Made by a program: the position numbers and the translations under genes. Below the pieces are notes generated by a model. The model had not been told where the DNA came from, made no database searches, and was given only the letters and a program-made list of their open reading frames with translations. DNA of 64,000 bases from Microtetraspora sp. NBRC 16547 (lineage in GTDB: Bacteria > Actinomycetota > Actinomycetes > Streptosporangiales > Streptosporangiaceae), in the NCBI RefSeq assembly GCF_030268965.1, contig NZ_BSSE01000015.1, forward strand, positions 62,001-126,000, given 5' to 3'. Below, piece after piece: positions 1 through 64,000 of the stretch. How positions within the stretch are numbered: the first letter of the stretch is position 1; each line of letters begins with the position of its first letter.

Positions 1-1
1 C

Positions 2-1030
2 GCCCAGATGGTGGCCAACCTGCAGGCGCACAGCGACCGCTACGACGTGCTCGGGCTGGACGTGGTCTGGACGGCGGAGTTCGCCGACGCCGGGTGGATC
101 GTCCCGCTGGACCGCGGCCTGTTCCCCCTGGACAAGCTGCTGCCTCCGGTCCTGGACACCGCGGTCTACCGGGACCGGCTGTGGGCCGTGCCGTTCACGA
201 GCAACGCCGGGTTGCTGTACTACCGGTCCGACATCCTCAAGAAGGAGCACCTCAAGCCGCCCACGACCTGGGCGGAGCTACGCGACCAGGCGCTTCGCCT
301 GGGCAAGAAATATGACATAGGCGGATATGGGGGCCAGTTCCTCCCGTACGAGGGGCTGACCGTGAACTTCACGGAGGCGGTCCACTCGGCCGGCGGCACG
401 ATCCTCTCCCCGGACGCGCGGACCGTGACGATGAACCCCGACACCACCCGGACCGCGCTCGGCTTCCTGGTCGGCGGCGTCAAGGAGGGCTGGATCCCCC
501 AGGAGGCGCTCGCCTACAAGGAGGAGGAGTCCCGGCTCGCCTTCCAGGAGGGCGACCTGCTGTTCGCCCGCAACTGGCCGCACGCGTACGGCCCGGCCAC
601 GCACTCCGCGGTGGCCGGCAAGTTCCAGGTGACCCGGCTGCCCGGGCTGAACGGGCCGGGGTCCAGCACGCTGGGCGGGCAGAACCTCGCCATCAGCGCC
701 TATTCGAAGCGGCAGAAGTCGGCCCTCGACTTCATCCGCTACTTCACCGGACCGGAGAACGAGCGGCTCGTCCTCACCGAGGGGTCCTTCCCCCCGGTGT
801 GGGCCGACCTGTACGACGATCCGGCACTGATCAAGCGGTTCCCGTACCTCCCCGCGCTCAAGGAGGCGATCCTCTCCGCGCGGCCGAGGCCGGTCACCGC
901 CAACTACAACCAGGTCAGCCTGGTCATCTCCAGCGCCGTTTCCAGCGCGCTCAACCTCGGCAAACCCGTCGATGAGACCGTCACCGAGCTGAAACTGCAA
1001 CTCGGCGAGGTCATCCAGACTGGAGGATAG
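2..1030 (+). CDS. ABC sugar-binding protein, family 1 (5' end outside window)
   Basis: This is an extracellular solute-binding protein that would capture a sugar or oligosaccharide outside the membrane for the permeases encoded downstream. The visible part (about 343 residues) has the family-1 pattern: a DVVWTAEFADAGWIVPL stretch early on, a central LLYYRSDILKK segment and a late GGQNLAISAYS segment. The frame is open to the window edge, and family members have about 410-440 residues with a lipoprotein signal, so the start lies upstream and the ATG at 8 is internal. The TAG stop is followed 3 bases later by a second binding-protein gene. Having two different binding proteins in one operon is unusual. 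The substrate cannot be told from sequence. Confidence 0.85.
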   Translation, partial: AQMVANLQAHSDRYDVLGLDVVWTAEFADAGWIVPLDRGLFPLDKLLPPVLDTAVYRDRLWAVPFTSNAGLLYYRSDILKKEHLKPPTTWAELRDQALRLGKKYDIGGYGGQFLPYEGLTVNFTEAVHSAGGTILSPDARTVTMNPDTTRTALGFLVGGVKEGWIPQEALAYKEEESRLAFQEGDLLFARNWPHAYGPATHSAVAGKFQVTRLPGLNGPGSSTLGGQNLAISAYSKRQKSALDFIRYFTGPENERLVLTEGSFPPVWADLYDDPALIKRFPYLPALKEAILSARPRPVTANYNQVSLVISSAVSSALNLGKPVDETVTELKLQLGEVIQTGG

Positions 1031-1033
1031 ACA

Positions 1034-2362
1034 ATGCGGAAACTCCCCCCGCTTCAGATCGGTGTGGTCGCCGTCCTCGCCCTCGCGGCGGCCGCGTGCA
1101 GCAACAACTCCGCTTCAGAGCCCACCACCAAGGGCAGCGCCCCCGCGGCGGAGGCCAAGCCCCTCGCCGGCGTCAGCATCGAGGTCGCGGCGAAGTGGAC
1201 GGGTGACGAGCAGGCCAGCTTCGAGAAGGTCCTCAAGGCGTTCGAGGAGAAGACCGGCGCCAAGGTCACGTACGCCTCCACGGGTGAGGACACCGGCGCC
1301 TACCTCGGCCCGCGCATCCAGGGCGGCAACCCGCCGGACGTGGCGATCCTGCCGCAGCCCGGCCTGGTGCAGCAGTACGCCGACCAGAACGCGCTCAAGC
1401 CGCTCTCCTCCGAAGTCCTGGCGCAGATCGACCAGAACTACACGCCGTACTGGAAGGAGCTCGGCTCCGCGGGCGGCCAGGTGTACGGCGTGCTCGTGAA
1501 GGCGGCGCACAAGTCCCTGATCTGGTACCGCCAGTCGGCCTTCGACGACGCGGGCGCCCAGGAGGCCACGACCTGGGACGACCTGATCGGCAAGACCGCG
1601 CAGACGCTGGCCGACTCCGGCACCGCCCCGTTCGCGCTCTGCGCCGCCTCCGGGTGGACGCTCACCGACCTGTTCGAGAACGTCTACCTCTCCTCGGCGG
1701 GCCCGGAGAACTACGACAAGCTGGCCAAACACGAGATCCCGTGGACCGACCCGTCGGTCACCGCCGCACTGGAGAAGATGGCCCAGATCTTCGGCAAGAA
1801 GGACTTCATGCTCGGCGGGTCGTCCGGCGCGCTGCAGACCGACTTCCCGACCTGCGTCACCCAGGTCTACGGCCAGAAGAAGGCCGCGATGGTCATCGAG
1901 GCCGACTTCGTCGCCGCCTCCGTGGGCCAGTCGGGCGCCCAGGTCGGCGAAGAGGCGAAGATCATGCCGTTCCCGAAGGCCGGGGACACCGCTCCGGTCG
2001 TGCTCGGCGGCGACGTCGGCGTGGTGATGAAGGACTCCACGGGCGCGCAGGCGCTGCTGGAGTTCCTGGCCTCCAAGGAGGGCGGCGAGGTCTGGGCCAA
2101 GCAGCCGGGTTACCTCTCCCCCAACCGCAACGTCTCGCCCGAGAACTACCCGAACGAGCTGACCAAGCAGCTCGCCGAGACGATCATCTCCGCGGGTGAG
2201 GCGGTCCGGTACGACATGTCCGACCTCGCGCCGAGCGCCTTCGGCGGCACGGACGGCAAGGGCGAGTGGAAGCACCTGCAGGACTTCCTGCGCAACCCCT
2301 CCGACATCAAGGGCATCCAGCAGAAGCTGGAAGCGGACGCCGCCAAGGCCTACAAGAAGTAA
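1034..2362 (+). CDS. ABC sugar-binding lipoprotein, family 1
   Basis: Second solute-binding protein of the operon (442 residues). It begins with a lipoprotein signal: a short basic start, a hydrophobic core and the lipobox LAAAAC, so it should be anchored by a lipidated Cys near residue 22. The mature part has the family-1 (MalE/UgpB-like) layout, including PDVAILPQPGLVQQYADQNA near residues 99-118 and a VVLGGDVGVVMKDS segment in the C-terminal half. It starts 3 bases after the first binding-protein gene and ends 12 bases before the permease gene, so the genes are very likely co-transcribed. A carbohydrate ligand is likely from family and neighbours; the exact sugar is unknown. Confidence 0.88.
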   Translation: MRKLPPLQIGVVAVLALAAAACSNNSASEPTTKGSAPAAEAKPLAGVSIEVAAKWTGDEQASFEKVLKAFEEKTGAKVTYASTGEDTGAYLGPRIQGGNPPDVAILPQPGLVQQYADQNALKPLSSEVLAQIDQNYTPYWKELGSAGGQVYGVLVKAAHKSLIWYRQSAFDDAGAQEATTWDDLIGKTAQTLADSGTAPFALCAASGWTLTDLFENVYLSSAGPENYDKLAKHEIPWTDPSVTAALEKMAQIFGKKDFMLGGSSGALQTDFPTCVTQVYGQKKAAMVIEADFVAASVGQSGAQVGEEAKIMPFPKAGDTAPVVLGGDVGVVMKDSTGAQALLEFLASKEGGEVWAKQPGYLSPNRNVSPENYPNELTKQLAETIISAGEAVRYDMSDLAPSAFGGTDGKGEWKHLQDFLRNPSDIKGIQQKLEADAAKAYKK

Positions 2363-2374
2363 GGGGAGAAGGCC

Positions 2375-3919
2375 GTGACCGAACGGTTGGACGGCCCGCA
2401 GGCTCCCGGCGGCGACGAGCTCGCCGCCGGGGCCTCCCCCGGACCGGCAGAGACTGAACCCGACGTCGCGCGGCCCCCGGCCACCGACACCAACACCGAC
2501 ACCTCCACCGACACCGACGCCGACACCGCGACGGACCCCACCGACACCGACACGGGCACCGCCATCGCGACGGACCCTCGCCCTGGCGCCACCGGCACCG
2601 CGACGGCTCCCCGACCCGCCACCGGCCACACGGCCGCGACGCGGCTCAGCCCGTCGCCCAAGATCGCGGTGTTCTTCCTGCTCCCGGCGCTCCTGCTGCT
2701 GGCCGCCTGGGTGATCTACCCCATCATCTACTCGATCTTCCGGAGCCTGTTCGACGCGGCGGGCGACCGCTTCGTGGGCCTTAAGAACTACGCCGCGATC
2801 ATCAGCGACCCAAGCATGCTCGCCACGCTGTGGCACAACGCCATCTGGGTCGCGATGGCCCCGCTGATCGTGACCGTGCTCGGTCTGATCTTCGCGGTGA
2901 TGACCGAACGCATCCGCTGGGCGACCGCGTTCAAGCTCATCCTGTTCATGCCGATGGCGGTCTCGCTGCTCGCCGCCGGCGTCATCTTCCGGCTCGTCTA
3001 CGAGCAGGACCCGGACAAGGGTGTCGCCAACGCCGTGATCACCACGGTGCACGACACGTTCAGCAGCAGCCAGGGCTATCCCGGGGCCCGTCCCCGCGAG
3101 AACGACCAGGCCCCTGTGGTGCTGAAGAACGGCGACGTCGTCACCCGGCAGCCGGTCCAGCCCGGCCAGCAGGTCCTGATCCCGCTCGTCGGCCTCAAGC
3201 CGGACGCCGTCGAGAAGGCCACGCCGGCCAAGGCCGCCGGCGCGGGCGGCCTCAGCGGCACCGTCTGGCTCGATGTCGTACGCGGAGGCGGCGGCACGGT
3301 CAACCAGATCGACGGCACAGAGAAGGGTCTCGCCGGGATCACGGTCGAGGCGGTGGCGGGCGGCCAGGTCAAGGCCACCACCGAGACCGCCGCCGACGGC
3401 ACCTTCTACTTCTCCGGCCTGTCCGCGGGCTCCTACGACGTACGGCTTCCGCAGTCGAACTTCGAGGCGGCGTTCAACGGCATCACCTGGCTCGGCCCGA
3501 CCCTGATCACTCTGGCGATCATCGGCGCGTACATCTGGGTCTGGGCGGGCTTCGCGATGGTGCTGATCGCGGCCGGGCTCTCGGCGATCCCGCGCGACGC
3601 GCTGGAGGCCGCGCGCATCGACGGGGCCACCGAGTGGCAGGTGTTCCGGCGGATCACCGTGCCGCTGCTCTCCCCGGTCCTGCTGGTGGTCTTCGTCACG
3701 ATGGTCATCAACGTGCTGAAGGTCTTCGACCTGGTGTTCATCATCGCGCCGGGTTCGGTGCAACCGCAGGCGAACGTGATCGCGCTGGAGATGTGGCGCG
3801 TGTCGTTCGGCGGCGGCGGCAACCAGGGCATGGGTAGCGCCCTGGCCATCTTCCTGCTGGTCCTGGTGCTGCCGTTCATGATCTTCAACATCCGGCGGTT
3901 CAGGAGGGACGAGCGATGA
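2375..3919 (+). CDS. Sugar ABC permease (MalF-type) with inserted extracellular domain
   Basis: Inner-membrane permease of the MalF/UgpA type, 514 residues against about 300 for the family. Three parts are visible. Residues 1-90 are a low-complexity Thr/Asp/Ala-rich tail with repeated TDT units. Residues 97-208 hold the first membrane helices. Residues of about 209-368 form an insertion with a Gly-rich beta-sandwich look (GTVWLDV near 295, then ETAADGTFYFSGLSAGSYDV), similar to SdrD B-like or carboxypeptidase-regulatory domains. The helices then resume, with the ATPase-contact EAA motif at EAARIDGATEW near 411-421. The insertion sits where the external loop should be, so it may help dock binding proteins (inference). 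The GTG start follows AGGGGAGAA. The stop overlaps the next gene by 4 bases (ATGA). Confidence 0.9.
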   Translation: MTERLDGPQAPGGDELAAGASPGPAETEPDVARPPATDTNTDTSTDTDADTATDPTDTDTGTAIATDPRPGATGTATAPRPATGHTAATRLSPSPKIAVFFLLPALLLLAAWVIYPIIYSIFRSLFDAAGDRFVGLKNYAAIISDPSMLATLWHNAIWVAMAPLIVTVLGLIFAVMTERIRWATAFKLILFMPMAVSLLAAGVIFRLVYEQDPDKGVANAVITTVHDTFSSSQGYPGARPRENDQAPVVLKNGDVVTRQPVQPGQQVLIPLVGLKPDAVEKATPAKAAGAGGLSGTVWLDVVRGGGGTVNQIDGTEKGLAGITVEAVAGGQVKATTETAADGTFYFSGLSAGSYDVRLPQSNFEAAFNGITWLGPTLITLAIIGAYIWVWAGFAMVLIAAGLSAIPRDALEAARIDGATEWQVFRRITVPLLSPVLLVVFVTMVINVLKVFDLVFIIAPGSVQPQANVIALEMWRVSFGGGGNQGMGSALAIFLLVLVLPFMIFNIRRFRRDER

Positions 3920-4803
3920 CAACCCTGACCGAGGCGAGGCACGCGCGCGCGATCGAGCGCGGCCTCCTCGGGCGCCTCGTCGACCGGGTCGGCGGGGGCC
4001 TGGTCCAGGTGGCCCTGGTCCTCATCGCGGTGTTCTGGCTGGTCCCGACGCTCGGCCTGCTGGTCGTCTCGCTGCGGGGCGAGAAGGAGAACAACTCCAG
4101 CGGCTGGTGGACGCTCTTCACCAAGCCCGCGCAGGTCACCTTGGAGAACTACGGCAACCTGCTGGCCTCCGGGTTCACCTCGTCGTTCTGGAACACGGTG
4201 CTGATCACCGTGCCCGCGACGCTGCTGGTGATCGGCATCTCGGCCATGGCGGCGTACGCGTTCGCCTGGATCGAGTTCCCCGGCAGGGACGCCGTCTTCC
4301 TCGTGGTCATCGCCCTGCTGGTGGTGCCGATCCAGATCGCCCTGATCCCCATCGCCAAGATGTACGGCGCCCTGGACATCTTCGGCTCGATCGCCGGCGT
4401 GGTGCTGTTCCATGTGGCGTTCGGCCTGCCGTTCGCGATCTTCCTGCTCCGCAACTTCTTCGTGGGCATCCCCCGCGAGCTCCTGGAGGCGGCGCGGATG
4501 GACGGCGCGCCGGAGTGGCGGATCTTCGCGACGGTGGTGTTCCCGCTGGCCAAGCCGGCGATCGCATCACTCGGGATCTTCCAGTTCCTGTGGGTGTGGA
4601 ACGACCTGCTGGTGGCCCTGGTGTTCGCCGACACCGCCAACCAGCCGATGACCAAGGCCCTGCAGTCCCAGATGCGGCAGTTCGGCACCAATATCGACAT
4701 CCTCGCGCCCGGCGCCTTCCTGTCACTGATCATCCCGCTGGCGCTCTTCTTCGCCTTCCAGCGGTATTTCGTCCAGGGCCTGCTCGCGGGGTCGGTGAAA
4801 TAG
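3916..4803 (+). CDS. Sugar ABC permease (MalG-type)
   Basis: Second inner-membrane permease of the operon, 295 residues, the normal size for MalG-type subunits. Six hydrophobic segments are visible, and the cytoplasmic EAA loop reads LLEAARMDGAPEWRIF near residues 193-208, where the ATPase would bind. It overlaps the upstream permease gene by ATGA, which indicates translational coupling. No ATPase gene follows. In Streptomyces and relatives, sugar importers commonly share the ATPase MsiK, so this importer probably uses one encoded elsewhere. A strong hairpin follows the stop. Confidence 0.92.
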   Translation: MTTLTEARHARAIERGLLGRLVDRVGGGLVQVALVLIAVFWLVPTLGLLVVSLRGEKENNSSGWWTLFTKPAQVTLENYGNLLASGFTSSFWNTVLITVPATLLVIGISAMAAYAFAWIEFPGRDAVFLVVIALLVVPIQIALIPIAKMYGALDIFGSIAGVVLFHVAFGLPFAIFLLRNFFVGIPRELLEAARMDGAPEWRIFATVVFPLAKPAIASLGIFQFLWVWNDLLVALVFADTANQPMTKALQSQMRQFGTNIDILAPGAFLSLIIPLALFFAFQRYFVQGLLAGSVK

Positions 4804-4824
4804 CACCTCGGTCGGCGTACGACG

Positions 4825-4863
4825 CCCGGCCGCGCGCCCCTCGGGGGAGGGCACGCGGCCGGG
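4825..4863 (+). terminator. Strong GC hairpin ending the ABC operon
   Basis: A stem of 15 pairs with one mismatch (left arm 4825-4839, right arm 4849-4863) around a 9-base loop, starting 21 bases after the permease stop. There is no T-run, as is common for terminators in high-GC actinobacteria. Confidence 0.75.
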
Positions 4864-4926
4864 CCCGCCCGCGCGTTGTCCCGACACTTCATCCTTGATC
4901 CCGAAAAACCGATAGGCTTCGCGACC

Positions 4927-5604
4927 ATGGCAGGGCGTCCCTTAAACGAAGTCATGGAAGCCGGATGGGCCGCGGCCCTCGAACCCGTCGCCGAGCAGAT
5001 CTCCGCGATGGGCGACTTCCTCCGGCAGGAGATCGCCGCCGGACGGCAGTATCTCCCCTCCGGGACCAACGTGCTCCGCGCGTTCCAGCAGCCCCTCGAC
5101 GAGGTCCGCGTGCTGATCGTCGGCCAGGATCCCTATCCGACGCCCGGCCACCCGATCGGCCTGAGCTTCTCCGTCGCCGCCGATGTCCGCCCGCTGCCCG
5201 GCAGCCTGGTGAACATCTACAAGGAGTACATGGCCGACCTCGGTCTCCCGCAGCCGAGCAACGGCGACCTCACGCCATGGACCGAGCAGGGCGTGCTGCT
5301 CCTCAACAGGGTGCTGACCGTGATGCCGGGCAAGCCCGCCTCACACCGGGGCAAGGGCTGGGAGCAGGTCACCGAGCGCGCCATCACCGCCCTCGTCGAG
5401 CGGGGCGGCCCGCTGGTGGCCATCCTGTGGGGGCGCGACGCCCGGAACCTGCGGCCCATGCTCGGCCAGGTGCCGTGCATCGAGTCGGCCCACCCGAGCC
5501 CCCTGTCGGCCCGGAGCGGATTCTTCGGCTCCCGCCCCTTCAGCCGCGCCAACGAGCTCCTCGTCCAGCAGGGCGCCGCCCCGCTCGAGTGGAAGCTCCC
5601 ATGA
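4927..5604 (+). CDS. ung: Uracil-DNA glycosylase, family 1
   Basis: Removes uracil from DNA, produced by cytosine deamination or dUTP misincorporation, as the first step of base excision repair. The 225-residue protein has the family-1 water-activating motif [17 protein letters not shown] at residues 66-82 (Asp68 catalytic) and the HPSPLSA motif at 189-195. The ATG at 4927 is preferred over the in-frame TTG at 4876, because known actinobacterial homologues begin with the residues seen here and the upstream stretch is not conserved in character. No ribosome site precedes the ATG, but a TAGGCT -10-like box (4913-4918) ends 8 bases before it, which suggests a leaderless transcript. It is a single gene between two hairpins. 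Confidence 0.95.
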
Positions 5605-5842
5605 ACCAGTGCCACTAATGCCCCGACCGGCAAGGTTTGCCCGGAAGGAGCGGTGTCCAGGGTGGTGCATCGCAAGGCGGAGGAGGAGGTCGTAGCGGAG
5701 CCTACGGCCGACATTCCCGGGCCCCGCGGAAAGTCCGAGCCTGCGAGGAGTTTTCGTGGGTGGGGCGACAACGCGGCGAGGTGCCGCCCTGGGCGACGCG
5801 ACGGGGCAAAGATTGACGTGCGGGGCACTAGGATCAACCACC

Positions 5843-6187
5843 ATGAGCGATGTAACGGATACCGGACGCTACCTCCGCCTGACGGTCGACCTGGTGGTCG
5901 AGGTCCAGGATGTGAAGGCGTTGCAGGCGGCGGCCCTGGCGGAGATCCGCCATCCGGACGCCGAGCTGGACGACGACGAGCGCCAGGAGCAGATCGAGCT
6001 GGTCAACGAGGACGACACCGGCGCTGCGGCCCTCCAGTGGCTGATCGAGCCCGACCACGTGCTCGGCCTGGTCGAGCACGTCAGTGAGGTGGAGCCCCGC
6101 GAGGCGATGCTCGGCGTCGAGCCGTCGGACGGCATCCTCGAAGACGAGGACGAGCACGACCACGACCACCACGACCACGCCCACTGA
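5843..6187 (+). CDS. Small acidic protein with His/Asp-rich tail
   Basis: Protein of 114 residues that I cannot assign to a named family. The body is acidic and helical with no signal or membrane segment. The C-terminus is a run of alternating His and Asp/Glu (DEHDHDHHDHAH), which could bind nickel, zinc or another divalent metal. Its role as a metallochaperone or store is only a guess. The ATG at 5843 is chosen because a TAGGAT box (5829-5834) lies just upstream in leaderless spacing, and because the longer in-frame extension to 5756 has unlike composition. A hairpin follows at 6277. Confidence 0.7.
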   Translation: MSDVTDTGRYLRLTVDLVVEVQDVKALQAAALAEIRHPDAELDDDERQEQIELVNEDDTGAAALQWLIEPDHVLGLVEHVSEVEPREAMLGVEPSDGILEDEDEHDHDHHDHAH

Positions 6188-6276
6188 TAACCACGCTGGC
6201 AGATACGCTGACAAACACGCCGTAGTGCACGCGGGCAGCGCTGAAATCCCGCGCTGACAACGCACGCTGAGCACGG

Positions 6277-6299
6277 GCCCCGGCCATCCCAGCCGGGGC
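6277..6299. terminator. Hairpin between convergent genes
   Basis: Perfect 8-bp stem (GCCCCGGC, 7-base loop, GCCGGGGC) 90 bases after the His-rich gene and facing the minus-strand gene that ends at 6428. It probably terminates the plus-strand transcript. Confidence 0.6.
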
Positions 6300-6353
6300 T
6301 TCCGTATGCCCCCGACGGCGCGTCGCCCGAGCCGCTCCCAGCGGAGGTTCGAG

Positions 6354-6434
6354 CCATCCGCCGTGAGAGGCGGTCACGCGCCATCCGCCGTGAGAGGCGG
6401 TCACGCGCCATCCGCCGAGAGGGGCGGTCACGCC
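6354..6434. repeat. Three tandem 27-bp units, each a hairpin
   Basis: Units at 6354-6380, 6381-6407 and 6408-6434. The first two are identical and the third differs at a few bases. Each contains CCGCC, a short loop and GGCGG, giving three consecutive small hairpins. The third unit includes the stop codon of the minus-strand gene ending at 6428, so the array looks like a duplicated terminator for that gene. It is not a CRISPR: there are no spacers. Confidence 0.85.
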
Positions 6435-7360
6435 TCCAGCAGGTTTGCTCGACGGCCGGTCAGGGCGTCCCGCTGCCGAGCCAGTTCGTCGCATCGGGCG
6501 GCGAGGTGGTTGAGCACGCCGTGGACCCAGCGCGCCACCTCCTGGACCTCCTGGCCGGTACGCATGATCTTCTGGTGCTTGTACATGTCGAAGATGACAT
6601 TGTCGAAGAACATGTCGGCGAACCAGCGGGTGTCCACCTTGGGAAGCCGAGGGCTCGCGGCGACACCGACGTCGGCCAGCTCACGCGAGAACGCGTCGAG
6701 CGCCCGCTGCGCCTGCCACGCCGCCTGGTCGGCGTCTCTGAGTTGGCCGTGCTCGATGAAGTCGGCGATCCCGCCGCCACCGAACACGTCCCAGGTGGAC
6801 GCCCCGCGCGCGCCGTCGAGGAATCGCAGGACCTGTCCGACGGCACGGCCCGCCGCCATCCCGGCCTGCCGGGCCTCTCCGTGCTCGCGCAGGTCGGCCT
6901 CGACGTTCGCGAGTCCCGCGGCGATGTCGGCGAGCTCCCGTCCTCGCGGATCGTCGGAGTCGACCAGCAGCCGCTCCTTGCGGGCCAGCAGCGCGTTGAG
7001 CTCGTCGGCGGCGGTCCCCACCTCGGCCAGGCTCGTGTCGGTCGAGCGCAGGTCCTCCGTCAGCCACTCCAGCCGGGCGCGCTGGCCGTGGACGCGTTGC
7101 CGCACGGCCTCCGCCTCCGCGCGCTCACGGGCGAGCCGCTCCTCCTTGGTGCCGAAGAGGGAGGCGAAGAATCCGCCCTGCTCCAGCTTGACGACGTCGT
7201 GATCCTCCTTGGCCAGCTGCCGCTCCAGCTCGGCGAGAAGCCCTCTGACCTCGTCGATCTGCCCGGTGAGAGTGACGCGCTGCCGGGACAGCCGCTCGCG
7301 ACGACGCGTCCGCTCCCTGGCATCACGGATCTCTTCGTCAAGAGCATCAAAAGAGGTCAT
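6428..7360 (-). CDS. Coiled-coil protein of unknown function
   Basis: Protein of 310 residues, not recognised. The first 150 residues are strongly charged, Arg/Glu/Leu-rich helix that should form a coiled coil, broken by a short hydrophobic GGFFASLFGTKEERL segment near residue 62. The C-terminal half has a conserved-looking core (WDVFGGGGIADFIEHGQL near 186, and FADMFFDNVIFDMYKHQKI near 246) and ends in another helix. There is no signal peptide and no full membrane helix. It is the last minus-strand gene after the peptide cluster, 113 bases from its neighbour, and may or may not belong to that cluster. Confidence 0.75.
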   Translation of the reverse strand: MTSFDALDEEIRDARERTRRRERLSRQRVTLTGQIDEVRGLLAELERQLAKEDHDVVKLEQGGFFASLFGTKEERLARERAEAEAVRQRVHGQRARLEWLTEDLRSTDTSLAEVGTAADELNALLARKERLLVDSDDPRGRELADIAAGLANVEADLREHGEARQAGMAAGRAVGQVLRFLDGARGASTWDVFGGGGIADFIEHGQLRDADQAAWQAQRALDAFSRELADVGVAASPRLPKVDTRWFADMFFDNVIFDMYKHQKIMRTGQEVQEVARWVHGVLNHLAARCDELARQRDALTGRRANLLEA

Positions 7361-7473
7361 ACTTCACAAGACGAACGATCGACGCACGGCGTTCCCCTGG
7401 CCGTTCACGACCCGGCCGCTTCAGATCGCCCCTTCAGACCGCCCCTTCAGGCCGCACCTCCGGAACACGGCTC

Positions 7474-8355
7474 TCAGGCGGCGAGTAATCCCGGGGTGCT
7501 GCAGAGCCAGTCGTTCACAGTGCCGGTGAAGCCGGACGGCGGGCCGACGCTGAGACAAGTGGCGTCGGCCGTGCGGCTGCCGAGCCGGACGCGGAACGGT
7601 TCGCGATCGAGATGCGGGGCGCCGGAGACGACCACGGGCTCGGCGTCGCCGAGCCACAGGTGCTCGCCGATCGTGCGGCACCTGGCATCCGGACTTCCGG
7701 CCGTCCACGCGAGATGCCCGGCGAGCAGGTGTCGCGCGACGGTGCGGAGCACGGAGACGGTGCACAGACTGTGCGCGCAGGCGGCCCCCTCCAACATGAC
7801 CTCCGGCAGGCCGAACCTCCGGAGGCCGCGCGTCGAGATCGTGAGACAGGTGCAGGCATCGGTCGCCGCGGGGTCCCACGGCGGGCAGGAGCTGTCGACG
7901 CCGACCTCGGTGGTCCAGCCGAGCCAGTCATCCCCGAGCCGGAACTCGTGCGGCTCCCCCTCGCACCCCGTGCGGTGCGGAACGATCACGCCGGTCACGA
8001 GATCGACGATGACGCCGCCATAAGCGTCGGCGACACCGCGAGCCACCGCCCTCGCGGCCTGCGCGACCTCGGGCTGCTCGGCGACCGGCGCGGTGCTGGT
8101 GACCACGACGTGATGGCGGGCCCTGCGCACGGCGTCGCGTCCCTCATCGCCGACGCTCATCCGCGGCCACGGCGACTGCGCGGCCTGGAACACCTGCAGG
8201 TCCAGCCGCGACGTGCCGAGCGCCTGGGCGGCGGCCCTCCTGTGTGACCCGCTCATCCGCCACGGAACAACCGAGTCCAGCTCGACCGGCCGGCGGTCGG
8301 TCGCGACGACGAACACCGAAGTGGTCTCGGCCGGAACGGGATAGGTGATCTTCAT
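7474..8355 (-). CDS. Unknown cytoplasmic protein, Cys-rich centre
   Basis: Protein of 293 residues, not recognised. The N-terminal half looks like an alpha/beta fold (VFVVATDRRP near the start, AYGGVIVDLVTGVIVP near 111). The centre has seven Cys in about 75 residues (GCEGE, SCPPWDP, ACTCL, ACAHSLC), a possible metal site. There is no signal peptide. The ATG is preceded by GGGAGA at good spacing. It lies 110 bases downstream of the M50-type gene in the same orientation, so it could be an accessory protein of the peptide cluster. Function is not claimed. Confidence 0.75.
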   Translation of the reverse strand: MKITYPVPAETTSVFVVATDRRPVELDSVVPWRMSGSHRRAAAQALGTSRLDLQVFQAAQSPWPRMSVGDEGRDAVRRARHHVVVTSTAPVAEQPEVAQAARAVARGVADAYGGVIVDLVTGVIVPHRTGCEGEPHEFRLGDDWLGWTTEVGVDSSCPPWDPAATDACTCLTISTRGLRRFGLPEVMLEGAACAHSLCTVSVLRTVARHLLAGHLAWTAGSPDARCRTIGEHLWLGDAEPVVVSGAPHLDREPFRVRLGSRTADATCLSVGPPSGFTGTVNDWLCSTPGLLAA

Positions 8356-8429
8356 GGGTTCTCCCTGTCGGTCCTGGAGAGCCCAGCTTGCGGTCGCGTC
8401 TGGACGCTTCGCTCAACCGAACGGTCCTC

Positions 8430-8453
8430 TGTGGAAAACCCCGGTTATCCACA
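8430..8453. other. Inverted pair of DnaA-box-like sequences
   Basis: TGTGGAAAA (8430-8438) faces TTATCCACA (8445-8453) across 6 bases. The right box is identical to the classical DnaA box and the left is one base off its complement. The pair lies in the 110-base gap between two minus-strand genes. A lone pair is too little to call an origin; it may be a DnaA regulatory or titration site, or simply a weak terminator hairpin. Confidence 0.4.
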
Positions 8454-8465
8454 GGAGAGCGTCCT

Positions 8466-9695
8466 TCACCTGTCCGGCCGGGGAGCCACCAGGACCGCGG
8501 CGGCCGACGCGAACCACCGCCTGATCTTCGGCCCGTGCCTGCGCCACCACGTCCGGGCCCAGAGTCCCTGGACGCCGACCAGCACCGCGACCACCGTCGC
8601 GGCGTCGAGGAGCGCGAGCCCGTCACCGCCGTTCAGCAGGGTGCCGAGGGCGGGCATCGCGATGGCGGCGAGAGCGGGGAGCACGATCATCACGGCCACG
8701 GTCAGGCACACCGCGGTGCCCAGCACGAGCAGCAGCGTGTACAGGCGCACAGCTGAACGCTCGCGGCGGGAGAAGCCCGCGAGCGGGTTCGCTCCTCCCC
8801 TGCCGAACACGCGGCCGATGAGAAACCGCCCGTACGCCACGCCGTCGCCGTACAGGTTCCTGCATCCGGCGAGGTCCTGGGCGACGAAGTAGAGATCGGT
8901 CCGCATGAAGATCAGGAGTTGGAAGCTCATCGCGTCGATCTGGGTCAGCACGACGATCGAGAGGGCGGTGTAGACGCCCTCTTCCGGCGTGACGACGGTC
9001 AGCGCGACGAGTCCGGCCGCCATGATGGCCGCGTCCAGCGCCATGCCCGCGAGGTAGACGGTCATCCGGACGCGTTTCTCCTCGCCCCAGACTCCGGAGA
9101 CGTCGGTCTGCACCACGAGGAACTGCAGGCGCGATCCCAGGGCTATCCTTCCGGGCACGCCGGCGGCGCGGGCCGTACACAGGTGGGCGAGCTCGTGCAG
9201 CATGACGAGCGCCCACGTGATGGCGAGCTGGGTGGTCAGGGAAACGGTGCCGAACTCGCTCCAGGCCATGATGCTCGGACTGGGGATGATCTCCGGTCGT
9301 ACGGCGACGGCGATCAGCCCGCAGAGAATGAGCGCGACCAGTCCCGCGTGAACCGGCGGGCGCAGTGTCCATCGCACGTGGCGCGGTCTCAGCCAGGGAA
9401 GCGATGGCCTGTGCGGCCGGGTGTCGTCGACCGGCCGGCCGTCGATTTCCGCGACGAATCCCACGTCCTTCAGCGCCGTCACGAAGTCGGCCACATCGAC
9501 GGCCGTCCCGGTTTCGGCGCTGACGCGTGCCGCGACGGCGTCGATCCGCCCGCCGTCGGACAGCAGCTCGATCACTCTCTTGCCGATGTCCGGGAAGGAG
9601 ACGAACTCTCCGGTCTCGACCCGTCCCACGATCCAGTCCGTGCCGTCGCGGCGCATCCGGAGCCGGTGCATCCGCACTCTCGACGTTCCGGTCAC
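8466..9695 (-). CDS. PqqD-like domain fused to M50-type membrane metalloprotease
   Basis: Membrane protein of 409 residues. Residues of about 10-90 look like a PqqD-type winged helix (GEFVSFPDIGKRVIELLSDG), the fold that binds leader peptides in peptide natural-product pathways. The rest has several membrane helices with the zinc-protease motif HELAH at residues 167-171, and a downstream MRTDLYFVAQDLAGCRNL segment whose Asp is the likely third metal ligand in this group. This protein type commonly sits in RiPP gene clusters and could cut or export the modified peptide (inference). The GTG start at 9695 overlaps the upstream ThiF-like stop (GTGA), so translation is coupled. A longer open frame reaching 10169 is a shadow of the ThiF-like gene and was excluded. 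Confidence 0.85.
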   Translation of the reverse strand: MTGTSRVRMHRLRMRRDGTDWIVGRVETGEFVSFPDIGKRVIELLSDGGRIDAVAARVSAETGTAVDVADFVTALKDVGFVAEIDGRPVDDTRPHRPSLPWLRPRHVRWTLRPPVHAGLVALILCGLIAVAVRPEIIPSPSIMAWSEFGTVSLTTQLAITWALVMLHELAHLCTARAAGVPGRIALGSRLQFLVVQTDVSGVWGEEKRVRMTVYLAGMALDAAIMAAGLVALTVVTPEEGVYTALSIVVLTQIDAMSFQLLIFMRTDLYFVAQDLAGCRNLYGDGVAYGRFLIGRVFGRGGANPLAGFSRRERSAVRLYTLLLVLGTAVCLTVAVMIVLPALAAIAMPALGTLLNGGDGLALLDAATVVAVLVGVQGLWARTWWRRHGPKIRRWFASAAAVLVAPRPDR

Positions 9696-10801
9696 GGCCG
9701 GCACGTGGCGCACCCCGCTTCCCCCTTCGGGAACTCGGCGAAGATCGACTGGTGCGGGGCGATCAGGTTGGTGCCCTGGATGAAGCCGGCCGTGACCGGG
9801 GGGACTCCGGTGATGACGCGGAGAACCCCATGCGCGACCAGGTTTCCGCAAATCCCCGCCGACGTGGCGATCGCCCCCGGCCCGCCGAGGTTGACGGGAC
9901 GGCCCGCGCCCCCGGGAGGACCGACGCCGGGCGGGGTCCGCTTGCGGTCCTCGATCCGCTGCATGCACTCGTAGCAGGCCCCGCGGCCCGGCACGAAGAC
10001 GCCCGTCGTGACGAGCGGGCCGCTGTAGCCGCCGCCCACCCACGGAATCCCGGCGGCGAAACAGGCCCGATTGGCCCACACCCGGATGCCGTCGGCTCCT
10101 TTGGGCTCGTCGGCGCACAAAGCCACCACATCGAATCCGGGCAGCATATTCGCCAGATCTCGCTCGCACCGAATACGTGAATACGCGCCCGAAATCTCGA
10201 TATCGGAGTTCAGCTTTTTCAACCTGTCGACGGCGACCTTCACTTTTTCGCGGCCTATATCGCCCTCGGTGAAGATGAGTTGTCGGTTCAGATTGGAAAG
10301 TTCGACGCGGTCATCGTCGACCAGGTGCAGAACTCCCACTCCGGACGCCGCCAGGGCGAGTGCGGCGCAGGCTCCCGCGCCGCCGACGCCGATCATCAGG
10401 ACGCGCGATCTACGCAACCTGAGCTGGGCGTCCCAGCCGTGCTCCCGCGGAGTGATGTCCGCCCAGCGGAAGAAATCGTGGCCGCGACTGTAGCGGTCGC
10501 GCTCGCGGGCGCTGAGTTCGGGCGCGTCCGTCGCTCCCGCGTCCTCGACATGGCCGGTCGCCACGAGCTGGGCGACTATAGCGATCGCGTCGTTCCGGGT
10601 CAGTTCCGGAAACCCCGATCGCATCAGCGCGGCGATGTCGGCGCAGGTCCGCGTGCCGTTCATCGCCTCAAGCGCCGTCCACACCCAGCCATGCGGGTCT
10701 TGGATCTCATGGGCGAGCCCGTAGATGTCGCCGCCGATGCGTATCCGGCCGTCGTCCAGCCGGTAGGCCGCGTGCTCGGACTTTATTCTCGGCAACCGCA
10801 A
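9692..10801 (-). CDS. E1/ThiF-family adenylating enzyme, MccB/PaaA-like
   Basis: Protein of 369 residues. Residues 1-120 form an N-terminal domain resembling the peptide clamp of MccB-type enzymes. Residues 130-369 are an E1-like adenylation domain: nucleotide loop GVGGAG at 138-143, SNLNRQ at 169-174 with the conserved Arg, GREKVK at 183-188, and Asp231 in ALCADEP. Two Cys pairs (CYEC at 276-279, CATC at 364-367) make the structural zinc site. In microcin C and pantocin A pathways such enzymes activate residues of a ribosomal peptide with ATP, and the nearby 44-residue peptide is the obvious substrate. The TTG start is supported by GGGAGG five bases upstream. The frame is open further upstream but offers no ATG or GTG. 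MoeB/ThiF cofactor roles are less likely given the N-terminal domain and context. Confidence 0.88.
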   Translation of the reverse strand: MRLPRIKSEHAAYRLDDGRIRIGGDIYGLAHEIQDPHGWVWTALEAMNGTRTCADIAALMRSGFPELTRNDAIAIVAQLVATGHVEDAGATDAPELSARERDRYSRGHDFFRWADITPREHGWDAQLRLRRSRVLMIGVGGAGACAALALAASGVGVLHLVDDDRVELSNLNRQLIFTEGDIGREKVKVAVDRLKKLNSDIEISGAYSRIRCERDLANMLPGFDVVALCADEPKGADGIRVWANRACFAAGIPWVGGGYSGPLVTTGVFVPGRGACYECMQRIEDRKRTPPGVGPPGGAGRPVNLGGPGAIATSAGICGNLVAHGVLRVITGVPPVTAGFIQGTNLIAPHQSIFAEFPKGEAGCATCRP

Positions 10802-10992
10802 CGCGGCCTCCCGGTGAAGGCGTGGACTCCGCTCTCGACTCCCGCTGCCGGCTCCGATGCCGGTTCGGATGCCGGTCCCGGCATGGGTTCGAATGCCGGC
10901 TCCGACGTCGCCGGACGTCCGGAGCGGAAACTCGCGGAGCCGCGATCGGGCGCCGAAAAGGCCCCCGGTCGTTGCTCCGCGGGAGTTCCGAG
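10802..10992 (-). other. Intergenic segment between precursor and ThiF-like gene
   Basis: Holds no convincing gene. It contains a run of imperfect GCCGG(T/C)TC(C/G)GATGCCGG-like units around 10845-10900, which could fold and attenuate transcription from the abundant precursor message into the enzyme gene. The ribosome site of the ThiF-like gene is at 10807-10812. Confidence 0.4.
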
Positions 10993-11127
10993 TCAGTTTC
11001 CGGTGGAGTTGCTCAGCCGCTCGGTGGTCTCGAGCCGGTCCAGCCTGCGAATCTCGATCTTGACCGTCCCGTCGGCGCCGTTCTTTTCCGCGGGCTTGTT
11101 CTCGTCGAGGTCACTGAGATCGCTCAT
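10993..11127 (-). CDS. Putative RiPP precursor peptide, 44 residues
   Basis: Very short gene, MSDLSDLDENKPAEKN at its start, with a charged middle (KIEIRRLDRLETTERL, residues 23-38) and the tail SNSTGN. It begins with ATG preceded by AAGAGGAAACTC, an excellent ribosome site, and has its own promoter (11188-11223). It lies just upstream of the MccB/PaaA-like gene on the same strand. Acidic leader, basic amphipathic segment and short polar tail fit a leader/core layout. The C-terminal Asn is notable because MccB acts on the C-terminal Asn of microcin C's precursor. I found no named family for it, so precursor status is inferred from size, expression signals and context. Confidence 0.75.
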   Translation of the reverse strand: MSDLSDLDENKPAEKNGADGTVKIEIRRLDRLETTERLSNSTGN

Positions 11128-11187
11128 GAGTTTCCTCTTCTCGTCGATGCGCTCGGTTGACATTGCCGGTAAATGGACGGCCGTCGC

Positions 11188-11223
11188 GAAAGTCAGAGTA
11201 GATCATTTCCAACGAGAGTGAAA
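11188..11223 (-). promoter_or_regulatory. Promoter of the precursor peptide gene
   Basis: On the minus strand, TTTCAC (11218-11223) and TACTCT (11195-11200) are separated by exactly 17 bases, giving a start site near 11188 and a leader of about 60 bases before the peptide ATG at 11127. It lies inside the 129-base gap after the MFS gene, so the peptide can be made independently of the transporter. Confidence 0.6.
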
Positions 11224-11256
11224 GGTCTGACTTTCTCCTGATTTCCGGCCCTTCTG

Positions 11257-12546
11257 TCACGGCGCTTTGAGTGACGTGGGCGTCGCCTCGGAGGCCTGAT
11301 CCCGGGCGACCGGCGTGATACCGCTGTGGAAACGCGTCATTCCACGGAAAACGAGGGCCGCGATCGGCACGGCGAATCCGGCGATCGTCGAGATCACCAG
11401 CAGCGACGACCGGCCGATCGCCGTACTGACCGGCCCGGTGAGGGCGAGCCCGAGGGGCATCATGACCGAGGAGGCCAGCCAGTCCACGGACGTGACCCGG
11501 GCCAGACGTTCCGGCGGGATCTCTCGCTGGAGGTTCACCACCCACTGGACGGCGAAGATCTCCAGCCCGAGACCGGCGACGATGTAGCAGGCGTACAGGA
11601 ATCCCGAGGAGAACGGCCAGGTGAGCGCCAGTGGCACGGCCCCGTACAGCGCGAGCCCGATGATGGCGGTCAGACCAGGCCGGCCGGGCTTCCACCTCAT
11701 GCTGACCACTCCGCCCACCAGGCCGCCGACCGACAGCAGGGCCAGGGCGGTTCCGTACACGGCGTCGCCGCCGAAGGTGCCGCGGGAGACGAGAGGCAGC
11801 AGGACCTGCGCCGGCGCCACCGTGAACATCAGCTGGAGCGCGACGGCGATGATCACACCCAGCACCCACGGCCGCCGCCAGACTTCGGACAGACCGTCCG
11901 CGATCTCCTGTACCGCCGACGTCCGCTGCGCCGGCGCGGCTGCCGGTTCGCGCAGGGGCAGAAGCAGGACGAGGCCGAGCACGTAGGCCGTCAGCACGGC
12001 GAGGAAGCCGATCCGGGGCGACCAGACCGTCGCCACGTACGCGCCGAGGCCCGGTCCGATGACGGCGCCGATCCGCCAGGAGACCGCGCCCAGGGCGACA
12101 CCCGCCGATCGCTGGCCGGGCGTGAGGACCGACGACAGACAAGCCTGGTACGCGGGCCGGTGAAACGCCTCCGCCGCCCCGACGAGGAAGACCAGGAACG
12201 CGAGAAACCACGGGGAAGAGCCGCCACGCAACCCCGTGGCGACGACGCAGCACTGGAAGGCCAAGGAGACGATCATGACGGTCCGGCGGGGCAACCGGTC
12301 CGCCCACAGTCCGCCGAGCAGCGCGAGCAAGATCAACGCGATCCATCGTCCGGTGAAGATCGCACCCACGGTCGAGGCGGTCCCGCCCGCGTTGAGAGCC
12401 GCGATCGTCACCGCTACGGGGAAGATCTGGTCGGCCGCCACCGACATCGTGAAGCTGAGCCACAGCAGGCGGAACTCGCGATTTCGCACCAGGGAGCCGT
12501 CAGCGGGACGGGCCGAACGAATGAGCTTGCTCAAACGAGTGCGCAT
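11257..12546 (-). CDS. MFS transporter, probable exporter
   Basis: Protein of 429 residues with about 12 hydrophobic helices. The early NREFRLLWLSFTMS and the loop GGLWADRLPRRTVM (residues near 78-91) match the MFS signature between helices 2 and 3, in the style of drug and peptide exporters. It is the first gene of the minus-strand peptide cluster, 129 bases upstream of the precursor. In the microcin C system the exporter MccC is also an MFS protein, so export of the mature peptide or self-immunity is the likely job (inference). Plain drug efflux is the alternative. Confidence 0.85.
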   Translation of the reverse strand: MRTRLSKLIRSARPADGSLVRNREFRLLWLSFTMSVAADQIFPVAVTIAALNAGGTASTVGAIFTGRWIALILLALLGGLWADRLPRRTVMIVSLAFQCCVVATGLRGGSSPWFLAFLVFLVGAAEAFHRPAYQACLSSVLTPGQRSAGVALGAVSWRIGAVIGPGLGAYVATVWSPRIGFLAVLTAYVLGLVLLLPLREPAAAPAQRTSAVQEIADGLSEVWRRPWVLGVIIAVALQLMFTVAPAQVLLPLVSRGTFGGDAVYGTALALLSVGGLVGGVVSMRWKPGRPGLTAIIGLALYGAVPLALTWPFSSGFLYACYIVAGLGLEIFAVQWVVNLQREIPPERLARVTSVDWLASSVMMPLGLALTGPVSTAIGRSSLLVISTIAGFAVPIAALVFRGMTRFHSGITPVARDQASEATPTSLKAP

Positions 12547-12807
12547 GCCACGAAATCAATCCCGCCCGGTTGAATCGCGCAAGAGACGTGATTATCTCTC
12601 ACAGTCGAAGCCGCGGGGTTCGCTCTCCCGGTGCGGGATTCCCCCTTGGCCACCGGCCACGCATCAGCAGCTCACGCCATTGAGGCACGCCGACTCCGCA
12701 CTCGTCGATCGTCCGGCCGGTCGGCCATCCGGTTTCCCGCTCCGCGGGCACGGCGGCGGTTGGAGCAGTCGATCCGCTCGGCTCCCGGCGCTGGTGAGAA
12801 CGGCTTC

Positions 12808-13539
12808 TCAGGTGCGGGTGAGCGGGCTTCTCCGGCGCACGATCGCGGAGGCGAGCAGATACTGACTCACGATGTAGGTGACCATGACGAGGAATCCCCG
12901 GTACGGAAAATCGAGGTCGGCGATTTCCAACGCGATAAGGGTGTCCGACAGGAGGAACAGCCCACCGCCCACCGCGGCCCGCAGGCCGTACCACGACGAC
13001 GTGATCGCGGTGGTGGTGAGCAGGAGGGAGTACGCGGCGACCGGGATCTGGAGCGCACCGAGTCCGGGCCAGAGGAACGCGACCAAGGCCGCCCACACCA
13101 CCGCGTAGGCCGCCACCGACATCCACCACCGGACTGGTCGGCGCCCAGACGTTCCGCCGACGCCCACCGAATCGGATGCGGCGGAGGTCCGGAACCCGGG
13201 CCGCTCCCGTACGAAGAACGTGATGTAGCAGACATGCGCGACGGCGAAGAACGCCATGCCGGGGATGAACATCCCGTCGATCTCCAGCGCGATGTCCCCC
13301 GCCGCCGAAGCAAGGAGGGCCGCCACGATGATCTTCGGGCCGCGGCGGGCGAGCACCCAGAGCGCGAGAAGGGGCATCAGCAGGGCCTTGCTCACCGGGT
13401 CGAGCACGCCCGGTCCGGTGAGCAGCGCGACCAGGTGGACCACCGAGCACGCCCAGAAGGCGATCAACAACGGCCCGGCGAGCCTCGCCGGAGCGCCGCT
13501 TACGCGACCTGACAGAACAGCATTCGGTGACTCGTCCAT
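12808..13539 (-). CDS. YhhN/TMEM86-family membrane protein (lysoplasmalogenase-like)
   Basis: Membrane protein of 243 residues with about eight hydrophobic segments. Typical YhhN features are visible: KALLMPLLALWVLARRG near residue 50 and ASAAGDIALEIDGMFIPGM near 77 with its conserved Asp. Some family members cleave lysoplasmalogen; the role in actinobacteria is unclear. The ATG at 13539 is chosen over GTG 13560 because TAGTAT followed by 7 bases precedes it, a leaderless promoter layout. Residues of about 110-130 form a polar loop. It is a single gene that faces the trehalose operon's tail. Confidence 0.8.
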   Translation of the reverse strand: MDESPNAVLSGRVSGAPARLAGPLLIAFWACSVVHLVALLTGPGVLDPVSKALLMPLLALWVLARRGPKIIVAALLASAAGDIALEIDGMFIPGMAFFAVAHVCYITFFVRERPGFRTSAASDSVGVGGTSGRRPVRWWMSVAAYAVVWAALVAFLWPGLGALQIPVAAYSLLLTTTAITSSWYGLRAAVGGGLFLLSDTLIALEIADLDFPYRGFLVMVTYIVSQYLLASAIVRRRSPLTRT

Positions 13540-13638
13540 GCCCGGGATACTAGTGAGCACCTCTCACGTCCGACGCCCGGCCCTCGCGGCGATCCGTCGT
13601 CTCCCGCGGCGATGACGGGCTGGGTGCGGGCCGGGCCA

Positions 13639-15342
13639 TCACACCTGGACGATGGCGAGGGACTGGGCGGGGAGGTAGAGGTCTCCGTCCATGGCCCGGA
13701 CAGCCTCGTCGGAGGCGAGCAGCACGCGCCTCGCGCCCGGCGAGAGCCGTACCGGGGTGGGGAAGGCGCCGAAATTGGCCACGACGCGGAGAGAACCGCG
13801 CTCCATCACCAGGAAGTGCCGCCGCTCGTCGAAGCGGACCTGGACCCGGTCGAGGCGCGGATCGGCGAGGTCGGGATGCGTCTTGCGCAGCGCGATGAGG
13901 TCGCGGTACCAGCCGAGCAGCGACATCGCGCCGTCCTCGGAGATCTCGCTCCAGTCGAGCTTGGAACGCAGGAACGTGGCCTCGTCCTGCGGATCGGGGG
14001 CCTTCCAGTCGTAGCCGAAGCCCTCGAACTCGCGCCTGCGCCGCTCGGCCTCGCCATCGGCGAGCGCCGGGTCGTGGTGGTCGGTGAAGAAGTAGAAGGG
14101 CGTCCCGGCTCCCCACTCCTCTCCCATGAACAGCATGGGCGTGAACGGCGAGGTCAGCAGCAGGCCGGCGGCGATCCAGAGCTGCTCGGGCTCCATTCGG
14201 TCGCCGAGCGGCCGGTTACCGATCTGGTCATGGTTCTGGACGCAGCAGACGAACCGGTAACCGGGGACACCGTTCGCCGGCCTGCCATGACTGCGCCCAC
14301 GGAACGACGAATAGGTGCCGTCATGGAAATATCCGGATGTGAGCACCTTCGCCAGGGCGGAGAGCGAGGCGAAGTCCGCGTAGTAGGCGTGCCGCTCCCC
14401 CGTAACCGCCGAATGGATGGCGTGGTGGACGTCGTCGTTCCAGGCCGCGTGCATCCCGAGCCCGCCCGCCTCGCGCGAGGTGACCACGCGCGGGTCGTTC
14501 AGGTCGGACTCGGCGATCAGGGTGAGCGGGCGGCCGAGGTTCGTGGACAGCGCCTCCACCTCGGCCGACAACTCCTCCAGGAAGTGCACGGCGCGCTTGT
14601 CGTGCAGCGCGTGCACGGCGTCCAGCCGCAGGCCGTCGATGTGGTAGTCGCGCAGCCACTGCAACGCGTTGCCGATGAAGTATCGCCGGACCTCGTCTGA
14701 GCCGGGGCCGTCCAGGTTGATCGCGTCGCCCCAGTACGACCCCTTGAAGCCGTGGAGGTACGGCCCGAACTTCGCGAGGTAGTTCCCCGAGGGCCCCAGA
14801 TGGTTGTAGACGACGTCGAGGATCACGCCCATCCCGGCCCGGTGGCACGCGTCGACGAGGTCCTTCAGGCCGTCGGGCCCGCCGTACTCCTCGTAGACGG
14901 CGTAGAGGTCGACGCCGTCGTAGCCCCAGTTGCGCCGCCCGGGGACCGGCGCCACCGGCATGAGCTCGACGAAGTCGACGCCGAGGTCCATCAGGTGGCG
15001 CAGCCGCCCCGCGGCGGCGGCGAAGGTGCCCTCCGGGGTGAACGTGCCGACGTGCAGCTCGTAGATGACCGCCCCGCGCAGGTCACGGCCGCGCCACCGC
15101 TGGTCGCTCCAGGTGTACCGGTCGTGGTCGTAGACGCGGCTCGGCCCCTCCACGCCGTACGGCTGGCGCCGGGTCCTGGGGTCGGGGAAAGGACCCTCGC
15201 CGTCGACGTGGAAGGCGTAGTCGGTGCCGTGCTCGTCTCCGGAGGCGTACCACCAGCCGCCCGGTCCGGCCCTCATGTCCCGCCGGACGCCCCCCGACTC
15301 GACCTCCACGCGTTCCGCTTCGGGCGCCCAGACCTCGAACAT
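13639..15342 (-). CDS. treZ: Maltooligosyltrehalose trehalohydrolase
   Basis: GH13 enzyme of 567 residues that releases trehalose from maltooligosyltrehalose made by TreY, acting in the cytoplasm. It has an N-terminal beta domain (MFEVWAPEAERVEVESGG), then the GH13 regions: DVVYNHLG, GLRLDAVHAL with the nucleophile Asp, and LIAESDLNDP with the catalytic Glu. FLVMERGSLRVVANFG marks the C-terminal domain. The ATG at 15342 follows GGGAG at good spacing. A GTG at 15423 would add a 27-residue tail made of repeated AKHND-like units and is 3 bases past the treY stop. I prefer the ATG, but the longer form is possible. Last gene of glgX-treY-treZ. Confidence 0.95.
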   Translation of the reverse strand: MFEVWAPEAERVEVESGGVRRDMRAGPGGWWYASGDEHGTDYAFHVDGEGPFPDPRTRRQPYGVEGPSRVYDHDRYTWSDQRWRGRDLRGAVIYELHVGTFTPEGTFAAAAGRLRHLMDLGVDFVELMPVAPVPGRRNWGYDGVDLYAVYEEYGGPDGLKDLVDACHRAGMGVILDVVYNHLGPSGNYLAKFGPYLHGFKGSYWGDAINLDGPGSDEVRRYFIGNALQWLRDYHIDGLRLDAVHALHDKRAVHFLEELSAEVEALSTNLGRPLTLIAESDLNDPRVVTSREAGGLGMHAAWNDDVHHAIHSAVTGERHAYYADFASLSALAKVLTSGYFHDGTYSSFRGRSHGRPANGVPGYRFVCCVQNHDQIGNRPLGDRMEPEQLWIAAGLLLTSPFTPMLFMGEEWGAGTPFYFFTDHHDPALADGEAERRRREFEGFGYDWKAPDPQDEATFLRSKLDWSEISEDGAMSLLGWYRDLIALRKTHPDLADPRLDRVQVRFDERRHFLVMERGSLRVVANFGAFPTPVRLSPGARRVLLASDEAVRAMDGDLYLPAQSLAIVQV

Positions 15343-15351
15343 GCCACTCCC

Positions 15352-15411
15352 GTCGTTGTGTTTGGCGTCGTTGTGTTTGGCGTAGTTGTGTTTGGCGTCG
15401 TTGTGTTCGCC
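15352..15411. repeat. Four tandem 15-bp units between treY and treZ
   Basis: Units of GTCGTTGTGTTTGGC at 15352, 15367, 15382 and 15397, the last two with small changes. The repeat is a multiple of three, so it stays open in the treZ frame (AKHND-like repeats) and could be translated if the upstream GTG is used. It fills most of the treY-treZ gap. Confidence 0.85.
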
Positions 15412-15426
15412 GTCGCCGTACACGTG

Positions 15427-17820
15427 TCACCGTCCGAGAATCGCTACCGGATAGCGGGACAGAAGGTGACCCATGGGGACGCGTCCGGTGTGCTCGTATC
15501 CGGCCAGCAGGTCGCGCCACCGGCCCGGGGGCAGCATGAGGGTCTCGCCTCCCCAGCCGCCGCGCCGTTCGAGCGCCACCGGCAGTCGGGTCGCCACCAC
15601 CAGCGCCTCGTCGCCGCGCGCGAACGCGATCGCGTGCTCGCCCGCCTCCACCGGCGCGTACGGCGCCGCCGGGTCGATCCGGCTCCTGAGCCGCAGGGCG
15701 GTGGCGGTGACGAGCAGTTTCTGGCCGTCCCAGGTGCCGGGGCGGGCGCCCGGGGCGAGGACCTCGGCCAGCAGTGCCCTGCGCGTACGGAAGTCGACCG
15801 GCCGCCGGTTGTCCGGATCGACCAGGGAGAAGTCGGTGATCTCGTTGCCCTGGTAGACGTCGGGGACACCCGGCATCATCAGCTGGACGGCCTTCTGACC
15901 GAGGGAGTTGACCCGGGCGTACCGGTCCACGACCGCGGTGAACGCGGCGACCGAGGCGCCACAGACGTCGATCGCCTCCTGGGCGAACCTCCTGACGCCG
16001 CTTTCGTAGCCGGGCTCGCGGTTCTGCCAGGAGATCGAGGTCTTGGCCTCTCGCGCCGCCTTGAGCAGATATTTCGTGAAACGCTCCGGGGTGATCGGCC
16101 AGGACGCCATCAGGGTCTGCCAGCCGAGATAGTCGAGCCGGGGGTCGAACGCCACCTGGGCCGCCCAGGCGTCCACCGCGAGCGCCCACTCGTCGGGCAT
16201 CTCGGACAGCACGGCCAGCCGGGCCCGTACGTCCTCGGAGCGTTTCGTGTCATGCGTGGACAGGGTGGTCATGGTCCGCGGCGGCAGTCCCGCGCAGAAC
16301 TCGTGGAACTCCGCGACGGACACCCCGAACCGGTCCGGCTCGCCGCCGACCTCGTTCAGCGCGGCCAGGGGATACCAGCGGTAGAGGGCGGTGTCCTCGA
16401 CGCCCTTGGCCATCACCGGGCCGCAGGTCTGCTGGAACCGCGTCACCGCCTCCGCCGGGCCGTACAGGACCAGGTCGGCGGCCCTGGCGACGGCGGCGGG
16501 ATCGGCGTGCGCGGCCGCCCGCCGGGCAGCTCGCCGGACGGTGCGGATCGTCCCGGTCGACGGCGGCTCACCCGGATCGACGTACGCCCGGTAGACCGGC
16601 ATCGCGGCGAGCAGCTCGACCACCGCCTCGCGCAGCCCGCCCTCGACCCCGCCCTTGCCCACGCCCCCAGCCCCGACGCCCCGCTCGACTCCGCCCGCGA
16701 CGCCCCGCTCGACCCTGCCCCCGGCACCCACGCCCCCGACACCCCCGCTCCCGGCCTCGGCGCCGCGCGCGGACATGGCCGCGATGAGCCGGTCGGTCTC
16801 GCCGCGGAAGAACAGCTCGATGACGTGCCTCTTCGCCTCGTATCGCACCGTGTCGTAGTCCTCGGAGACGCCGGTGTGGCGGGCGAACGTCTTGACGAGC
16901 TGCTCCTGGGACGCCGGATCCACGAACAGGCGGGTCACCATGTTGAGCGTGTCGTACCCGGTCGTGCCGTCGCACGGCCAGCGCTCCGGCAGCCGCTCGC
17001 CGTCGATCAGGATCTTCTCGACCCACAGCGGTCCGGGGACGCGGGGACGTAGCCGCCGGAGGTAGCCGTGCGGATCGGACAGACCGTCGGGGTGGTCCAC
17101 CCTCAGGCCGTGGAGGACGCCCTCCTCGATGAGGGAGAGGATCACCGCGTGGGTGGCGTCGTACACCTCCGGGTCCTCCACCCGCAGGCCGATCAGCGAC
17201 GAGACGTCGAAGAACCGCCGGTACCCGGGGCTGTCGCGCCAGTTGACCAACCGGTAGTGCTGGGCGCGGAGCAGCTCGGGCAGCGGGAGCCCCTCGGTTC
17301 CCGGCCTGATCGGGAACTCGTGCTCGTGATAGCGCAGCACGTCGCCGTCCACGGAGAACCCATCGGAGAACCCATCGGACCCCGCCCCGGACTCGTCACC
17401 CGGGTCGCTCCCACGCTCGGTGCGCACGCCGCTCACCTCGTCGCCGAGCACCGGGAGCGCGACCGGCCACTCCAGGTCGAACCAGCGCGCGTACGGCGAG
17501 GCCGGGCCGTCCCACAGCGCCGCCCAGAGCGGGGCGTTCCGCGACTCGGGAACCGGAACGGTCATGTGGTTGGGCACGACGTCGGCGATCAGCGGAAGGC
17601 CGCGCGCCGCGAGGTCGCGCAGGGCCGGGAGCCCGCCGAACTCGGCCCGCACGGCGGTGTGGTCGGTGACGTCGTATCCGTGCCCGGACTCCGGCACGGA
17701 CTGCAGGATCGGCGAGAGGTAGACGGCCCCGACCCCGAGCTCCCGGAGGTAGCCGGTCAGCTCGGCCACGTCCGCGAAGCCGAGATCGGGGGTCAGCTGC
17801 ACTCGGTAGGTCGAGGTCAC
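15427..17820 (-). CDS. treY: Maltooligosyltrehalose synthase
   Basis: GH13 enzyme of about 797 residues that converts the reducing-end alpha-1,4 bond of maltodextrins to the alpha,alpha-1,1 bond of trehalose. The N-terminus TSTYRVQLTPDLGF and the VGAVYLSPILQSVPESGHGY segment are diagnostic. LIADVVPNHM and GLRVDHPDGL carry the GH13 regions, and LSTHDTKRSEDVRARL is typical of TreY. Two Gly/Ala/Val-rich low-complexity stretches (around 16640-16760) are insertions without obvious function. The GTG at 17820 is preferred because AAGGA lies 7 bases upstream and it matches the family start; the ATG at 17889 would add 23 unlike residues. Middle gene of the operon. Confidence 0.95.
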   Translation of the reverse strand: MTSTYRVQLTPDLGFADVAELTGYLRELGVGAVYLSPILQSVPESGHGYDVTDHTAVRAEFGGLPALRDLAARGLPLIADVVPNHMTVPVPESRNAPLWAALWDGPASPYARWFDLEWPVALPVLGDEVSGVRTERGSDPGDESGAGSDGFSDGFSVDGDVLRYHEHEFPIRPGTEGLPLPELLRAQHYRLVNWRDSPGYRRFFDVSSLIGLRVEDPEVYDATHAVILSLIEEGVLHGLRVDHPDGLSDPHGYLRRLRPRVPGPLWVEKILIDGERLPERWPCDGTTGYDTLNMVTRLFVDPASQEQLVKTFARHTGVSEDYDTVRYEAKRHVIELFFRGETDRLIAAMSARGAEAGSGGVGGVGAGGRVERGVAGGVERGVGAGGVGKGGVEGGLREAVVELLAAMPVYRAYVDPGEPPSTGTIRTVRRAARRAAAHADPAAVARAADLVLYGPAEAVTRFQQTCGPVMAKGVEDTALYRWYPLAALNEVGGEPDRFGVSVAEFHEFCAGLPPRTMTTLSTHDTKRSEDVRARLAVLSEMPDEWALAVDAWAAQVAFDPRLDYLGWQTLMASWPITPERFTKYLLKAAREAKTSISWQNREPGYESGVRRFAQEAIDVCGASVAAFTAVVDRYARVNSLGQKAVQLMMPGVPDVYQGNEITDFSLVDPDNRRPVDFRTRRALLAEVLAPGARPGTWDGQKLLVTATALRLRSRIDPAAPYAPVEAGEHAIAFARGDEALVVATRLPVALERRGGWGGETLMLPPGRWRDLLAGYEHTGRVPMGHLLSRYPVAILGR

Positions 17821-17917
17821 GGCGCCATCCTTCGGCGGATCTTCCGGAGCTACGGTTCCCGTCTCATAGTGACGGCGTGAACACATCACCGCTAGGGAGT
17901 GTCGCTAGGTCGTGTCG

Positions 17918-20032
<2,115 letters not shown>

Positions 20033-20106
20033 TCACGCCATCGTTCCCACACTCGGCCGACTCTGGCAGTTCCGCGACGTCAAAGACACGTGTGCGGGAT
20101 CACTGC

Positions 20107-20475
20107 TCAAGGTCTGCCGGGGTGGTCCTCGGGTTGGGCCGGGTCGTCCTCGTCGAGCTCGACGAGCAGCCGGCTGACGTACGCGCCGTCATCGGTCGCG
20201 GCCTCCCCGGCGCGGGGACGATCCGGGTCGTACCCGGCACGACGCACCTCGACGGCACGGAACCCGAAACCGTCCTGTGGGAAAGCCTCCCAGGTGAAAC
20301 GAACGGTCTCGCCCGGAGTGAGGGATCGGTATCCAGAGCCCGGCTGGGAGATCATCGAAAAGTGGACGAACACGTCCCCGGGCACGTCGTCGGACCTGAC
20401 GACGCCCACCCCTTGTTCGTCGTCCCACGAGACCACGACACCCCGCACCCAGGAGCGGGGCTCGAAATCGGCCAT
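20107..20475 (-). CDS. Divergent cold-shock-domain protein
   Basis: Protein of 122 residues with one cold-shock-type OB fold. VRGVVVSWDDEQGVGVV corresponds to the first RNA-binding motif with Phe replaced by Val, and DVPGDVFVHFSMI keeps the second motif. It is followed by GFRAVEV and an acidic tail. It should bind single-stranded RNA or DNA, but the altered aromatic residues suggest weaker or different binding. The ATG at 20475 follows GTCGAGG with 5-base spacing. A GTG at 20565 would add 30 residues and sits 15 bases after a small upstream gene; both are possible. Confidence 0.75.
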   Translation of the reverse strand: MADFEPRSWVRGVVVSWDDEQGVGVVRSDDVPGDVFVHFSMISQPGSGYRSLTPGETVRFTWEAFPQDGFGFRAVEVRRAGYDPDRPRAGEAATDDGAYVSRLLVELDEDDPAQPEDHPGRP

Positions 20476-20580
20476 GCTCACCTCGACTTCCACGAGCCCG
20501 CCCTCGGCGGACATCACCATTCTTGCCTTCCGCGCCGCCGTGATGGCGGTGATGTCGAGCGCCACGACCTCGGGCGCGGG

Positions 20581-20766
20581 TCAGCGCACCCGGGCGAGCA
20601 TGGCGCGTACAGGTGTCTCGTACAGCGCGGCGCCCGACTTGGCGACCAGGTCGAGCGCGGCCCGAAGGTGCCGGACCACGGCACATTTGGTGGTCGGCGG
20701 CGGCCCAGCGGCCATGCGCAGCAGGACACGCCCAAGCCGGAGATGCCTCGTCAGGAACCGGGGCAC
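20581..20766 (-). CDS. Small basic protein, unknown
   Basis: 61-residue open frame with strongly G/C-biased third positions, as expected of a real gene here. It is basic and helical (RHLRLGRVLLRMAAG near the start, AALDLVAKSGAALYETPVRA near 37-56). It ends 15 bases before the longer possible start of the cold-shock-domain gene, so the two may be co-transcribed. The GTG start has only a weak ribosome site. I do not recognise it and it may be a chance frame. Confidence 0.4.
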   Translation of the reverse strand: MPRFLTRHLRLGRVLLRMAAGPPPTTKCAVVRHLRAALDLVAKSGAALYETPVRAMLARVR

Positions 20767-20813
20767 GCTCTCGGCATCGTCGTTCTGTCGGACCTGACCG
20801 TCATGATGAACGC

Positions 20814-21269
20814 ATGACGTGGTGGCAGGACTTTGAGAGCGAAGCGCCCGAGTTCGCCGCGCGGGTGCGCACGCGTTTCGAGACCGCGAAGCACTGCACG
20901 CTGGCGACGCTGCGCAAGGACGGCTCTCCTCGGGTCAGCGGCACCGAGGTGGATTTCTCCGACGGCGACCTGCGACTGGGCAGCATGCCCGGCTCACTGA
21001 AGGCACTCGACCTCCGCCGCGATCCGCGCTTGGCGCTGCACGGCCCTATGACCGACATGCCCGAGGAGAATCCGAGCGCATATCCGGGAGATGTCAAGAT
21101 CGCCGGGATCGCTCACGAACTGGGTGATCCGGTGCAGCTGAAGGAGTCCCACTGCTTCCGGATCGAGATCACCGAGGTGGCGTTGGTCCGGGTCGCCGAG
21201 AGCAACGACCACCTGGTGATCGAGAGCTGGCATCCCAGCCGCGGCTACGAAACCCGCACGCGCCGCTGA
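20814..21269 (+). CDS. PNPOx-like (FMN split-barrel) protein
   Basis: Protein of 151 residues of the pyridoxamine-phosphate-oxidase-like split barrel. The family opening is present: FAARVRTRFETAKHCTLATL, then RKDGSPRVSGTEVDF, and a later RRDPRLALHG. Members bind FMN, F420 or heme and act as reductases or detoxifying enzymes; the cofactor cannot be told here. The ATG at 20814 matches the conserved start (MTWWQDFESEAPEF). Longer in-frame sequence upstream is antisense to the minus-strand small gene and does not look coding. Confidence 0.85.
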   Translation: MTWWQDFESEAPEFAARVRTRFETAKHCTLATLRKDGSPRVSGTEVDFSDGDLRLGSMPGSLKALDLRRDPRLALHGPMTDMPEENPSAYPGDVKIAGIAHELGDPVQLKESHCFRIEITEVALVRVAESNDHLVIESWHPSRGYETRTRR

Positions 21270-21301
21270 GGCTCACCCCCATCCGCGGAAGCGGATTCGC
21301 G

Positions 21302-21520
21302 GGCGGTGTTCACCACGGCCACGAGCAACCGGACGGACCATGGCTTGCGCCGCTGCTCTTCGTAACGATCGCCGGGTGCCTCGTCATCGTGGACCTGACC
21401 AGGCGTCGAGGACTGTCCAAGCAGCTGGTGAGCAACGCCCGCGAGAAGGGCACGAGCACCCCGCTGGGTCTCCTGCGCACTACCGTGAACAGAGCTGGAC
21501 GTGTGCAGGTCCCGCCCTGA
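21302..21520 (+). other. Start-less open stretch, possible gene remnant
   Basis: The frame ending at TGA 21518-21520 reads like protein, with a membrane-like LAPLLFVTIAGCLVIVDL followed by TRRRGLSKQLVSNA. No ATG or GTG start is available at its head, and it runs into the preceding gene's stop. It may be the tail of a decayed small membrane-protein gene. Outside this and the cspA leader, 21270-21700 shows nothing clear. Confidence 0.25.
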
Positions 21521-21703
21521 ATGATCGGGCCGCCGCAGCGAGCGAAACCACCGACGGAGTCCCTGCATCCGACATGTCGGGCCGGGCATCAGTCGGCACG
21601 ATGAGATCTACCCGGGCACCCACGTACGCAAGTGTTCGGGCCATACCCTCATGCCCGGCACATCCATGTGCTAGCTTGGGATCGTTGCAGTTGTGGTACC
21701 CAT

Positions 21704-21753
21704 TAACTTTGTGTGCACCTGACGGGATGTGACCTTCAGGTGCATTTTGTTTT
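21704..21753 (+). promoter_or_regulatory. cspA leader: -10 box, hairpin and T-tract
   Basis: TAACTT (21704-21709) is a likely -10 box. It is followed by an 8-bp perfect stem, GCACCTGA (21715-21722) and TCAGGTGC (21736-21743), and then TTTTGTTTT (21745-21753). A hairpin plus U-tract is a classical terminator shape and stands out in this GC-rich DNA. It lies in the long leader of the cold-shock gene, so it could be an attenuator or thermosensor, or it could end an upstream transcript. Confidence 0.5.
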
Positions 21754-21837
21754 ACTGGGCATCTCCGGATGGGTTCATCACAGCGATGCCGGGTCCGCAC
21801 AGTGCGGTCCGGCCCTCCACCTATCGAGGGGATCGAC

Positions 21838-22041
21838 ATGGCTACTGGAACCGTGAAGTGGTTCAACGCGGAAAAGGGCTTCGGCTTCATCGAGCAGGAC
21901 GGCGGCGGCCCCGACGTCTTCGCTCACTACTCCAACATCGCCGCTCAGGGCTACCGCGAGCTGCAGGAGGGCCAGCGGGTGTCCTTCGACATCACGCAGG
22001 GCCAGAAGGGCCCGCAGGCCGAGAACATCGTTCTCGCCTGA
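21838..22041 (+). CDS. cspA: Cold-shock protein
   Basis: 67-residue single cold-shock domain that binds single-stranded RNA and DNA and keeps transcripts unfolded. Both RNA-binding motifs are intact: KGFGFIEQ near residues 15-22 and DVFAHYSNI near 29-37. Length and sequence are typical of actinobacterial CspA/ScoF-type proteins. GAGGGG lies 8 bases before the ATG. The leader is long (over 100 bases) and structured, and a strong terminator follows. Confidence 0.97.
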
Positions 22042-22053
22042 ACGCATCACCCC

Positions 22054-22100
22054 CACGAGCCGGGACCCTGACCTTCAACGGTCGCGGGGCCCGGCTCGTG
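22054..22100 (+). terminator. Terminator after cspA
   Basis: Perfect 11-bp stem (CACGAGCCGGG at 22054-22064, CCCGGCTCGTG at 22090-22100), beginning 13 bases after the cspA stop. Confidence 0.8.
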
Positions 22101-22360
22101 GCGTATGTGTCCTGTGTGGCCTCATCAAGATCGGTGGGGGGGCTCCGGCACCTTGGCTGTCGGCGTACTCCCAAGGTCTCGCCCGTGAATTGCGCCGGGC
22201 CGTCCCGCTATCAGCCACCCTGCGGCCTTCGCCGTACCGGCCTTCCGCCGGGACCGCCGCCGGGGCACTCCCTCGTCCCGTCCGGCCGGAGGGTGGTTCA
22301 TTTTCCTGAGAGGGCACAATCGGCCGGCATTCCGACGCAAGCGACACCGTGAAATACGCC

Positions 22361-22420
22361 CTGACCGGGCCATCCCTGACCGGGCCATCCCTGACCGGGT
22401 CATCCCTGACCGGGTCATAT
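22361..22420. repeat. Four tandem 15-bp units
   Basis: CTGACCGGGCCATCC twice, then CTGACCGGGTCATCC, then a copy ending in CATAT, back to back. They lie in the 570-base non-coding stretch between cspA and the DUF305 gene (22042-22611), where I see no gene. Confidence 0.85.
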
Positions 22421-22611
22421 TGAACTCCCGCCGAGAAATCCGCTCCCGCAATGAATGCACAAGGGTGAGAAGGCGCGGCTTTTATCGAGAAATACACGTG
22501 ATCAGCGGCCTTGTGTGTTCCTTGCGACGGCCGCCACCCATGTGAGCATCGCCGACACCCTGCCCCGTGCCGCATCACCGTTCCAGGCCGGGCGCGGCTG
22601 GCGCCCACCGG

Positions 22612-23307
22612 TCACTTGAGCTTGGCGAGGTACTGCTTCAGCTCCTTGAGCTCGGCCCTCTGCGTGGTGACGATCGTGTCGGCCATCGCCTTGGCCTCCG
22701 CGTACGCGCCCGACGCGGCCTCCTCCTCGGCCATCTTGATCGCGCCCTGGTGGTGCTTGATCATCATCGTGACGAAGAGGCGGTCGAACGCGGAACCGTC
22801 GGCCTTGGCGAGCTTGGCGATCTCGGCCTTGGGCAGCATTCCCGGCATCTTGTGGTCCCTCGGGTGGGGCTCCTCGCCCCAGCCGTCCAGCCACCCCTTG
22901 ATGGTCCGGATCTCCGGGTCCCGCGTCTCGGTGATCTTCGCGGCGAAGTCCCTGATCCACTGGTCGCCGGCCCGGGTCTGCGCGAGCGTCACCATGTCGA
23001 TGGCCTGGATGTGGTGGGGAATCATCATCTTCGCGAAGGAGATGTCGGCGTCGTTGTGCCCAGCCGTATCGGTGGAATCCGGGGAGGCGGACGGTTCGTC
23101 ACTCGGGGCGGGCGTCTCCGAGGGGGCCTCGGGCGCAGGGGTGGATTCAGGGGTGGACACGGGGGTGGACTCAGCGGTGGACGCGGTCACGGAGGCCGAG
23201 GACGACGGGGCCGCGGCATCCGTGCCGGAGGAGGAGCACCCGGCGAGCAAGGTCAGCACGACTGTTCCCGTGGCTACAGGCAGGACGATCCGGCTAAAGC
23301 TGGTCAC
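22612..23307 (-). CDS. DUF305 lipoprotein
   Basis: Lipoprotein of 231 residues with lipobox LLAGC (Cys24), a Ser/Pro/Glu-rich linker (residues 25-75) and a DUF305 ferritin-like helical domain. The domain shows its paired signatures: DISFAKMMIPHHIQAIDM in the first half and RLFVTMMIKHHQGAIKMA in the second, whose Met and His residues may bind copper or another metal. Such proteins are exposed on the outer face of the membrane; their function is not well defined. No ribosome site was obvious for this start. Single gene. Confidence 0.92.
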   Translation of the reverse strand: MTSFSRIVLPVATGTVVLTLLAGCSSSGTDAAAPSSSASVTASTAESTPVSTPESTPAPEAPSETPAPSDEPSASPDSTDTAGHNDADISFAKMMIPHHIQAIDMVTLAQTRAGDQWIRDFAAKITETRDPEIRTIKGWLDGWGEEPHPRDHKMPGMLPKAEIAKLAKADGSAFDRLFVTMMIKHHQGAIKMAEEEAASGAYAEAKAMADTIVTTQRAELKELKQYLAKLK

Positions 23308-23631
23308 TCAGGAGGAACCTTTCTCGGCAAGGCCTGTATGTGGAGGACCGAAAGATGGGCATGTGCCCGTCCGTGATCCCTTTGTCAAGGACCCTACCGC
23401 GATGAGCGCCCACCACTTCGTCACTCAGTTCGATCACGGCTGTCAAATCGCCAGTTAACCCGCTCCGGCCTCGAGATTTGCCGGAAAACGTGCGCCTTCT
23501 AAGCGACAAAACCCCGATTAACCATCATCGCCAGCTAACCTCCGGCCATACCGAACCCGTGCAGAATACTCCGAAAGGTTTCATACCGATGAAACCTCTG
23601 TTGACGCGCACGAAAAGTGATACGTTCCGCC

Positions 23632-23643
23632 GGGAGCGCTCCC
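23632..23643. promoter_or_regulatory. CebR-like operator palindrome
   Basis: GGGAGCGCTCCC, a perfect 12-base palindrome followed by A, matches the core of the TGGGAGCGCTCCCA box known for the LacI-family cellulose regulator CebR in Streptomyces. It lies more than 300 bases from either neighbouring start codon, so its target is unclear. Confidence 0.5.
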
Positions 23644-23782
23644 ACGCCGTGACGCTTCGGCCCGAGGAGACCGGAATGGCCGATCTCCCCAGGGCGCGGC
23701 GGTGACCTGAGTAGGAGCGAGTGGGCGAGGGACGAGTCCCGAGCGACGCCGAAGGTCATCGCCTCAAGGGCGCCCCTCGCCC

Positions 23783-23801
23783 GTCCTGCCGAAGGCGGGA
23801 C
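23783..23801 (-). terminator. Hairpin after GH8 gene
   Basis: 8-bp stem with one weak pair around a 3-base loop, 13 bases past the GH8 stop on the minus strand. Confidence 0.5.
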
Positions 23802-23813
23802 AAAAGAGCAGGA

Positions 23814-25439
23814 TCAGGGCAGCCAGTAGTTGCCGGTGACGACGATCATCACCTGGAGCTGGATGCTGGTCGAGTAGTAGTCGGTCGACGTGAACGACGT
23901 GTTGAGCATCTTCGTCCAGAGGGCGTCGAGCCAGGCCTGGCTGCCGGAGTCGGTCATGGCTGCCACGGCGAACGGCGCGAAGAAGGCGGGCTCGCTGCCG
24001 CTGCTGATCTGCGAACCGCTGAGCGAGTATCCGACGGCGACGTTGTTCGCGTTGCCGCCGGTCTTGCTCTTGATCCACGAATTGATCTTCCGCGCCGAGG
24101 CGAGGGACGCGCTGTCGCCGCTGGTCACGGCGTCGGTGCCGATGCGCCACGGGTCACGGCAGGCGTTCCACCAGTACTTGCCGTCGTTCGCGTCCTCCAG
24201 CACCTTGCCGGGCGCCGGCTTGGGCGTGGTGTTGGTGGTGACCACGAAGTCGGCGAGCAGGCCGGTGCTCGACGCGTAGTTCGCCTGCTGTGAAGTGATC
24301 AGGTTCTGGTGGGCCGTTCTGATCGTGTCCCACGCGCTGTCGCCGGTGGCCTTCTTGAACGCGCGGAAGTGGTCGATCAGCCAGTCGGACGAGCGCGAGG
24401 TGTAGTACAGCGAGTCGCCCGGGCTGCTCCAGTCGCCGAGCAGCATCAGCTTGGTCGTCGGGTTCACCTCGCTCGTCTTGATCGCGTTGATGTGCTTGAC
24501 CGCCAGGTCCTTGTAGTTGTAGGTCCCGGTGCTGCCCCACTGCTTGTCGGCCAGCAGCAGGCCGAGGGCGACGTCGAGGTCCCCGTCCGTGGCCGAGTCG
24601 GAGCCGTTGACGCTCTTGCAGGAGGCGTCCTGTTCGGCGGCGAGGAGGTTGGCGTTGTTCACCGAGGGGTGGGCGAGCATGTACTTGACCATCCCGTCGA
24701 AGATGGTCTTCGCGTTCGGGTCGGCTCCGGCCATGGTGGCGACGATGACCATGCCGTATCCCTGCGCCTCCGCGACGTACGGATGGTCGGCGTCGGGTGA
24801 GATCACCTCGTACCAGCCGTTTCCGCAGTTCTGCTTGACGAAGGCGGCCTTCCACTTGTTGTAGTAGTCGATCACCTTCTGGTCGAGCGTCGCCTGGGAA
24901 CCCGTGGGCCGCAGCATCCCGGAGGCGTACGCGAACTGGTGGCTGCCGAACGGCACGGCCGGGCCGCCGCCGGTGCCGTCCTGGCTGACCATGGTGAGCT
25001 TGTCGACGTTGGGCCCGCCGCCCGCGGTGGTGGCGGTGGCCCGGATCGTGTTGGCACCCGCGTTGAGGTTGACCGTGACCGAGGTGTCGGCCCAGGTGTC
25101 CCAGTTTCCGGTGGCGTTGAACGCCTTGCCGCTCGACACCGTGGTCCCGTTGACCGCGATGTCCATCGGCCGGTCGGCGGTCGTGCCGTTGGCGTACCGG
25201 AACGTCAGCGTCGCCGATCCCGCCGCCGCGGCGGAGACCGACCACTGCACGTAGCTTCCGGTCGTGTTGACGTAGTCCACGAACCCTGTCCCAGTGTAAC
25301 CGGTGTGGTTGGTCGCCACCGACGCCTGCGACAGCGTCGCGTCCTCGGCCTGGTAGACGGTCGTGGCCGCGTGGGCCGGGAGTGTCGCGGCCAGGGGCAG
25401 CAGCAATCCCGCGGCAATGATCAGTGATCTCATGCGCAT
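23814..25439 (-). CDS. Secreted GH8 glycosidase with N-terminal CBM35/6-like module
   Basis: Secreted enzyme of 541 residues. A signal peptide ends near residue 24 (PAHA/ATT). Residues of about 28-150 are a CBM35/CBM6-like beta-sandwich (YQAEDATLSQA, GFVDYVNTTGSYVQW, NVDKLTMV). The catalytic part has the GH8 features: VAEAQGYGM with the acid Glu and the signature ATDGDLDVALGLLLADKQW. GH8 includes chitosanases, endo-beta-1,4-glucanases and xylanases, and a chitosanase or glucanase role fits the chitinase next door. It starts 6 bases past the stop of that gene, so the two are co-expressed. Confidence 0.9.
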   Translation of the reverse strand: MRMRSLIIAAGLLLPLAATLPAHAATTVYQAEDATLSQASVATNHTGYTGTGFVDYVNTTGSYVQWSVSAAAAGSATLTFRYANGTTADRPMDIAVNGTTVSSGKAFNATGNWDTWADTSVTVNLNAGANTIRATATTAGGGPNVDKLTMVSQDGTGGGPAVPFGSHQFAYASGMLRPTGSQATLDQKVIDYYNKWKAAFVKQNCGNGWYEVISPDADHPYVAEAQGYGMVIVATMAGADPNAKTIFDGMVKYMLAHPSVNNANLLAAEQDASCKSVNGSDSATDGDLDVALGLLLADKQWGSTGTYNYKDLAVKHINAIKTSEVNPTTKLMLLGDWSSPGDSLYYTSRSSDWLIDHFRAFKKATGDSAWDTIRTAHQNLITSQQANYASSTGLLADFVVTTNTTPKPAPGKVLEDANDGKYWWNACRDPWRIGTDAVTSGDSASLASARKINSWIKSKTGGNANNVAVGYSLSGSQISSGSEPAFFAPFAVAAMTDSGSQAWLDALWTKMLNTSFTSTDYYSTSIQLQVMIVVTGNYWLP

Positions 25440-25445
25440 GTCATC

Positions 25446-26807
25446 TCACCCTGTGTACTGGACGAAGATCTTGGTGTAGGCGTATGCCGACTGCGAGACG
25501 CCGCTGCAGGAATCGGCGTCGGAGCCGGAGCCGCACTGCCGGTCCCGGTTGATGGACCAGAACGTGAGGCGGCCGATGTGGTGCTGCTGCGCGTACGACA
25601 GCATGGTCTGGAAGTCGGTCGTGGTGACGATCTCGTCGGCCTCGTCGGTCTTTCCGTTCATCGAGGAGAGCCCGATGCGGGTGTAGGCGACCGCGTCGCT
25701 GTAGCCGTACGCGCTCTTGACCTTGGCCTTCAGGCCCTCCATGGCGCTGACCGTGGCGGCGCCCATCGTGCCGGTGTGGCCGCCGAAGTCGAACGGCATG
25801 ATCGTCCAGACGTCGTTGTCCAGCCCGGCCGCCGAGCCGCGGTTGATGAGGTCCGTTCCGGTCGCGTCGGGTCCGCTCGGCGTGGTGCCCATCGTGATGA
25901 TCGTCTTGATGCCGGGGTTGTTCGTTTTGACGATCTTCAGAGCGTCGACCACCCGCTGCCGGACGGTCGCGTTGGAGAACTCGGTGGCCTCGATGTCGAT
26001 GTCGATGACCTTCAGGTTGTAGGCGTTGATCACCTTCTGGTACGCGCCCGCGAGGGCGGACGCGCTGGAGCACTTCTCCCCGAGCTTGTTGCCGCTCCAG
26101 CCGCCGAAGGAGATGACGACGTCACCGCCGGCCGCGCGGATGGAGTTGATCGCCGCCTGATCGGCCCCTCCGGTGAGCGCGCGGCTGCCGTCCCACTTGG
26201 GGTTGCAGGTGCCGTCGGAGAGCATGAAAGCGAGCGTGAACCATTTGACGCCGGTCGCCGACATCACGCTGGTCGGCGTCTGCGGGTTGCCCCAGCCGAG
26301 GTACTCGTACGGCGCGACCGCCATGGAGGGGCCGCCGCCCGTGTCCGAGGTGACGACGGTGAGCTTGTCGACGTTCGGGCCACCAGTCGCCGTGGTGGCG
26401 GTGGCCCGGATCGTGTTGGTACCGGCGTTGAGAGTGACCGGGACGGAGGCGTCCGCCCAGGTGTCCCAGTTCGCCGTGGCCGGATACGACGTCGATCCCA
26501 CCGAGGTCCCGTTGACCGCGATGTCCATCGGCCGGTCGGCGGCCGTGCCGTTGGCGTACCGGAACGTCAGCGTCGCCGGCCCGGCGGACGCCGCGTTGAC
26601 CGTCCACTGGATGTAACCGCCGGTGGTGTTGACGTAGTCGACGAACCCGGTGCCGGTGTAACCGGTGTGGTTGGTTGCCACCGACGCCTGCGACATCGTC
26701 GCGTTCTCCGCCTGGTAGACGGTCGACGCCGCCTGCGCGGGCGACGCCACCGATCCGAGGGTCCCGGCCAGGGCGACGCCGAGGACGCATCTGAGTAACT
26801 TGCGCAC
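25446..26807 (-). CDS. Secreted GH18 chitinase-like enzyme with CBM35/6-like module
   Basis: Secreted protein of 453 residues. The signal peptide ends at about residue 27 (SPAQA/AST). The following CBM is nearly the same as in the GH8 protein. The catalytic barrel has GGDVVISFGGW and the GH18 motif VIDIDIEATEF (DxDxE form, Glu as acid), then MPFDFGGH and FWSINRDRQC. GH18 enzymes of this short bacterial type hydrolyse chitin. The GTG start follows AGGAG with 7-base spacing. Upstream partner of the GH8 gene. Confidence 0.9.
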   Translation of the reverse strand: MRKLLRCVLGVALAGTLGSVASPAQAASTVYQAENATMSQASVATNHTGYTGTGFVDYVNTTGGYIQWTVNAASAGPATLTFRYANGTAADRPMDIAVNGTSVGSTSYPATANWDTWADASVPVTLNAGTNTIRATATTATGGPNVDKLTVVTSDTGGGPSMAVAPYEYLGWGNPQTPTSVMSATGVKWFTLAFMLSDGTCNPKWDGSRALTGGADQAAINSIRAAGGDVVISFGGWSGNKLGEKCSSASALAGAYQKVINAYNLKVIDIDIEATEFSNATVRQRVVDALKIVKTNNPGIKTIITMGTTPSGPDATGTDLINRGSAAGLDNDVWTIMPFDFGGHTGTMGAATVSAMEGLKAKVKSAYGYSDAVAYTRIGLSSMNGKTDEADEIVTTTDFQTMLSYAQQHHIGRLTFWSINRDRQCGSGSDADSCSGVSQSAYAYTKIFVQYTG

Positions 26808-26839
26808 GTGACACTCCTGCTGGTTGGGGGGTGATCCGA

Positions 26840-26862
26840 TCCCGTACTCGGGCCGTACGGGA
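26840..26862 (-). terminator. Hairpin after the dehydrogenase gene
   Basis: 8-bp perfect stem (TCCCGTAC / GTACGGGA) with a 7-base loop, 15 bases beyond the dehydrogenase stop and just upstream of the chitinase start. Confidence 0.6.
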
Positions 26863-26876
26863 CCGGGGGGCGGGTG

Positions 26877-29342
26877 TCAGTTGATGGTGACCCGGAAGAT
26901 CTGGTCCGCGCCGCCCGCGGCGCCGCCGTTGTTGTCGGCGTTGGTGGTCGTCAGCCAGAGTTGGTCGGCTCCGGGGACCTTGACCACGGTGCGCAGCCGG
27001 CCGTAGGCGCCGACGTAGTAGGCGGTCGCGGTGCCGACGTTCTCCGTGTCACCGGTGATCGGGATCCGCCAGAGCCGCTCGCCGCGCAGCGCCGCCATGT
27101 AGATGACGTTGCGGACGATCGCGATGCCGCTCGGCGACGCGGTGCTCACCGACCAGGTCTTCTTCGGGTTGGTCATGCCGGAGACGCTGCAGGTGCCCTC
27201 ACAGGTCGGCCAGCCGTAGTTGTTGCCCGGCTTGATCAGGTTGAGCTCGTCGTACGTGCTGTCGCCGAACTCGGCCTCCCACAGCCTGCCGTTGCGGTCG
27301 AAGGCCAGGCCCTGCGGGTTGCGGTGGCCGTAGCTGTAAACGAGCGTCCCGAACGGGTTGCCCGGGGCGGGCGTGCCGTCGGGCTTCATCCGCAGAATCT
27401 TGCCGTTGAGGGAGGTCTTGTCCTGGGCGAGGCTCGACGTCTGCGCGTCACCGGTGCTCGCGTAGAGGTAGCCGTCGGGGCCGAAGGCCAGCCGGCCGCC
27501 GTTGTGGTACTTGTTCTTCTTGATCCCCTGGACCAGGACCGTGTAGCCGCTCAGCGAGGTGCCGTTGTAGGTCATCCGGACGATCCGGTTGCCCTCGGAG
27601 GCGGTGTGAAAGAAGTACACGTAGTGGTTGGTGGCCCAGTTCGGATCGACCGCCACGCCGAGGAGACCGCCCTCACCGCCGGTCGTCTGCACGTTCGGCA
27701 CGGTGCCGACCTGGGTCCTGGCTCCGGCCAGGGTGACCTTGAAGACCTTGAACTGGCCGGAGGTCACCTTGTCGTCCCGCTCGGTGGCGAGCGCGGTCTG
27801 GCCGTCGGGCATCCAGTAGAGACCCCACGGGATGGTCCAGCCGGAGGAGATCGTCGTGATGCTCGACGGCACGCCGCCGTCCGCGGCGCCACAGGCCAGA
27901 GTCCTGAAGCTCACAGGGTTGCTCGCCGCGGAGACGTTGCCCGCCGCGTCGAGCGCGACCACCGCCAGGGTGTACGGAGTGTCGCAGGCCAGTCCGGTGA
28001 CCGTGGTCGAGGTGGCCGGCGGGTTCCCGGTGACCGTCTTGTACGCCGACGTGCCGCTGCGCACCTCGTACGAGGTGACGCCCACGTTGTCCGTCGACCC
28101 GGTCCAGGTGAGATCGACGCTGTTGGCGGTGATATTCGACTGGGCCAGCGCGGAGGGCCCGGACGGCGCCTCCGTGTCGGTGCTCGCCCGCGTGGTGCAG
28201 GCCACGGTCTGACTGCCGATGGACACGTTGCCCGCCGCGTCCCGCCCGAACACGGACAGGCGGTACTGCGTGTTCGGCGTGAGACCGGTCAGCCGCGTGG
28301 AGGTCTGGCTGCCCGGCGCCTCGGCCAGCTTGTTGCCGTCGTTGTAGATGTCATACGCGACCACCCCGACGTTGTCGGTGGAGGAACCCCAGTTCAGGGT
28401 CAGCGCGTCGGTCGCGATGTCGGTGCACGACGGGGTGCCGGGCGTGGTGGGCGGCTGGGTGTCGCCGCCCGAGGCGGGCGAGACGGTGAGCTTGTCCACG
28501 TTCGGGCCGCCGTTGACGGTGGTGGCCGTGGCCCGGATCGTGTTCGCGCCCGCGTTCAGGTTCGCCGTGAAGGTGTCGTCCGCCCAGGTGTCCCAGTTCC
28601 CCGTGGCCGGGTAGGACCGTGAGCCGACCGAGACGCCGTTGACCGTGATGTCCAGAGGACGGTCCACGGTCGTGCCGTTCGCGTAGCGCAGCGTCAGCGA
28701 CGCCGCGCCCGCGGTGGCCGCGTTGACGTTCCACTGGATGTAGCCGCCGATGGTGTTGACGTAGTCGACGAACCCGGTGCCGGTGTAGCCGGTGTGGTTG
28801 GTCGCAATCGTGGCCTGCGACAGCATCGCGTCCTCGGCCTGGTACGCCACCGGCGCCGGAGCGGCGACGGTCACGTCCAGGTAGTCCAGGTTGGGGTTGC
28901 CGCCCGCGCCCGTCGCGGTCACCCGGAGCGTGTTGGAACCGGCGTTCACGGTCGCCGTCAAAGTCGAGTTCGCCCAGGTGTCCCAGTTCGTGGTCGCGCC
29001 GAACGACCGGTTGGCCGAGATCACGGTGCCGTTCAGCGCGACGTCCGCCGTACGGGCGGCGCCGGTCCCGTTGGAGTAGCGCAATACCAGCGTGGCGCTG
29101 CCGGCGTTCGGCGCGTTGAACGTGAACTGCGTGTAGCTACCTGCGACGTTGTCGCCGTTGACGAACCCCGTGCCGGAGAAGCCCGCGTGGTTGGACTCCA
29201 CGACTCCCTGGTAGATCGTGGCGTTCTCCGCCTCATAGCGGGTCGCCGCCGAAGCGGGCCACGAGACGACGAGTTGGAAGCCGGCCAGGGTGGCCAGCGA
29301 GGCCAAGAGGATCAACGGACGACGGAGACTGCGGGGGAACAC
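26877..29342 (-). CDS. Secreted sugar dehydrogenase with two CBMs and two FN3 domains
   Basis: Secreted protein of about 821 residues. After a signal peptide (RPLILLASLATLAGF, cut near PASA) come two CBM35/6-like modules (RYEAENATIYQG and YQAEDAMLSQA starts), two fibronectin type III domains (each ending RDAAGNVS or LDAAGNVS), and a C-terminal beta-propeller of the glucose/sorbosone dehydrogenase family. The propeller signatures are WGLYWMPDGQTALATERD, GEGGLLGVAVDP, YGHRNPQGLAFDRNGRLWEAEFG and NYGWPTCEG. Such enzymes use PQQ and may feed electrons to oxidative polysaccharide cleavage. The GTG 29342 start has AGAGAGGG upstream; the longer TTG 29432 frame crosses the operator and was rejected. 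Confidence 0.9.
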   Translation of the reverse strand: MFPRSLRRPLILLASLATLAGFQLVVSWPASAATRYEAENATIYQGVVESNHAGFSGTGFVNGDNVAGSYTQFTFNAPNAGSATLVLRYSNGTGAARTADVALNGTVISANRSFGATTNWDTWANSTLTATVNAGSNTLRVTATGAGGNPNLDYLDVTVAAPAPVAYQAEDAMLSQATIATNHTGYTGTGFVDYVNTIGGYIQWNVNAATAGAASLTLRYANGTTVDRPLDITVNGVSVGSRSYPATGNWDTWADDTFTANLNAGANTIRATATTVNGGPNVDKLTVSPASGGDTQPPTTPGTPSCTDIATDALTLNWGSSTDNVGVVAYDIYNDGNKLAEAPGSQTSTRLTGLTPNTQYRLSVFGRDAAGNVSIGSQTVACTTRASTDTEAPSGPSALAQSNITANSVDLTWTGSTDNVGVTSYEVRSGTSAYKTVTGNPPATSTTVTGLACDTPYTLAVVALDAAGNVSAASNPVSFRTLACGAADGGVPSSITTISSGWTIPWGLYWMPDGQTALATERDDKVTSGQFKVFKVTLAGARTQVGTVPNVQTTGGEGGLLGVAVDPNWATNHYVYFFHTASEGNRIVRMTYNGTSLSGYTVLVQGIKKNKYHNGGRLAFGPDGYLYASTGDAQTSSLAQDKTSLNGKILRMKPDGTPAPGNPFGTLVYSYGHRNPQGLAFDRNGRLWEAEFGDSTYDELNLIKPGNNYGWPTCEGTCSVSGMTNPKKTWSVSTASPSGIAIVRNVIYMAALRGERLWRIPITGDTENVGTATAYYVGAYGRLRTVVKVPGADQLWLTTTNADNNGGAAGGADQIFRVTIN

Positions 29343-29434
29343 CGTGACGGCCCTCTCTCGCCGGATCAGGCGCCCACGCTTCCCCGAGCGGGGCGCGGCT
29401 CCAGCTGGTCGTGACAGGACGACAGGACGCAAAG

Positions 29435-29453
29435 GTTAGGAAAGCTTCCTAAC
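29435..29453 (-). promoter_or_regulatory. Palindromic operator upstream of the dehydrogenase
   Basis: GTTAGGAA (29435-29442) and TTCCTAAC (29446-29453) form a perfect 8-bp inverted repeat with 3-base centre, lying just downstream of the -10 box, where a repressor would block transcription. It looks like TTAGGAAA/TTTCCTAA-type boxes that I recall upstream of actinomycete chitosanase genes; that recollection needs checking. Confidence 0.6.
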
Positions 29454-29460
29454 TTTGATT

Positions 29461-29493
29461 GCTATAGGAACAGCGGGGGCCGTTCGCAGTCAA
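29461..29493 (-). promoter_or_regulatory. Probable promoter of the dehydrogenase
   Basis: Minus-strand TTGACT (29488-29493) and TATAGC (29461-29466), spacer 21, which is longer than ideal. The region is AT-rich for this genome and directly precedes the operator. Confidence 0.4.
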
Positions 29494-29646
29494 GGCCCAA
29501 ATTTGTCGCCTCCGCCTGACCTCCCGTACGGCCGCGGGAGAGATCGTCGACGATCGGGCCGTTGGCGAGCGGGATCGGGCTGATACCGTGCTTCGACCGT
29601 GAGGCCCCTCCGTCCGGTGGGCCGTGGGCCGTGGGCCGTGTCGGGT

Positions 29647-29672
29647 TTGACGTGGAGTGCACTCTAAGGGCG
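29647..29672 (+). promoter_or_regulatory. MerR-type promoter and operator
   Basis: TTGACG (29647-29652) followed by the palindrome GAGTGCACTC (29655-29664), the arrangement typical of MerR-controlled aldo/keto-reductase promoters with an over-long spacer. The expected -10 position 19 bases on reads GACCCT, a poor match, so the promoter may be decayed. Confidence 0.55.
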
Positions 29673-29683
29673 ACCCTGGAGAC

Positions 29684-29833
29684 ATGACGATCCAGGAGGC
29701 CGCACGCAGGTCGGGGTTGAGCGCGCACACGCTGGAACGGCATCGCGAGAAGGTCGCGGCCAGGATCGTCGAGCTCACCCAGGACCTGTCGGTCCTGGAC
29801 TACAAGATCAAGGTTTATCGGGAGATGGCATGA
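29684..29833 (+). pseudogene. MerR-family regulator with internal deletion
   Basis: 49-codon frame whose first 17 residues ([17 protein letters not shown]) are the start of a MerR winged helix and whose last 30 ([20 protein letters not shown] near residues 23-42) are the C-terminal dimerisation helix of the same family. About 60-70 residues in between, holding the wing and recognition region, are missing, but the frame is kept. It overlaps the aldo/keto reductase start by ATGA, as full-length regulators do. It could be a dead gene or a mini-protein that still pairs with other MerR proteins. Confidence 0.75.
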
Positions 29834-30804
29834 TCAAGCGCACGCTCGGAAGCGGCGGCCTGGAGGTCTCGGCCCTCGGCCTCGGCTGCATGGGCATGTC
29901 GGAGTTCTACGGCCCGGCCGATGAAAAGGAGTCGATCGCGGTCATCCACCGCGCACTCGATCTGGGCATGAACTTCCTGGACACGGCCGACATGTACGGC
30001 AGCGGGCACAACGAGCGGCTCGTCGGCCGGGCCGTCAAGGACCGCAGGGACGAGGTCGTGCTGGCCACCAAGTTCGGCATCAGGCGCGAGGAAGGCGTCC
30101 GCTCCATCGACAACACCCCGGAGTACATCAGGGCCGCCTGCGACGCCTCCCTCCAGCGGCTCGGCGTCGACCACATCGACCTGTACTACATGCACCGCCG
30201 CAACTCCGACGTGCCGATCGAGGAGTCCGTCGGCGCGATGTCCGAGCTCGTACGGCAGGGCAAGGTCAGGCACCTCGGCCTGTCGGAGGTGAGCGCGCAG
30301 ACCCTGCGCACGGCGAACGGCATCCACCCGATCGCCGCCCTGCAGAGCGAGTATTCGCTGTTCACCCGGGGGCTGGAGGCGGAGATCCTGCCCACCGCCC
30401 GCGAGCTGGGCATCGGGCTGGTCGCCTACTCCCCGATCAGCCGCGGCATCCTCACCGGCACGGTCCCACCGGCCGAGCAGCTTCCCGACGACGACTTCCG
30501 CAAGTGGACGCCGCGCAACCAGGGCGAGAACGCCGCGCACAACGCCGCCCTGGTCGCCGAGGTCAGGAAGATCGCCGAAGCGGCCGGGATCACCCCGGCC
30601 CAGCTGTCCCTGGCCTGGCTGCTCGCGAAGGGCGAGGACATCGTGCCGATCCCGGGCACCAAGCGGCTGAGCTACCTGGAGGAGAACGCCGCGGCCGCCG
30701 GCATCACGCTGGCGCCGGAGCAGCTGGCCGCGCTGGAGTCGGCCGTACCCGCCGACGCGGTGCACGGCGCGCGCTATCCGGACATGAGCCGCATCGAGTC
30801 CTGA
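29830..30804 (+). CDS. Aldo/keto reductase
   Basis: NADPH-dependent reductase of 324 residues with a TIM-barrel fold. The catalytic tetrad is visible: Asp and Tyr in [10 protein letters not shown] (near 51-60), Lys in LATKFGI (near 81) and His in YYMHRR (near 118). The NADP-binding C-terminal loop is [18 protein letters not shown]. It resembles the YajO/perakine-reductase-like branch that reduces aldehydes or ketones. Its gene overlaps the shrunken MerR gene, suggesting it was once induced by a small molecule through that regulator. Confidence 0.93.
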
Positions 30805-30839
30805 GCGCGCTGGTCACGCCGGCGGGTCCCAGCTCCGCG

Positions 30840-32417
30840 TCAGATCAGCCAGGCCGTCGTGTCGGTGGGGAGCAGGTCGCCGTCGAGCGGGCCGCTGGCG
30901 AGCAGGACCGACTCGTACGGCGGCAGCCGTACGGGATCGGGGCCGAGGTTGACGACACAGATCACGCCCGAGTCGCGGGTGAAGGCCAGCACGCCGTCGT
31001 TCGACGGAAGCCACGTCAGCGTGCCGTCGCCCAGTCGCTCGCGGCGGACACGCAGCGCGGCCCGATAGAGGGACAGCATCGACCCGGGATCGGCCTGCTG
31101 CGCCTCGACCGTGAGGTCCTTCCATCCGGCGGGTTGCGGCAGCCACGGCTCGCCGGTGCTGTAGCCGAACGGCGGCTCGGCGCCCGACCACGGCAACGGG
31201 ACCCGGCAGCCGTCCCGGCCGGGAACGGTGTGCCCCGAGCGGCGCCACATCGGGTCCTCGCGCAGCTCGCCGGGGATGTCCTCGACCTCGGGCAGCCCCA
31301 GCTCCTCGCCCTGGTAGACGTAGACACCGCCGGGCAGCGCCATGGCGAGCAGCGCCGCCGCCCGCGCCCTGCGCCGGCCGAGTTCGAGGTCGGACGGCGC
31401 GCCGTCCTTGCGATCGCCGTTGTCCCACGAGGTGTCGGCCCTGCCGTACCGCGTGACCGGGCGGGCGACGTCATGGTTGGACAGCACCCAGGTCGCGGGC
31501 GCGCCCAGCGGCACGTGCGTGGCGAGGGTCATGTCGATCGCGCGGCGCAGCGCGCCGACCTCCCACGCGGAGGACATGAAGTCGAAGTTGAAGGCGGTGT
31601 GCAACTCGTCGGGCCGCAGGTACCTCGCGAAGCGCTCCTGGTCGGGAAGCCACACCTCCCCGATCAGGATCCGCGCCGGGTAGGTGTCGCAGACCCGGCG
31701 CCATTCCCGGTAGATCTCGTGCACCCCGTCGTGGTCGGTGTACGACTCCTCGACGCTGTCGAGGTCCTTGATGAGCACGGCGGCCGAGTCGATGCGGATG
31801 CCGTCCACGCCCCGGTCGAACCAGAAGCGCAGGACGTCGAGGAACTCCTCTCGTACGGCGGGGCTGGTCCAGTTGAAGTCGGGCTGCTCCGGCGCGAAGA
31901 GGTGCAGATACCACTCCCCGTCGGGGACCCGGGTCCACGCCGGACCGCCGAAGATCGACTGCCAGTCGTTGGGCGGAGCGTCGCCGTCACCCCGGCGGAA
32001 CCAGAACCGCTCCCGGGCCTCCGAACCGGGACCGGCGGCCAGCGCCTCCTGGAACCAGACGTGATGGTCGGAGCCGTGGTTCGGCACCACGTCGACGATG
32101 ATCCGGATGCCCAGGGCGTGGGCCTCCTCGATCAGCTTCTCCGCCTCGGCCAGCGTCCCGAAGACCGGTTCGATGTTGCGATAGTCGGCGACGTCGTACC
32201 CGCCGTCCGCCATCGGTGAGGGATACCAGGGGTTGAGCCAGATCGCGTTCACGCCGAGATCGGCGAGGTACGGCAGGCGTCCCCGCAGTCCGGCCAGGTC
32301 ACCCGTGCCGTCGCCGTTCCCGTCGGCGAAACTGCGCAGGTAGACCTGGTAGATCGCGGCGCCACGCCACCATTCTTCGGCTTGTGGAGTCGTCCCCCGA
32401 GAGGCACTGCCGGACAT
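30840..32417 (-). CDS. GH13 alpha-glucosidase (oligo-1,6/alpha-1,4 type)
   Basis: Cytoplasmic enzyme of 525 residues that hydrolyses imported alpha-glucosides. GH13 motifs are visible: YQVYLRSFADGNGDGTGDL, DVVPNHGSDHH, GIRIDSAAVLI with the nucleophile Asp, ILIGEVWLPD with the acid Glu, and VLSNHDVARP. It closes with VCVVNLGPDPVRLPPYES. No signal peptide. It is the last gene of the importer operon, 53 bases after the second permease, which supports an alpha-glucoside such as maltose, isomaltose or trehalose as the transported sugar. Confidence 0.93.
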   Translation of the reverse strand: MSGSASRGTTPQAEEWWRGAAIYQVYLRSFADGNGDGTGDLAGLRGRLPYLADLGVNAIWLNPWYPSPMADGGYDVADYRNIEPVFGTLAEAEKLIEEAHALGIRIIVDVVPNHGSDHHVWFQEALAAGPGSEARERFWFRRGDGDAPPNDWQSIFGGPAWTRVPDGEWYLHLFAPEQPDFNWTSPAVREEFLDVLRFWFDRGVDGIRIDSAAVLIKDLDSVEESYTDHDGVHEIYREWRRVCDTYPARILIGEVWLPDQERFARYLRPDELHTAFNFDFMSSAWEVGALRRAIDMTLATHVPLGAPATWVLSNHDVARPVTRYGRADTSWDNGDRKDGAPSDLELGRRRARAAALLAMALPGGVYVYQGEELGLPEVEDIPGELREDPMWRRSGHTVPGRDGCRVPLPWSGAEPPFGYSTGEPWLPQPAGWKDLTVEAQQADPGSMLSLYRAALRVRRERLGDGTLTWLPSNDGVLAFTRDSGVICVVNLGPDPVRLPPYESVLLASGPLDGDLLPTDTTAWLI

Positions 32418-32470
32418 GCTGAATACAACTCCTCACACAGAGAGTTACCTGGCCGACGCGCGAGGGCGCG

Positions 32471-33502
32471 TCAGCCCTTGAGGCTTCCGGCGGTGAGACC
32501 GGCCATGATGCTGCGCTGGAAGAAGAGGAAGATCACGATGGCCGGGATGCTCGCGATGACGAGCGCGGCCATGAGCACGTTCTGCGGCATCTGCGCCGAA
32601 AGGGAGGAGATGCCGACGCTGATCGGCATCTTGTCCGTATCCGGCTGAACGAGCAGCGGCCAGACGAAGTCCTTCCAGACGTTCATCACCGACAGGATGG
32701 ACACCACGCCGAGGATCGGCCGGGACACCGGCAGCACGATCGACCACAGGATCCGTGCGGGAGTGGCGCCGTCCATCTCGGCGGCCTCCAGCAGCTCCCT
32801 GGGGATCGAATCGAAGAACCGCTTGAGCAGGAAGATGAAGAACCCGTTCGCGGCGGCGGGCAGCCAGATCGCCCAGGGCGTGTTCAGCAGGTTCCAGCCG
32901 AAGATCGGAAGATCCTTGACCGTCAGGTAGGCCGGCAGCAGGATCACCATCGGCGGGATCATCAGCGTGGAGAGCATGAGGCCGAGCACCGCCTTACCGA
33001 GCACCGGCCGCAGCTTCGACAGAGCGTAGGCCGCAGAGACGTCGACGGCCAGCGTGAACAGCCAGGCGCCGGCCGCGTAGACGACCGTGTTACGAAGGAA
33101 CAGGCCCAGGTCGAGCTGGTCCCACGCCTCCTTGTACACGTCGAAGTTGAGCGACTCGGGGAAGAGCGACGGCGGCATCTGGGCGAGATCCTCGGGTGAC
33201 TTCAGCGCCCCGGTGACCATCCAGTACAACGGGAACACGAAGATCACCGTGAAGCTCACCACAACGGTGACGAGGACGGCCCAGTAGATCACTCGCCCGC
33301 GCGTGGTGTTCAGCGTGTGCGGGGAGACCAGGCCGCGGAACTCGCGCCCGGTGTTCTCGCCCGCCTTCCTGCCCGGCCCGCGGAACCGGCGTACGACCGC
33401 TCCCTGGGCCTTCCCCGGTCCGGATGCCGGCGGCGGGACGGGCCGAGCCGAGCGGCTCGGCCGGACACCAGTGCCTGACGACTGACCTGTGCTGTTCGAC
33501 AT
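32471..33502 (-). CDS. Alpha-glucoside ABC permease (MalG-type)
   Basis: Permease of 343 residues. It has a long polar, Pro/Arg-rich N-terminal tail (about 65 residues, before VIYWAVLVTVVVSFTVIFVF), then six membrane segments and the EAA loop LLEAAEMDGATPARIL. The ATG at 33502 is preferred because GGAGGG lies about 10 bases upstream; the GTG at 33511 is too close to it. It begins 15 bases after the stop of the first permease. No ATPase gene is nearby. Confidence 0.93.
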   Translation of the reverse strand: MSNSTGQSSGTGVRPSRSARPVPPPASGPGKAQGAVVRRFRGPGRKAGENTGREFRGLVSPHTLNTTRGRVIYWAVLVTVVVSFTVIFVFPLYWMVTGALKSPEDLAQMPPSLFPESLNFDVYKEAWDQLDLGLFLRNTVVYAAGAWLFTLAVDVSAAYALSKLRPVLGKAVLGLMLSTLMIPPMVILLPAYLTVKDLPIFGWNLLNTPWAIWLPAAANGFFIFLLKRFFDSIPRELLEAAEMDGATPARILWSIVLPVSRPILGVVSILSVMNVWKDFVWPLLVQPDTDKMPISVGISSLSAQMPQNVLMAALVIASIPAIVIFLFFQRSIMAGLTAGSLKG

Positions 33503-33517
33503 CGGTGCCACTCCCTC

Positions 33518-34429
33518 CTAGTTGTCCCGCGAGACGCGCAGGTAGACGGCCGAGAAGATCATCAACACGATCATGAGCATGAGTCCCAGTGCGCCGCCGC
33601 CGCCGAAGTTTCCGAAGCTGAAGGCGTACTGGTACATGAGGTAGGCGACGGTGACCGTCGCGTTCTCCGGCCCGCCTCCGGTGAGCAGGTACGGCTCGAT
33701 GAAGACCTGCATGGTCGCGACGATCTGGAGCAGCAGCATCACCAGCAGGATCAACTTGGTCTGGGGGATCGTGACGTGCCACACCCGCCGGAACAGCCCG
33801 GCGCCGTCCAGCTCCGCCGCCTCGTACAGATCACTGGGGATGCTCTGCAGCGCCGCGAGATAGATCAGCGTTCCGGTGCCGAGGTTCATCCAGGTGGAGA
33901 CGATGACCAGGGAGATCAGCGCGGTGTCGGTGGAGTCCAGCCAGCTCAGCCCGGGCAGGTGCACCAGGTCCAGGACCTGGTTGAACAGGCCGGGGCCCGG
34001 GTCGTAGAACCACTTGAACAGCAGCACCGCGACGGCCGGAGGCAGCATCACTGGCAGGTAGACGACGAACCTGAGGTACGCCTTCGCGTGCCGCAGTTCG
34101 TTGAGGACGATGGCCGTCACGAACGGAACGGCGTACCCGACGATCAGCGCCAGCAGGGTGAACATCGCGGTGTTGGCCCAGGCCGGACCGAACGCCGAGT
34201 CCTCCGCCACGGTTCGGAAGTTGTCCAGCCCGACCCACTCCGGCGGGCCGACGAAGTTCGTCTTCTGGAAGCTGAGCAGGAACTCCCGGACCATCGGGTA
34301 CCAGGAGAAGAACGCGAAGCAGATCAGCGCCCCGCAGAGGAACCCGTACGCCGTCAGGTTGCGGCGCACGCCACGCCGCACGGCCCCAGGCGTGCGGCGC
34401 CGTGATCCCCTCACGGTCATTGCGGTCAT
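33518..34429 (-). CDS. Alpha-glucoside ABC permease (MalF-type)
   Basis: Permease of 303 residues with six membrane segments starting at YGFLCGALICFAFFSWYP and the EAA loop LYEAAELDGAGLFRRVW. It has the standard length, unlike the enlarged MalF-type protein of the first operon. The ATG at 34429 is chosen because CAGGAG is 8 bases upstream; an upstream frame to 34549 would add 40 unlike residues. Partner of the MalG-type protein next to it. Confidence 0.93.
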   Translation of the reverse strand: MTAMTVRGSRRRTPGAVRRGVRRNLTAYGFLCGALICFAFFSWYPMVREFLLSFQKTNFVGPPEWVGLDNFRTVAEDSAFGPAWANTAMFTLLALIVGYAVPFVTAIVLNELRHAKAYLRFVVYLPVMLPPAVAVLLFKWFYDPGPGLFNQVLDLVHLPGLSWLDSTDTALISLVIVSTWMNLGTGTLIYLAALQSIPSDLYEAAELDGAGLFRRVWHVTIPQTKLILLVMLLLQIVATMQVFIEPYLLTGGGPENATVTVAYLMYQYAFSFGNFGGGGALGLMLMIVLMIFSAVYLRVSRDN

Positions 34430-34551
34430 CGGTTGGACTCCTGATCTCGACGTGACCGGAGGGGTGCCGACCACCTGGTCCGGCACCCCGAAACCGGGGG
34501 TATCCCGTGGATCCCCGCCGCGGGCGAGGGTCCACGGGACACGACCCAAGG

Positions 34552-35925
34552 TCAGCTGGACTTCGCGAGGATGTTGTTGACCTTCTTCTCGGCGTCCGAG
34601 AGGAGCTGGTCGATGTCGGCGTCCTGCCTGGTCAGCACTGCGGACATCGCCGTGTCCAGCACCGCGTAGATCTCCTGGGCCTTCGGCGGCTCCAGCTTGA
34701 ACTGGACGTTGGCCGAGCCGTCGACGTAGGGCTGGAAGTGATCCACCGGAACCGTCGCGAACTGCGTGCGCAGCTCATTGATCTTGGTGCCCGGCTCGGT
34801 CGCGCCATACAGGTCGGTCTCCGGCAGGCCGACCGGCAGACCGTCGGCCTTGGCGCGCTCGTAGTTGAACTGGCCCTGGCCGGGGGTCAGGAACTTGTAC
34901 TCCAGCCACTGCAGGCCGGCCTTGATCTGCTCGGGCGTGGCCTTGGGGTTGAACATGTAGCCGTCGCCGCCGCTGAGCGAGTACGTGGCCTCCGGCAGCG
35001 AGGTCACTCCGTAGTCGTCGAACTTGCCCTTGAAGTCGTTGTTGACGGCCTTCACGACGTCGGGGGCACCGACCATCATGCCGAGTTTGCCGCTGCCCAT
35101 CATGCGCATGAGGTCCTCCCAGCGGAGCAGCTGCTTGGTGCCCATGCTGTTGTCGGTCCAGCGCATCTGCTTGAGGTTCTCCAGCACGGCCTTGCCCTCG
35201 GGGCTGTTGAAGGCGGCCTGCTTGCCGTCGGCGCTGACCATCTCGCCACCCCGGCCGTAAAGCTCGGAGGTGAAGTGCCAACCGCCGGTGTTACCGGCGC
35301 TGTACTCGCCGTACCCGACGTAGCCGGGGCCCAGCGCGGCGATCTTCTTGGCCGCCTCCTGCACCTCGGTCCAGGTCTTGGGCGGGTTGTCCGGGTCGAG
35401 ACCTGCCTGGGTGAAGAGCTTTCGGTTGTAGACCAGGCCCGTCGAGTAGTTGGTCCTGGGCAGGCCATAGGTCTTGTCACCGTTCTTGAAGACGCTGAGC
35501 ACGTCCGGGCGCATGTCCTTCAGCGTGGTGACCGTGTCGATGTACGGCGTGATGTCGGCCGCCTGACCGGCAGCGATGATCTTCTGGACGTCGGTGTAGT
35601 AGACGTAGAAGAGGTCCTCCATCTCCCCTCCGGCCAGCTTGGCCTGGAACGTCTCCGGGACGATGCAGGGGAACGAGTCCTTGCTCTCGATCGTGATGTT
35701 CGAGTGGAGCTTCTGGAACGCGGCGACGTCGGCGTCCCACTGAGCGCGCTCCTTCGGATTGCTCTTCGGCGGCTGACAGCCGACCGTGATCGTCACCGGG
35801 GCGTCGGCGGCCGCGGAGCCCTGCGACGACGTGGCCTGCGGGGTGTCGCCGGCATCGGATCCACACGCGGCGACGCTGAAAGTGATGCCTGCCGCCAGCA
35901 GTATCGAGAGGTTGCGGGATTTCAT
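34552..35925 (-). CDS. Alpha-glucoside-binding lipoprotein
   Basis: Solute-binding protein of 457 residues, first gene of the importer operon. The signal MKSRNLSILLAAGITFSVAAC has lipobox SVAAC, with the lipidated Cys at 21. The mature protein has family-1 features, including GLVYNRKLFTQAGLDPDNPP and a SGGDGYMFNPKATPEQ segment. The ATG at 35925 follows AGGAGGGA at 6-base spacing; the frame further upstream crosses the promoter and was excluded. 122 bases separate it from the first permease. Confidence 0.93.
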   Translation of the reverse strand: MKSRNLSILLAAGITFSVAACGSDAGDTPQATSSQGSAAADAPVTITVGCQPPKSNPKERAQWDADVAAFQKLHSNITIESKDSFPCIVPETFQAKLAGGEMEDLFYVYYTDVQKIIAAGQAADITPYIDTVTTLKDMRPDVLSVFKNGDKTYGLPRTNYSTGLVYNRKLFTQAGLDPDNPPKTWTEVQEAAKKIAALGPGYVGYGEYSAGNTGGWHFTSELYGRGGEMVSADGKQAAFNSPEGKAVLENLKQMRWTDNSMGTKQLLRWEDLMRMMGSGKLGMMVGAPDVVKAVNNDFKGKFDDYGVTSLPEATYSLSGGDGYMFNPKATPEQIKAGLQWLEYKFLTPGQGQFNYERAKADGLPVGLPETDLYGATEPGTKINELRTQFATVPVDHFQPYVDGSANVQFKLEPPKAQEIYAVLDTAMSAVLTRQDADIDQLLSDAEKKVNNILAKSS

Positions 35926-36020
35926 CTTGTTCCCTCCTGGAACGGCACACCACGACCCGTCTAGGCGCCCCCGCTCGCCCACCGTCTCGTCGAACGGCCA
36001 CGAGCCGGACATTTGCCAGA

Positions 36021-36049
36021 AACATACAAAGCGACACAGATGAGAGCAA
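36021..36049 (-). promoter_or_regulatory. Promoter of the alpha-glucoside operon
   Basis: Minus-strand TTGCTC (36044-36049) and TATGTT (36021-36026) with a 17-base spacer. The leader to the binding-protein ATG is about 90 bases. A 17-base dyad, CCGCCGAT-C-ATCGGCGG (36107-36123), lies about 60 bases upstream and could be an operator. Confidence 0.55.
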
Positions 36050-36176
36050 GACTCTGGTGTGCTCGATGCAAAAAAGTGACAGCAATATGAATCTCGACGG
36101 CAGCACCCGCCGATCATCGGCGGCACGAGGAGGGGCGGTGTCGGCCTCGGATCAGGGGTTACTCGGGCGGGACAGT

Positions 36177-36203
36177 CAGGCCCAGGCGGGATCGGCCGAC
36201 GTG
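36177..36203. repeat. Short copy of a LacI-gene 3' end
   Basis: This segment matches 40501-40527, the last codons and stop region of the LacI gene, at most positions and in the same orientation. The two copies flank the transposon. It may be a leftover of a LacI gene end. Confidence 0.4.
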
Positions 36204-36252
36204 ACCGGACCATGCGGGACCGGACCACGCGCGCGGGCCACGTGAATGGGGT

Positions 36253-36291
36253 GTCTTCTCCCGAACATGACCCCAGCCCCAAAGTAGCTCT
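36253..36291 (+). repeat. Left inverted repeat of the transposon
   Basis: 39 bases, complementary to 40442-40480 with a single mismatch (C/T near the middle). It begins GTCTTCTCCCGAA and ends AAAGTAGCTCT. Confidence 0.9.
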
Positions 36292-36331
36292 AGGTAATCT
36301 CTGTGACACTGCGCGATCGAGCGGGTGGAGG

Positions 36332-36457
36332 TCACCGACGCCGGGCAGCCGGATCCCGCTCTTCTAGCCAGCGGGCCAGGGCCTCAGGCGAGACGCGCGA
36401 TTGAGCAACAACGGAGCGGCCAGTGGCGTTAGCGAGCCTGATCCTTGGGTTCGTCAT
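36332..36457 (-). CDS. Possible small protein inside the transposon
   Basis: 41-residue frame beginning MTNPRIRLANATGRSVVAQS and ending in a charged helix. Composition looks protein-like, but there is no ribosome site and no family I recognise. It may be chance. Confidence 0.25.
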   Translation of the reverse strand: MTNPRIRLANATGRSVVAQSRVSPEALARWLEERDPAARRR

Positions 36458-36635
36458 ACTGGTGGAGTCTTGCGCGAACACCTGCGGCCGGGCGTCGCAG
36501 CTCGGGGCGTGAGCGGCGGTTTCTGACGCCGCCGGTCGTGGCGGAGGCGCGTCATCAGGGCAAGTAGCCTGGGCTGGTGTCGCCGATCTTCCCTGTGAAT
36601 ACCATGCCCGATCGTCGCTGCGGGGTGTCCTGCTG

Positions 36636-39377
36636 ATGGTCTGGCCGTCGGCCGGGGACAGGCTGTGGGGGCGCGACGCCGAGCGGGCCGAGATCGCGCG
36701 GTTGACGACGCGGGCGCGGTCGGGCCGCAGCGAGATTCTGGTGTTGCGTGGCGTGGCCGGCCTCGGAAAGACTGCCCTGCTCGACCAGGTGGTGCGCGAT
36801 GCCGCCGGGTTGCGGGTGCTCAGGGTCACGGGCGTGGAGGCCGAGACGGCGCTGCCGTTCGCCGCTGTGCAGAGGCTGCTGCGTCCTGTTGTGGACCGGC
36901 TGGATGAGGTGCCAGGTGTGCAAGGCTCGGCGCTGCGTGGCGCGCTGGGCATGTCCGAAGTAGGGGAAAGAGAGCACTTCCTCGTTGGGCTTGCCGTGCT
37001 CACCCTGATGTCCCACCTGGCCGAGGAGCAGCCGGTGTTGTGCTTGATCGACGATGCCCACTGGCTCGATGCGGCCTCGGCCCAGGCTCTGCTGTTCGTC
37101 GCGCGGCGAGTCGAGGCCGAGGGCGTCTCCATGGTGTTCACGGCCCGGGACGGGTTCGAGGCCCCCGGACTGCCCGAGCTGACGCTCAGTGTGCTGGAAC
37201 GCGAGGTCGCCGCCGGTCTTCTCACCGAGCGGGATCCTGATCTGTCCCCGGCCCTACGGGAGCGGATCATCGAGGAATCGGCTGGCAATCCTCTCGCGTT
37301 GATCGAGTTGGCGGCCGGACTCAACGCCGATCAGCGAGCCGGGCGGGCGGAGCCGCCGCCCGCGCTGCCGGTCACCGAGCGCGTCCTCGCCGCGTTCGGC
37401 GGTCAAATCGACCGCTTGCCTCACACGTCTCGGCTCGTGCTGACGATCGCCGCCGCCGAGGGAACGGGCGATCTCGGTACGGTGCTGCGGGCGGCACGGA
37501 TCTTGGGCGGATCGGCTGAGGATCTCGACGCCGCCGGAGAAGCCGGCCTGCTGCGGGTCACCGGGGACGTGATCACCTTCCGCCATCCGCTGATCCGCTC
37601 GACGGCCTACCAGTGTGTACCCCTCACCACCCGGCTGGCCGTTCACGAGGCGCTTGCGGGCGTCGTAGACGGGGACCGGAGAGTGTGGCACCTCGCCGCG
37701 GCCGCCGCGGCACCCGACGAGAGCGTCGCGATCGAACTGGAGCACGCCGCCGAGCGCGCACGGGAGCGTGGGGCGCCCGCGGCGGCGGTCCCCGCCTATG
37801 AGCAGGCTGCCCGGCTCAGCCCTGACCGGGCCGAGCGGGCCAGGCGGATGACCCTCGCCGCGCAGTCGGCGATCACGGCAGGCCGGATCGAGCAGGCGGC
37901 CGCGCTGGCCGAGCGTGCTGTCGAGCTGAGCGAGGACCGGTTCTTGCGCGCCCGGCTGGCTATGGTCCGGGCAAGCGTGGAGTCGCAGCGTGCCACCCCA
38001 CGAGGTGCCGCACAGCTTCTGATTGACAACGCCGCACCCATCGTGGGCGAAGATCCGGGGCTGGCGCTGTCTCTACTGGTCATCGCGGCCGATAGCGCCT
38101 GGTCTACCGGCGAGTACGCCGAATTGCGCCAGGTGACAGAGCTTGCCACCGGCCTGGCTCCCGACGTCGGTGACGCACGGACCGCAGAGGCGGTCGCCGT
38201 GCTCGGATCCCTCGTCGACGGTGACTACGCGCGGGCGCTGCCCGTACTTGATGATTTCGTCACGACGATACGCGCTCAGCCTGCCGGAAGTCTTTACGTC
38301 CGCCTCTTCGCGGGCAACCTCGCCCTGCTGCTCGGCGACGATGATGCAGCGCTGGACCTGGCCGCCGCCGATGCGGCCCGCAGCCGTAGACGTGGGCAGG
38401 CGGGGGCCTTGCCCGCGACCTTGCAGGTCTTGGCGCAAGCACAGGTCGTGGCCGGCCTGCAGCATGACGCCGGCGCCACGGTCGCGGAGGCTCTCACCTT
38501 CGCCCGGGATACCGGTCAAAGTCACCGAACCGGCGGGCTCGCCGTGATCACGGCCCAGATCGCGGCCGTTCACGGCGATGAGGACCGCTGCCATGCGTCA
38601 GCCAGGGACGCGGGAGCGAGCCTGGCCGACGGCATCGGGGCCTTCGGCGGTGTCGCGGAGGTGGCGGCATCCGCGAACTGCGCGTTGGGTCTGCTCGACC
38701 TGGGTTTGGGCCGGTACGAGCAGGCGTTGCGCAGGCTGGAGGAAACCGTCAGCGGACCCGCCTCTCACACGGCCGCCGCCCTTTTCGCCATCACCGATCT
38801 GGTCGAGGCCGCCGTACGTGCCGGTGTGCCGGAACGGGCTCGGCAGCCGTTTGCCCGGTTCCTGGCGTGGGCCCAGGCGGGAAGCAGGCCGTGGGCATCG
38901 GCTGTCGCGCTGCGTTGCCACGCTCTGCTCGGCCCCGCCGAGGAGGCCGGCGAGGTGTACGCGCAGGCCGTGCGCCTGCACGAGAGGGGAGGGCGGCCCT
39001 TCCAGCGCGCCCGCACCGAACTGTTGTACGGGGAATGGCTGCGCCGGGGCCGTCGCCGGGCGGACGCGCGGGTGCCGTTGCGTTCCGCCTTGACGATCTT
39101 CGAGCGGTTGGGGGCCATACCGTGGGCGGAGCGCGCCCGGGCTGAGCTGCGAGCCTCGGGTGACGTCGCACCGGCCGGCGCCGGCGGGGGAGACGTGCTC
39201 GGCCGTCTGACTCCGCAGGAGTTGCAGATCGTCAGGCTCGCCGCCGGGGGCCTCAGCAACCGCGACATCGCCGCACAACTGTTCCTCAGCCACCGAACTG
39301 TCGAATATCACCTCTACAAGGCCTATCCCAAGCTTGGCATCGGTTCCCGAAGCGAGCTCGCCGGCTTCCAGTGGTGA
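36636..39377 (+). CDS. LAL-family LuxR regulator (transposon cargo)
   Basis: Large ATP-binding transcription activator of 913 residues. An AAA/STAND module opens the protein (Walker A GVAGLGKTALLD near 39-50, Walker B-like VLCLIDDAHWLD near 132-143). A long helical repeat middle follows, then a C-terminal LuxR helix-turn-helix (LTPQELQIVRLAAGGLSNRD). LAL proteins switch on catabolic or antibiotic genes on sensing a ligand, such as maltotriose in MalT. It lies inside the Tn3-type ends, so it came with the element. The start lacks a clear ribosome site. Confidence 0.9.
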   Translation: MVWPSAGDRLWGRDAERAEIARLTTRARSGRSEILVLRGVAGLGKTALLDQVVRDAAGLRVLRVTGVEAETALPFAAVQRLLRPVVDRLDEVPGVQGSALRGALGMSEVGEREHFLVGLAVLTLMSHLAEEQPVLCLIDDAHWLDAASAQALLFVARRVEAEGVSMVFTARDGFEAPGLPELTLSVLEREVAAGLLTERDPDLSPALRERIIEESAGNPLALIELAAGLNADQRAGRAEPPPALPVTERVLAAFGGQIDRLPHTSRLVLTIAAAEGTGDLGTVLRAARILGGSAEDLDAAGEAGLLRVTGDVITFRHPLIRSTAYQCVPLTTRLAVHEALAGVVDGDRRVWHLAAAAAAPDESVAIELEHAAERARERGAPAAAVPAYEQAARLSPDRAERARRMTLAAQSAITAGRIEQAAALAERAVELSEDRFLRARLAMVRASVESQRATPRGAAQLLIDNAAPIVGEDPGLALSLLVIAADSAWSTGEYAELRQVTELATGLAPDVGDARTAEAVAVLGSLVDGDYARALPVLDDFVTTIRAQPAGSLYVRLFAGNLALLLGDDDAALDLAAADAARSRRRGQAGALPATLQVLAQAQVVAGLQHDAGATVAEALTFARDTGQSHRTGGLAVITAQIAAVHGDEDRCHASARDAGASLADGIGAFGGVAEVAASANCALGLLDLGLGRYEQALRRLEETVSGPASHTAAALFAITDLVEAAVRAGVPERARQPFARFLAWAQAGSRPWASAVALRCHALLGPAEEAGEVYAQAVRLHERGGRPFQRARTELLYGEWLRRGRRRADARVPLRSALTIFERLGAIPWAERARAELRASGDVAPAGAGGGDVLGRLTPQELQIVRLAAGGLSNRDIAAQLFLSHRTVEYHLYKAYPKLGIGSRSELAGFQW

Positions 39378-39454
39378 CTACCGTGAAGCTACGGATTCGG
39401 CCCGGTTCCCTGTCCTTCTAGCGTCGTACCCAACGACGACGAAAGGACGAGGTC

Positions 39455-39919
39455 ATGCAGAACACCGACGCCGAACTGGCGGCACAGCCGGCCGGATACT
39501 GGACCGGGGTGGCCTACGAGGCCATCATCTCGTTCACCCGAGCCCAGCAGGCCGAACTGGGCTTCACCCAGCCTCAGTTCTGGCTTCTGCGCAACCTGTC
39601 GAAGAACGACATCTCACCCGATGGCCACGGCATGACCATCCCCGAACTCCAGAAGGCCATGAGCTCTTACATCAGGCCCGAAGATGACCTGAAGGCAGAG
39701 GCGGAAGTCCTGCTGGAGCGCGGCTGGCTCACTCGTGATGGCGAGGGACGACTGTGGATCACTGAATCGGGGGACGAGGCTCGTGCCAGTCTCAAGCAGC
39801 ACGCGCCGGCCATCCGGGCCCGCATCCACCAGGGCATCAACGAGGCCGACTACGTGACTACGCTCAAAGTGCTGCAACGGATGATCGACAACGTCGGGGG
39901 CGACACGCAGGCGTCGTAG
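39455..39919 (+). CDS. MarR-type winged-helix regulator (transposon cargo)
   Basis: DNA-binding protein of 154 residues with a MarR-like layout: an N-terminal dimerisation helix (GYWTGVAYEAIISFTRAQQA), a helix-turn-helix region (MTIPELQKAMSSYIRPEDDL) and the wing RGWLTRDGEGRLWITESG. GGACGAGG precedes the ATG. 77 bases separate it from the LAL gene. Its 3' end directly abuts the truncated transposase, which reads the other way. The ligand is unknown. Confidence 0.8.
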   Translation: MQNTDAELAAQPAGYWTGVAYEAIISFTRAQQAELGFTQPQFWLLRNLSKNDISPDGHGMTIPELQKAMSSYIRPEDDLKAEAEVLLERGWLTRDGEGRLWITESGDEARASLKQHAPAIRARIHQGINEADYVTTLKVLQRMIDNVGGDTQAS

Positions 39920-39924
39920 GCGAG

Positions 39925-40427
39925 CTCACCCGCTCACAGAACGCCCGCTCGAACCGGGCCCGGCAGCCGCGCACGATGCGCTCGATCCGGCCGGGCGGCT
40001 CGATCTTGAGGTTCCGGCAACGCGACAGCATCGCCGCCCGAATCCCCTCATCCGTCAGCACCATCGGACAGATGTCTTTGGCCAGCTAGTCGATCAGCGC
40101 GTCCTCATCGGCCCGGGTCGACTCGCGAAACCCCAGCGCCTTGCGGATCTGGGAGCGGTGGTACTCGATCGTGCTACCTGTCCATTGGTAATCGGCCAAC
40201 AGGCCCGGCTCGACCTTCACCTGTCCAGCCACGTAGTCCACTGCGGCCTTGGGGAACTCCCCGCCATGCCGAGGAAAACGGGCCTCCAGTTCGAAGAACT
40301 TCAGCATCAGGCCGAAGCCCAGCCGCGCCGCGCCCGACTTGTTCGACACCAACTCCCAGTCGTCATCCAGCAACGTCCACGCTGCTGCCGGACGGCATGC
40401 CCGACTCATGACGATCACGAACCGCAA
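39925..40427 (-). pseudogene. Tn3-family transposase fragment, nonsense-mutated and truncated
   Basis: The minus strand encodes the N-terminal DUF4158 region of a Tn3-family transposase: WTLLDDDWELVSNKSGAARL, then KAAVDYVAGQVKVEPG and HRSQIRKALGFRE. After LID an in-frame TAG (40086-40088) stands where Tn3 relatives have Trp (TGG), then the same frame goes on as LAKDICPMVLTDEGIRAAML to about FERAFCERV. The catalytic C-terminal two-thirds are missing, replaced by the MarR region. It cannot make an active transposase. Confidence 0.8.
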
Positions 40428-40441
40428 CCGTGATCTACCCC

Positions 40442-40480
40442 AGAGCTACTTTGGGGCTGGGGTCATATTCGGGAGAAGAC
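40442..40480 (-). repeat. Right inverted repeat of the transposon
   Basis: Complement of 36253-36291 with one mismatch. It lies about 26 bases from the stop of the LacI gene at 40506. Confidence 0.9.
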
Positions 40481-40505
40481 CCCCGGAGAGAAGAGAAAAC
40501 CAGGC

Positions 40506-41534
40506 TCAGGCGGGATCGACCGGCGCGGGTCCCGTGGAGGAGCGCACGACCAGCTCGGGCTCGAACAGCAGCTCGTCACTCGGGACGGCGCCCGCACGGA
40601 TCTGCGAGACGAGCAGCTCGACGGCGGCCCGCCCCATCGCCTCGATGGGCTGGCGCACGGTCGTCAGCGGCGGATCGGCGCAGTTCATCAGCGCCGAGTC
40701 GTCGTAGCCGACGACGGAGACGTCCCCCGGGACCGACAGCCCGGCGCGGCGGGCGGCGCGGATCGCGCCGAGTGCCAGAACGTCGCTGGCGCAGGCGATG
40801 CCGGTGACACCGCGCCGCACCAGCCGGGCCGCCGCGGCGTGGCCGCCCTCGATCGAGAACAACGCGTGCTCGACCTGCTCGGGGGCCAGTTCCAGCCCCT
40901 TCTCCTCCGCGAGCGCCCGGAACGCGGCGAGCTTGCGCCGGGACGGCACGTGGTCGGGCGAGCCGAGCAGGATGCCGACGCGACGGTGGCCGAGGGTCAG
41001 CAGATGGGCGAGCGCCATCTCGGCGGCGGCCACGTCGTCGCAGGAGACCTGCGGGAAGCGCAGGTGCTCGACGGCGGCGTTGACCAGCACGATGGGGAGC
41101 CCCCGCTCCCGCACCCGCTCGTAGTGCGTGTGCGAGGCGTTGCCCTGGGCGTACAGGCCGCCAGCGAAGACGATGCCGGACACGTGCTGCTGGAGGAGCA
41201 GATCGACGTAGCCGGCCTCCGAGACGCCCCCGACCGTACGGGTGCACAGGACGGAGGTGAATCCGCGCTGGGCCAGCGCGCCGCCCACGACCTCGGCGAA
41301 CGCCGGGAAGATCGGGTTCTGCAGCTCCGGGAGCACCAGGCCGACCAGTCGGCCCCGCTCCCCGCGCAGCCGCGAGGGCCGCTCGTATCCGAGCACGTCG
41401 AGGGCGGTGAGCACGGCCTCTCTGGTCGCGTCGGACACGCCGGGCTTGCCGTTGAGGACGCGGCTGACCGTCGCCTCGCTCACGCCCACCTTCTTGGCCA
41501 CTTCCGCAAGCCGTCGTGTCACGAACGCAAGCAT
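40506..41534 (-). CDS. LacI-family sugar regulator, copy A
   Basis: Repressor of 342 residues. The N-terminal helix-turn-helix and hinge are clear (RRLAEVAKKVGVSEATVSRV, then LNGKPGVSDATREAVL), followed by a periplasmic-binding-like sensor domain (GRLVGLVLPELQNPIFPAFA, DVSVVGYDDS near the end). It very likely controls sugar uptake genes; the alpha-glucoside operon downstream on the same strand is the natural target, now separated by the transposon. The ATG at 41534 and the GTG at 41522 are both possible. It is close in sequence to the second LacI gene at 45203. Confidence 0.93.
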   Translation of the reverse strand: MLAFVTRRLAEVAKKVGVSEATVSRVLNGKPGVSDATREAVLTALDVLGYERPSRLRGERGRLVGLVLPELQNPIFPAFAEVVGGALAQRGFTSVLCTRTVGGVSEAGYVDLLLQQHVSGIVFAGGLYAQGNASHTHYERVRERGLPIVLVNAAVEHLRFPQVSCDDVAAAEMALAHLLTLGHRRVGILLGSPDHVPSRRKLAAFRALAEEKGLELAPEQVEHALFSIEGGHAAAARLVRRGVTGIACASDVLALGAIRAARRAGLSVPGDVSVVGYDDSALMNCADPPLTTVRQPIEAMGRAAVELLVSQIRAGAVPSDELLFEPELVVRSSTGPAPVDPA

Positions 41535-41561
41535 ACGACAATTCGCGTAAGAATTTGCGCT

Positions 41562-41575
41562 CGCTTGCGCAGCGC
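41562..41575. promoter_or_regulatory. Probable autoregulatory LacI operator
   Basis: CGCTTGCGCAGCGC, an imperfect dyad centred on TGCGCA just upstream of LacI copy A. A second TTGCGC lies 10 bases before (41555-41560). It is similar in kind to the box upstream of copy B. Confidence 0.4.
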
Positions 41576-41680
41576 ACGCGTCCGGCCGGGGCGACCGCCA
41601 AGGTCGCCCCGGCCGAGCCGACCAGCGGCGCAGGGTGAATCAGAGTGGTCTCTTTGCCGGGACGCCGATGACGGCCCTGG

Positions 41681-42355
41681 TCAGGCGGCGGCCTGCCGGA
41701 TGAGGGCGGCCACCGCGGCGGGCTGGGACAGGTAGACCGAGTGGCTGCCCGGCGTCTCGGCGACGGTCGCCCCGGCACGCTGCGCCATGGCGCGCTGCGC
41801 GGGCGGCGGGATCATCCGGTCGTCGGTCGCCACCAGGTACCAGGACGGCTTGGCCCGCCACGCGGGTTCGGTGACCGCGCCGCCGAGGGCGTCCACGCCC
41901 CACGGCACCTGCGAGTCGGCCATGAACGCCGCCTGGTCGGCGGGCAGGTCCCCGGCGAAGGAGGCGGCGAACTTGTCGCGGTCGAGGAAGAGGAATCCGT
42001 CCACCGGGGGCAGGATCGGCGGGACGGGCGCGCCGGGCGGCGGGTCGGCGATGAGCGTGTTGACCGACTCGCCCTTGTCCGGCGCGAAGGCGGCGATGTA
42101 CACCAGCGCCGCGACGCCCGGGTGGCCGCCCGCCTCAGTGATCACGACGCCGCCGTAGGAGTGGCCGACCAGGACGCACGGGCCGTCCAGGGCGTCCACG
42201 ACCTGGTGGGTGGCGGCGACGTCCCCGGCCAGGGACAGGGTCGGGTTCTGCACGATCGACACGCGGTAGCCGTCGGCGACGAGCAGGTCGTAGACGGCCT
42301 GCCAGCCGGAGCCGTCGACGAAGCCGCCATGGACGAGCACGATGTTGCGGATCAT
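41681..42355 (-). CDS. Alpha/beta hydrolase
   Basis: Cytoplasmic hydrolase of 224 residues. IVLVHGGFVDGSGW holds the oxyanion-hole HGG, VLVGHSYGGVVI carries the nucleophile Ser in GHSYG, and TPGSHSVYLSQP the catalytic His. It matches a group of short esterase-like proteins common in actinobacteria; no substrate is known. The ATG at 42355 follows GAGGAG at about 6 bases. It lies between the two LacI genes, just downstream of a LAL regulator gene that may control it. Confidence 0.88.
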   Translation of the reverse strand: MIRNIVLVHGGFVDGSGWQAVYDLLVADGYRVSIVQNPTLSLAGDVAATHQVVDALDGPCVLVGHSYGGVVITEAGGHPGVAALVYIAAFAPDKGESVNTLIADPPPGAPVPPILPPVDGFLFLDRDKFAASFAGDLPADQAAFMADSQVPWGVDALGGAVTEPAWRAKPSWYLVATDDRMIPPPAQRAMAQRAGATVAETPGSHSVYLSQPAAVAALIRQAAA

Positions 42356-42428
42356 GGCGCTCCTCTGCGAGGGAGAAGGAGTGGGAACGCGTCCCACGGT
42401 AGGAACCGGGCGGCTCCCCTCGCGTACG

Positions 42429-45140
42429 TCAAATGATGTAATCGCCGTCCCGCGCGGTCATGAGACGGCTCAGCTCGCCCCGGGTGGTGATGCCGAGTTT
42501 CGGGAAGATGCGCGACAGGTGCGTGCTGACCGTGCGGGGCGAGACGAACAGCCGCCGGCCGATCTCGCGGTTGGTCAGGCCCTCCGCGACGAGCTGCGCG
42601 ATTTGGAGCTCCTGGGGGGTGAGCCGGTCGCGGGCGTCGTGCTTGCGGCGGAGCCGCTCGCCGCTCGCGCGCAGCTCGCGTAGCGCGCGTTCCGACCAGG
42701 GCACGGCGCCGAGGGCGTCGAACGCCTCGGCCGCCGCGCGTAACGGCGCCCTGGCCTCGGCGGCGCGACGTTGGCGGCGCAGCCACGCGCCCCAGGCGTA
42801 CCGCAGCCGCGCCCGTTCGAACGGCCAGCCGACCAGGTCCTCGCGAAGCGCCTGCGCGAACAGCCCCTCGGCGGCCTCGTCGGGGGCGGTGACGGCTCTG
42901 ATGTACGCGAGCGCGACGCGCCCGACCGGTGACCCGCTCTCCTCGATCACCGGGGTCAGTTCGTCGGCGACCGCGCGCAGCTCCGCCTGCCGTCCGCTGA
43001 GCAGCGCCGCCTCCGCCAGGTGTGGCAGCGCCCACAACCGGATGTACTGGTGGAAGCTGACCTCGCTCGGGTCGAAGATGGGGCGCAACGCGTCCCAGGC
43101 CGCGCCGAAGGCTCCGTCGGCCAGCTCGGCGGCCCCTCGCGCGAGCTGCACAAGAGCCAGCATCGGGTACGCGCCCGCGGACAGGAACGCCCGTTCCACC
43201 TGCGCGGCGAGATCGCGCGCCACGTTCGTCGCGCCGCGCAGCGCGTGGATCTCCGCGGCTGCGGCGTCCGCGGTGAGCACCCACTGCGGCTGCCGGGTCT
43301 CCACGGCCAGCGCCCTGGCCTCGGCGGCGGCAATGACTCCGAGCCGGGTGTCGCCGAGCCGCGCCGCCGACGTCGCCTGCCCGACGAGCGAATGCGCCAG
43401 CGTCCCGAACGGCCCCCGCGTCCGCATCCCCGCGCTTGCCTCCGCGTACAGCCGGGCGCCCAGCGGGAACGCGCCGAGCGCGTTCGCCGCCGCGCCCAGC
43501 AATTGCAGGTTGTGCGGGCTGACCCAGCTCGCCCTGCTCAGCGCGTCGAGCTGGACGAGTATCTGCCTGCCACGCTCGACAGGAGAGATCATCGCTAGCG
43601 ACGAGACGAGCTGCGGGTCGTCTTTGGGTACGGCGAGCCGCTCGATCGCCGCGAGCACCGGCATGCGGCTCTCCCGCGTGGGGTTGGAGAAGTACCAGCG
43701 CATGCTGACCCCAGCCAGCCAGCGCAGCGCGAACTCCGAGCCGTCACGTGCGCGCATCTGGTCGAGGAACTCGCCCAGGTCGGACAGCCGGTCCACGCCG
43801 GTCCACACGAAATGCAGGACGAGGTCGCGAAAGTACGTGAGCCTGGACCGGTCGATCGGAGCGAGGTCTGCGTCCTCCGCCCGGCCGACGAGGCGTTCCA
43901 TGGCGGCACGGTCGCCGAGGTCGAAGGCCATGACGGCCGCGTCGACCAGCCGCGCGCCCCGGAGGGCCGGGTCCGCGGTGAGGTAGGCGGCGCGCTCCTG
44001 CGCCTCCAGCGCACGCCCCGCCGCGCCCCTGATTTCGGCGCGCATCGCGGCGGCGGCGAGCCCGGCGGCGACGTCGTCGTCGTGGGACGTCGCGGCGGCC
44101 GCCCGGTGCCAGATCCCGCGGTCGTCGTCATCGGCCAGGGTGGCGGCAAGCGCGGCGTGCGCCGCGCGTAATCGATCGGCCCCGGCCGCCTGGACGATCG
44201 CCGACCTGATCAGCGGGTGCCGGAACCTGACGCGCGCGGCGTCGGCCACGACCAGCCCCGCCCGGGTCGCCGGGGCCAGCGCGGCCGCCTCGATCGGCGC
44301 GCCCGCCAGCAGGGACGCGGCCCGCGTGTTCTCCTCGATCGCGTCGTCCTCGTTGACCGCGGCGACGAGCGCGAGGGTCCTGGTGTCGGCGGGCAGCACG
44401 GCGAGCGCCTGGGCGAACGCGCGCTCCAGCCGCTCCGTCAACGGCAGCCTGCTCGACGCGAGCATCTCCTGGTCCTGCCGGGAGGCCATCGCGGCGAACT
44501 CCATCAGTGCGAGCGGGTTGCCCGCCGCCTCGGCCAGCACGCGGGCGCGCAACGCGACGCCCAGGTCGGGCGCGACCCTCGCCAGCAGCTCCGCCGCCGC
44601 CTGGTCGATCAGCGGCGGCACGGTCAGCGCGGGCAGCCCCGACGTGACGAGCCTGGTCTGAGAGTCGGCGTCGTCGCGCAGGGTCGCCAGCAGCACCACG
44701 GCGTCCGAACGCAGCCGTCGGCCGACGAACGCGAGCGCCTCCCAGCTCGGCTCGTCCAGCCAGTGCGCGTCCTCGAGGGCGAGCACCACGGGCGTGTCGC
44801 TCGCCAGCGCGGACAGCCGGTGCAGCACGGACATCGCGCCGCGCAGCGGCCCGCCGTCAAGGTCGCCGGGCGCGAGCCCGGTCCCCGCCAGCAGCCTGCG
44901 CAGCCCCTCGTACGGGACCTGGCCTTCGGCGGGCACGCCGGTCGCGGTCAGGACGCGCGCGCCCCTGGCGGCGGCCTCGCCCGTGGCGGCCCCGAGCAGC
45001 GCCGACTTGCCGACGCCCGCCGCGCCGCTCAGCACGAGGGCCCCGCCGCCCTCCTTCAGGCCGTCCACGAGGGCCAGCAGATTCCGCAGTTCGGCGTCTC
45101 GTCCCACGAGGGCGTGCAATGCCACGACGACGATGCTCAC
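42429..45140 (-). CDS. LAL-family LuxR regulator
   Basis: ATP-binding regulator of 903 residues with Walker A GAAGVGKSALL near residue 39, Walker B-like VVLALEDAHWLDEP near 124, a long helical middle and a C-terminal LuxR helix-turn-helix (LTPQELQIAQLVAEGLTNRE, then VSPRTVSTHLSRIFPKLGI). It is not the same as the transposon-borne LAL protein beyond family level. It lies 73 bases upstream of the hydrolase gene on the same strand and probably controls it. GTG start. Confidence 0.92.
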   Translation of the reverse strand: MSIVVVALHALVGRDAELRNLLALVDGLKEGGGALVLSGAAGVGKSALLGAATGEAAARGARVLTATGVPAEGQVPYEGLRRLLAGTGLAPGDLDGGPLRGAMSVLHRLSALASDTPVVLALEDAHWLDEPSWEALAFVGRRLRSDAVVLLATLRDDADSQTRLVTSGLPALTVPPLIDQAAAELLARVAPDLGVALRARVLAEAAGNPLALMEFAAMASRQDQEMLASSRLPLTERLERAFAQALAVLPADTRTLALVAAVNEDDAIEENTRAASLLAGAPIEAAALAPATRAGLVVADAARVRFRHPLIRSAIVQAAGADRLRAAHAALAATLADDDDRGIWHRAAAATSHDDDVAAGLAAAAMRAEIRGAAGRALEAQERAAYLTADPALRGARLVDAAVMAFDLGDRAAMERLVGRAEDADLAPIDRSRLTYFRDLVLHFVWTGVDRLSDLGEFLDQMRARDGSEFALRWLAGVSMRWYFSNPTRESRMPVLAAIERLAVPKDDPQLVSSLAMISPVERGRQILVQLDALSRASWVSPHNLQLLGAAANALGAFPLGARLYAEASAGMRTRGPFGTLAHSLVGQATSAARLGDTRLGVIAAAEARALAVETRQPQWVLTADAAAAEIHALRGATNVARDLAAQVERAFLSAGAYPMLALVQLARGAAELADGAFGAAWDALRPIFDPSEVSFHQYIRLWALPHLAEAALLSGRQAELRAVADELTPVIEESGSPVGRVALAYIRAVTAPDEAAEGLFAQALREDLVGWPFERARLRYAWGAWLRRQRRAAEARAPLRAAAEAFDALGAVPWSERALRELRASGERLRRKHDARDRLTPQELQIAQLVAEGLTNREIGRRLFVSPRTVSTHLSRIFPKLGITTRGELSRLMTARDGDYII

Positions 45141-45202
45141 ACCGCACGCCCCGTGTCGTCCACCTCATGTGCCTGGCGGGCGGCGAGTCAGACGGGCGGC
45201 GG

Positions 45203-46207
45203 TTAACCGGCGGCGGCGCGGGGGCGGGCCGTGGAGGCGCGCACCACCAGCTCGGGCTCGAAGAGCAGCTCGCCGGTCGCGACCGCGGTCCCGTCGATCT
45301 GGTTGACCAGCAGCTCGACCACGGCCCGGCCCATCGCCTCGATCGGCTGCCGGATCGTCGTCAGCGGCGGATCCACGCACGTCATCAGCGGGGAGTCGTC
45401 GTAACCGACGACGGACACGTCCTGGGGCACCCGCAACCCCTGTCGGCGGGCGGCCCGGATCACCCCGAGCGCGAGCGGATCGCTGCCGCAGACGATGCCC
45501 GTCACATCCCGGGCGAGCAGCTTGGCCGCCGCCGCGTGGCCGCCCTCCAGCGAGTGCATGGTGTGCTCGACCAGCTCGCCGCCGGACGCCCGGAAGGCCT
45601 CCAGCTTGCGTGCGGACGGCATGTGGTCGGGCGGGCCGACAACGAGGCCGACGCGCTCGTGCCCGAGCGACCGCAGGTGGCCCACGGCCTGCTCGACGGC
45701 GATCGAGTCGTCACACGACACGCGGGGGAACTCCCAGTGGTCGGCGGCCGCGTTCACGAGGACCGTCGGCAGCCGCCGGTCGATCAACCTGAGGTAGTGC
45801 TCGTGCACCACCCCCGCCTGCGTGTACAGGCCGCCCGCGAAGACCACGCCGGACACCTGCTGCTGCAGCAGGAGGTCGACGTAGTCCGCCTCCGAGATGC
45901 CGCCGACGGTACGGGTGCAGAGCACGGGCGTGAACCCCTGCTGGGCGAGCGAGCCGCCGACCACTTCGGCGAACGCCGGGAAGATCGGGTTCTGCAGCTC
46001 CGGGAGCACCAGACCGACCAGTCGGCCCCGCTCCCCGCGGAGCTGCGTGGGTCGCTCGTATCCGAGCACGTCAAGCGCGGTGAGCACCGCCTCCCGCGTC
46101 GCGTCCGAAACGCCCGCCTTGCCGTTGAGCACGCGACTTACCGTCGCCTCGCTCACCCCCACTTTTTTGGCAACTTCGGCAAGTCGTCGCGTCATGGGCG
46201 CAAGCAT
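45203..46207 (-). CDS. LacI-family sugar regulator, copy B
   Basis: Repressor of 334 residues, a close paralogue of the gene at 40506: the first 75 residues are almost identical (RRLAEVAKKVGVSEATVSRV) and the sensor domains align throughout (GRLVGLVLPELQNPIFPAFA in both, DVSVVGYDDSPLM near the end). Differences cluster in the middle of the sensor domain, so the two may bind different sugars while sharing a similar operator. A near-palindromic box lies upstream. The target is unknown; the small lipoprotein gene is divergent from it. Confidence 0.93.
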   Translation of the reverse strand: MLAPMTRRLAEVAKKVGVSEATVSRVLNGKAGVSDATREAVLTALDVLGYERPTQLRGERGRLVGLVLPELQNPIFPAFAEVVGGSLAQQGFTPVLCTRTVGGISEADYVDLLLQQQVSGVVFAGGLYTQAGVVHEHYLRLIDRRLPTVLVNAAADHWEFPRVSCDDSIAVEQAVGHLRSLGHERVGLVVGPPDHMPSARKLEAFRASGGELVEHTMHSLEGGHAAAAKLLARDVTGIVCGSDPLALGVIRAARRQGLRVPQDVSVVGYDDSPLMTCVDPPLTTIRQPIEAMGRAVVELLVNQIDGTAVATGELLFEPELVVRASTARPRAAAG

Positions 46208-46238
46208 AGGACCGGCAATGCCAGTACTTTACGATCTT

Positions 46239-46254
46239 CGCGTTTGCAAGCGCG
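46239..46254. promoter_or_regulatory. LacI-type operator
   Basis: CGCGTTTGCAAGCGCG, a 16-base near-perfect dyad around TTGCAA, between the divergent LacI copy B and the lipoprotein gene. A TAAAGT -10-like box for the LacI gene lies beside it, which suggests autoregulation and perhaps control of the lipoprotein. Confidence 0.55.
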
Positions 46255-46322
46255 TTGAAAGGGATTCGCAAGGGGGCGTTTTTAATGTCGCCCCTCGTCA
46301 ATGATCACTAGGAAGGCACGTA

Positions 46323-46700
46323 ATGAGCATCGTCCGGAACTCCCTCGCCGTCGTCGCGGCGTCCGCCGTTCTCGCCCTGACCTCGGCCTGCGGAGGCGGC
46401 GCCGACAAGGTCGCCCTCTGCACGGAGGCGACCAAGGCGATGACGGACTACCAGACCGCGGCGGCCGCGGCCGGCGCGAACTTCGAGGGGCTCAACAAGG
46501 CCACCGCGGACTTCGCCGCCAAGCTCAAGGATCTCGGGGGCAAGGCCGACGGCGATCTCCAGAGCGCGCTGACGAAGTTCGGCGACTCCTTCGCCGACCT
46601 CAAGATCGACCCGTCGGACTCCTCCGCGGCGACCAAGGTCACCGAGTTCGCCCAGAAGGTCTCGGAGGCCGGCGCCGCGTTCGGCACCGCCTGCTCCTGA
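46323..46700 (+). CDS. Small lipoprotein, unknown
   Basis: Protein of 125 residues with lipobox LTSAC (Cys23), then a charged helical body (KVALCTEATKAMTDYQTAAA, ending FGTACS) that probably forms a helical bundle on the outer face of the membrane. The end Cys may pair with Cys in VALC. AGGAAGG precedes the ATG. Divergent from LacI copy B across an operator. Function unknown. Confidence 0.8.
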   Translation: MSIVRNSLAVVAASAVLALTSACGGGADKVALCTEATKAMTDYQTAAAAAGANFEGLNKATADFAAKLKDLGGKADGDLQSALTKFGDSFADLKIDPSDSSAATKVTEFAQKVSEAGAAFGTACS

Positions 46701-46767
46701 CGTCTACTCCCGACGGGACGTCTACTCCCGACGTCTGTTCCGGACGTCGGGGGTTCCCCAGCCCGAG

Positions 46768-46797
46768 AAGCCGCCGCGCCCCATGGCGCGGCGGCTT
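46768..46797. terminator. Bidirectional terminator
   Basis: Perfect 13-bp stem (AAGCCGCCGCGCC / GGCGCGGCGGCTT) with a 4-base loop between convergent genes. The flanking A and T pairs make it work in both directions. Confidence 0.85.
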
Positions 46798-46810
46798 CGC
46801 CGTTCGCCGA

Positions 46811-47119
46811 TCAGTACTCCAGGCCCCAGTCGTGCGGGCCGACCACGTAGCCGCCTCGCCTGCGCAGCAGCCACCCGTCGGCGACGAGGACATCCAGGCT
46901 GTGCCGTACGAACTCCTCGGGAAGGTCGGCGAGCCGTGCGACGTCGGCGACGGTGGCCGTGCGCCGGTCGACGTTCAGCGCGCAGACCGTCTCGTACACG
47001 CGCATGTCGTCGTCGCACACGCTCTGGACGTCCGCCAGCGGCCTGGTACCCGCCGCGCCCTCGCCGGAGACGTCACCGGCGAGCTCACGTGGCGTCCTGC
47101 TTGCGGCGGTCTTTCTCAT
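46811..47119 (-). CDS. Small winged-helix protein
   Basis: Protein of 102 residues. The last 65 read like a winged helix: RVYETVCALNVDRRTATVAD, then VARLADLPEEFVRHSLDVLV and the wing GWLLRRRGGYVVG. The N-terminal 35 residues are polar and probably disordered. It could be a small transcription factor; no family name is claimed. It ends near the bidirectional terminator and is followed upstream by two other small minus-strand genes. Confidence 0.65.
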   Translation of the reverse strand: MRKTAASRTPRELAGDVSGEGAAGTRPLADVQSVCDDDMRVYETVCALNVDRRTATVADVARLADLPEEFVRHSLDVLVADGWLLRRRGGYVVGPHDWGLEY

Positions 47120-47125
47120 GGCGGG

Positions 47126-47356
47126 TCACCTCTGGCGGGCTCCGCTGCGCAGGCGCATGGGGTCGATGTCCCGTTCGGGATACCGCTTGAGGTATTCCTC
47201 TTCGAGTTCTCTGGTGCGGGACGTGTGGCGCGCCAGCGCGTCGTCGGATCCGTGCAGCAGGGCGTCGTTCCTCGTTTCGTGGCAGTGGCGCATCTCCCGG
47301 AGGAGATCGTCGTCGTCGAGGTCCCGGGGGGCGACCCCCATCATTCCGGTCGTCAT
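47126..47356 (-). CDS. Small charged protein (DUF6158-like)
   Basis: Protein of 76 residues, acidic then basic, with DLDDDDLLREMRHCHETRND and LEEEYLKRYPERDIDP. This pattern matches small actinobacterial proteins annotated DUF6158; function unknown. The ATG at 47356 follows GGGAG at good spacing. It lies 6 bases upstream of the winged-helix gene, so the two are co-transcribed. Confidence 0.75.
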   Translation of the reverse strand: MTTGMMGVAPRDLDDDDLLREMRHCHETRNDALLHGSDDALARHTSRTRELEEEYLKRYPERDIDPMRLRSGARQR

Positions 47357-47366
47357 CACAGCTCCC

Positions 47367-47555
47367 TCAGACCTCGGTGGGCTTGTCCCAGCGCTCGTCG
47401 GGCATGCCGTCGGAGGCCCGGGCGTTGGGTGGATCGGATTCGGACGGGGTGTGCTCCTCGGCGAAGTCGGGCTCGTACTCGATCTCGGCGTCATATCCGG
47501 CGCCGGATCCGACGCCGCTCTCGCGGTCGCGCACACGGTCGTTTTCGCGTCGCAT
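47367..47555 (-). CDS. Small acidic disordered protein
   Basis: Protein of 62 residues, rich in Asp, Glu, Arg and Pro (YDAEIEYEPDFAEEHTPSES near the middle), with no fold signal. The ATG at 47555 follows GAGGAG. It lies 10 bases from the next small gene on the same strand, forming a three-gene run. Function unknown. Confidence 0.6.
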   Translation of the reverse strand: MRRENDRVRDRESGVGSGAGYDAEIEYEPDFAEEHTPSESDPPNARASDGMPDERWDKPTEV

Positions 47556-47781
47556 GCCGCTCCTCTGCCCGACTTTGCGGAAACCATGCGCACGCCGGCG
47601 GGGCATGTCCCCACCCGTCAGCGGCCCGCAGCGCGGTTCACGCCTCCCGGCGGGCCGTCTCATCGATCATGCTGGGCAAGCTTTCACAGCAAACCCCCAC
47701 ACCGGGTGACAAATAACCGGATTGGGTATCAACCGCATTGATGCGGACATGTGCTCGCATCGTCGCTCAAACGGGGGAATT

Positions 47782-47931
47782 ATGGCTGAAGCACCCAAGA
47801 AGAAGGCCGCGAAGTCGACGGGCAAGGCCAAGAAGTCGGCCATCAAGCAGGCCCGCTCCGCCAAGCAGTCCAAGAAGTCGTCGGGATCGACCGGCTCCAT
47901 GGAGCAGCGGCCGACGACCGAGAACGAATAG
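47782..47931 (+). CDS. Small Lys-rich basic protein
   Basis: Protein of 49 residues, mostly Lys, Ala and Ser (PKKKAAKSTGKAKKSAIKQA near residues 5-24), like the tails of histone-like proteins. It may bind nucleic acid (inference from charge). GGGGGA lies 5 bases before the ATG. An upstream in-frame ATG at 47722 would add 20 unlike residues. Single gene. Confidence 0.65.
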   Translation: MAEAPKKKAAKSTGKAKKSAIKQARSAKQSKKSSGSTGSMEQRPTTENE

Positions 47932-48084
47932 CTCACCGAAGGGCCGGGCACGTGATCCGGGCCCGGCCCCGGACGCCACGCCACGGACATCCCGGCGCCG
48001 ACGGCCCCGGGACGAGCTCGCCCGCCCCGGACCTCATGCCGCAGGGGTCCCGGCGTGACCCCGGAGGACACCCGGCGAGGCGGC

Positions 48085-51411
<3,327 letters not shown>

Positions 51412-51475
51412 CGTTTGTCCCGGAAAAGCGAGGATCAGTAGCACCGCTGGGCACTTGGGCTGATCTGGCAAAGTA

Positions 51476-51976
51476 ATGGACGTGCAAACCGCCGCCCTGC
51501 GCCCTCCTCTGCATCGCGTGAGCCGTACCGCGATCTGGTACTGGACCATCCGCGCGGCCCTCGGCTGGCTGGTCGTCATCGGCGCCCAGGTCGCCTGGAT
51601 GGTGGTCGCCGACGGCGACCACGACGCCATCCGGATCCCGGCGCTGGCCGTCACCGCCGTGCTGGCCGCCGCACATCTGATCGTCATGCCCCGGTGGCGG
51701 TACCGGGTGCATCGCTGGGAGACCACGCCGGAGGCCGTGTACACCCTGTCGGGGTGGTTCAAGCAGGAATGGCGTATCGCGCCCGTCTCGCGGATCCAAA
51801 CCGTGGACAGCGAGCGCGGCCCGCTGGAGCAGCTCTTCGGGCTGGCCAACGTCACCGTGACCACCGCCTCCGCGGCCGGGCCCATCACGATCAGCGGCCT
51901 CGCCCGCGAGACGGCCGACCGGATCGTGCACGAGCTCACCGCGAGCGCGCAGGCCACCGTCGGTGACGCCACGTGA
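51476..51976 (+). CDS. Bacterial PH-domain membrane protein (YdbS-like)
   Basis: Protein of 166 residues with two membrane helices (AALGWLVVIGAQVAWMVVAD and PALAVTAVLAAAHLIVM), then a bPH2 (DUF304) domain (PEAVYTLSGWFKQEWRIAPV, SRIQTVDSERGPLEQLFGLA). In Bacillus such proteins (YdbS/YdbT) occur in pairs and affect sensitivity to antimicrobial peptides; here too a larger partner follows with a 4-base ATGA-type overlap. Confidence 0.88.
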   Translation: MDVQTAALRPPLHRVSRTAIWYWTIRAALGWLVVIGAQVAWMVVADGDHDAIRIPALAVTAVLAAAHLIVMPRWRYRVHRWETTPEAVYTLSGWFKQEWRIAPVSRIQTVDSERGPLEQLFGLANVTVTTASAAGPITISGLARETADRIVHELTASAQATVGDAT

Positions 51977-53799
51977 GCGGCCCAGCGGAAACGAACGGCA
52001 CTACCGACGGCACAACGAACGGCACAACCGACGCCCCCGGCACAGCTGACGCCGCCGGCACAATCGACGCGAGCCGTACGGCCGACGTGCCCCGGACCGA
52101 GGAGTGGCGGCGGCTCAGCACCCGGATGCTGTTCGTCCACCCGTTCCACGTGGCCGTGCGCGCCGTGCCCGCCCTGCTCGGACTGCTGGTGGCCGGGTCG
52201 AACAAGGGCTTCCCGGGCCACCTCTTCAGCCTCGGCATCCTGGCGCTGATGATCGTGATCGGCGTGTTCCGGTGGGTCACCACGACCTTCCGGATCACGG
52301 ACGAGCACATCCAGGTGCGCAAGGGCCTCTTCCGCAAGCAGGTGATGACGGTCCCCCGTGACCGGGTCCGCACCGTGGACGTCACCTCGCACCTCCTCCA
52401 TCGCGTCCTCGGCCTGGCCCGGGTCGAGATCGGCACCGGCCGCTCGGACCAGAAGGGCGACGGCGCGTTGAAGCTCGACGCCCTCGGCACCGCCGAGGCC
52501 GCCCACCTGCGCGAGGAGCTGCTGCACCGCCTGGACACGGCGGGAGTCCGGGCGTCCGCAGGCGTTCCGGCCGGCACGGGAGCCGGAGCGGGAGCGGCAG
52601 CCGGCGATCACGCGCGGGGGCCCGGCGCCGCGGCCATCCCGACCGGAGTCGCGGCCATCCCGACCGGAGTCGCGGGCATCCCGACCGTCGCCGGCGTCGG
52701 CGACGTGCCGACCGCCCCGGTCGCGGGGACCTTCGGGCGGGAAAAGGAGACCGAGCTCGCCCGGCTTCAGCTCAGCTGGATCAGGTACGCGCCGTTCACG
52801 CTGTCGGGCGTCGTCGCGGTCGGCGTCATCGCCGGATTCGTGTCGCGGCTGACCAACGAGGGCGGCGTGGATCTCCGCCAGATCGGTGCGCTCCGCGACG
52901 GCTGGAAGTGGTTCACCGGCGTCCCCGTATGGAGCGCGGTCGCGGGGGTGGTCATCGCCCTGATCGTCTTCGTGGCGGTCGCCTCCACGTTGGGCTACGT
53001 CCTGTCGTTCTGGGGGTTCCGGCTCACCCGGCACTCCGGCGGGACGCTGCACGTCACCCGAGGGCTCATCACGACCCGGGCGACCACCATCGAGGAGCGC
53101 CGGCTGCGTGGCGTCGAGGTCAGCGAGCCGCTGCTGCTGCGTGCCGTGCGAGGGGCGCGGCTGATCGCGGTGACCACCGGCCTGCACTCCGGCCGGGGCG
53201 CCCAGCGCGGCGGGTCGATGCTCCTGCCGCCCGCCCCGGTCGCCGAGGTGGAGACGCTCGCCGAACGCGTGCTCGCCCCCCGTGGGGGTGACGGCACGTC
53301 GCCCGTGGTCGGGCCGCTCGTCCCGCACGGCCCCGCCGCGCTGCGCCGCCGGTTCACCCGCGCCCTCGGCGCGAACGCCGTGGCCGTGGTGGCGTTGCTC
53401 GCCCTGTGGGAATGGGCGGGCCTGCCGGCCTGGACCTGGATCACGGCCCTGGCGTTCATCCCGTTCGCGGCGCTGCTCGCGGCCGACCGTTACCGCAACC
53501 TCGGGCACGCGATGACCCGGGAGTACCTGGTCACCCGATGGGGATCGCTGGGGCGCAGACGCGTCGCCCTGGAATGTGACGGGATCATCGGCTGGAACGT
53601 CACGCGGTCGTTCTTCCAGCGCCGGGCGGGCCTGGCCACGCTGACCGCGACCACGGCCGCGGGGCGGCAGGGCTACCGTGTCCCGGACGTGGCGATGAGC
53701 GAGGCGATCGGCATCGCGACCGCGGGCATCCCCGGCCTGCTCGATCCGTTCCTCGCCGTCCCCGAAGAGCACGACCCGCACTTGAAAGGAACGCTGTGA
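51973..53799 (+). CDS. Multi-bPH-domain membrane protein (YdbT-like)
   Basis: Protein of 608 residues, partner of the preceding gene. The N-terminus is a low-complexity Thr/Gly/Ala tail (TNGTTDAPGTADAAGT), followed by three bPH2 (DUF304) units linked by membrane helices: DEHIQVRKGLFRKQVMTVPR, GGTLHVTRGLITTRATTIEE and MTREYLVTRWGSLGRRRV. An Ala/Gly/Pro-rich linker at about 195-255 holds repeated AIPTGVA units. It probably acts at the membrane in stress or antimicrobial-peptide defence by analogy only. It overlaps its neighbours on both sides by 4 bases. Confidence 0.88.
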   Translation: MSGPAETNGTTDGTTNGTTDAPGTADAAGTIDASRTADVPRTEEWRRLSTRMLFVHPFHVAVRAVPALLGLLVAGSNKGFPGHLFSLGILALMIVIGVFRWVTTTFRITDEHIQVRKGLFRKQVMTVPRDRVRTVDVTSHLLHRVLGLARVEIGTGRSDQKGDGALKLDALGTAEAAHLREELLHRLDTAGVRASAGVPAGTGAGAGAAAGDHARGPGAAAIPTGVAAIPTGVAGIPTVAGVGDVPTAPVAGTFGREKETELARLQLSWIRYAPFTLSGVVAVGVIAGFVSRLTNEGGVDLRQIGALRDGWKWFTGVPVWSAVAGVVIALIVFVAVASTLGYVLSFWGFRLTRHSGGTLHVTRGLITTRATTIEERRLRGVEVSEPLLLRAVRGARLIAVTTGLHSGRGAQRGGSMLLPPAPVAEVETLAERVLAPRGGDGTSPVVGPLVPHGPAALRRRFTRALGANAVAVVALLALWEWAGLPAWTWITALAFIPFAALLAADRYRNLGHAMTREYLVTRWGSLGRRRVALECDGIIGWNVTRSFFQRRAGLATLTATTAAGRQGYRVPDVAMSEAIGIATAGIPGLLDPFLAVPEEHDPHLKGTL

Positions 53800-54812
53800 C
53801 GCGCTACGGCCAGATGTTCGGCCCCGACATCACCTTCCTCGGCGTCGACCGCTGCGACGTGAACGACCCCGGTTCGTACGCCGACGCCGACGTGGTCATC
53901 CTGGGCGCTCCCTTCGACGGGGGCACCTCGCACCGGCCCGGAGCGCGGTTCGGCCCCAACGCCATCCGCCAGACCTGCTACCTCCCCCACGACGGCTCGC
54001 GGCCCAGTCTGGCGATGCGCGTCGACGCCCTTCAGGACATCCGCGTTCTCGACGCCGGTGACGTCGAGACGTACGCCGGTGACATCGAGGGCAGCCTGCG
54101 CGCCATCGAGGACGCGGTCGCCCGGATCTCCGCCTCCGGGGCGATCCCGATCGTCCTGGGCGGCGACCACACCATCGCGCTCCCGGACGCGACCGGCGTC
54201 GCCCGCCACCACGGCTTCGGCCGGATCTCCATGCTGCACTTCGACGCGCACGCCGACACCGGGGACATCGAGTTCGGCCACCTGCACGGCCACGGCCAGC
54301 CGATGCGGCGGCTGATCGAGTCGGGCGCGATCCGGGGCGACCGGTTCCTGCAGATCGGCCTGCGCGGCTACTGGCCGGGACCCGACATCCTCGACTGGAT
54401 GGCGGGCCAGCGTATGCGCTCGTATGAGATGACCGAGATCGTCCACCGCGGCCTCGACACGTGCCTCACCGAGGCGTACGGCATCGCGCTCGACGACTGT
54501 GACGGCGTGTATCTCTCGGTCGACGTGGACGTGTGCGACCCGGGCCACGCGCCCGGCACCGGAACCCCCGAACCCGGCGGCCTGAGCGCCCGGCAACTGC
54601 TCGACGCGGTACGGCGGACCTGCTACGAGCTGCCCGTCGTCGGCGTGGAGATCGTCGAGGTGGCTCCGCCGTACGACCACGCGGACATCACGGCCTACCT
54701 CGGCAACCGCGTGGTGCTCGAAGCGCTGTCCGGCATCGCCCGTCGCCGTAAGGACGCCGCCGAGGGCACCCGCTGGGACCCCTCCCAGCCTCTGCTCGAC
54801 GGTCGCCGATGA
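53796..54812 (+). CDS. speB: Agmatinase/ureohydrolase-family enzyme
   Basis: Enzyme of 338 residues that hydrolyses a guanidino group (agmatine, guanidinobutyrate or similar) to urea. Manganese ligands are all present: His in GGDHTIALP, HFDAHAD and SVDVDVCDPGHAPGTGTPEP. PFDGGTSHRPGARFGP is typical of agmatinases rather than arginases. The GTG start overlaps the upstream gene by GTGA, and its stop overlaps the next start by ATGA. Its link to the PH-domain membrane proteins is not obvious. The substrate is not proven by sequence. Confidence 0.87.
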   Translation: MTRYGQMFGPDITFLGVDRCDVNDPGSYADADVVILGAPFDGGTSHRPGARFGPNAIRQTCYLPHDGSRPSLAMRVDALQDIRVLDAGDVETYAGDIEGSLRAIEDAVARISASGAIPIVLGGDHTIALPDATGVARHHGFGRISMLHFDAHADTGDIEFGHLHGHGQPMRRLIESGAIRGDRFLQIGLRGYWPGPDILDWMAGQRMRSYEMTEIVHRGLDTCLTEAYGIALDDCDGVYLSVDVDVCDPGHAPGTGTPEPGGLSARQLLDAVRRTCYELPVVGVEIVEVAPPYDHADITAYLGNRVVLEALSGIARRRKDAAEGTRWDPSQPLLDGRR

Positions 54813-55900
54813 AGCGTTTCGCACCGGTCACCGCTTCCCTGGCCGTCCCGCTGGTGGCCGCGCAGCTCGTGGCGGGCGCCGCCGCGGCTTCCACTGCCGC
54901 TTCCACCGCGCCTTCCACTGTGGCTTCCACCGCGCCTTCCACCGTGGCTTCCACTGCCGTTTCCGCCGTGGCTTCCACTGTGACCCCGCGCCCGGTGCGG
55001 GTGCCGTCCGGCGTGACGGCGGGCTACGTCGTCTTCGACCGGCAGGCGGGCAGGGTGATCGCGAATCACCAGGTCCACCGCCGGTTCAGGTCCGCCTCGA
55101 TCGTCAAGATCCTGATCGCGATCGACTATCTCGAACGACAGAAGGACCCGATCCCGGCCCGCGACGCCGCGCTGCTCGCGCCCATGCTGCGCGGCAGCGA
55201 CGACGACGCGGCGACCGCGCTGTGGCGGCGCGGCGGTCAGGGGCGGATCGTCCAGCGGATGGCCCGGAAGATCGGCCTGACCGACACCGCGCCGCCGCCC
55301 GCGGCCAAACCGGGCTTCTGGGGCTACACGGCCATCAGCGCCATCGACATCGCGCGCGTCTACCGGTACCTCCTGGACAAGGCCGAGCCCCGCGTACGCG
55401 ACGTGGTCATGGGCCACCTCCGCCAGGCGCAGCAGTGCGCGACGGACGGGTTCGACCAGTACTTCGGCATCCCGCGCGGCGTTCCGCGTCCCTGGGCGGT
55501 CAAGCAGGGCTGGTCGGGATACGGCTCCGTGCCCCCGGTGAAGTGCGTCCGCGAGGCGGCCACCTCATCCGCGCTCGCCCCGGCGGACCTCGCCTCCACC
55601 GCAACCGGGCCCCGCTCCACGAACCGCTCCACGAACCGCGCCGTGGCCGACGGCTCCGCGGGCCGTTCGACCGCGGTGGCGGCCACCGCCGCCGGCCTCG
55701 CCGCAAAGGAGACCGCCACGGCGAGTCTCAAGCGAGGCAATCCGGTGGACTTCAACCGTCCGGTGCTGCACACGACCGGCGTGATCGGCGACCGGTTCAT
55801 CATGGTGGTGCTGACCACCCAACCGGCGGGCGCGTCCTTCGGCTCGTCGGCGACCCGGCTGACCGCCCTGGCCAGGGACCTCTACCGCAGCGTCAGTTGA
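54809..55900 (+). CDS. Secreted serine hydrolase (class A beta-lactamase-like)
   Basis: Secreted protein of 363 residues. After a signal peptide (ASLAVPLVAAQLVAGAAAA) comes a low-complexity Ala/Ser/Thr tract of about 30 residues (STAPSTVASTAPSTVAST). The main domain looks like a penicilloyl-type serine hydrolase: RSASIVKILIAIDYL has the SxxK nucleophile motif, RGSDDDAATAL the second motif (SDN-like but SDD), and AVKQGWSGYG the KxG motif. Another Ala/Thr/Arg-rich insertion (about 255-305) precedes the last strand. It could modify cell wall or be a vestigial lactamase. ATGA overlap with speB. Confidence 0.75.
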   Translation: MKRFAPVTASLAVPLVAAQLVAGAAAASTAASTAPSTVASTAPSTVASTAVSAVASTVTPRPVRVPSGVTAGYVVFDRQAGRVIANHQVHRRFRSASIVKILIAIDYLERQKDPIPARDAALLAPMLRGSDDDAATALWRRGGQGRIVQRMARKIGLTDTAPPPAAKPGFWGYTAISAIDIARVYRYLLDKAEPRVRDVVMGHLRQAQQCATDGFDQYFGIPRGVPRPWAVKQGWSGYGSVPPVKCVREAATSSALAPADLASTATGPRSTNRSTNRAVADGSAGRSTAVAATAAGLAAKETATASLKRGNPVDFNRPVLHTTGVIGDRFIMVVLTTQPAGASFGSSATRLTALARDLYRSVS

Positions 55901-56038
55901 GAACGGCGCGCGCGTCGTCCGCCGATCCGGCGCGAACCCCGTCGCCGGGACCGGAACACCTCCGGTCCCGGCTTCCGGCCGCCTGCCGCTTCCTGGGACG
56001 CCGTGCCGTACGGGCCGGGGATGGGGCACCCTTGAGCG

Positions 56039-57100
56039 GTGGGAAACGACGGGGTGACGGGGAGCAGGCTGGCCGGGCGGGTGGCCCACGCGGCGAATGA
56101 GGCGCTGACCCTGCGGGGGCACGTGACGGCGGTCGACGTGATCACGGGCTTGCGCTGGTCCTACCTCAGGAACATCGACACCTGGCGGCAGGGCCGCACC
56201 GACAGCCTGGAGCGGGTGACGGCGGTGGACGCGGCGAAGATGGCCGACGCCGTGGCGATCCTCCGCGAGTGGGCGCTGGCACGCGGGCTGGTCCCGGGTG
56301 AGTCCGCGTACGTGTCGGGTGGCCGGGACCGGCGGCCGCTGCGGTTCACGATCGACGGCGACGAGGAGCTGGAGCGCGTGTTCCGGGTCCACTGGTTCTC
56401 GCCGGAGCTGAGCGAGGCCAGACGCAGGCAGCTCGCCGAACGGCAGACCCGGCCGCCGGACCTGACCGTCGTCGTTCCGCTCGAACCGTGGTCCTGCGCG
56501 GGCTGCGGCGGAACGGGGCCGCACCACATCATGGAGGACGACCGGCCGCACTGCCTCACCTGCGCGGACATGGACCACCTCGTCCTCCTGCCCGCCGGGA
56601 ACGCGGCGCTGAGCCGCCGGGCCAAGAAGGAGAGCGTCCTTTCGGCGGTGGTCGTCCAGTACAACCGCCGCCGGAAGCGGTTCGAACGGCAGGGCATCCT
56701 CGTCGAGGACGAGGCGCTCGCCCGCGCCGAGGAGCAGTGCCTGGCCGACGAGGAGGTACGGCTCCGCCGCCGCGAGAGGGACCGGCTGCGGCGCGAGGCG
56801 GGGGACGTCGAGTTCCAGGCGGCGCTGGCCGAGGAGATCCGGCGGCTGTTCCCCGGCTGCCCGCCGGAACGCGCCGACGCGATCGCCCTGCACGCGGGGC
56901 TGCGCGGCAGCGGGCGGGTGGGCCGGACGGCGGCCGCCCGCGTGTTCGACGAGCGGGCCGTCACCCTGGCCGTCATCGCGTCCGTACGCCATCTGGACAC
57001 GGATTACGACCGCCTGCTGATGGCCGGAGTCCCCCGGAAGGAAGCGCGGGACCGGATCCGCGACCGCATCGACCAGGTGCTCAGCCGCTGGCGGGACTGA
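56039..57100 (+). CDS. DUF2293 protein with zinc-ribbon-like centre
   Basis: Protein of 353 residues. The C-terminal part is the DUF2293 domain (IRRLFPGCPPERADAIALHA, RVGRTAAARVFDERAVTLAV). The centre carries two Cys pairs, CAGC and CLTC, about 20 residues apart, that should bind zinc, followed by a charged helix. The domain has no known activity. The GTG start lacks a clear ribosome site; a GTG five codons on is an alternative. Single gene, convergent with the large ATPase gene. Confidence 0.82.
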   Translation: MGNDGVTGSRLAGRVAHAANEALTLRGHVTAVDVITGLRWSYLRNIDTWRQGRTDSLERVTAVDAAKMADAVAILREWALARGLVPGESAYVSGGRDRRPLRFTIDGDEELERVFRVHWFSPELSEARRRQLAERQTRPPDLTVVVPLEPWSCAGCGGTGPHHIMEDDRPHCLTCADMDHLVLLPAGNAALSRRAKKESVLSAVVVQYNRRRKRFERQGILVEDEALARAEEQCLADEEVRLRRRERDRLRREAGDVEFQAALAEEIRRLFPGCPPERADAIALHAGLRGSGRVGRTAAARVFDERAVTLAVIASVRHLDTDYDRLLMAGVPRKEARDRIRDRIDQVLSRWRD

Positions 57101-57113
57101 CAATCAAGCCGTC

Positions 57114-57199
57114 GTCACAATGAACACACAACCCCGTGTTGATCACGCACATATCGCGACAAGAACCCCGTCCTGCGATACCTGTGTGTTCATTGTGAC
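57114..57199. repeat. Perfect 17-bp inverted repeat between convergent genes
   Basis: GTCACAATGAACACACA (57114-57130) and its exact complement (57183-57199) enclose 52 bases that also contain a TATCGC/GCGATA pair. The arms are AT-rich for this genome. The right arm covers the last codons and stop of the ATPase gene. It could be a bidirectional terminator, a protein-binding dyad or the trace of a small element. Confidence 0.85.
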
Positions 57200-60100
57200 C
57201 GGATGGCCTTCTCGACTCCGCCCACGCGGTCGGCGAGCAGACCGATGGCGCCCACCGCCCGGACCACCGGGTTGTCCTCGTCACCGCCCAGAGCCCGCGC
57301 CCGGAGATAGCCGGCCTTCACCTCGGCCCAGCGCCGTTTCTGCTCGGCGGTCATCGTGCCGCGCATCTCGGCCAGCTTGAGCAGGTTCGCCTCGGCCTCG
57401 GAGGTCAGCGTCTGGGCCTCGCCCGCGTAATGGTCGTCGATCAACGCCTCGATCTCGGCGTCGTTCATGACGGGGACGATCCGCTCGGCCAGCTTGTTCA
57501 TGTTCCGGTACGACCCCTGGAGCCGGAAGGGCGGTTCCGCGCGGGAGCTGTCGGCCTGGGCCGCCGAGGCGATGTACGCCTGGTTCGCGGCCAGCACGAC
57601 CTCCTGGACGCGTGACAACCGGCGCAGGACCGCCACGATCTGGTCGAGTTCCACCTTCTGGTACGGGTGGGCGAGCTGGTCGGCCCGCACGTCCGCGTCA
57701 CCGCGCGCCAGCCGTACGAGCAGCTCCACGTCGGCCCGGTCGCGGGTGGACAGCGGAGCGAGCACGGGGTTGGAGGTGAGCGCGTTCTCGATGTAGCTCA
57801 GCGAGAAGAGATCGTCCCTGCCCGACAGCACGTCGCCGAGGTTCCACACGTCGGCCCGGTTGGCCAGCATGTCCGGGACGCGGAAGCGCCGTCCCGACTC
57901 GGTGTACGGGTTGCCCGCCATGCAGACCGCGAAGCGCTTGCCGCGCAGGTCGTACGTCCGGGCCCCGCCGTTCCAGACGCCCTCCATCCGGCGCTGCGCG
58001 TCGCACAGGGAGATGAACTTCTGGAGCAGTTCGGGCGAGGTGTGCTGGATGTCGTCGAGGTACAGCAGCACGTTGTTCCCGCATTCCAGCGCGAACGACA
58101 CCTTCTCGATCTCCTGCCGGGCGGTGGCGTTCGGCGCGTCGGCGGGGTCGAGCGAGGTGACGGCGTGGCCCAGCGCCGGGCCGTCGATCTTGACGAACAC
58201 CAGGCCGAGCCGGCTCGCGACGTATTCCATCAGCGTGGTCTTGCCGTACCCCGGGGGTGAGATGAGCAGTAGCAGGCCCATCTGGTCGGTGCGCCTGCCC
58301 TTCCCCGCCGCACCGATCTGCTTGGCCAGGTTGTCGCCGACCAGCGGCAGGTACACCTCGTCGAGGAGCCGGTTGCGCACGAACGCGCTCATCACCTTCG
58401 GCCGGTACTCGTCCAGCCGCAGCCGGGCCCGTTCGCGGTCGAGCAGTTCGCCGCGCTGCTTCTGGTACGCCCGGTAGGCGGGCACCCGCTCGGTCCGGAA
58501 CCGCCGGGTCCGCGCCAGGACCTCGTCGAGGCGCAGCGTGAGGCTCCGTCCGGCCAGCCGGGGATGCGCGCCGAGCAGCCCTTCGACGGTGACCGTGAGG
58601 GAGGCCGACGGCTCGTGTCGCGGCAGGTCGCACAGCACGACGGCGACGGCCTCGGCGAGATCCCCCGCCCGCACGTCTGCCGCGGTGCGCGTGGCGGTCG
58701 AGAGATCGGGAGACGTCCCGAGGAAGGCGGCCAGCCACGCCATCACCAGCTGGTGCCTGGCGGCCAGGTCGTCGCCGAGCGCCCGCAGCTCGCCGTCGAA
58801 GTCCTCGGCCGAATCGCCGAGGGCCGCACGGAACCGCTCCATCACCAGCCGCGCGAGCGGCCCGGTCGTGAAGCACGGGCCGGATCGCGCATGCGCGGGG
58901 AGCGCGGGCCCCGGATGCGGCTCGGCCAGTTCCTCGAAGAGATAGTCCCCTGCCAGGTCGGCGCCCTCCATGTCGGCGTCCTGGTCGGCGCTCTCCAGGC
59001 GCAGCCCCCGGTCGCGCAGGAACTCCGCCGTCGCCGACCCGAGCTCGGCGCGGAGCTCCTCGATCGCACTGATGTCCCCGTCCGCGCCCGGCGCGCGTGA
59101 GCCGTACCCGAACAGGGAACGGGCCCTGGCCAGGGAGCGGGCCCGCGTGCTCCACGCCGCGCGCTGGGCCTCGCCCGTACCGAACGTCCAGAAGAGCTGG
59201 GCGGCGGCCCGCGCGGCGGGCGGGAAGCGCAGCAGCCCGGCGCCCGCGTATACGGGGAGCAGCGCGCCGAGGATCGCCGCCGCGTCGTGATCGTGGACAC
59301 CGCGCTCGTATCCCTCGTCGTAGCGTGTCTCCGCCACGCGGCGCACGACGTCGAGCAGGCCGCCGTCGGCCAGGGAGGCGTGAAGCACGTCGAGCGTCAG
59401 CCCACCGCCGGAGGACGATTCCGCCAGGTCGAGGATCGACGTGGCCAGATGCTCCGCCCGGTACACCTCGGGCGACTCGGAGACGAGCACCTGATCCCAG
59501 AAGGTCCGGGTCCGGTCGAACGACTCCTCCTCCACCGGTGACCGGTAGTCGGTCCCGGTGATGGCGAACGCCATCCGGCCCTCCATCGGAACCAGCGTGA
59601 GATCGGTGGGCTGGGTGTTGACCGCGAACCGGTGACGACCGAGCCGGATCGTCTCACCGCCGTCGGCGTACAGGTCGAGGCGGTCGCGCAGCGCCCGACC
59701 GGCGTCGAGGCGGGCCGCCTTGACCTGCCCGTCGAGCTCGTCCGCGCGTACCTGGTCGCCGAGCGCCCGCAGCTCCTCCGCGACCGCGCGCAGCTTGGCC
59801 ACCATCGGATCGGAGGCGAAGTAGGTGTTCACCTCGTCGATCGATCCCAGGCTCACCGCCCGCCTGCGCACGCTCTCCAGGATGCGACCGGCCGAGGTGA
59901 CCAGCCGTTCCGCGCGGCGGGCTCGCACGTCCAGCAACGTCTGCCTGCGCGAGGAGAACGCCTCGTAGACGTCGCCGCGCCTGGCCGAAAGCTTCGCCAC
60001 GAAGTCGTCGAAGTCCCCGAAGCGGGACTCCAGGTCCTCCAGCCGGAGCAGCAGCCTCCCCATCTGCTCGTCGCAGCGTTCCGGGGTGTCGGCCAGGGCG

Positions 60101-62322
60101 AGCGCGGCGGTGACGGCCTGCCCGAGGAGGGCGAACTCGGCGGCGAACTCGGCCCTGCCCTCGGCCTCGAGAAGCTCGCGCCGCCGCGCGGCGAGCGTCG
60201 CCCGCGCCCGGTTGATCCCCGCGAGCACCTCGGCGACCCGTTCCAGGATGCCGGTACGGACCGTCGCGTCGGCGATGTCGAGTCCGCCCACGACCTCGGT
60301 GAGGACTTCCAGGCCCTCGGTCTGCCCGGCGAGGTGCTCGGCGACCGGCCCGGCCTCCGCGACGGTTCGGATCGCCCCGGCGTCGGCGACGATCCGGTCC
60401 ACCTCGGCGTGGTAACCGGTGAACGCGTCGGCGCCCTGGAGGAAGACGACCGCCCTACGCGCGGCTTCCCCTATCTCGGCCTCGAACTCGCCGGCCAGGG
60501 CGTCCAGCCGCTGGACGTCGATGTAGCGGACATCCCGCAGCGTCGTGAGGCGGCCCTGCGCACGCCGCAGCTCGGCGAGCTGCCCGACCCATTCGCCCGC
60601 TGATCGCGGCGCCTCACCCCGGACCTGCCGTACGAGGACGGCGATCCGCTCCGCTGCCTCATCCAGCGCCGCCGCGGCCTGCCCGGTGAGCGACTCGACC
60701 CGCTCGAACTCGTCGAGGACCTGCTCGGCGGTCGCCCGTACGGCTCCGACGGCGGAGCGCAGATCCTGCTCGTCCAGCCAGTGATACTGATCGGTGATCC
60801 GCACGCACGCGGCGATGAGCCCCTCGAACACCGGCACGGACGGTGCCATCGCGTCGGCCATCCGGACGACGGACAGGCAGTCGGAGATCCCGCGCACCAG
60901 GTCGGCGTTGCCGATCCGCTCCAGCGGCCCCGTACCCACCGGCCGGGCCGCGGCGAAGACGTCCGACACGTACGGCGTCTGCCAGATCTGCATCAGGTGG
61001 ACCCGGGTCGGCTCCTCGCGTACCGTCCGGCCCTGCTCGCCCGCGACCGGCGCGGGCGTCCGGAAGTACACGAGCGTGCCGTCCTCGAAGAGCGAGTACC
61101 CGTGACACGTGATCGGGTTGCTCACCTCCTTGCGGATCACGTTGTACGGCAGGAGTAGCCACCGGCCCTCAGCCCGCGCGTGGAAGACGTACAGCACGTC
61201 CTCTCCGTTGGGAGAGCGGATGACGCGCTCGAACTCCAGGTCGGCGACGTCGAGGTCGAAGGTCTTCACGACACCGGTGGTGAGGTGGTACCCGCCGGGG
61301 AAGATGATCCCCTGGTCCTCGGGAAGTCGCTGGCAGGCCTGCCCGATGCCGTCGAGGCGTTCCACCTTCCTCGTCCTGGTGTTGAACACCAGGTGCCGCC
61401 ATTCCTTCTCGTTGTACGGACGTACGCGCAGCAGGATCAGCGGCCCGATCCTGGCGTAGTGGATGTCCGCGTCGGCGAGGCTCTGCAGCGGCTCCGCGAC
61501 GGGTTCCCGATAGATGCCCTCACCGGTCTCGGTGTTGTTCTCGATCTTGATGGTGAGGTCGCCGCCGACCGTCTCGACGAACACCTCGTCGGCGATCGAG
61601 ATGTGCGGATGGCGACCGAGGACGTGATCGTCCCGAGTGGTCTCGATCCATTCGAAGTCATACGACGGCGGGAACACGTGGTCGCGCTCGCCCCGGTTGT
61701 CCAGATAGCTGACGGTGCCGTCGGTTCCGACGCTCCATCTCAGGACCCGGATGTCCTGCGGCCCGGTCTGGAAGACGGCCAGCAGCCGCCCCTCCAGCCG
61801 CCGGAGCTGCAGCAGCCTCGTCTCGCTGTAGTAGCGGTACAGCTCGCCGAAGTCCCGCTCGAACGCCGGGTCGTCGAACAGCCCCGGGACCTCGTCGAAC
61901 CGGAAGACGTCCCCGTCGCGGGTGAACCTGTGGAACGAGAACACGTCGCGGACGGTCGTCCCGGACTTCAGCCCGATGAACACGTTGTAGCCGAACAACA
62001 TGACCTCGCCCAGCGACACGATGTCACGCGGCACGCAGTTGTTCTCGGTGCGGACGCGGGCCGTGCCCAGCAGGCGGAAGTCCGCGCCGCCGAAGACCTT
62101 CAGGCGCCGCGCGTTCAGCTCCTCGGCCCCGCGGAGCAGCTCCTTGGCCTGCTCGGAGAGCCTGGCCCGCAGCACCTCGTACGTGCTCGAGTCCAGCTCA
62201 GGCGGCGCCTCCCCGCCCTCGGCGGCCGGGCCGGCCGCGGGCCCGGCCACGGATGCCACACGCCCGGCCGCCACGTCGGTCGCGGGTCCGGTCACGGATT
62301 CAGTCACAACGGGGTCGGTCAC
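57190..62322 (-). CDS. Giant AAA ATPase (DNA-repair-ATPase-like, DUF3686)
   Basis: Protein of 1710 residues. The N-terminal part matches the DUF3686 region of ATPases annotated as DNA-repair-related (GADFRLLGTARVRTENNCVP, SLGEVMLFGYNVFIGLKS, FHRFTRDG). A long helical middle (about 480-900) follows, then an AAA module (Walker A PPGYGKTTLMEYVASRLGL near 1350, Walker B NVLLYLDDIQHTSPE near 1415) and a C-terminal helical region. It probably remodels a protein or membrane target with ATP. The flotillin-like gene lies 58 bases upstream on the same strand, a pairing repeated in other bacteria to my knowledge. The claimed link to DNA repair is only an annotation label. Confidence 0.85.
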   Translation of the reverse strand: MTDPVVTESVTGPATDVAAGRVASVAGPAAGPAAEGGEAPPELDSSTYEVLRARLSEQAKELLRGAEELNARRLKVFGGADFRLLGTARVRTENNCVPRDIVSLGEVMLFGYNVFIGLKSGTTVRDVFSFHRFTRDGDVFRFDEVPGLFDDPAFERDFGELYRYYSETRLLQLRRLEGRLLAVFQTGPQDIRVLRWSVGTDGTVSYLDNRGERDHVFPPSYDFEWIETTRDDHVLGRHPHISIADEVFVETVGGDLTIKIENNTETGEGIYREPVAEPLQSLADADIHYARIGPLILLRVRPYNEKEWRHLVFNTRTRKVERLDGIGQACQRLPEDQGIIFPGGYHLTTGVVKTFDLDVADLEFERVIRSPNGEDVLYVFHARAEGRWLLLPYNVIRKEVSNPITCHGYSLFEDGTLVYFRTPAPVAGEQGRTVREEPTRVHLMQIWQTPYVSDVFAAARPVGTGPLERIGNADLVRGISDCLSVVRMADAMAPSVPVFEGLIAACVRITDQYHWLDEQDLRSAVGAVRATAEQVLDEFERVESLTGQAAAALDEAAERIAVLVRQVRGEAPRSAGEWVGQLAELRRAQGRLTTLRDVRYIDVQRLDALAGEFEAEIGEAARRAVVFLQGADAFTGYHAEVDRIVADAGAIRTVAEAGPVAEHLAGQTEGLEVLTEVVGGLDIADATVRTGILERVAEVLAGINRARATLAARRRELLEAEGRAEFAAEFALLGQAVTAALALADTPERCDEQMGRLLLRLEDLESRFGDFDDFVAKLSARRGDVYEAFSSRRQTLLDVRARRAERLVTSAGRILESVRRRAVSLGSIDEVNTYFASDPMVAKLRAVAEELRALGDQVRADELDGQVKAARLDAGRALRDRLDLYADGGETIRLGRHRFAVNTQPTDLTLVPMEGRMAFAITGTDYRSPVEEESFDRTRTFWDQVLVSESPEVYRAEHLATSILDLAESSSGGGLTLDVLHASLADGGLLDVVRRVAETRYDEGYERGVHDHDAAAILGALLPVYAGAGLLRFPPAARAAAQLFWTFGTGEAQRAAWSTRARSLARARSLFGYGSRAPGADGDISAIEELRAELGSATAEFLRDRGLRLESADQDADMEGADLAGDYLFEELAEPHPGPALPAHARSGPCFTTGPLARLVMERFRAALGDSAEDFDGELRALGDDLAARHQLVMAWLAAFLGTSPDLSTATRTAADVRAGDLAEAVAVVLCDLPRHEPSASLTVTVEGLLGAHPRLAGRSLTLRLDEVLARTRRFRTERVPAYRAYQKQRGELLDRERARLRLDEYRPKVMSAFVRNRLLDEVYLPLVGDNLAKQIGAAGKGRRTDQMGLLLLISPPGYGKTTLMEYVASRLGLVFVKIDGPALGHAVTSLDPADAPNATARQEIEKVSFALECGNNVLLYLDDIQHTSPELLQKFISLCDAQRRMEGVWNGGARTYDLRGKRFAVCMAGNPYTESGRRFRVPDMLANRADVWNLGDVLSGRDDLFSLSYIENALTSNPVLAPLSTRDRADVELLVRLARGDADVRADQLAHPYQKVELDQIVAVLRRLSRVQEVVLAANQAYIASAAQADSSRAEPPFRLQGSYRNMNKLAERIVPVMNDAEIEALIDDHYAGEAQTLTSEAEANLLKLAEMRGTMTAEQKRRWAEVKAGYLRARALGGDEDNPVVRAVGAIGLLADRVGGVEKAIRSQ

Positions 62323-62380
62323 AGGGTTCCTCGGTGCCTCGTCTCAGCGTTCCGTCCCACCGCGCCTCACGCGCCTCGCG

Positions 62381-64000
62381 TCAGTGTTCGACCGAGTTGA
62401 GCGCCGCCACGGGGTGCTCCGCGACGCCGAGACTCTGGGCCGTGCTCAGCAGGTCCTGGAACTTTCCGGTGTCCGGACCACCCGCCTTGATCAGCTTGAG
62501 CAGCAGCGCCGACAAGGTGAGATTCCGTACGTCGGCGGTGTCCAGCGAGCCGACGAAGCGGGCCAGGTCCGCGGGCAGGCTCGCCGTACCGTCCAGGTAC
62601 GGCCCGGCCAAGGCCCGCGTCACGGCCGAGTTCTCGACGAAGCCGTCGATGCTCCTGCCCATGGTGATCGAGCTCATCAGCCGGTCGAAGAAGACGGTGT
62701 CGCCGCCCACGATGTCGATGTCGGCATTCTCCAGCCCGGCCGCCAGCACGGTCGCCTGGGCGTCCGCGATCTCCCGCTGGACGTCGATGTTCTTGAGCCG
62801 GATCTCCTTCTCCGCCTCCAGCCGGAGCCGGTACTCCTCGTGACCCCGGCTCGCCTCGTCCAGGGCCGCCATGGCCGCGGCCTTCTCCTTGAGACCCTCC
62901 GCCTCCGCCTTCAACTTCTCACCCACAGCGGCGGCAGCGGCGAGGGCCTTCGCCTGCTCGCCCTCGGCCTCCGCCTTGAGCCTCTCGCCCACGGCGAGCG
63001 CGGCGGCCAGCCCCTTCTCCCGCTCCACGACGGCCTCCGCGCGGCCGACCTTCTCGATGGCCTCGGCGTCCCGCTCGCGTACCTGGACCTCCGCGAGGCC
63101 GGCGGCGGCGGCCTCGGCCTTCAGTCCCTCGGCGAGACGGATCTTGGCCTGGCTGTCGAGCTCGGCCGCCTGCTGGCGCGCCTCGGCGAGGACGAGCTCC
63201 TCTCGCGCCTTGAACGCGGCGGCCTGCTCCGCTGCCTCGGCCGCCTTGATGTCCTTGACCAGGTTCTCCTGTGCCTCGGCCTCGGCCTGGATGACCAGCG
63301 CCTGGCGGGTCCGCTCGGCCTCCTCCACGATGCGCAGGCGCTTGATGCTCTCCTCCTGCTCGGCGACCGTCTTCTCCACGGCGATCCGCTCCCGCGTCAC
63401 CTCGGCGATCGACCGCTTCTCAACCTCGAGTTCCTTGTCCTTGGCGATGCGTGACAGCTCGGTCTCCCGCTCACGCGAGATGACCTCCAGCAGCCGGTCC
63501 TTCTCGATCCGCTCGTTCTCGATGGCGATGACGCGCTCGCGGTTCTTCGTCGCCACCGCGATCTCCCGCTCCCGGTTCTGGCGCTGGATGCCAAGCTGCT
63601 CCTCGGTGCGGATGTTGGCCGTCTCGAACTTGAGCCGCTCTTCCGCCTGCACTCGGGCGGTCTCGGCCTCCTCGCGTGCCCGTACGGTGTCGATCTCGCG
63701 CCGCTGCTTGGCCTCGGCGTCGGCCTGCCGCCGCTCGAGTTCGAGGATGGCCTCCCGCGCGTCGACGTTCTGACGGGTGATCTCCTTCTCCTCGTTACGC
63801 TGGTATTCGTTGGTGCGGACATGCTCGATCGCCGTCAGCTCGGTGATCTTACGGATGCCCTGGGCGTCGAGGATGTTCGCGGGATCGAGCTGCGCCAGCG
63901 GCGTCTGCTCCAGGAAGTCGATCGCGGCGTCCTCCAGGCTGTAGCCATTGAGGTCGGTGCCGATCACCCGGATGATCTGGTCGCGGAACTCGTCGCGCTT
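62381..64000 (-). CDS. Flotillin-like protein (5' end outside window)
   Basis: The visible 540 codons include the tail of an SPFH/band-7 domain (KRDEFRDQIIRVIGTDLNGY at the very edge, then SLEDAAIDFLEQTPLAQLDP), a very long coiled coil rich in Glu, Ala, Arg and Lys (roughly residues 70-430 of the visible part), and a short C-terminal domain (ENADIDIVGGDTVFFDRLMS). This is the YqiK/flotillin layout: a membrane-edge scaffold that gathers proteins in patches. The start lies beyond 64000, since an SPFH domain and a membrane hairpin are still missing. It would be translated before the AAA ATPase and likely anchors it. Confidence 0.9.
   Translation of the reverse strand, partial: KRDEFRDQIIRVIGTDLNGYSLEDAAIDFLEQTPLAQLDPANILDAQGIRKITELTAIEHVRTNEYQRNEEKEITRQNVDAREAILELERRQADAEAKQRREIDTVRAREEAETARVQAEERLKFETANIRTEEQLGIQRQNREREIAVATKNRERVIAIENERIEKDRLLEVISRERETELSRIAKDKELEVEKRSIAEVTRERIAVEKTVAEQEESIKRLRIVEEAERTRQALVIQAEAEAQENLVKDIKAAEAAEQAAAFKAREELVLAEARQQAAELDSQAKIRLAEGLKAEAAAAGLAEVQVRERDAEAIEKVGRAEAVVEREKGLAAALAVGERLKAEAEGEQAKALAAAAAVGEKLKAEAEGLKEKAAAMAALDEASRGHEEYRLRLEAEKEIRLKNIDVQREIADAQATVLAAGLENADIDIVGGDTVFFDRLMSSITMGRSIDGFVENSAVTRALAGPYLDGTASLPADLARFVGSLDTADVRNLTLSALLLKLIKAGGPDTGKFQDLLSTAQSLGVAEHPVAALNSVEH

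Follow-up and report, generated by a model that had tools for sequence, protein, structure and literature searches.

A ThiF-like RiPP gene cluster in Microtetraspora sp. NBRC 16547 with a conserved core serine that may close a peptide macrolactone

E1 enzymes use ATP and are relatives of the enzyme that starts ubiquitin tagging. The chemistry of MccB, the E1-like enzyme of microcin C, needs a terminal Asn, and pantocin chemistry, that of PaaA, works on a Glu-Glu core. GrcB, the thiolactone synthase of the GRC-type RiPPs, is a ThiF-like enzyme with an RRE that closes a (thio)lactone by linking the side chain of an internal Glu to a C-terminal Cys. A short tailed ring in which a Ser or Cys side chain is joined to the C-terminal carboxylate is found in the staphylococcal AIPs (AgrD/AgrB), and the enterococcal GBAP lactone has a similar geometry; AgrB is described, in the part of the literature available to us, as a membrane cysteine protease. 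IndF and EnfB (streptococci, enterococci) are RRE-ThiF fusions with short leader-plus-core precursors, and in the available portions of the IndF paper and a review they activate the C-terminal carboxylate with ATP and close a ring on it, the nucleophile being Trp N1 for IndF (PMC12150305) and a backbone amide for EnfB (PMC12250964).

Microtetraspora sp. NBRC 16547 is a soil actinomycete. In the window, by which we mean the whole 64,000-nucleotide stretch of its DNA that was analyzed, positions 8466-12546 hold a four-gene cluster consisting of an MFS exporter, a 44-aa precursor, an RRE-E1 enzyme, and an RRE-fused site-2 protease. It falls within the ThiF-like (RRE-E1) RiPPs, a kind already known, and has the following features.

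11257..12546, minus strand: MFS exporter, 429 aa (Pfam MFS_1 7.7e-34)
11195..11225, minus strand: promoter-like block CTTTC...ATCTA upstream of the precursor, conserved in 8 aligned orthologous upstream regions
11131..11139, minus strand: precursor ribosome-binding site AAGAGGAAA, AAGAGG kept in 8/8 aligned orthologues
10993..11127, minus strand: precursor peptide, 44 aa, MSDLSDLDENKPAEKNGADGTVKIEIRRLDRLETTERLSNSTGN (ORF; pN/pS; profile matches confined to E1-positive genomes)
11041..11067, minus strand: leader strand TVKIEIRRL, residues 21-29, presumed from its conservation to bind the RRE
11023..11031, minus strand: ETT, residues 33-35, presumed from its conservation to be the leader/core border and site of cleavage
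10996..11013, minus strand: hexapeptide SNSTGN, residues 39-44, presumed ring from the Ser39 side chain to the C-terminal carboxylate (Ser/Cys at −6)
9692..10801, minus strand: E1/ThiF-like adenylating enzyme with an N-terminal RRE-like domain, 369 aa, TTG start (Pfam ThiF 2.1e-49; structure model)
8466..9695, minus strand: RRE-fused site-2 (M50-type) protease, starting at a GTG that overlaps the E1 stop (HExxH plus Asp; fold matches)

A sequence-only reading of the window had proposed a RiPP locus with a precursor, an E1-like modifying enzyme, a PqqD-like/M50-type protease whose gene overlaps that of E1 as GTGA, and an MFS transporter, and our analysis supported each of these elements, the protease as an RRE-bearing one. 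That reading placed the cluster at 6428-12546, including two unknown proteins, one of them Cys-rich; the actual extent is narrower. We rejected the 293-aa and 310-aa proteins (7474-8355 and 6428-7360), one Cys-rich and one coiled-coil, as members because the same genes occur without the cluster in relatives; they are chromosomal neighbors, and the pair at 6428-8355 belongs to the chromosomal backbone. At 11 of the 117 E1 loci (the window and L032-L041) the MFS orthologue directly precedes the precursor and E1 genes.

Several observations established that the precursor gene is real. In the same 697 kb around the 117 E1 genes, the leader pattern gave 107 matches on the E1 strand, one of which (L032) was visibly a chance frame, versus 1 on the opposite strand. 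Among seven orthologous precursors pN/pS was 0.22 in codons 21-44 versus 1.32 in codons 1-20; the frame is thus conserved in relatives, and the leader strand and core evolve under purifying selection. In eight aligned orthologues AAGAGG lies directly before the 44-codon start, which is ATG or GTG, and a 56-aa reading of the peptide (start 11163) was dropped because the ribosome site of the 44-aa start was conserved in all of them. The 44-residue gene and ribosome site noted in the sequence-only reading were therefore upheld, and its claim of a separate promoter was borne out in part: the upstream block CTTTC...(A)TCTA is conserved, with its second half altered in L036, yet a sigma-70 consensus scan found zero sites there. 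Within 14 diverse precursors, I24, R27, and L29 of the leader strand and E33 and T34 of ETT were invariant, and I26 and T35 nearly so; ETT was degenerate in other precursors (GPT, EPT, ESP, SGA). The I-R-R/K-L of these leaders resembles the (V/I)RKA leader motif of EnfB.

The precursor and E1 genes co-occur. A precursor of matching kind was present at 105 of the 117 E1 loci (96 detected by pattern and 9 by eye), and none was found nearby at the other 12, 7 of which form one clade. The precursor profile matched 39 of 150 genomes of the family, all 39 of them E1-positive, and 0 of the 109 E1-negative genomes, the 150 being taken from their labels to be the genomes scored for E1. When a phylum-wide sample of 396 genomes was searched with the E1 profile at 1e-40, 40 matched, and the match was full-length only in the window's genome and G467; the remaining 38 matches began at about position 91 or later, like ordinary ThiF/MoeB, indicating that the full-length enzyme is rare outside the host family in this sample. 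Most relatives in Streptomyces and Actinacidiphila (45-47% E1 identity) yielded no precursor with this type of leader; the wider leader pattern gave 21 opposite-strand matches on the named genomes, and hits were therefore judged by eye. These related precursors, so far unnamed, are common in the bacterial family of the host and scattered among other actinomycetes. Since none of the three annotated plasmid records examined lists them in its annotation table, and the precursor had zero NCBIfam model matches, the family seems to be overlooked by current annotation. Pfam gave a single chance-level match for one relative's peptide (SWIRM-assoc_1, 0.029), and a literature search with leader-motif sequence strings returned no papers.

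The extra N-terminal domain that the sequence-only reading had attributed to E1 scored below the Pfam cut-off (PaaA-like_N, 2.9e-4), and was supported by the structure model (pLDDT 91.6), which aligned end to end with MccB (Z 31.2, rmsd 4.7 across 334 residues) and also matched PaaA (Z 27.3); PaaA was also the best PDB sequence match. As modeled, the enzyme joins an N-terminal RRE to a ThiF domain. Residues R173, K186, and D231, invariant in 16 sequences and also in 42, have the spacing (13, 45) of the ATP-site residues Arg167, Lys180, and Asp225 given for EnfB in the available part of a review (PMC12250964). Zn-type CxxC pairs are formed by C276/C279 and C364/C367.

For the protease, weak Pfam assignments below the cut-off (PqqD 1.3e-3, Peptidase_M50 0.061) were backed by the predicted structure (pLDDT 91.2), in which the N-terminal RRE matched TbiB1 (Z 9.5 over 82 residues) and the lasso B1 protein 6jx3 (Z 9.3 over 79 residues), and the site-2 part matched SpoIVFB (Z 10.4) and an RseP orthologue (Z 10.1); Foldseek E-values were weak, 0.13 at best. 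The HExxH residues H175-E176-H179 and the distant Asp ligand D275 (numbered from 9719) were invariant in 30 sequences, and the model describes a winged-helix N-terminal RRE joined to a site-2 protease. An M50-type protease in such a combination, which had seemed unfamiliar from the sequence alone, has precedent in RiPPs: the available part of PMC10885120 places M50 proteases in epipeptide and pearlin loci, where the membrane proteases EpeP and TglG/TmoG cut the precursor. The protease described here differs from them in carrying its own N-terminal RRE, according to the predicted fold, and from that of the ind system, which is of M16 type. A protease match lay in the fetched stretch at 69 of the 117 E1 loci, and none was detected at 1e-15 in 6 of 21 genomes tested; with the protease absent from many loci, leader removal must sometimes fall to another agent.

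We then compared the cores, using the 37 distinct sequences found among 77 precursors whose loci have at least 49% E1 identity. Position −6, counted from the C-terminus, was Ser in 33 and Cys in 2. In 20000 within-core shuffles the best of six positions reached a maximum of 24 (mean 14.4), a comparison that overstates independence because the cores are related to one another. Omitted before the count were L060 (RMSWESG, −6 not Ser), the chance frame of L032, and L113, whose core AVSPSQGASN has Ser at −6 and whose E1 is under the cut; with L060 included the figure is 35 of 38. The exceptions were GLNQSEA (L047, L077) and TLCMSEA (L120, with Cys at −5), and ALNSNPSG of Micromonospora L179 is a further one in or near the clade. 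The last residue varied (N 23, S 8, A 3, Q 2, T 1), as did both the length and the sequence of the stretch from ETT to −6. Acidic residues occurred in the hexapeptides only of GLNQSEA and TLCMSEA, which leaves the carboxylate at the C-terminus as the single one common to all. Ser was replaced by Cys at −6 in L052 and L107, on separate tree branches, and precursors outside the count agree with the pattern (L273 AVSNSTGN, L274 VCSNANGN, L194 SASNPSGN). Five Pseudonocardiaceae cores have F-S or F-C at −7 or −6 (L190, L192, L193, L195, L196), and Cys-bearing cores outside the 49% clade were grouped by eye for their Cys, so that their 18/18 with Cys holds by construction. In a distant E1 clade the cores end in Gly, contain Arg, and often have no Ser or Cys, showing that the mechanism proposed below does not span the whole E1 family. 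A Ser or Cys fixed at −6, with a variable last residue and a variable distance from the leader, fits C-terminal adenylation and a six-residue macrolactone; the conserved residue could instead serve recognition rather than bonding.

We consider it probable that this is a ThiF-like RiPP cluster making a peptide macrolactone closed by E1, and we hold the ring itself, deduced from sequence, to be likely to about the same degree. In the scheme that we propose, the RRE of E1 would bind the 44-aa precursor at the strand TVKIEIRRL of its leader, and the enzyme would use ATP to adenylate the C-terminal carboxylate of Asn44; Ser39, which lies at −6, would then attack through its hydroxyl with release of AMP, closing the ring Ser-Asn-Ser-Thr-Gly-Asn through an ester bond with a loss of 18.011 Da (calculated monoisotopic mass of the precursor 4887.427 before and 4869.416 after closure), so that the window core yields one exact test mass. 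The RRE-bearing site-2 protease would next cut the leader away, probably behind ETT, so that the ring keeps a short tail such as Glu-Arg-Leu (calculated [M+H]+ of the ring core 959.454), and the MFS protein would export the product. The predicted nucleophile, a Ser/Cys side chain at −6, differs from those of IndF and EnfB, and the predicted bond is the reverse of that made by GrcB, in that the C-terminal carboxylate would be joined to an internal Ser or Cys; no C-terminal Cys occurs in the 37 cores, and none of the four cluster genes is a radical SAM gene. The geometry would be that of the AIPs, with an ATP-using E1 closing the ring instead of AgrB; none of the four genes encodes an AgrB-type membrane cysteine protease.

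If the C-terminus is activated as we propose, the nucleophile might still be a backbone amide (giving an imide), a small amine (giving a C-terminal amide), or Ser41 or Thr42, both of which the window core contains, and in the available part of the review EnfB forms an imide or amide from an activated C-terminus (PMC12250964). We regard this as rather unlikely: an imide or amide leaves the fixed Ser/Cys unexplained, Ser occupies −4 in 19 and Ser or Thr −3 in 20 of the 37 cores as against 35 with Ser/Cys at −6, and L274 has Ala at −4 while keeping Ser at −6. A quite improbable reading is the microcin-C-type one, in which E1 would turn the C-terminal Asn into a P-N-bonded peptidyl nucleotide for export by the MFS protein in the manner of MccC. 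MccB is the best full-length fold match and has identical ATP-site residues, the MFS exporter is present, and Asn is the last residue in the window core and in 23 of the 37 cores overall; however, S, A, Q, or T replaces this Asn in the other 14, and within the same MFS-bearing branch it is lost in L036 (...SNSTGA, E1 79% identical) and L038 (...SNPSGS, 76%). Unlike the heptapeptide of E. coli, the precursor also includes a leader in which one strand is conserved. None of the four cluster genes is an immunity gene such as MccE/MccF. Thus, of the two products that the sequence-only reading had allowed, the cyclized peptide gained support and the peptidyl nucleotide lost it.

Activation of the conserved Glu of ETT in mid-precursor, as in pantocin, would accord with the PaaA-like N-terminal domain and PaaA sequence match of E1 and with the presence of this Glu in most precursors. 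No Glu-Glu pair occurs in the 37 cores, though, and the Glu is missing from the active-looking loci L099 (AGP), L110 (VGP), and L057 (KSGA), all of which keep Ser at −6, making this reading highly improbable. Hardly any credence attaches to a decayed or orphan locus whose peptide is not a substrate; some E1 loci do lack a precursor or protease, but the window and its orthologues retain all four genes intact, and purifying selection acts on the precursor strand and core.

The macrolactone that we favor would most likely serve as a secreted signal or weapon. A literature search, including the available portions of PMC12250964 and PMC12150305, found no report of a Ser macrolactone from ThiF-like RiPP enzymes, and if the proposal is right, it would add this bond type to those reported for them. 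DUF6879, a family without known function for which a literature search returned no papers, adjoins the precursor at 47 of the 117 E1 loci and at four precursors without E1. We offer as a speculation, which we think doubtful, that actinomycetes have an ATP-driven counterpart of the AIPs, in which E1 rather than AgrB closes Ser/Cys (thio)lactones on the C-terminus in a family of precursors with a common leader (rings of about five to eight residues, depending on the clade), the peptides act as cell-cell signals, and DUF6879 senses or handles the ring. DUF6879 gains its first testable context, the peptide whose gene it neighbors.

The four genes of the cluster lay on one strand, with the enzyme and protease genes overlapping, as the sequence-only reading had described:

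11257-12546, minus strand, MFS protein
10993-11127, minus strand, 44-residue ORF, the precursor
9692-10801, minus strand, E1/ThiF protein (ThiF, 2.1e-49)
8466-9695, minus strand, PqqD-like/M50 protein, its GTG start overlapping the E1 stop

The precursor carries a leader strand (TVKIEIRRL), then ETT, the presumed leader/core border, and then the core. To follow it beyond the window we used a sample of 117 loci, the window and 116 further places with E1, an enzyme matched at 1e-40 in 88 of 297 genomes of the family. The leader pattern gave 107 matches on the E1 strand versus 1 on the opposite strand, and placed a precursor at 96 of the 117 loci; inspection by eye of 18 of the remaining 21 added nine more with a degenerate ETT. 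That left 12 loci with no precursor found by pattern or eye (18 of the 21 pattern-negative loci viewed), seven of which formed one clade of paralogues (L064, L112, L114-L117, and L121); several of these come from genomes that encode further E1 copies. Among 150 family genomes (G000-G149), the precursor profile matched 39, all of them among the 41 with E1, and none of the E1-negative genomes; one of the two E1-positive genomes that it missed, G131, has a precursor by the leader pattern (L141). For seven sequences, pN/pS was 0.22 over the leader strand and core versus 1.32 over the N-terminal 20 codons; thus, purifying selection acts on the former and not on the latter. The sequence-only reading had let its proposal depend on co-occurrence of enzyme and peptide genes and on conservation of the peptide frame; as the precursor accompanies E1 and selection preserves the leader strand and core, both hold, and we conclude that the precursor is real and goes together with E1.

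Counting from the C-terminus, we compared 37 distinct cores from 77 precursors (E1 identity 49% or more). Position -6 was Ser in 33 and Cys in 2, the exceptions being GLNQSEA and TLCMSEA; other positions were less fixed (Ser at -4 in 19, Ser or Thr at -3 in 20), and the last residue was N in 23, S in 8, A in 3, Q in 2, and T in 1. In 20000 within-core shuffles the best of six positions never rose above 24, although the core sequences are related. The locus L060 (RMSWESG), which does not fit Ser/Cys at -6, was excluded from this count. On the E1 tree, the clade containing the window comprised 82 rows, of which 67 had Ser at -6 and 2 had Cys there (L052 and L107, on separate branches); 4 did not fit (L047, L077, L060, and L120), and 9 had no precursor seen. 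Uncounted precursors also had Ser at -6 (L273, AVSNSTGN; L274, VCSNANGN; L194, SASNPSGN), with L179 (ALNSNPSG) at odds, and five short precursors from Pseudonocardiaceae had F-S or F-C at -7 or -6. Short precursors at L065, L066, L118, L120, L122-L124, L148, L151, and L169 had a Cys 4-8 residues before the C-terminus, placed as thiolactone rings would need (for example SFCATEM, GFCGDNA, TLCMSEA, NSPCANAS, and KICTITGD); some of these E1 loci had two or three precursors.

A domain search gave a weak match for a PaaA-like N-terminal domain of E1, and its best PDB sequence matches were PaaA and then MccB; the predicted structure (pLDDT 91.6) aligned with PaaA (Z 27.3) and, along its entire length, with MccB (Z 31.2). 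E1 retained two CxxC pairs and R173, K186, and D231, spaced as are Arg167, Lys180, and Asp225 of EnfB (PMC12250964). Where the product of a ThiF-like RiPP enzyme is known, the enzyme uses ATP to activate a carboxylate, and a nucleophile closes the ring: Trp N1 for IndF (PMC12150305) and a backbone amide for EnfB, with GrcB joining Glu to Cys (PMC12250964). The cores have a single carboxylate in common, that of the C-terminus, and a single nucleophile in common, the side chain at -6; these two are always equally far apart, whereas the length before -6 is variable. Because of this, and because known ThiF-like enzymes close rings, we propose, from sequence and by analogy, that the product would be a six-residue macrolactone from Ser39 to the C-terminus (SNSTGN in the window). 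The peptidyl nucleotide that the sequence-only reading had offered as one option would call for microcin C chemistry at E1, which we disfavor, since the precursors of two relatives on the same branch as the window (L036 and L038) end in Ala or Ser.

The leader is likely cut off in the window by the RRE-bearing site-2 protease. In its model (pLDDT 91.2) the N-terminal part is an RRE (TbiB1, Z 9.5; lasso B1, Z 9.3) and the remainder resembles SpoIVFB (Z 10.4) and an RseP orthologue (Z 10.1), Foldseek alone giving weak E-values for the fold; HExxH and a distant Asp were invariant in 30 relatives. Epipeptide and pearlin precursors are cut by M50 proteases (PMC10885120). This route is not universal, since 6 of 21 chosen genomes, several picked because the locus lacked the gene, had no such protein at 1e-15.

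The two further proteins that had been assigned to the locus, of 293 (7474-8355) and 310 residues (6428-7360, coiled coil), were rejected as members. They occurred in 51 and 24 of 150 family genomes, respectively, and in eight related regions in which no MFS, E1, or protease gene of the cluster was found, the 293-residue gene was present in all eight, both genes in six, and ung was visible in seven; genome G059 has the cluster on another contig. Because the two genes are kept without the cluster, we regard them as chromosomal backbone. At L032-L035, three of them from the window's genus, the cluster occupied the same place as in the window. A YhhN-family gene (12808-13560, minus strand) adjoined the cluster, also at L032-L035, and was absent from the eight cluster-free regions and from L036; it may have arrived together with the cluster. 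Elsewhere in the window, a short head-to-tail repeat (GGCGGATGGCGCGTGACCGCCTCTCAC) lay at 6350-6425, directly 3' of the 310-residue gene, and an ABC sugar-permease-like ORF (2375-3919, plus strand) had a long insert (GLAGITVEAVAGG...DGTFYFSGLSAGSYDVRLP), which we take to resemble an SdrD/Cna-B-type repeat domain.

Named carriers include Microtetraspora, Planotetraspora, Microbispora, Nonomuraea, Micromonospora, Glycomyces, Amycolatopsis, and Saccharothrix, with plasmid carriage in Streptomyces, Nocardia, and Actinacidiphila. An even sample of the phylum gave a full-length E1 match at 1e-40 in only 1 of 395 other genomes, so that E1 is frequent within the family but turns up only here and there outside it. 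At L209 (Bacillus sp. SA1-12) a small ORF, MKIKAKKVEKIKPTVAAGCCCCCGCC, lay 171 bases before E1, in front of an E1 and M50 pair. A DUF6879 (PF21806) gene was found within -4 to +6 kb of E1 at 47 of 117 loci (+1.3 to +4.0 kb at L042-L063 and others, for example) and beside four precursors with no E1 in the 15-kb stretch (L270-L273); the L274 precursor had no adjoining DUF6879 gene, that at L275 adjoined another E1, and the window's genome had one DUF6879 gene, on a different contig from the cluster. In a distant, well-supported E1 clade the leader was the same and the cores had Arg and a C-terminal Gly in 22 of 23 rows. At most of L068-L071 and L126-L145, precursors lay about 160-240 bases before E1, with leader KLEKIETT, Arg at +3, and an invariant C-terminal Gly, often without Ser or Cys (GLREGG, KIREGSG, INRGGSSG, and QLRLVG); their C-termini are reminiscent of those of ubiquitin and ThiS, and with a related E1 they may give rise to another product.

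Literature searches, over mostly open-access papers, on the leader strings, on ThiF macrolactones or thiolactones, on ThiF-like enzymes in actinomycetes, and on RiPPs with ThiF, PqqD, and M50 showed no paper on this precursor/E1 family among those listed; the IndF paper refers to additional network clusters, left without names, in one of its supplementary figures (PMC12150305). We conclude that the cluster belongs among the ThiF-like RiPPs, as a new variation rather than a separate class.
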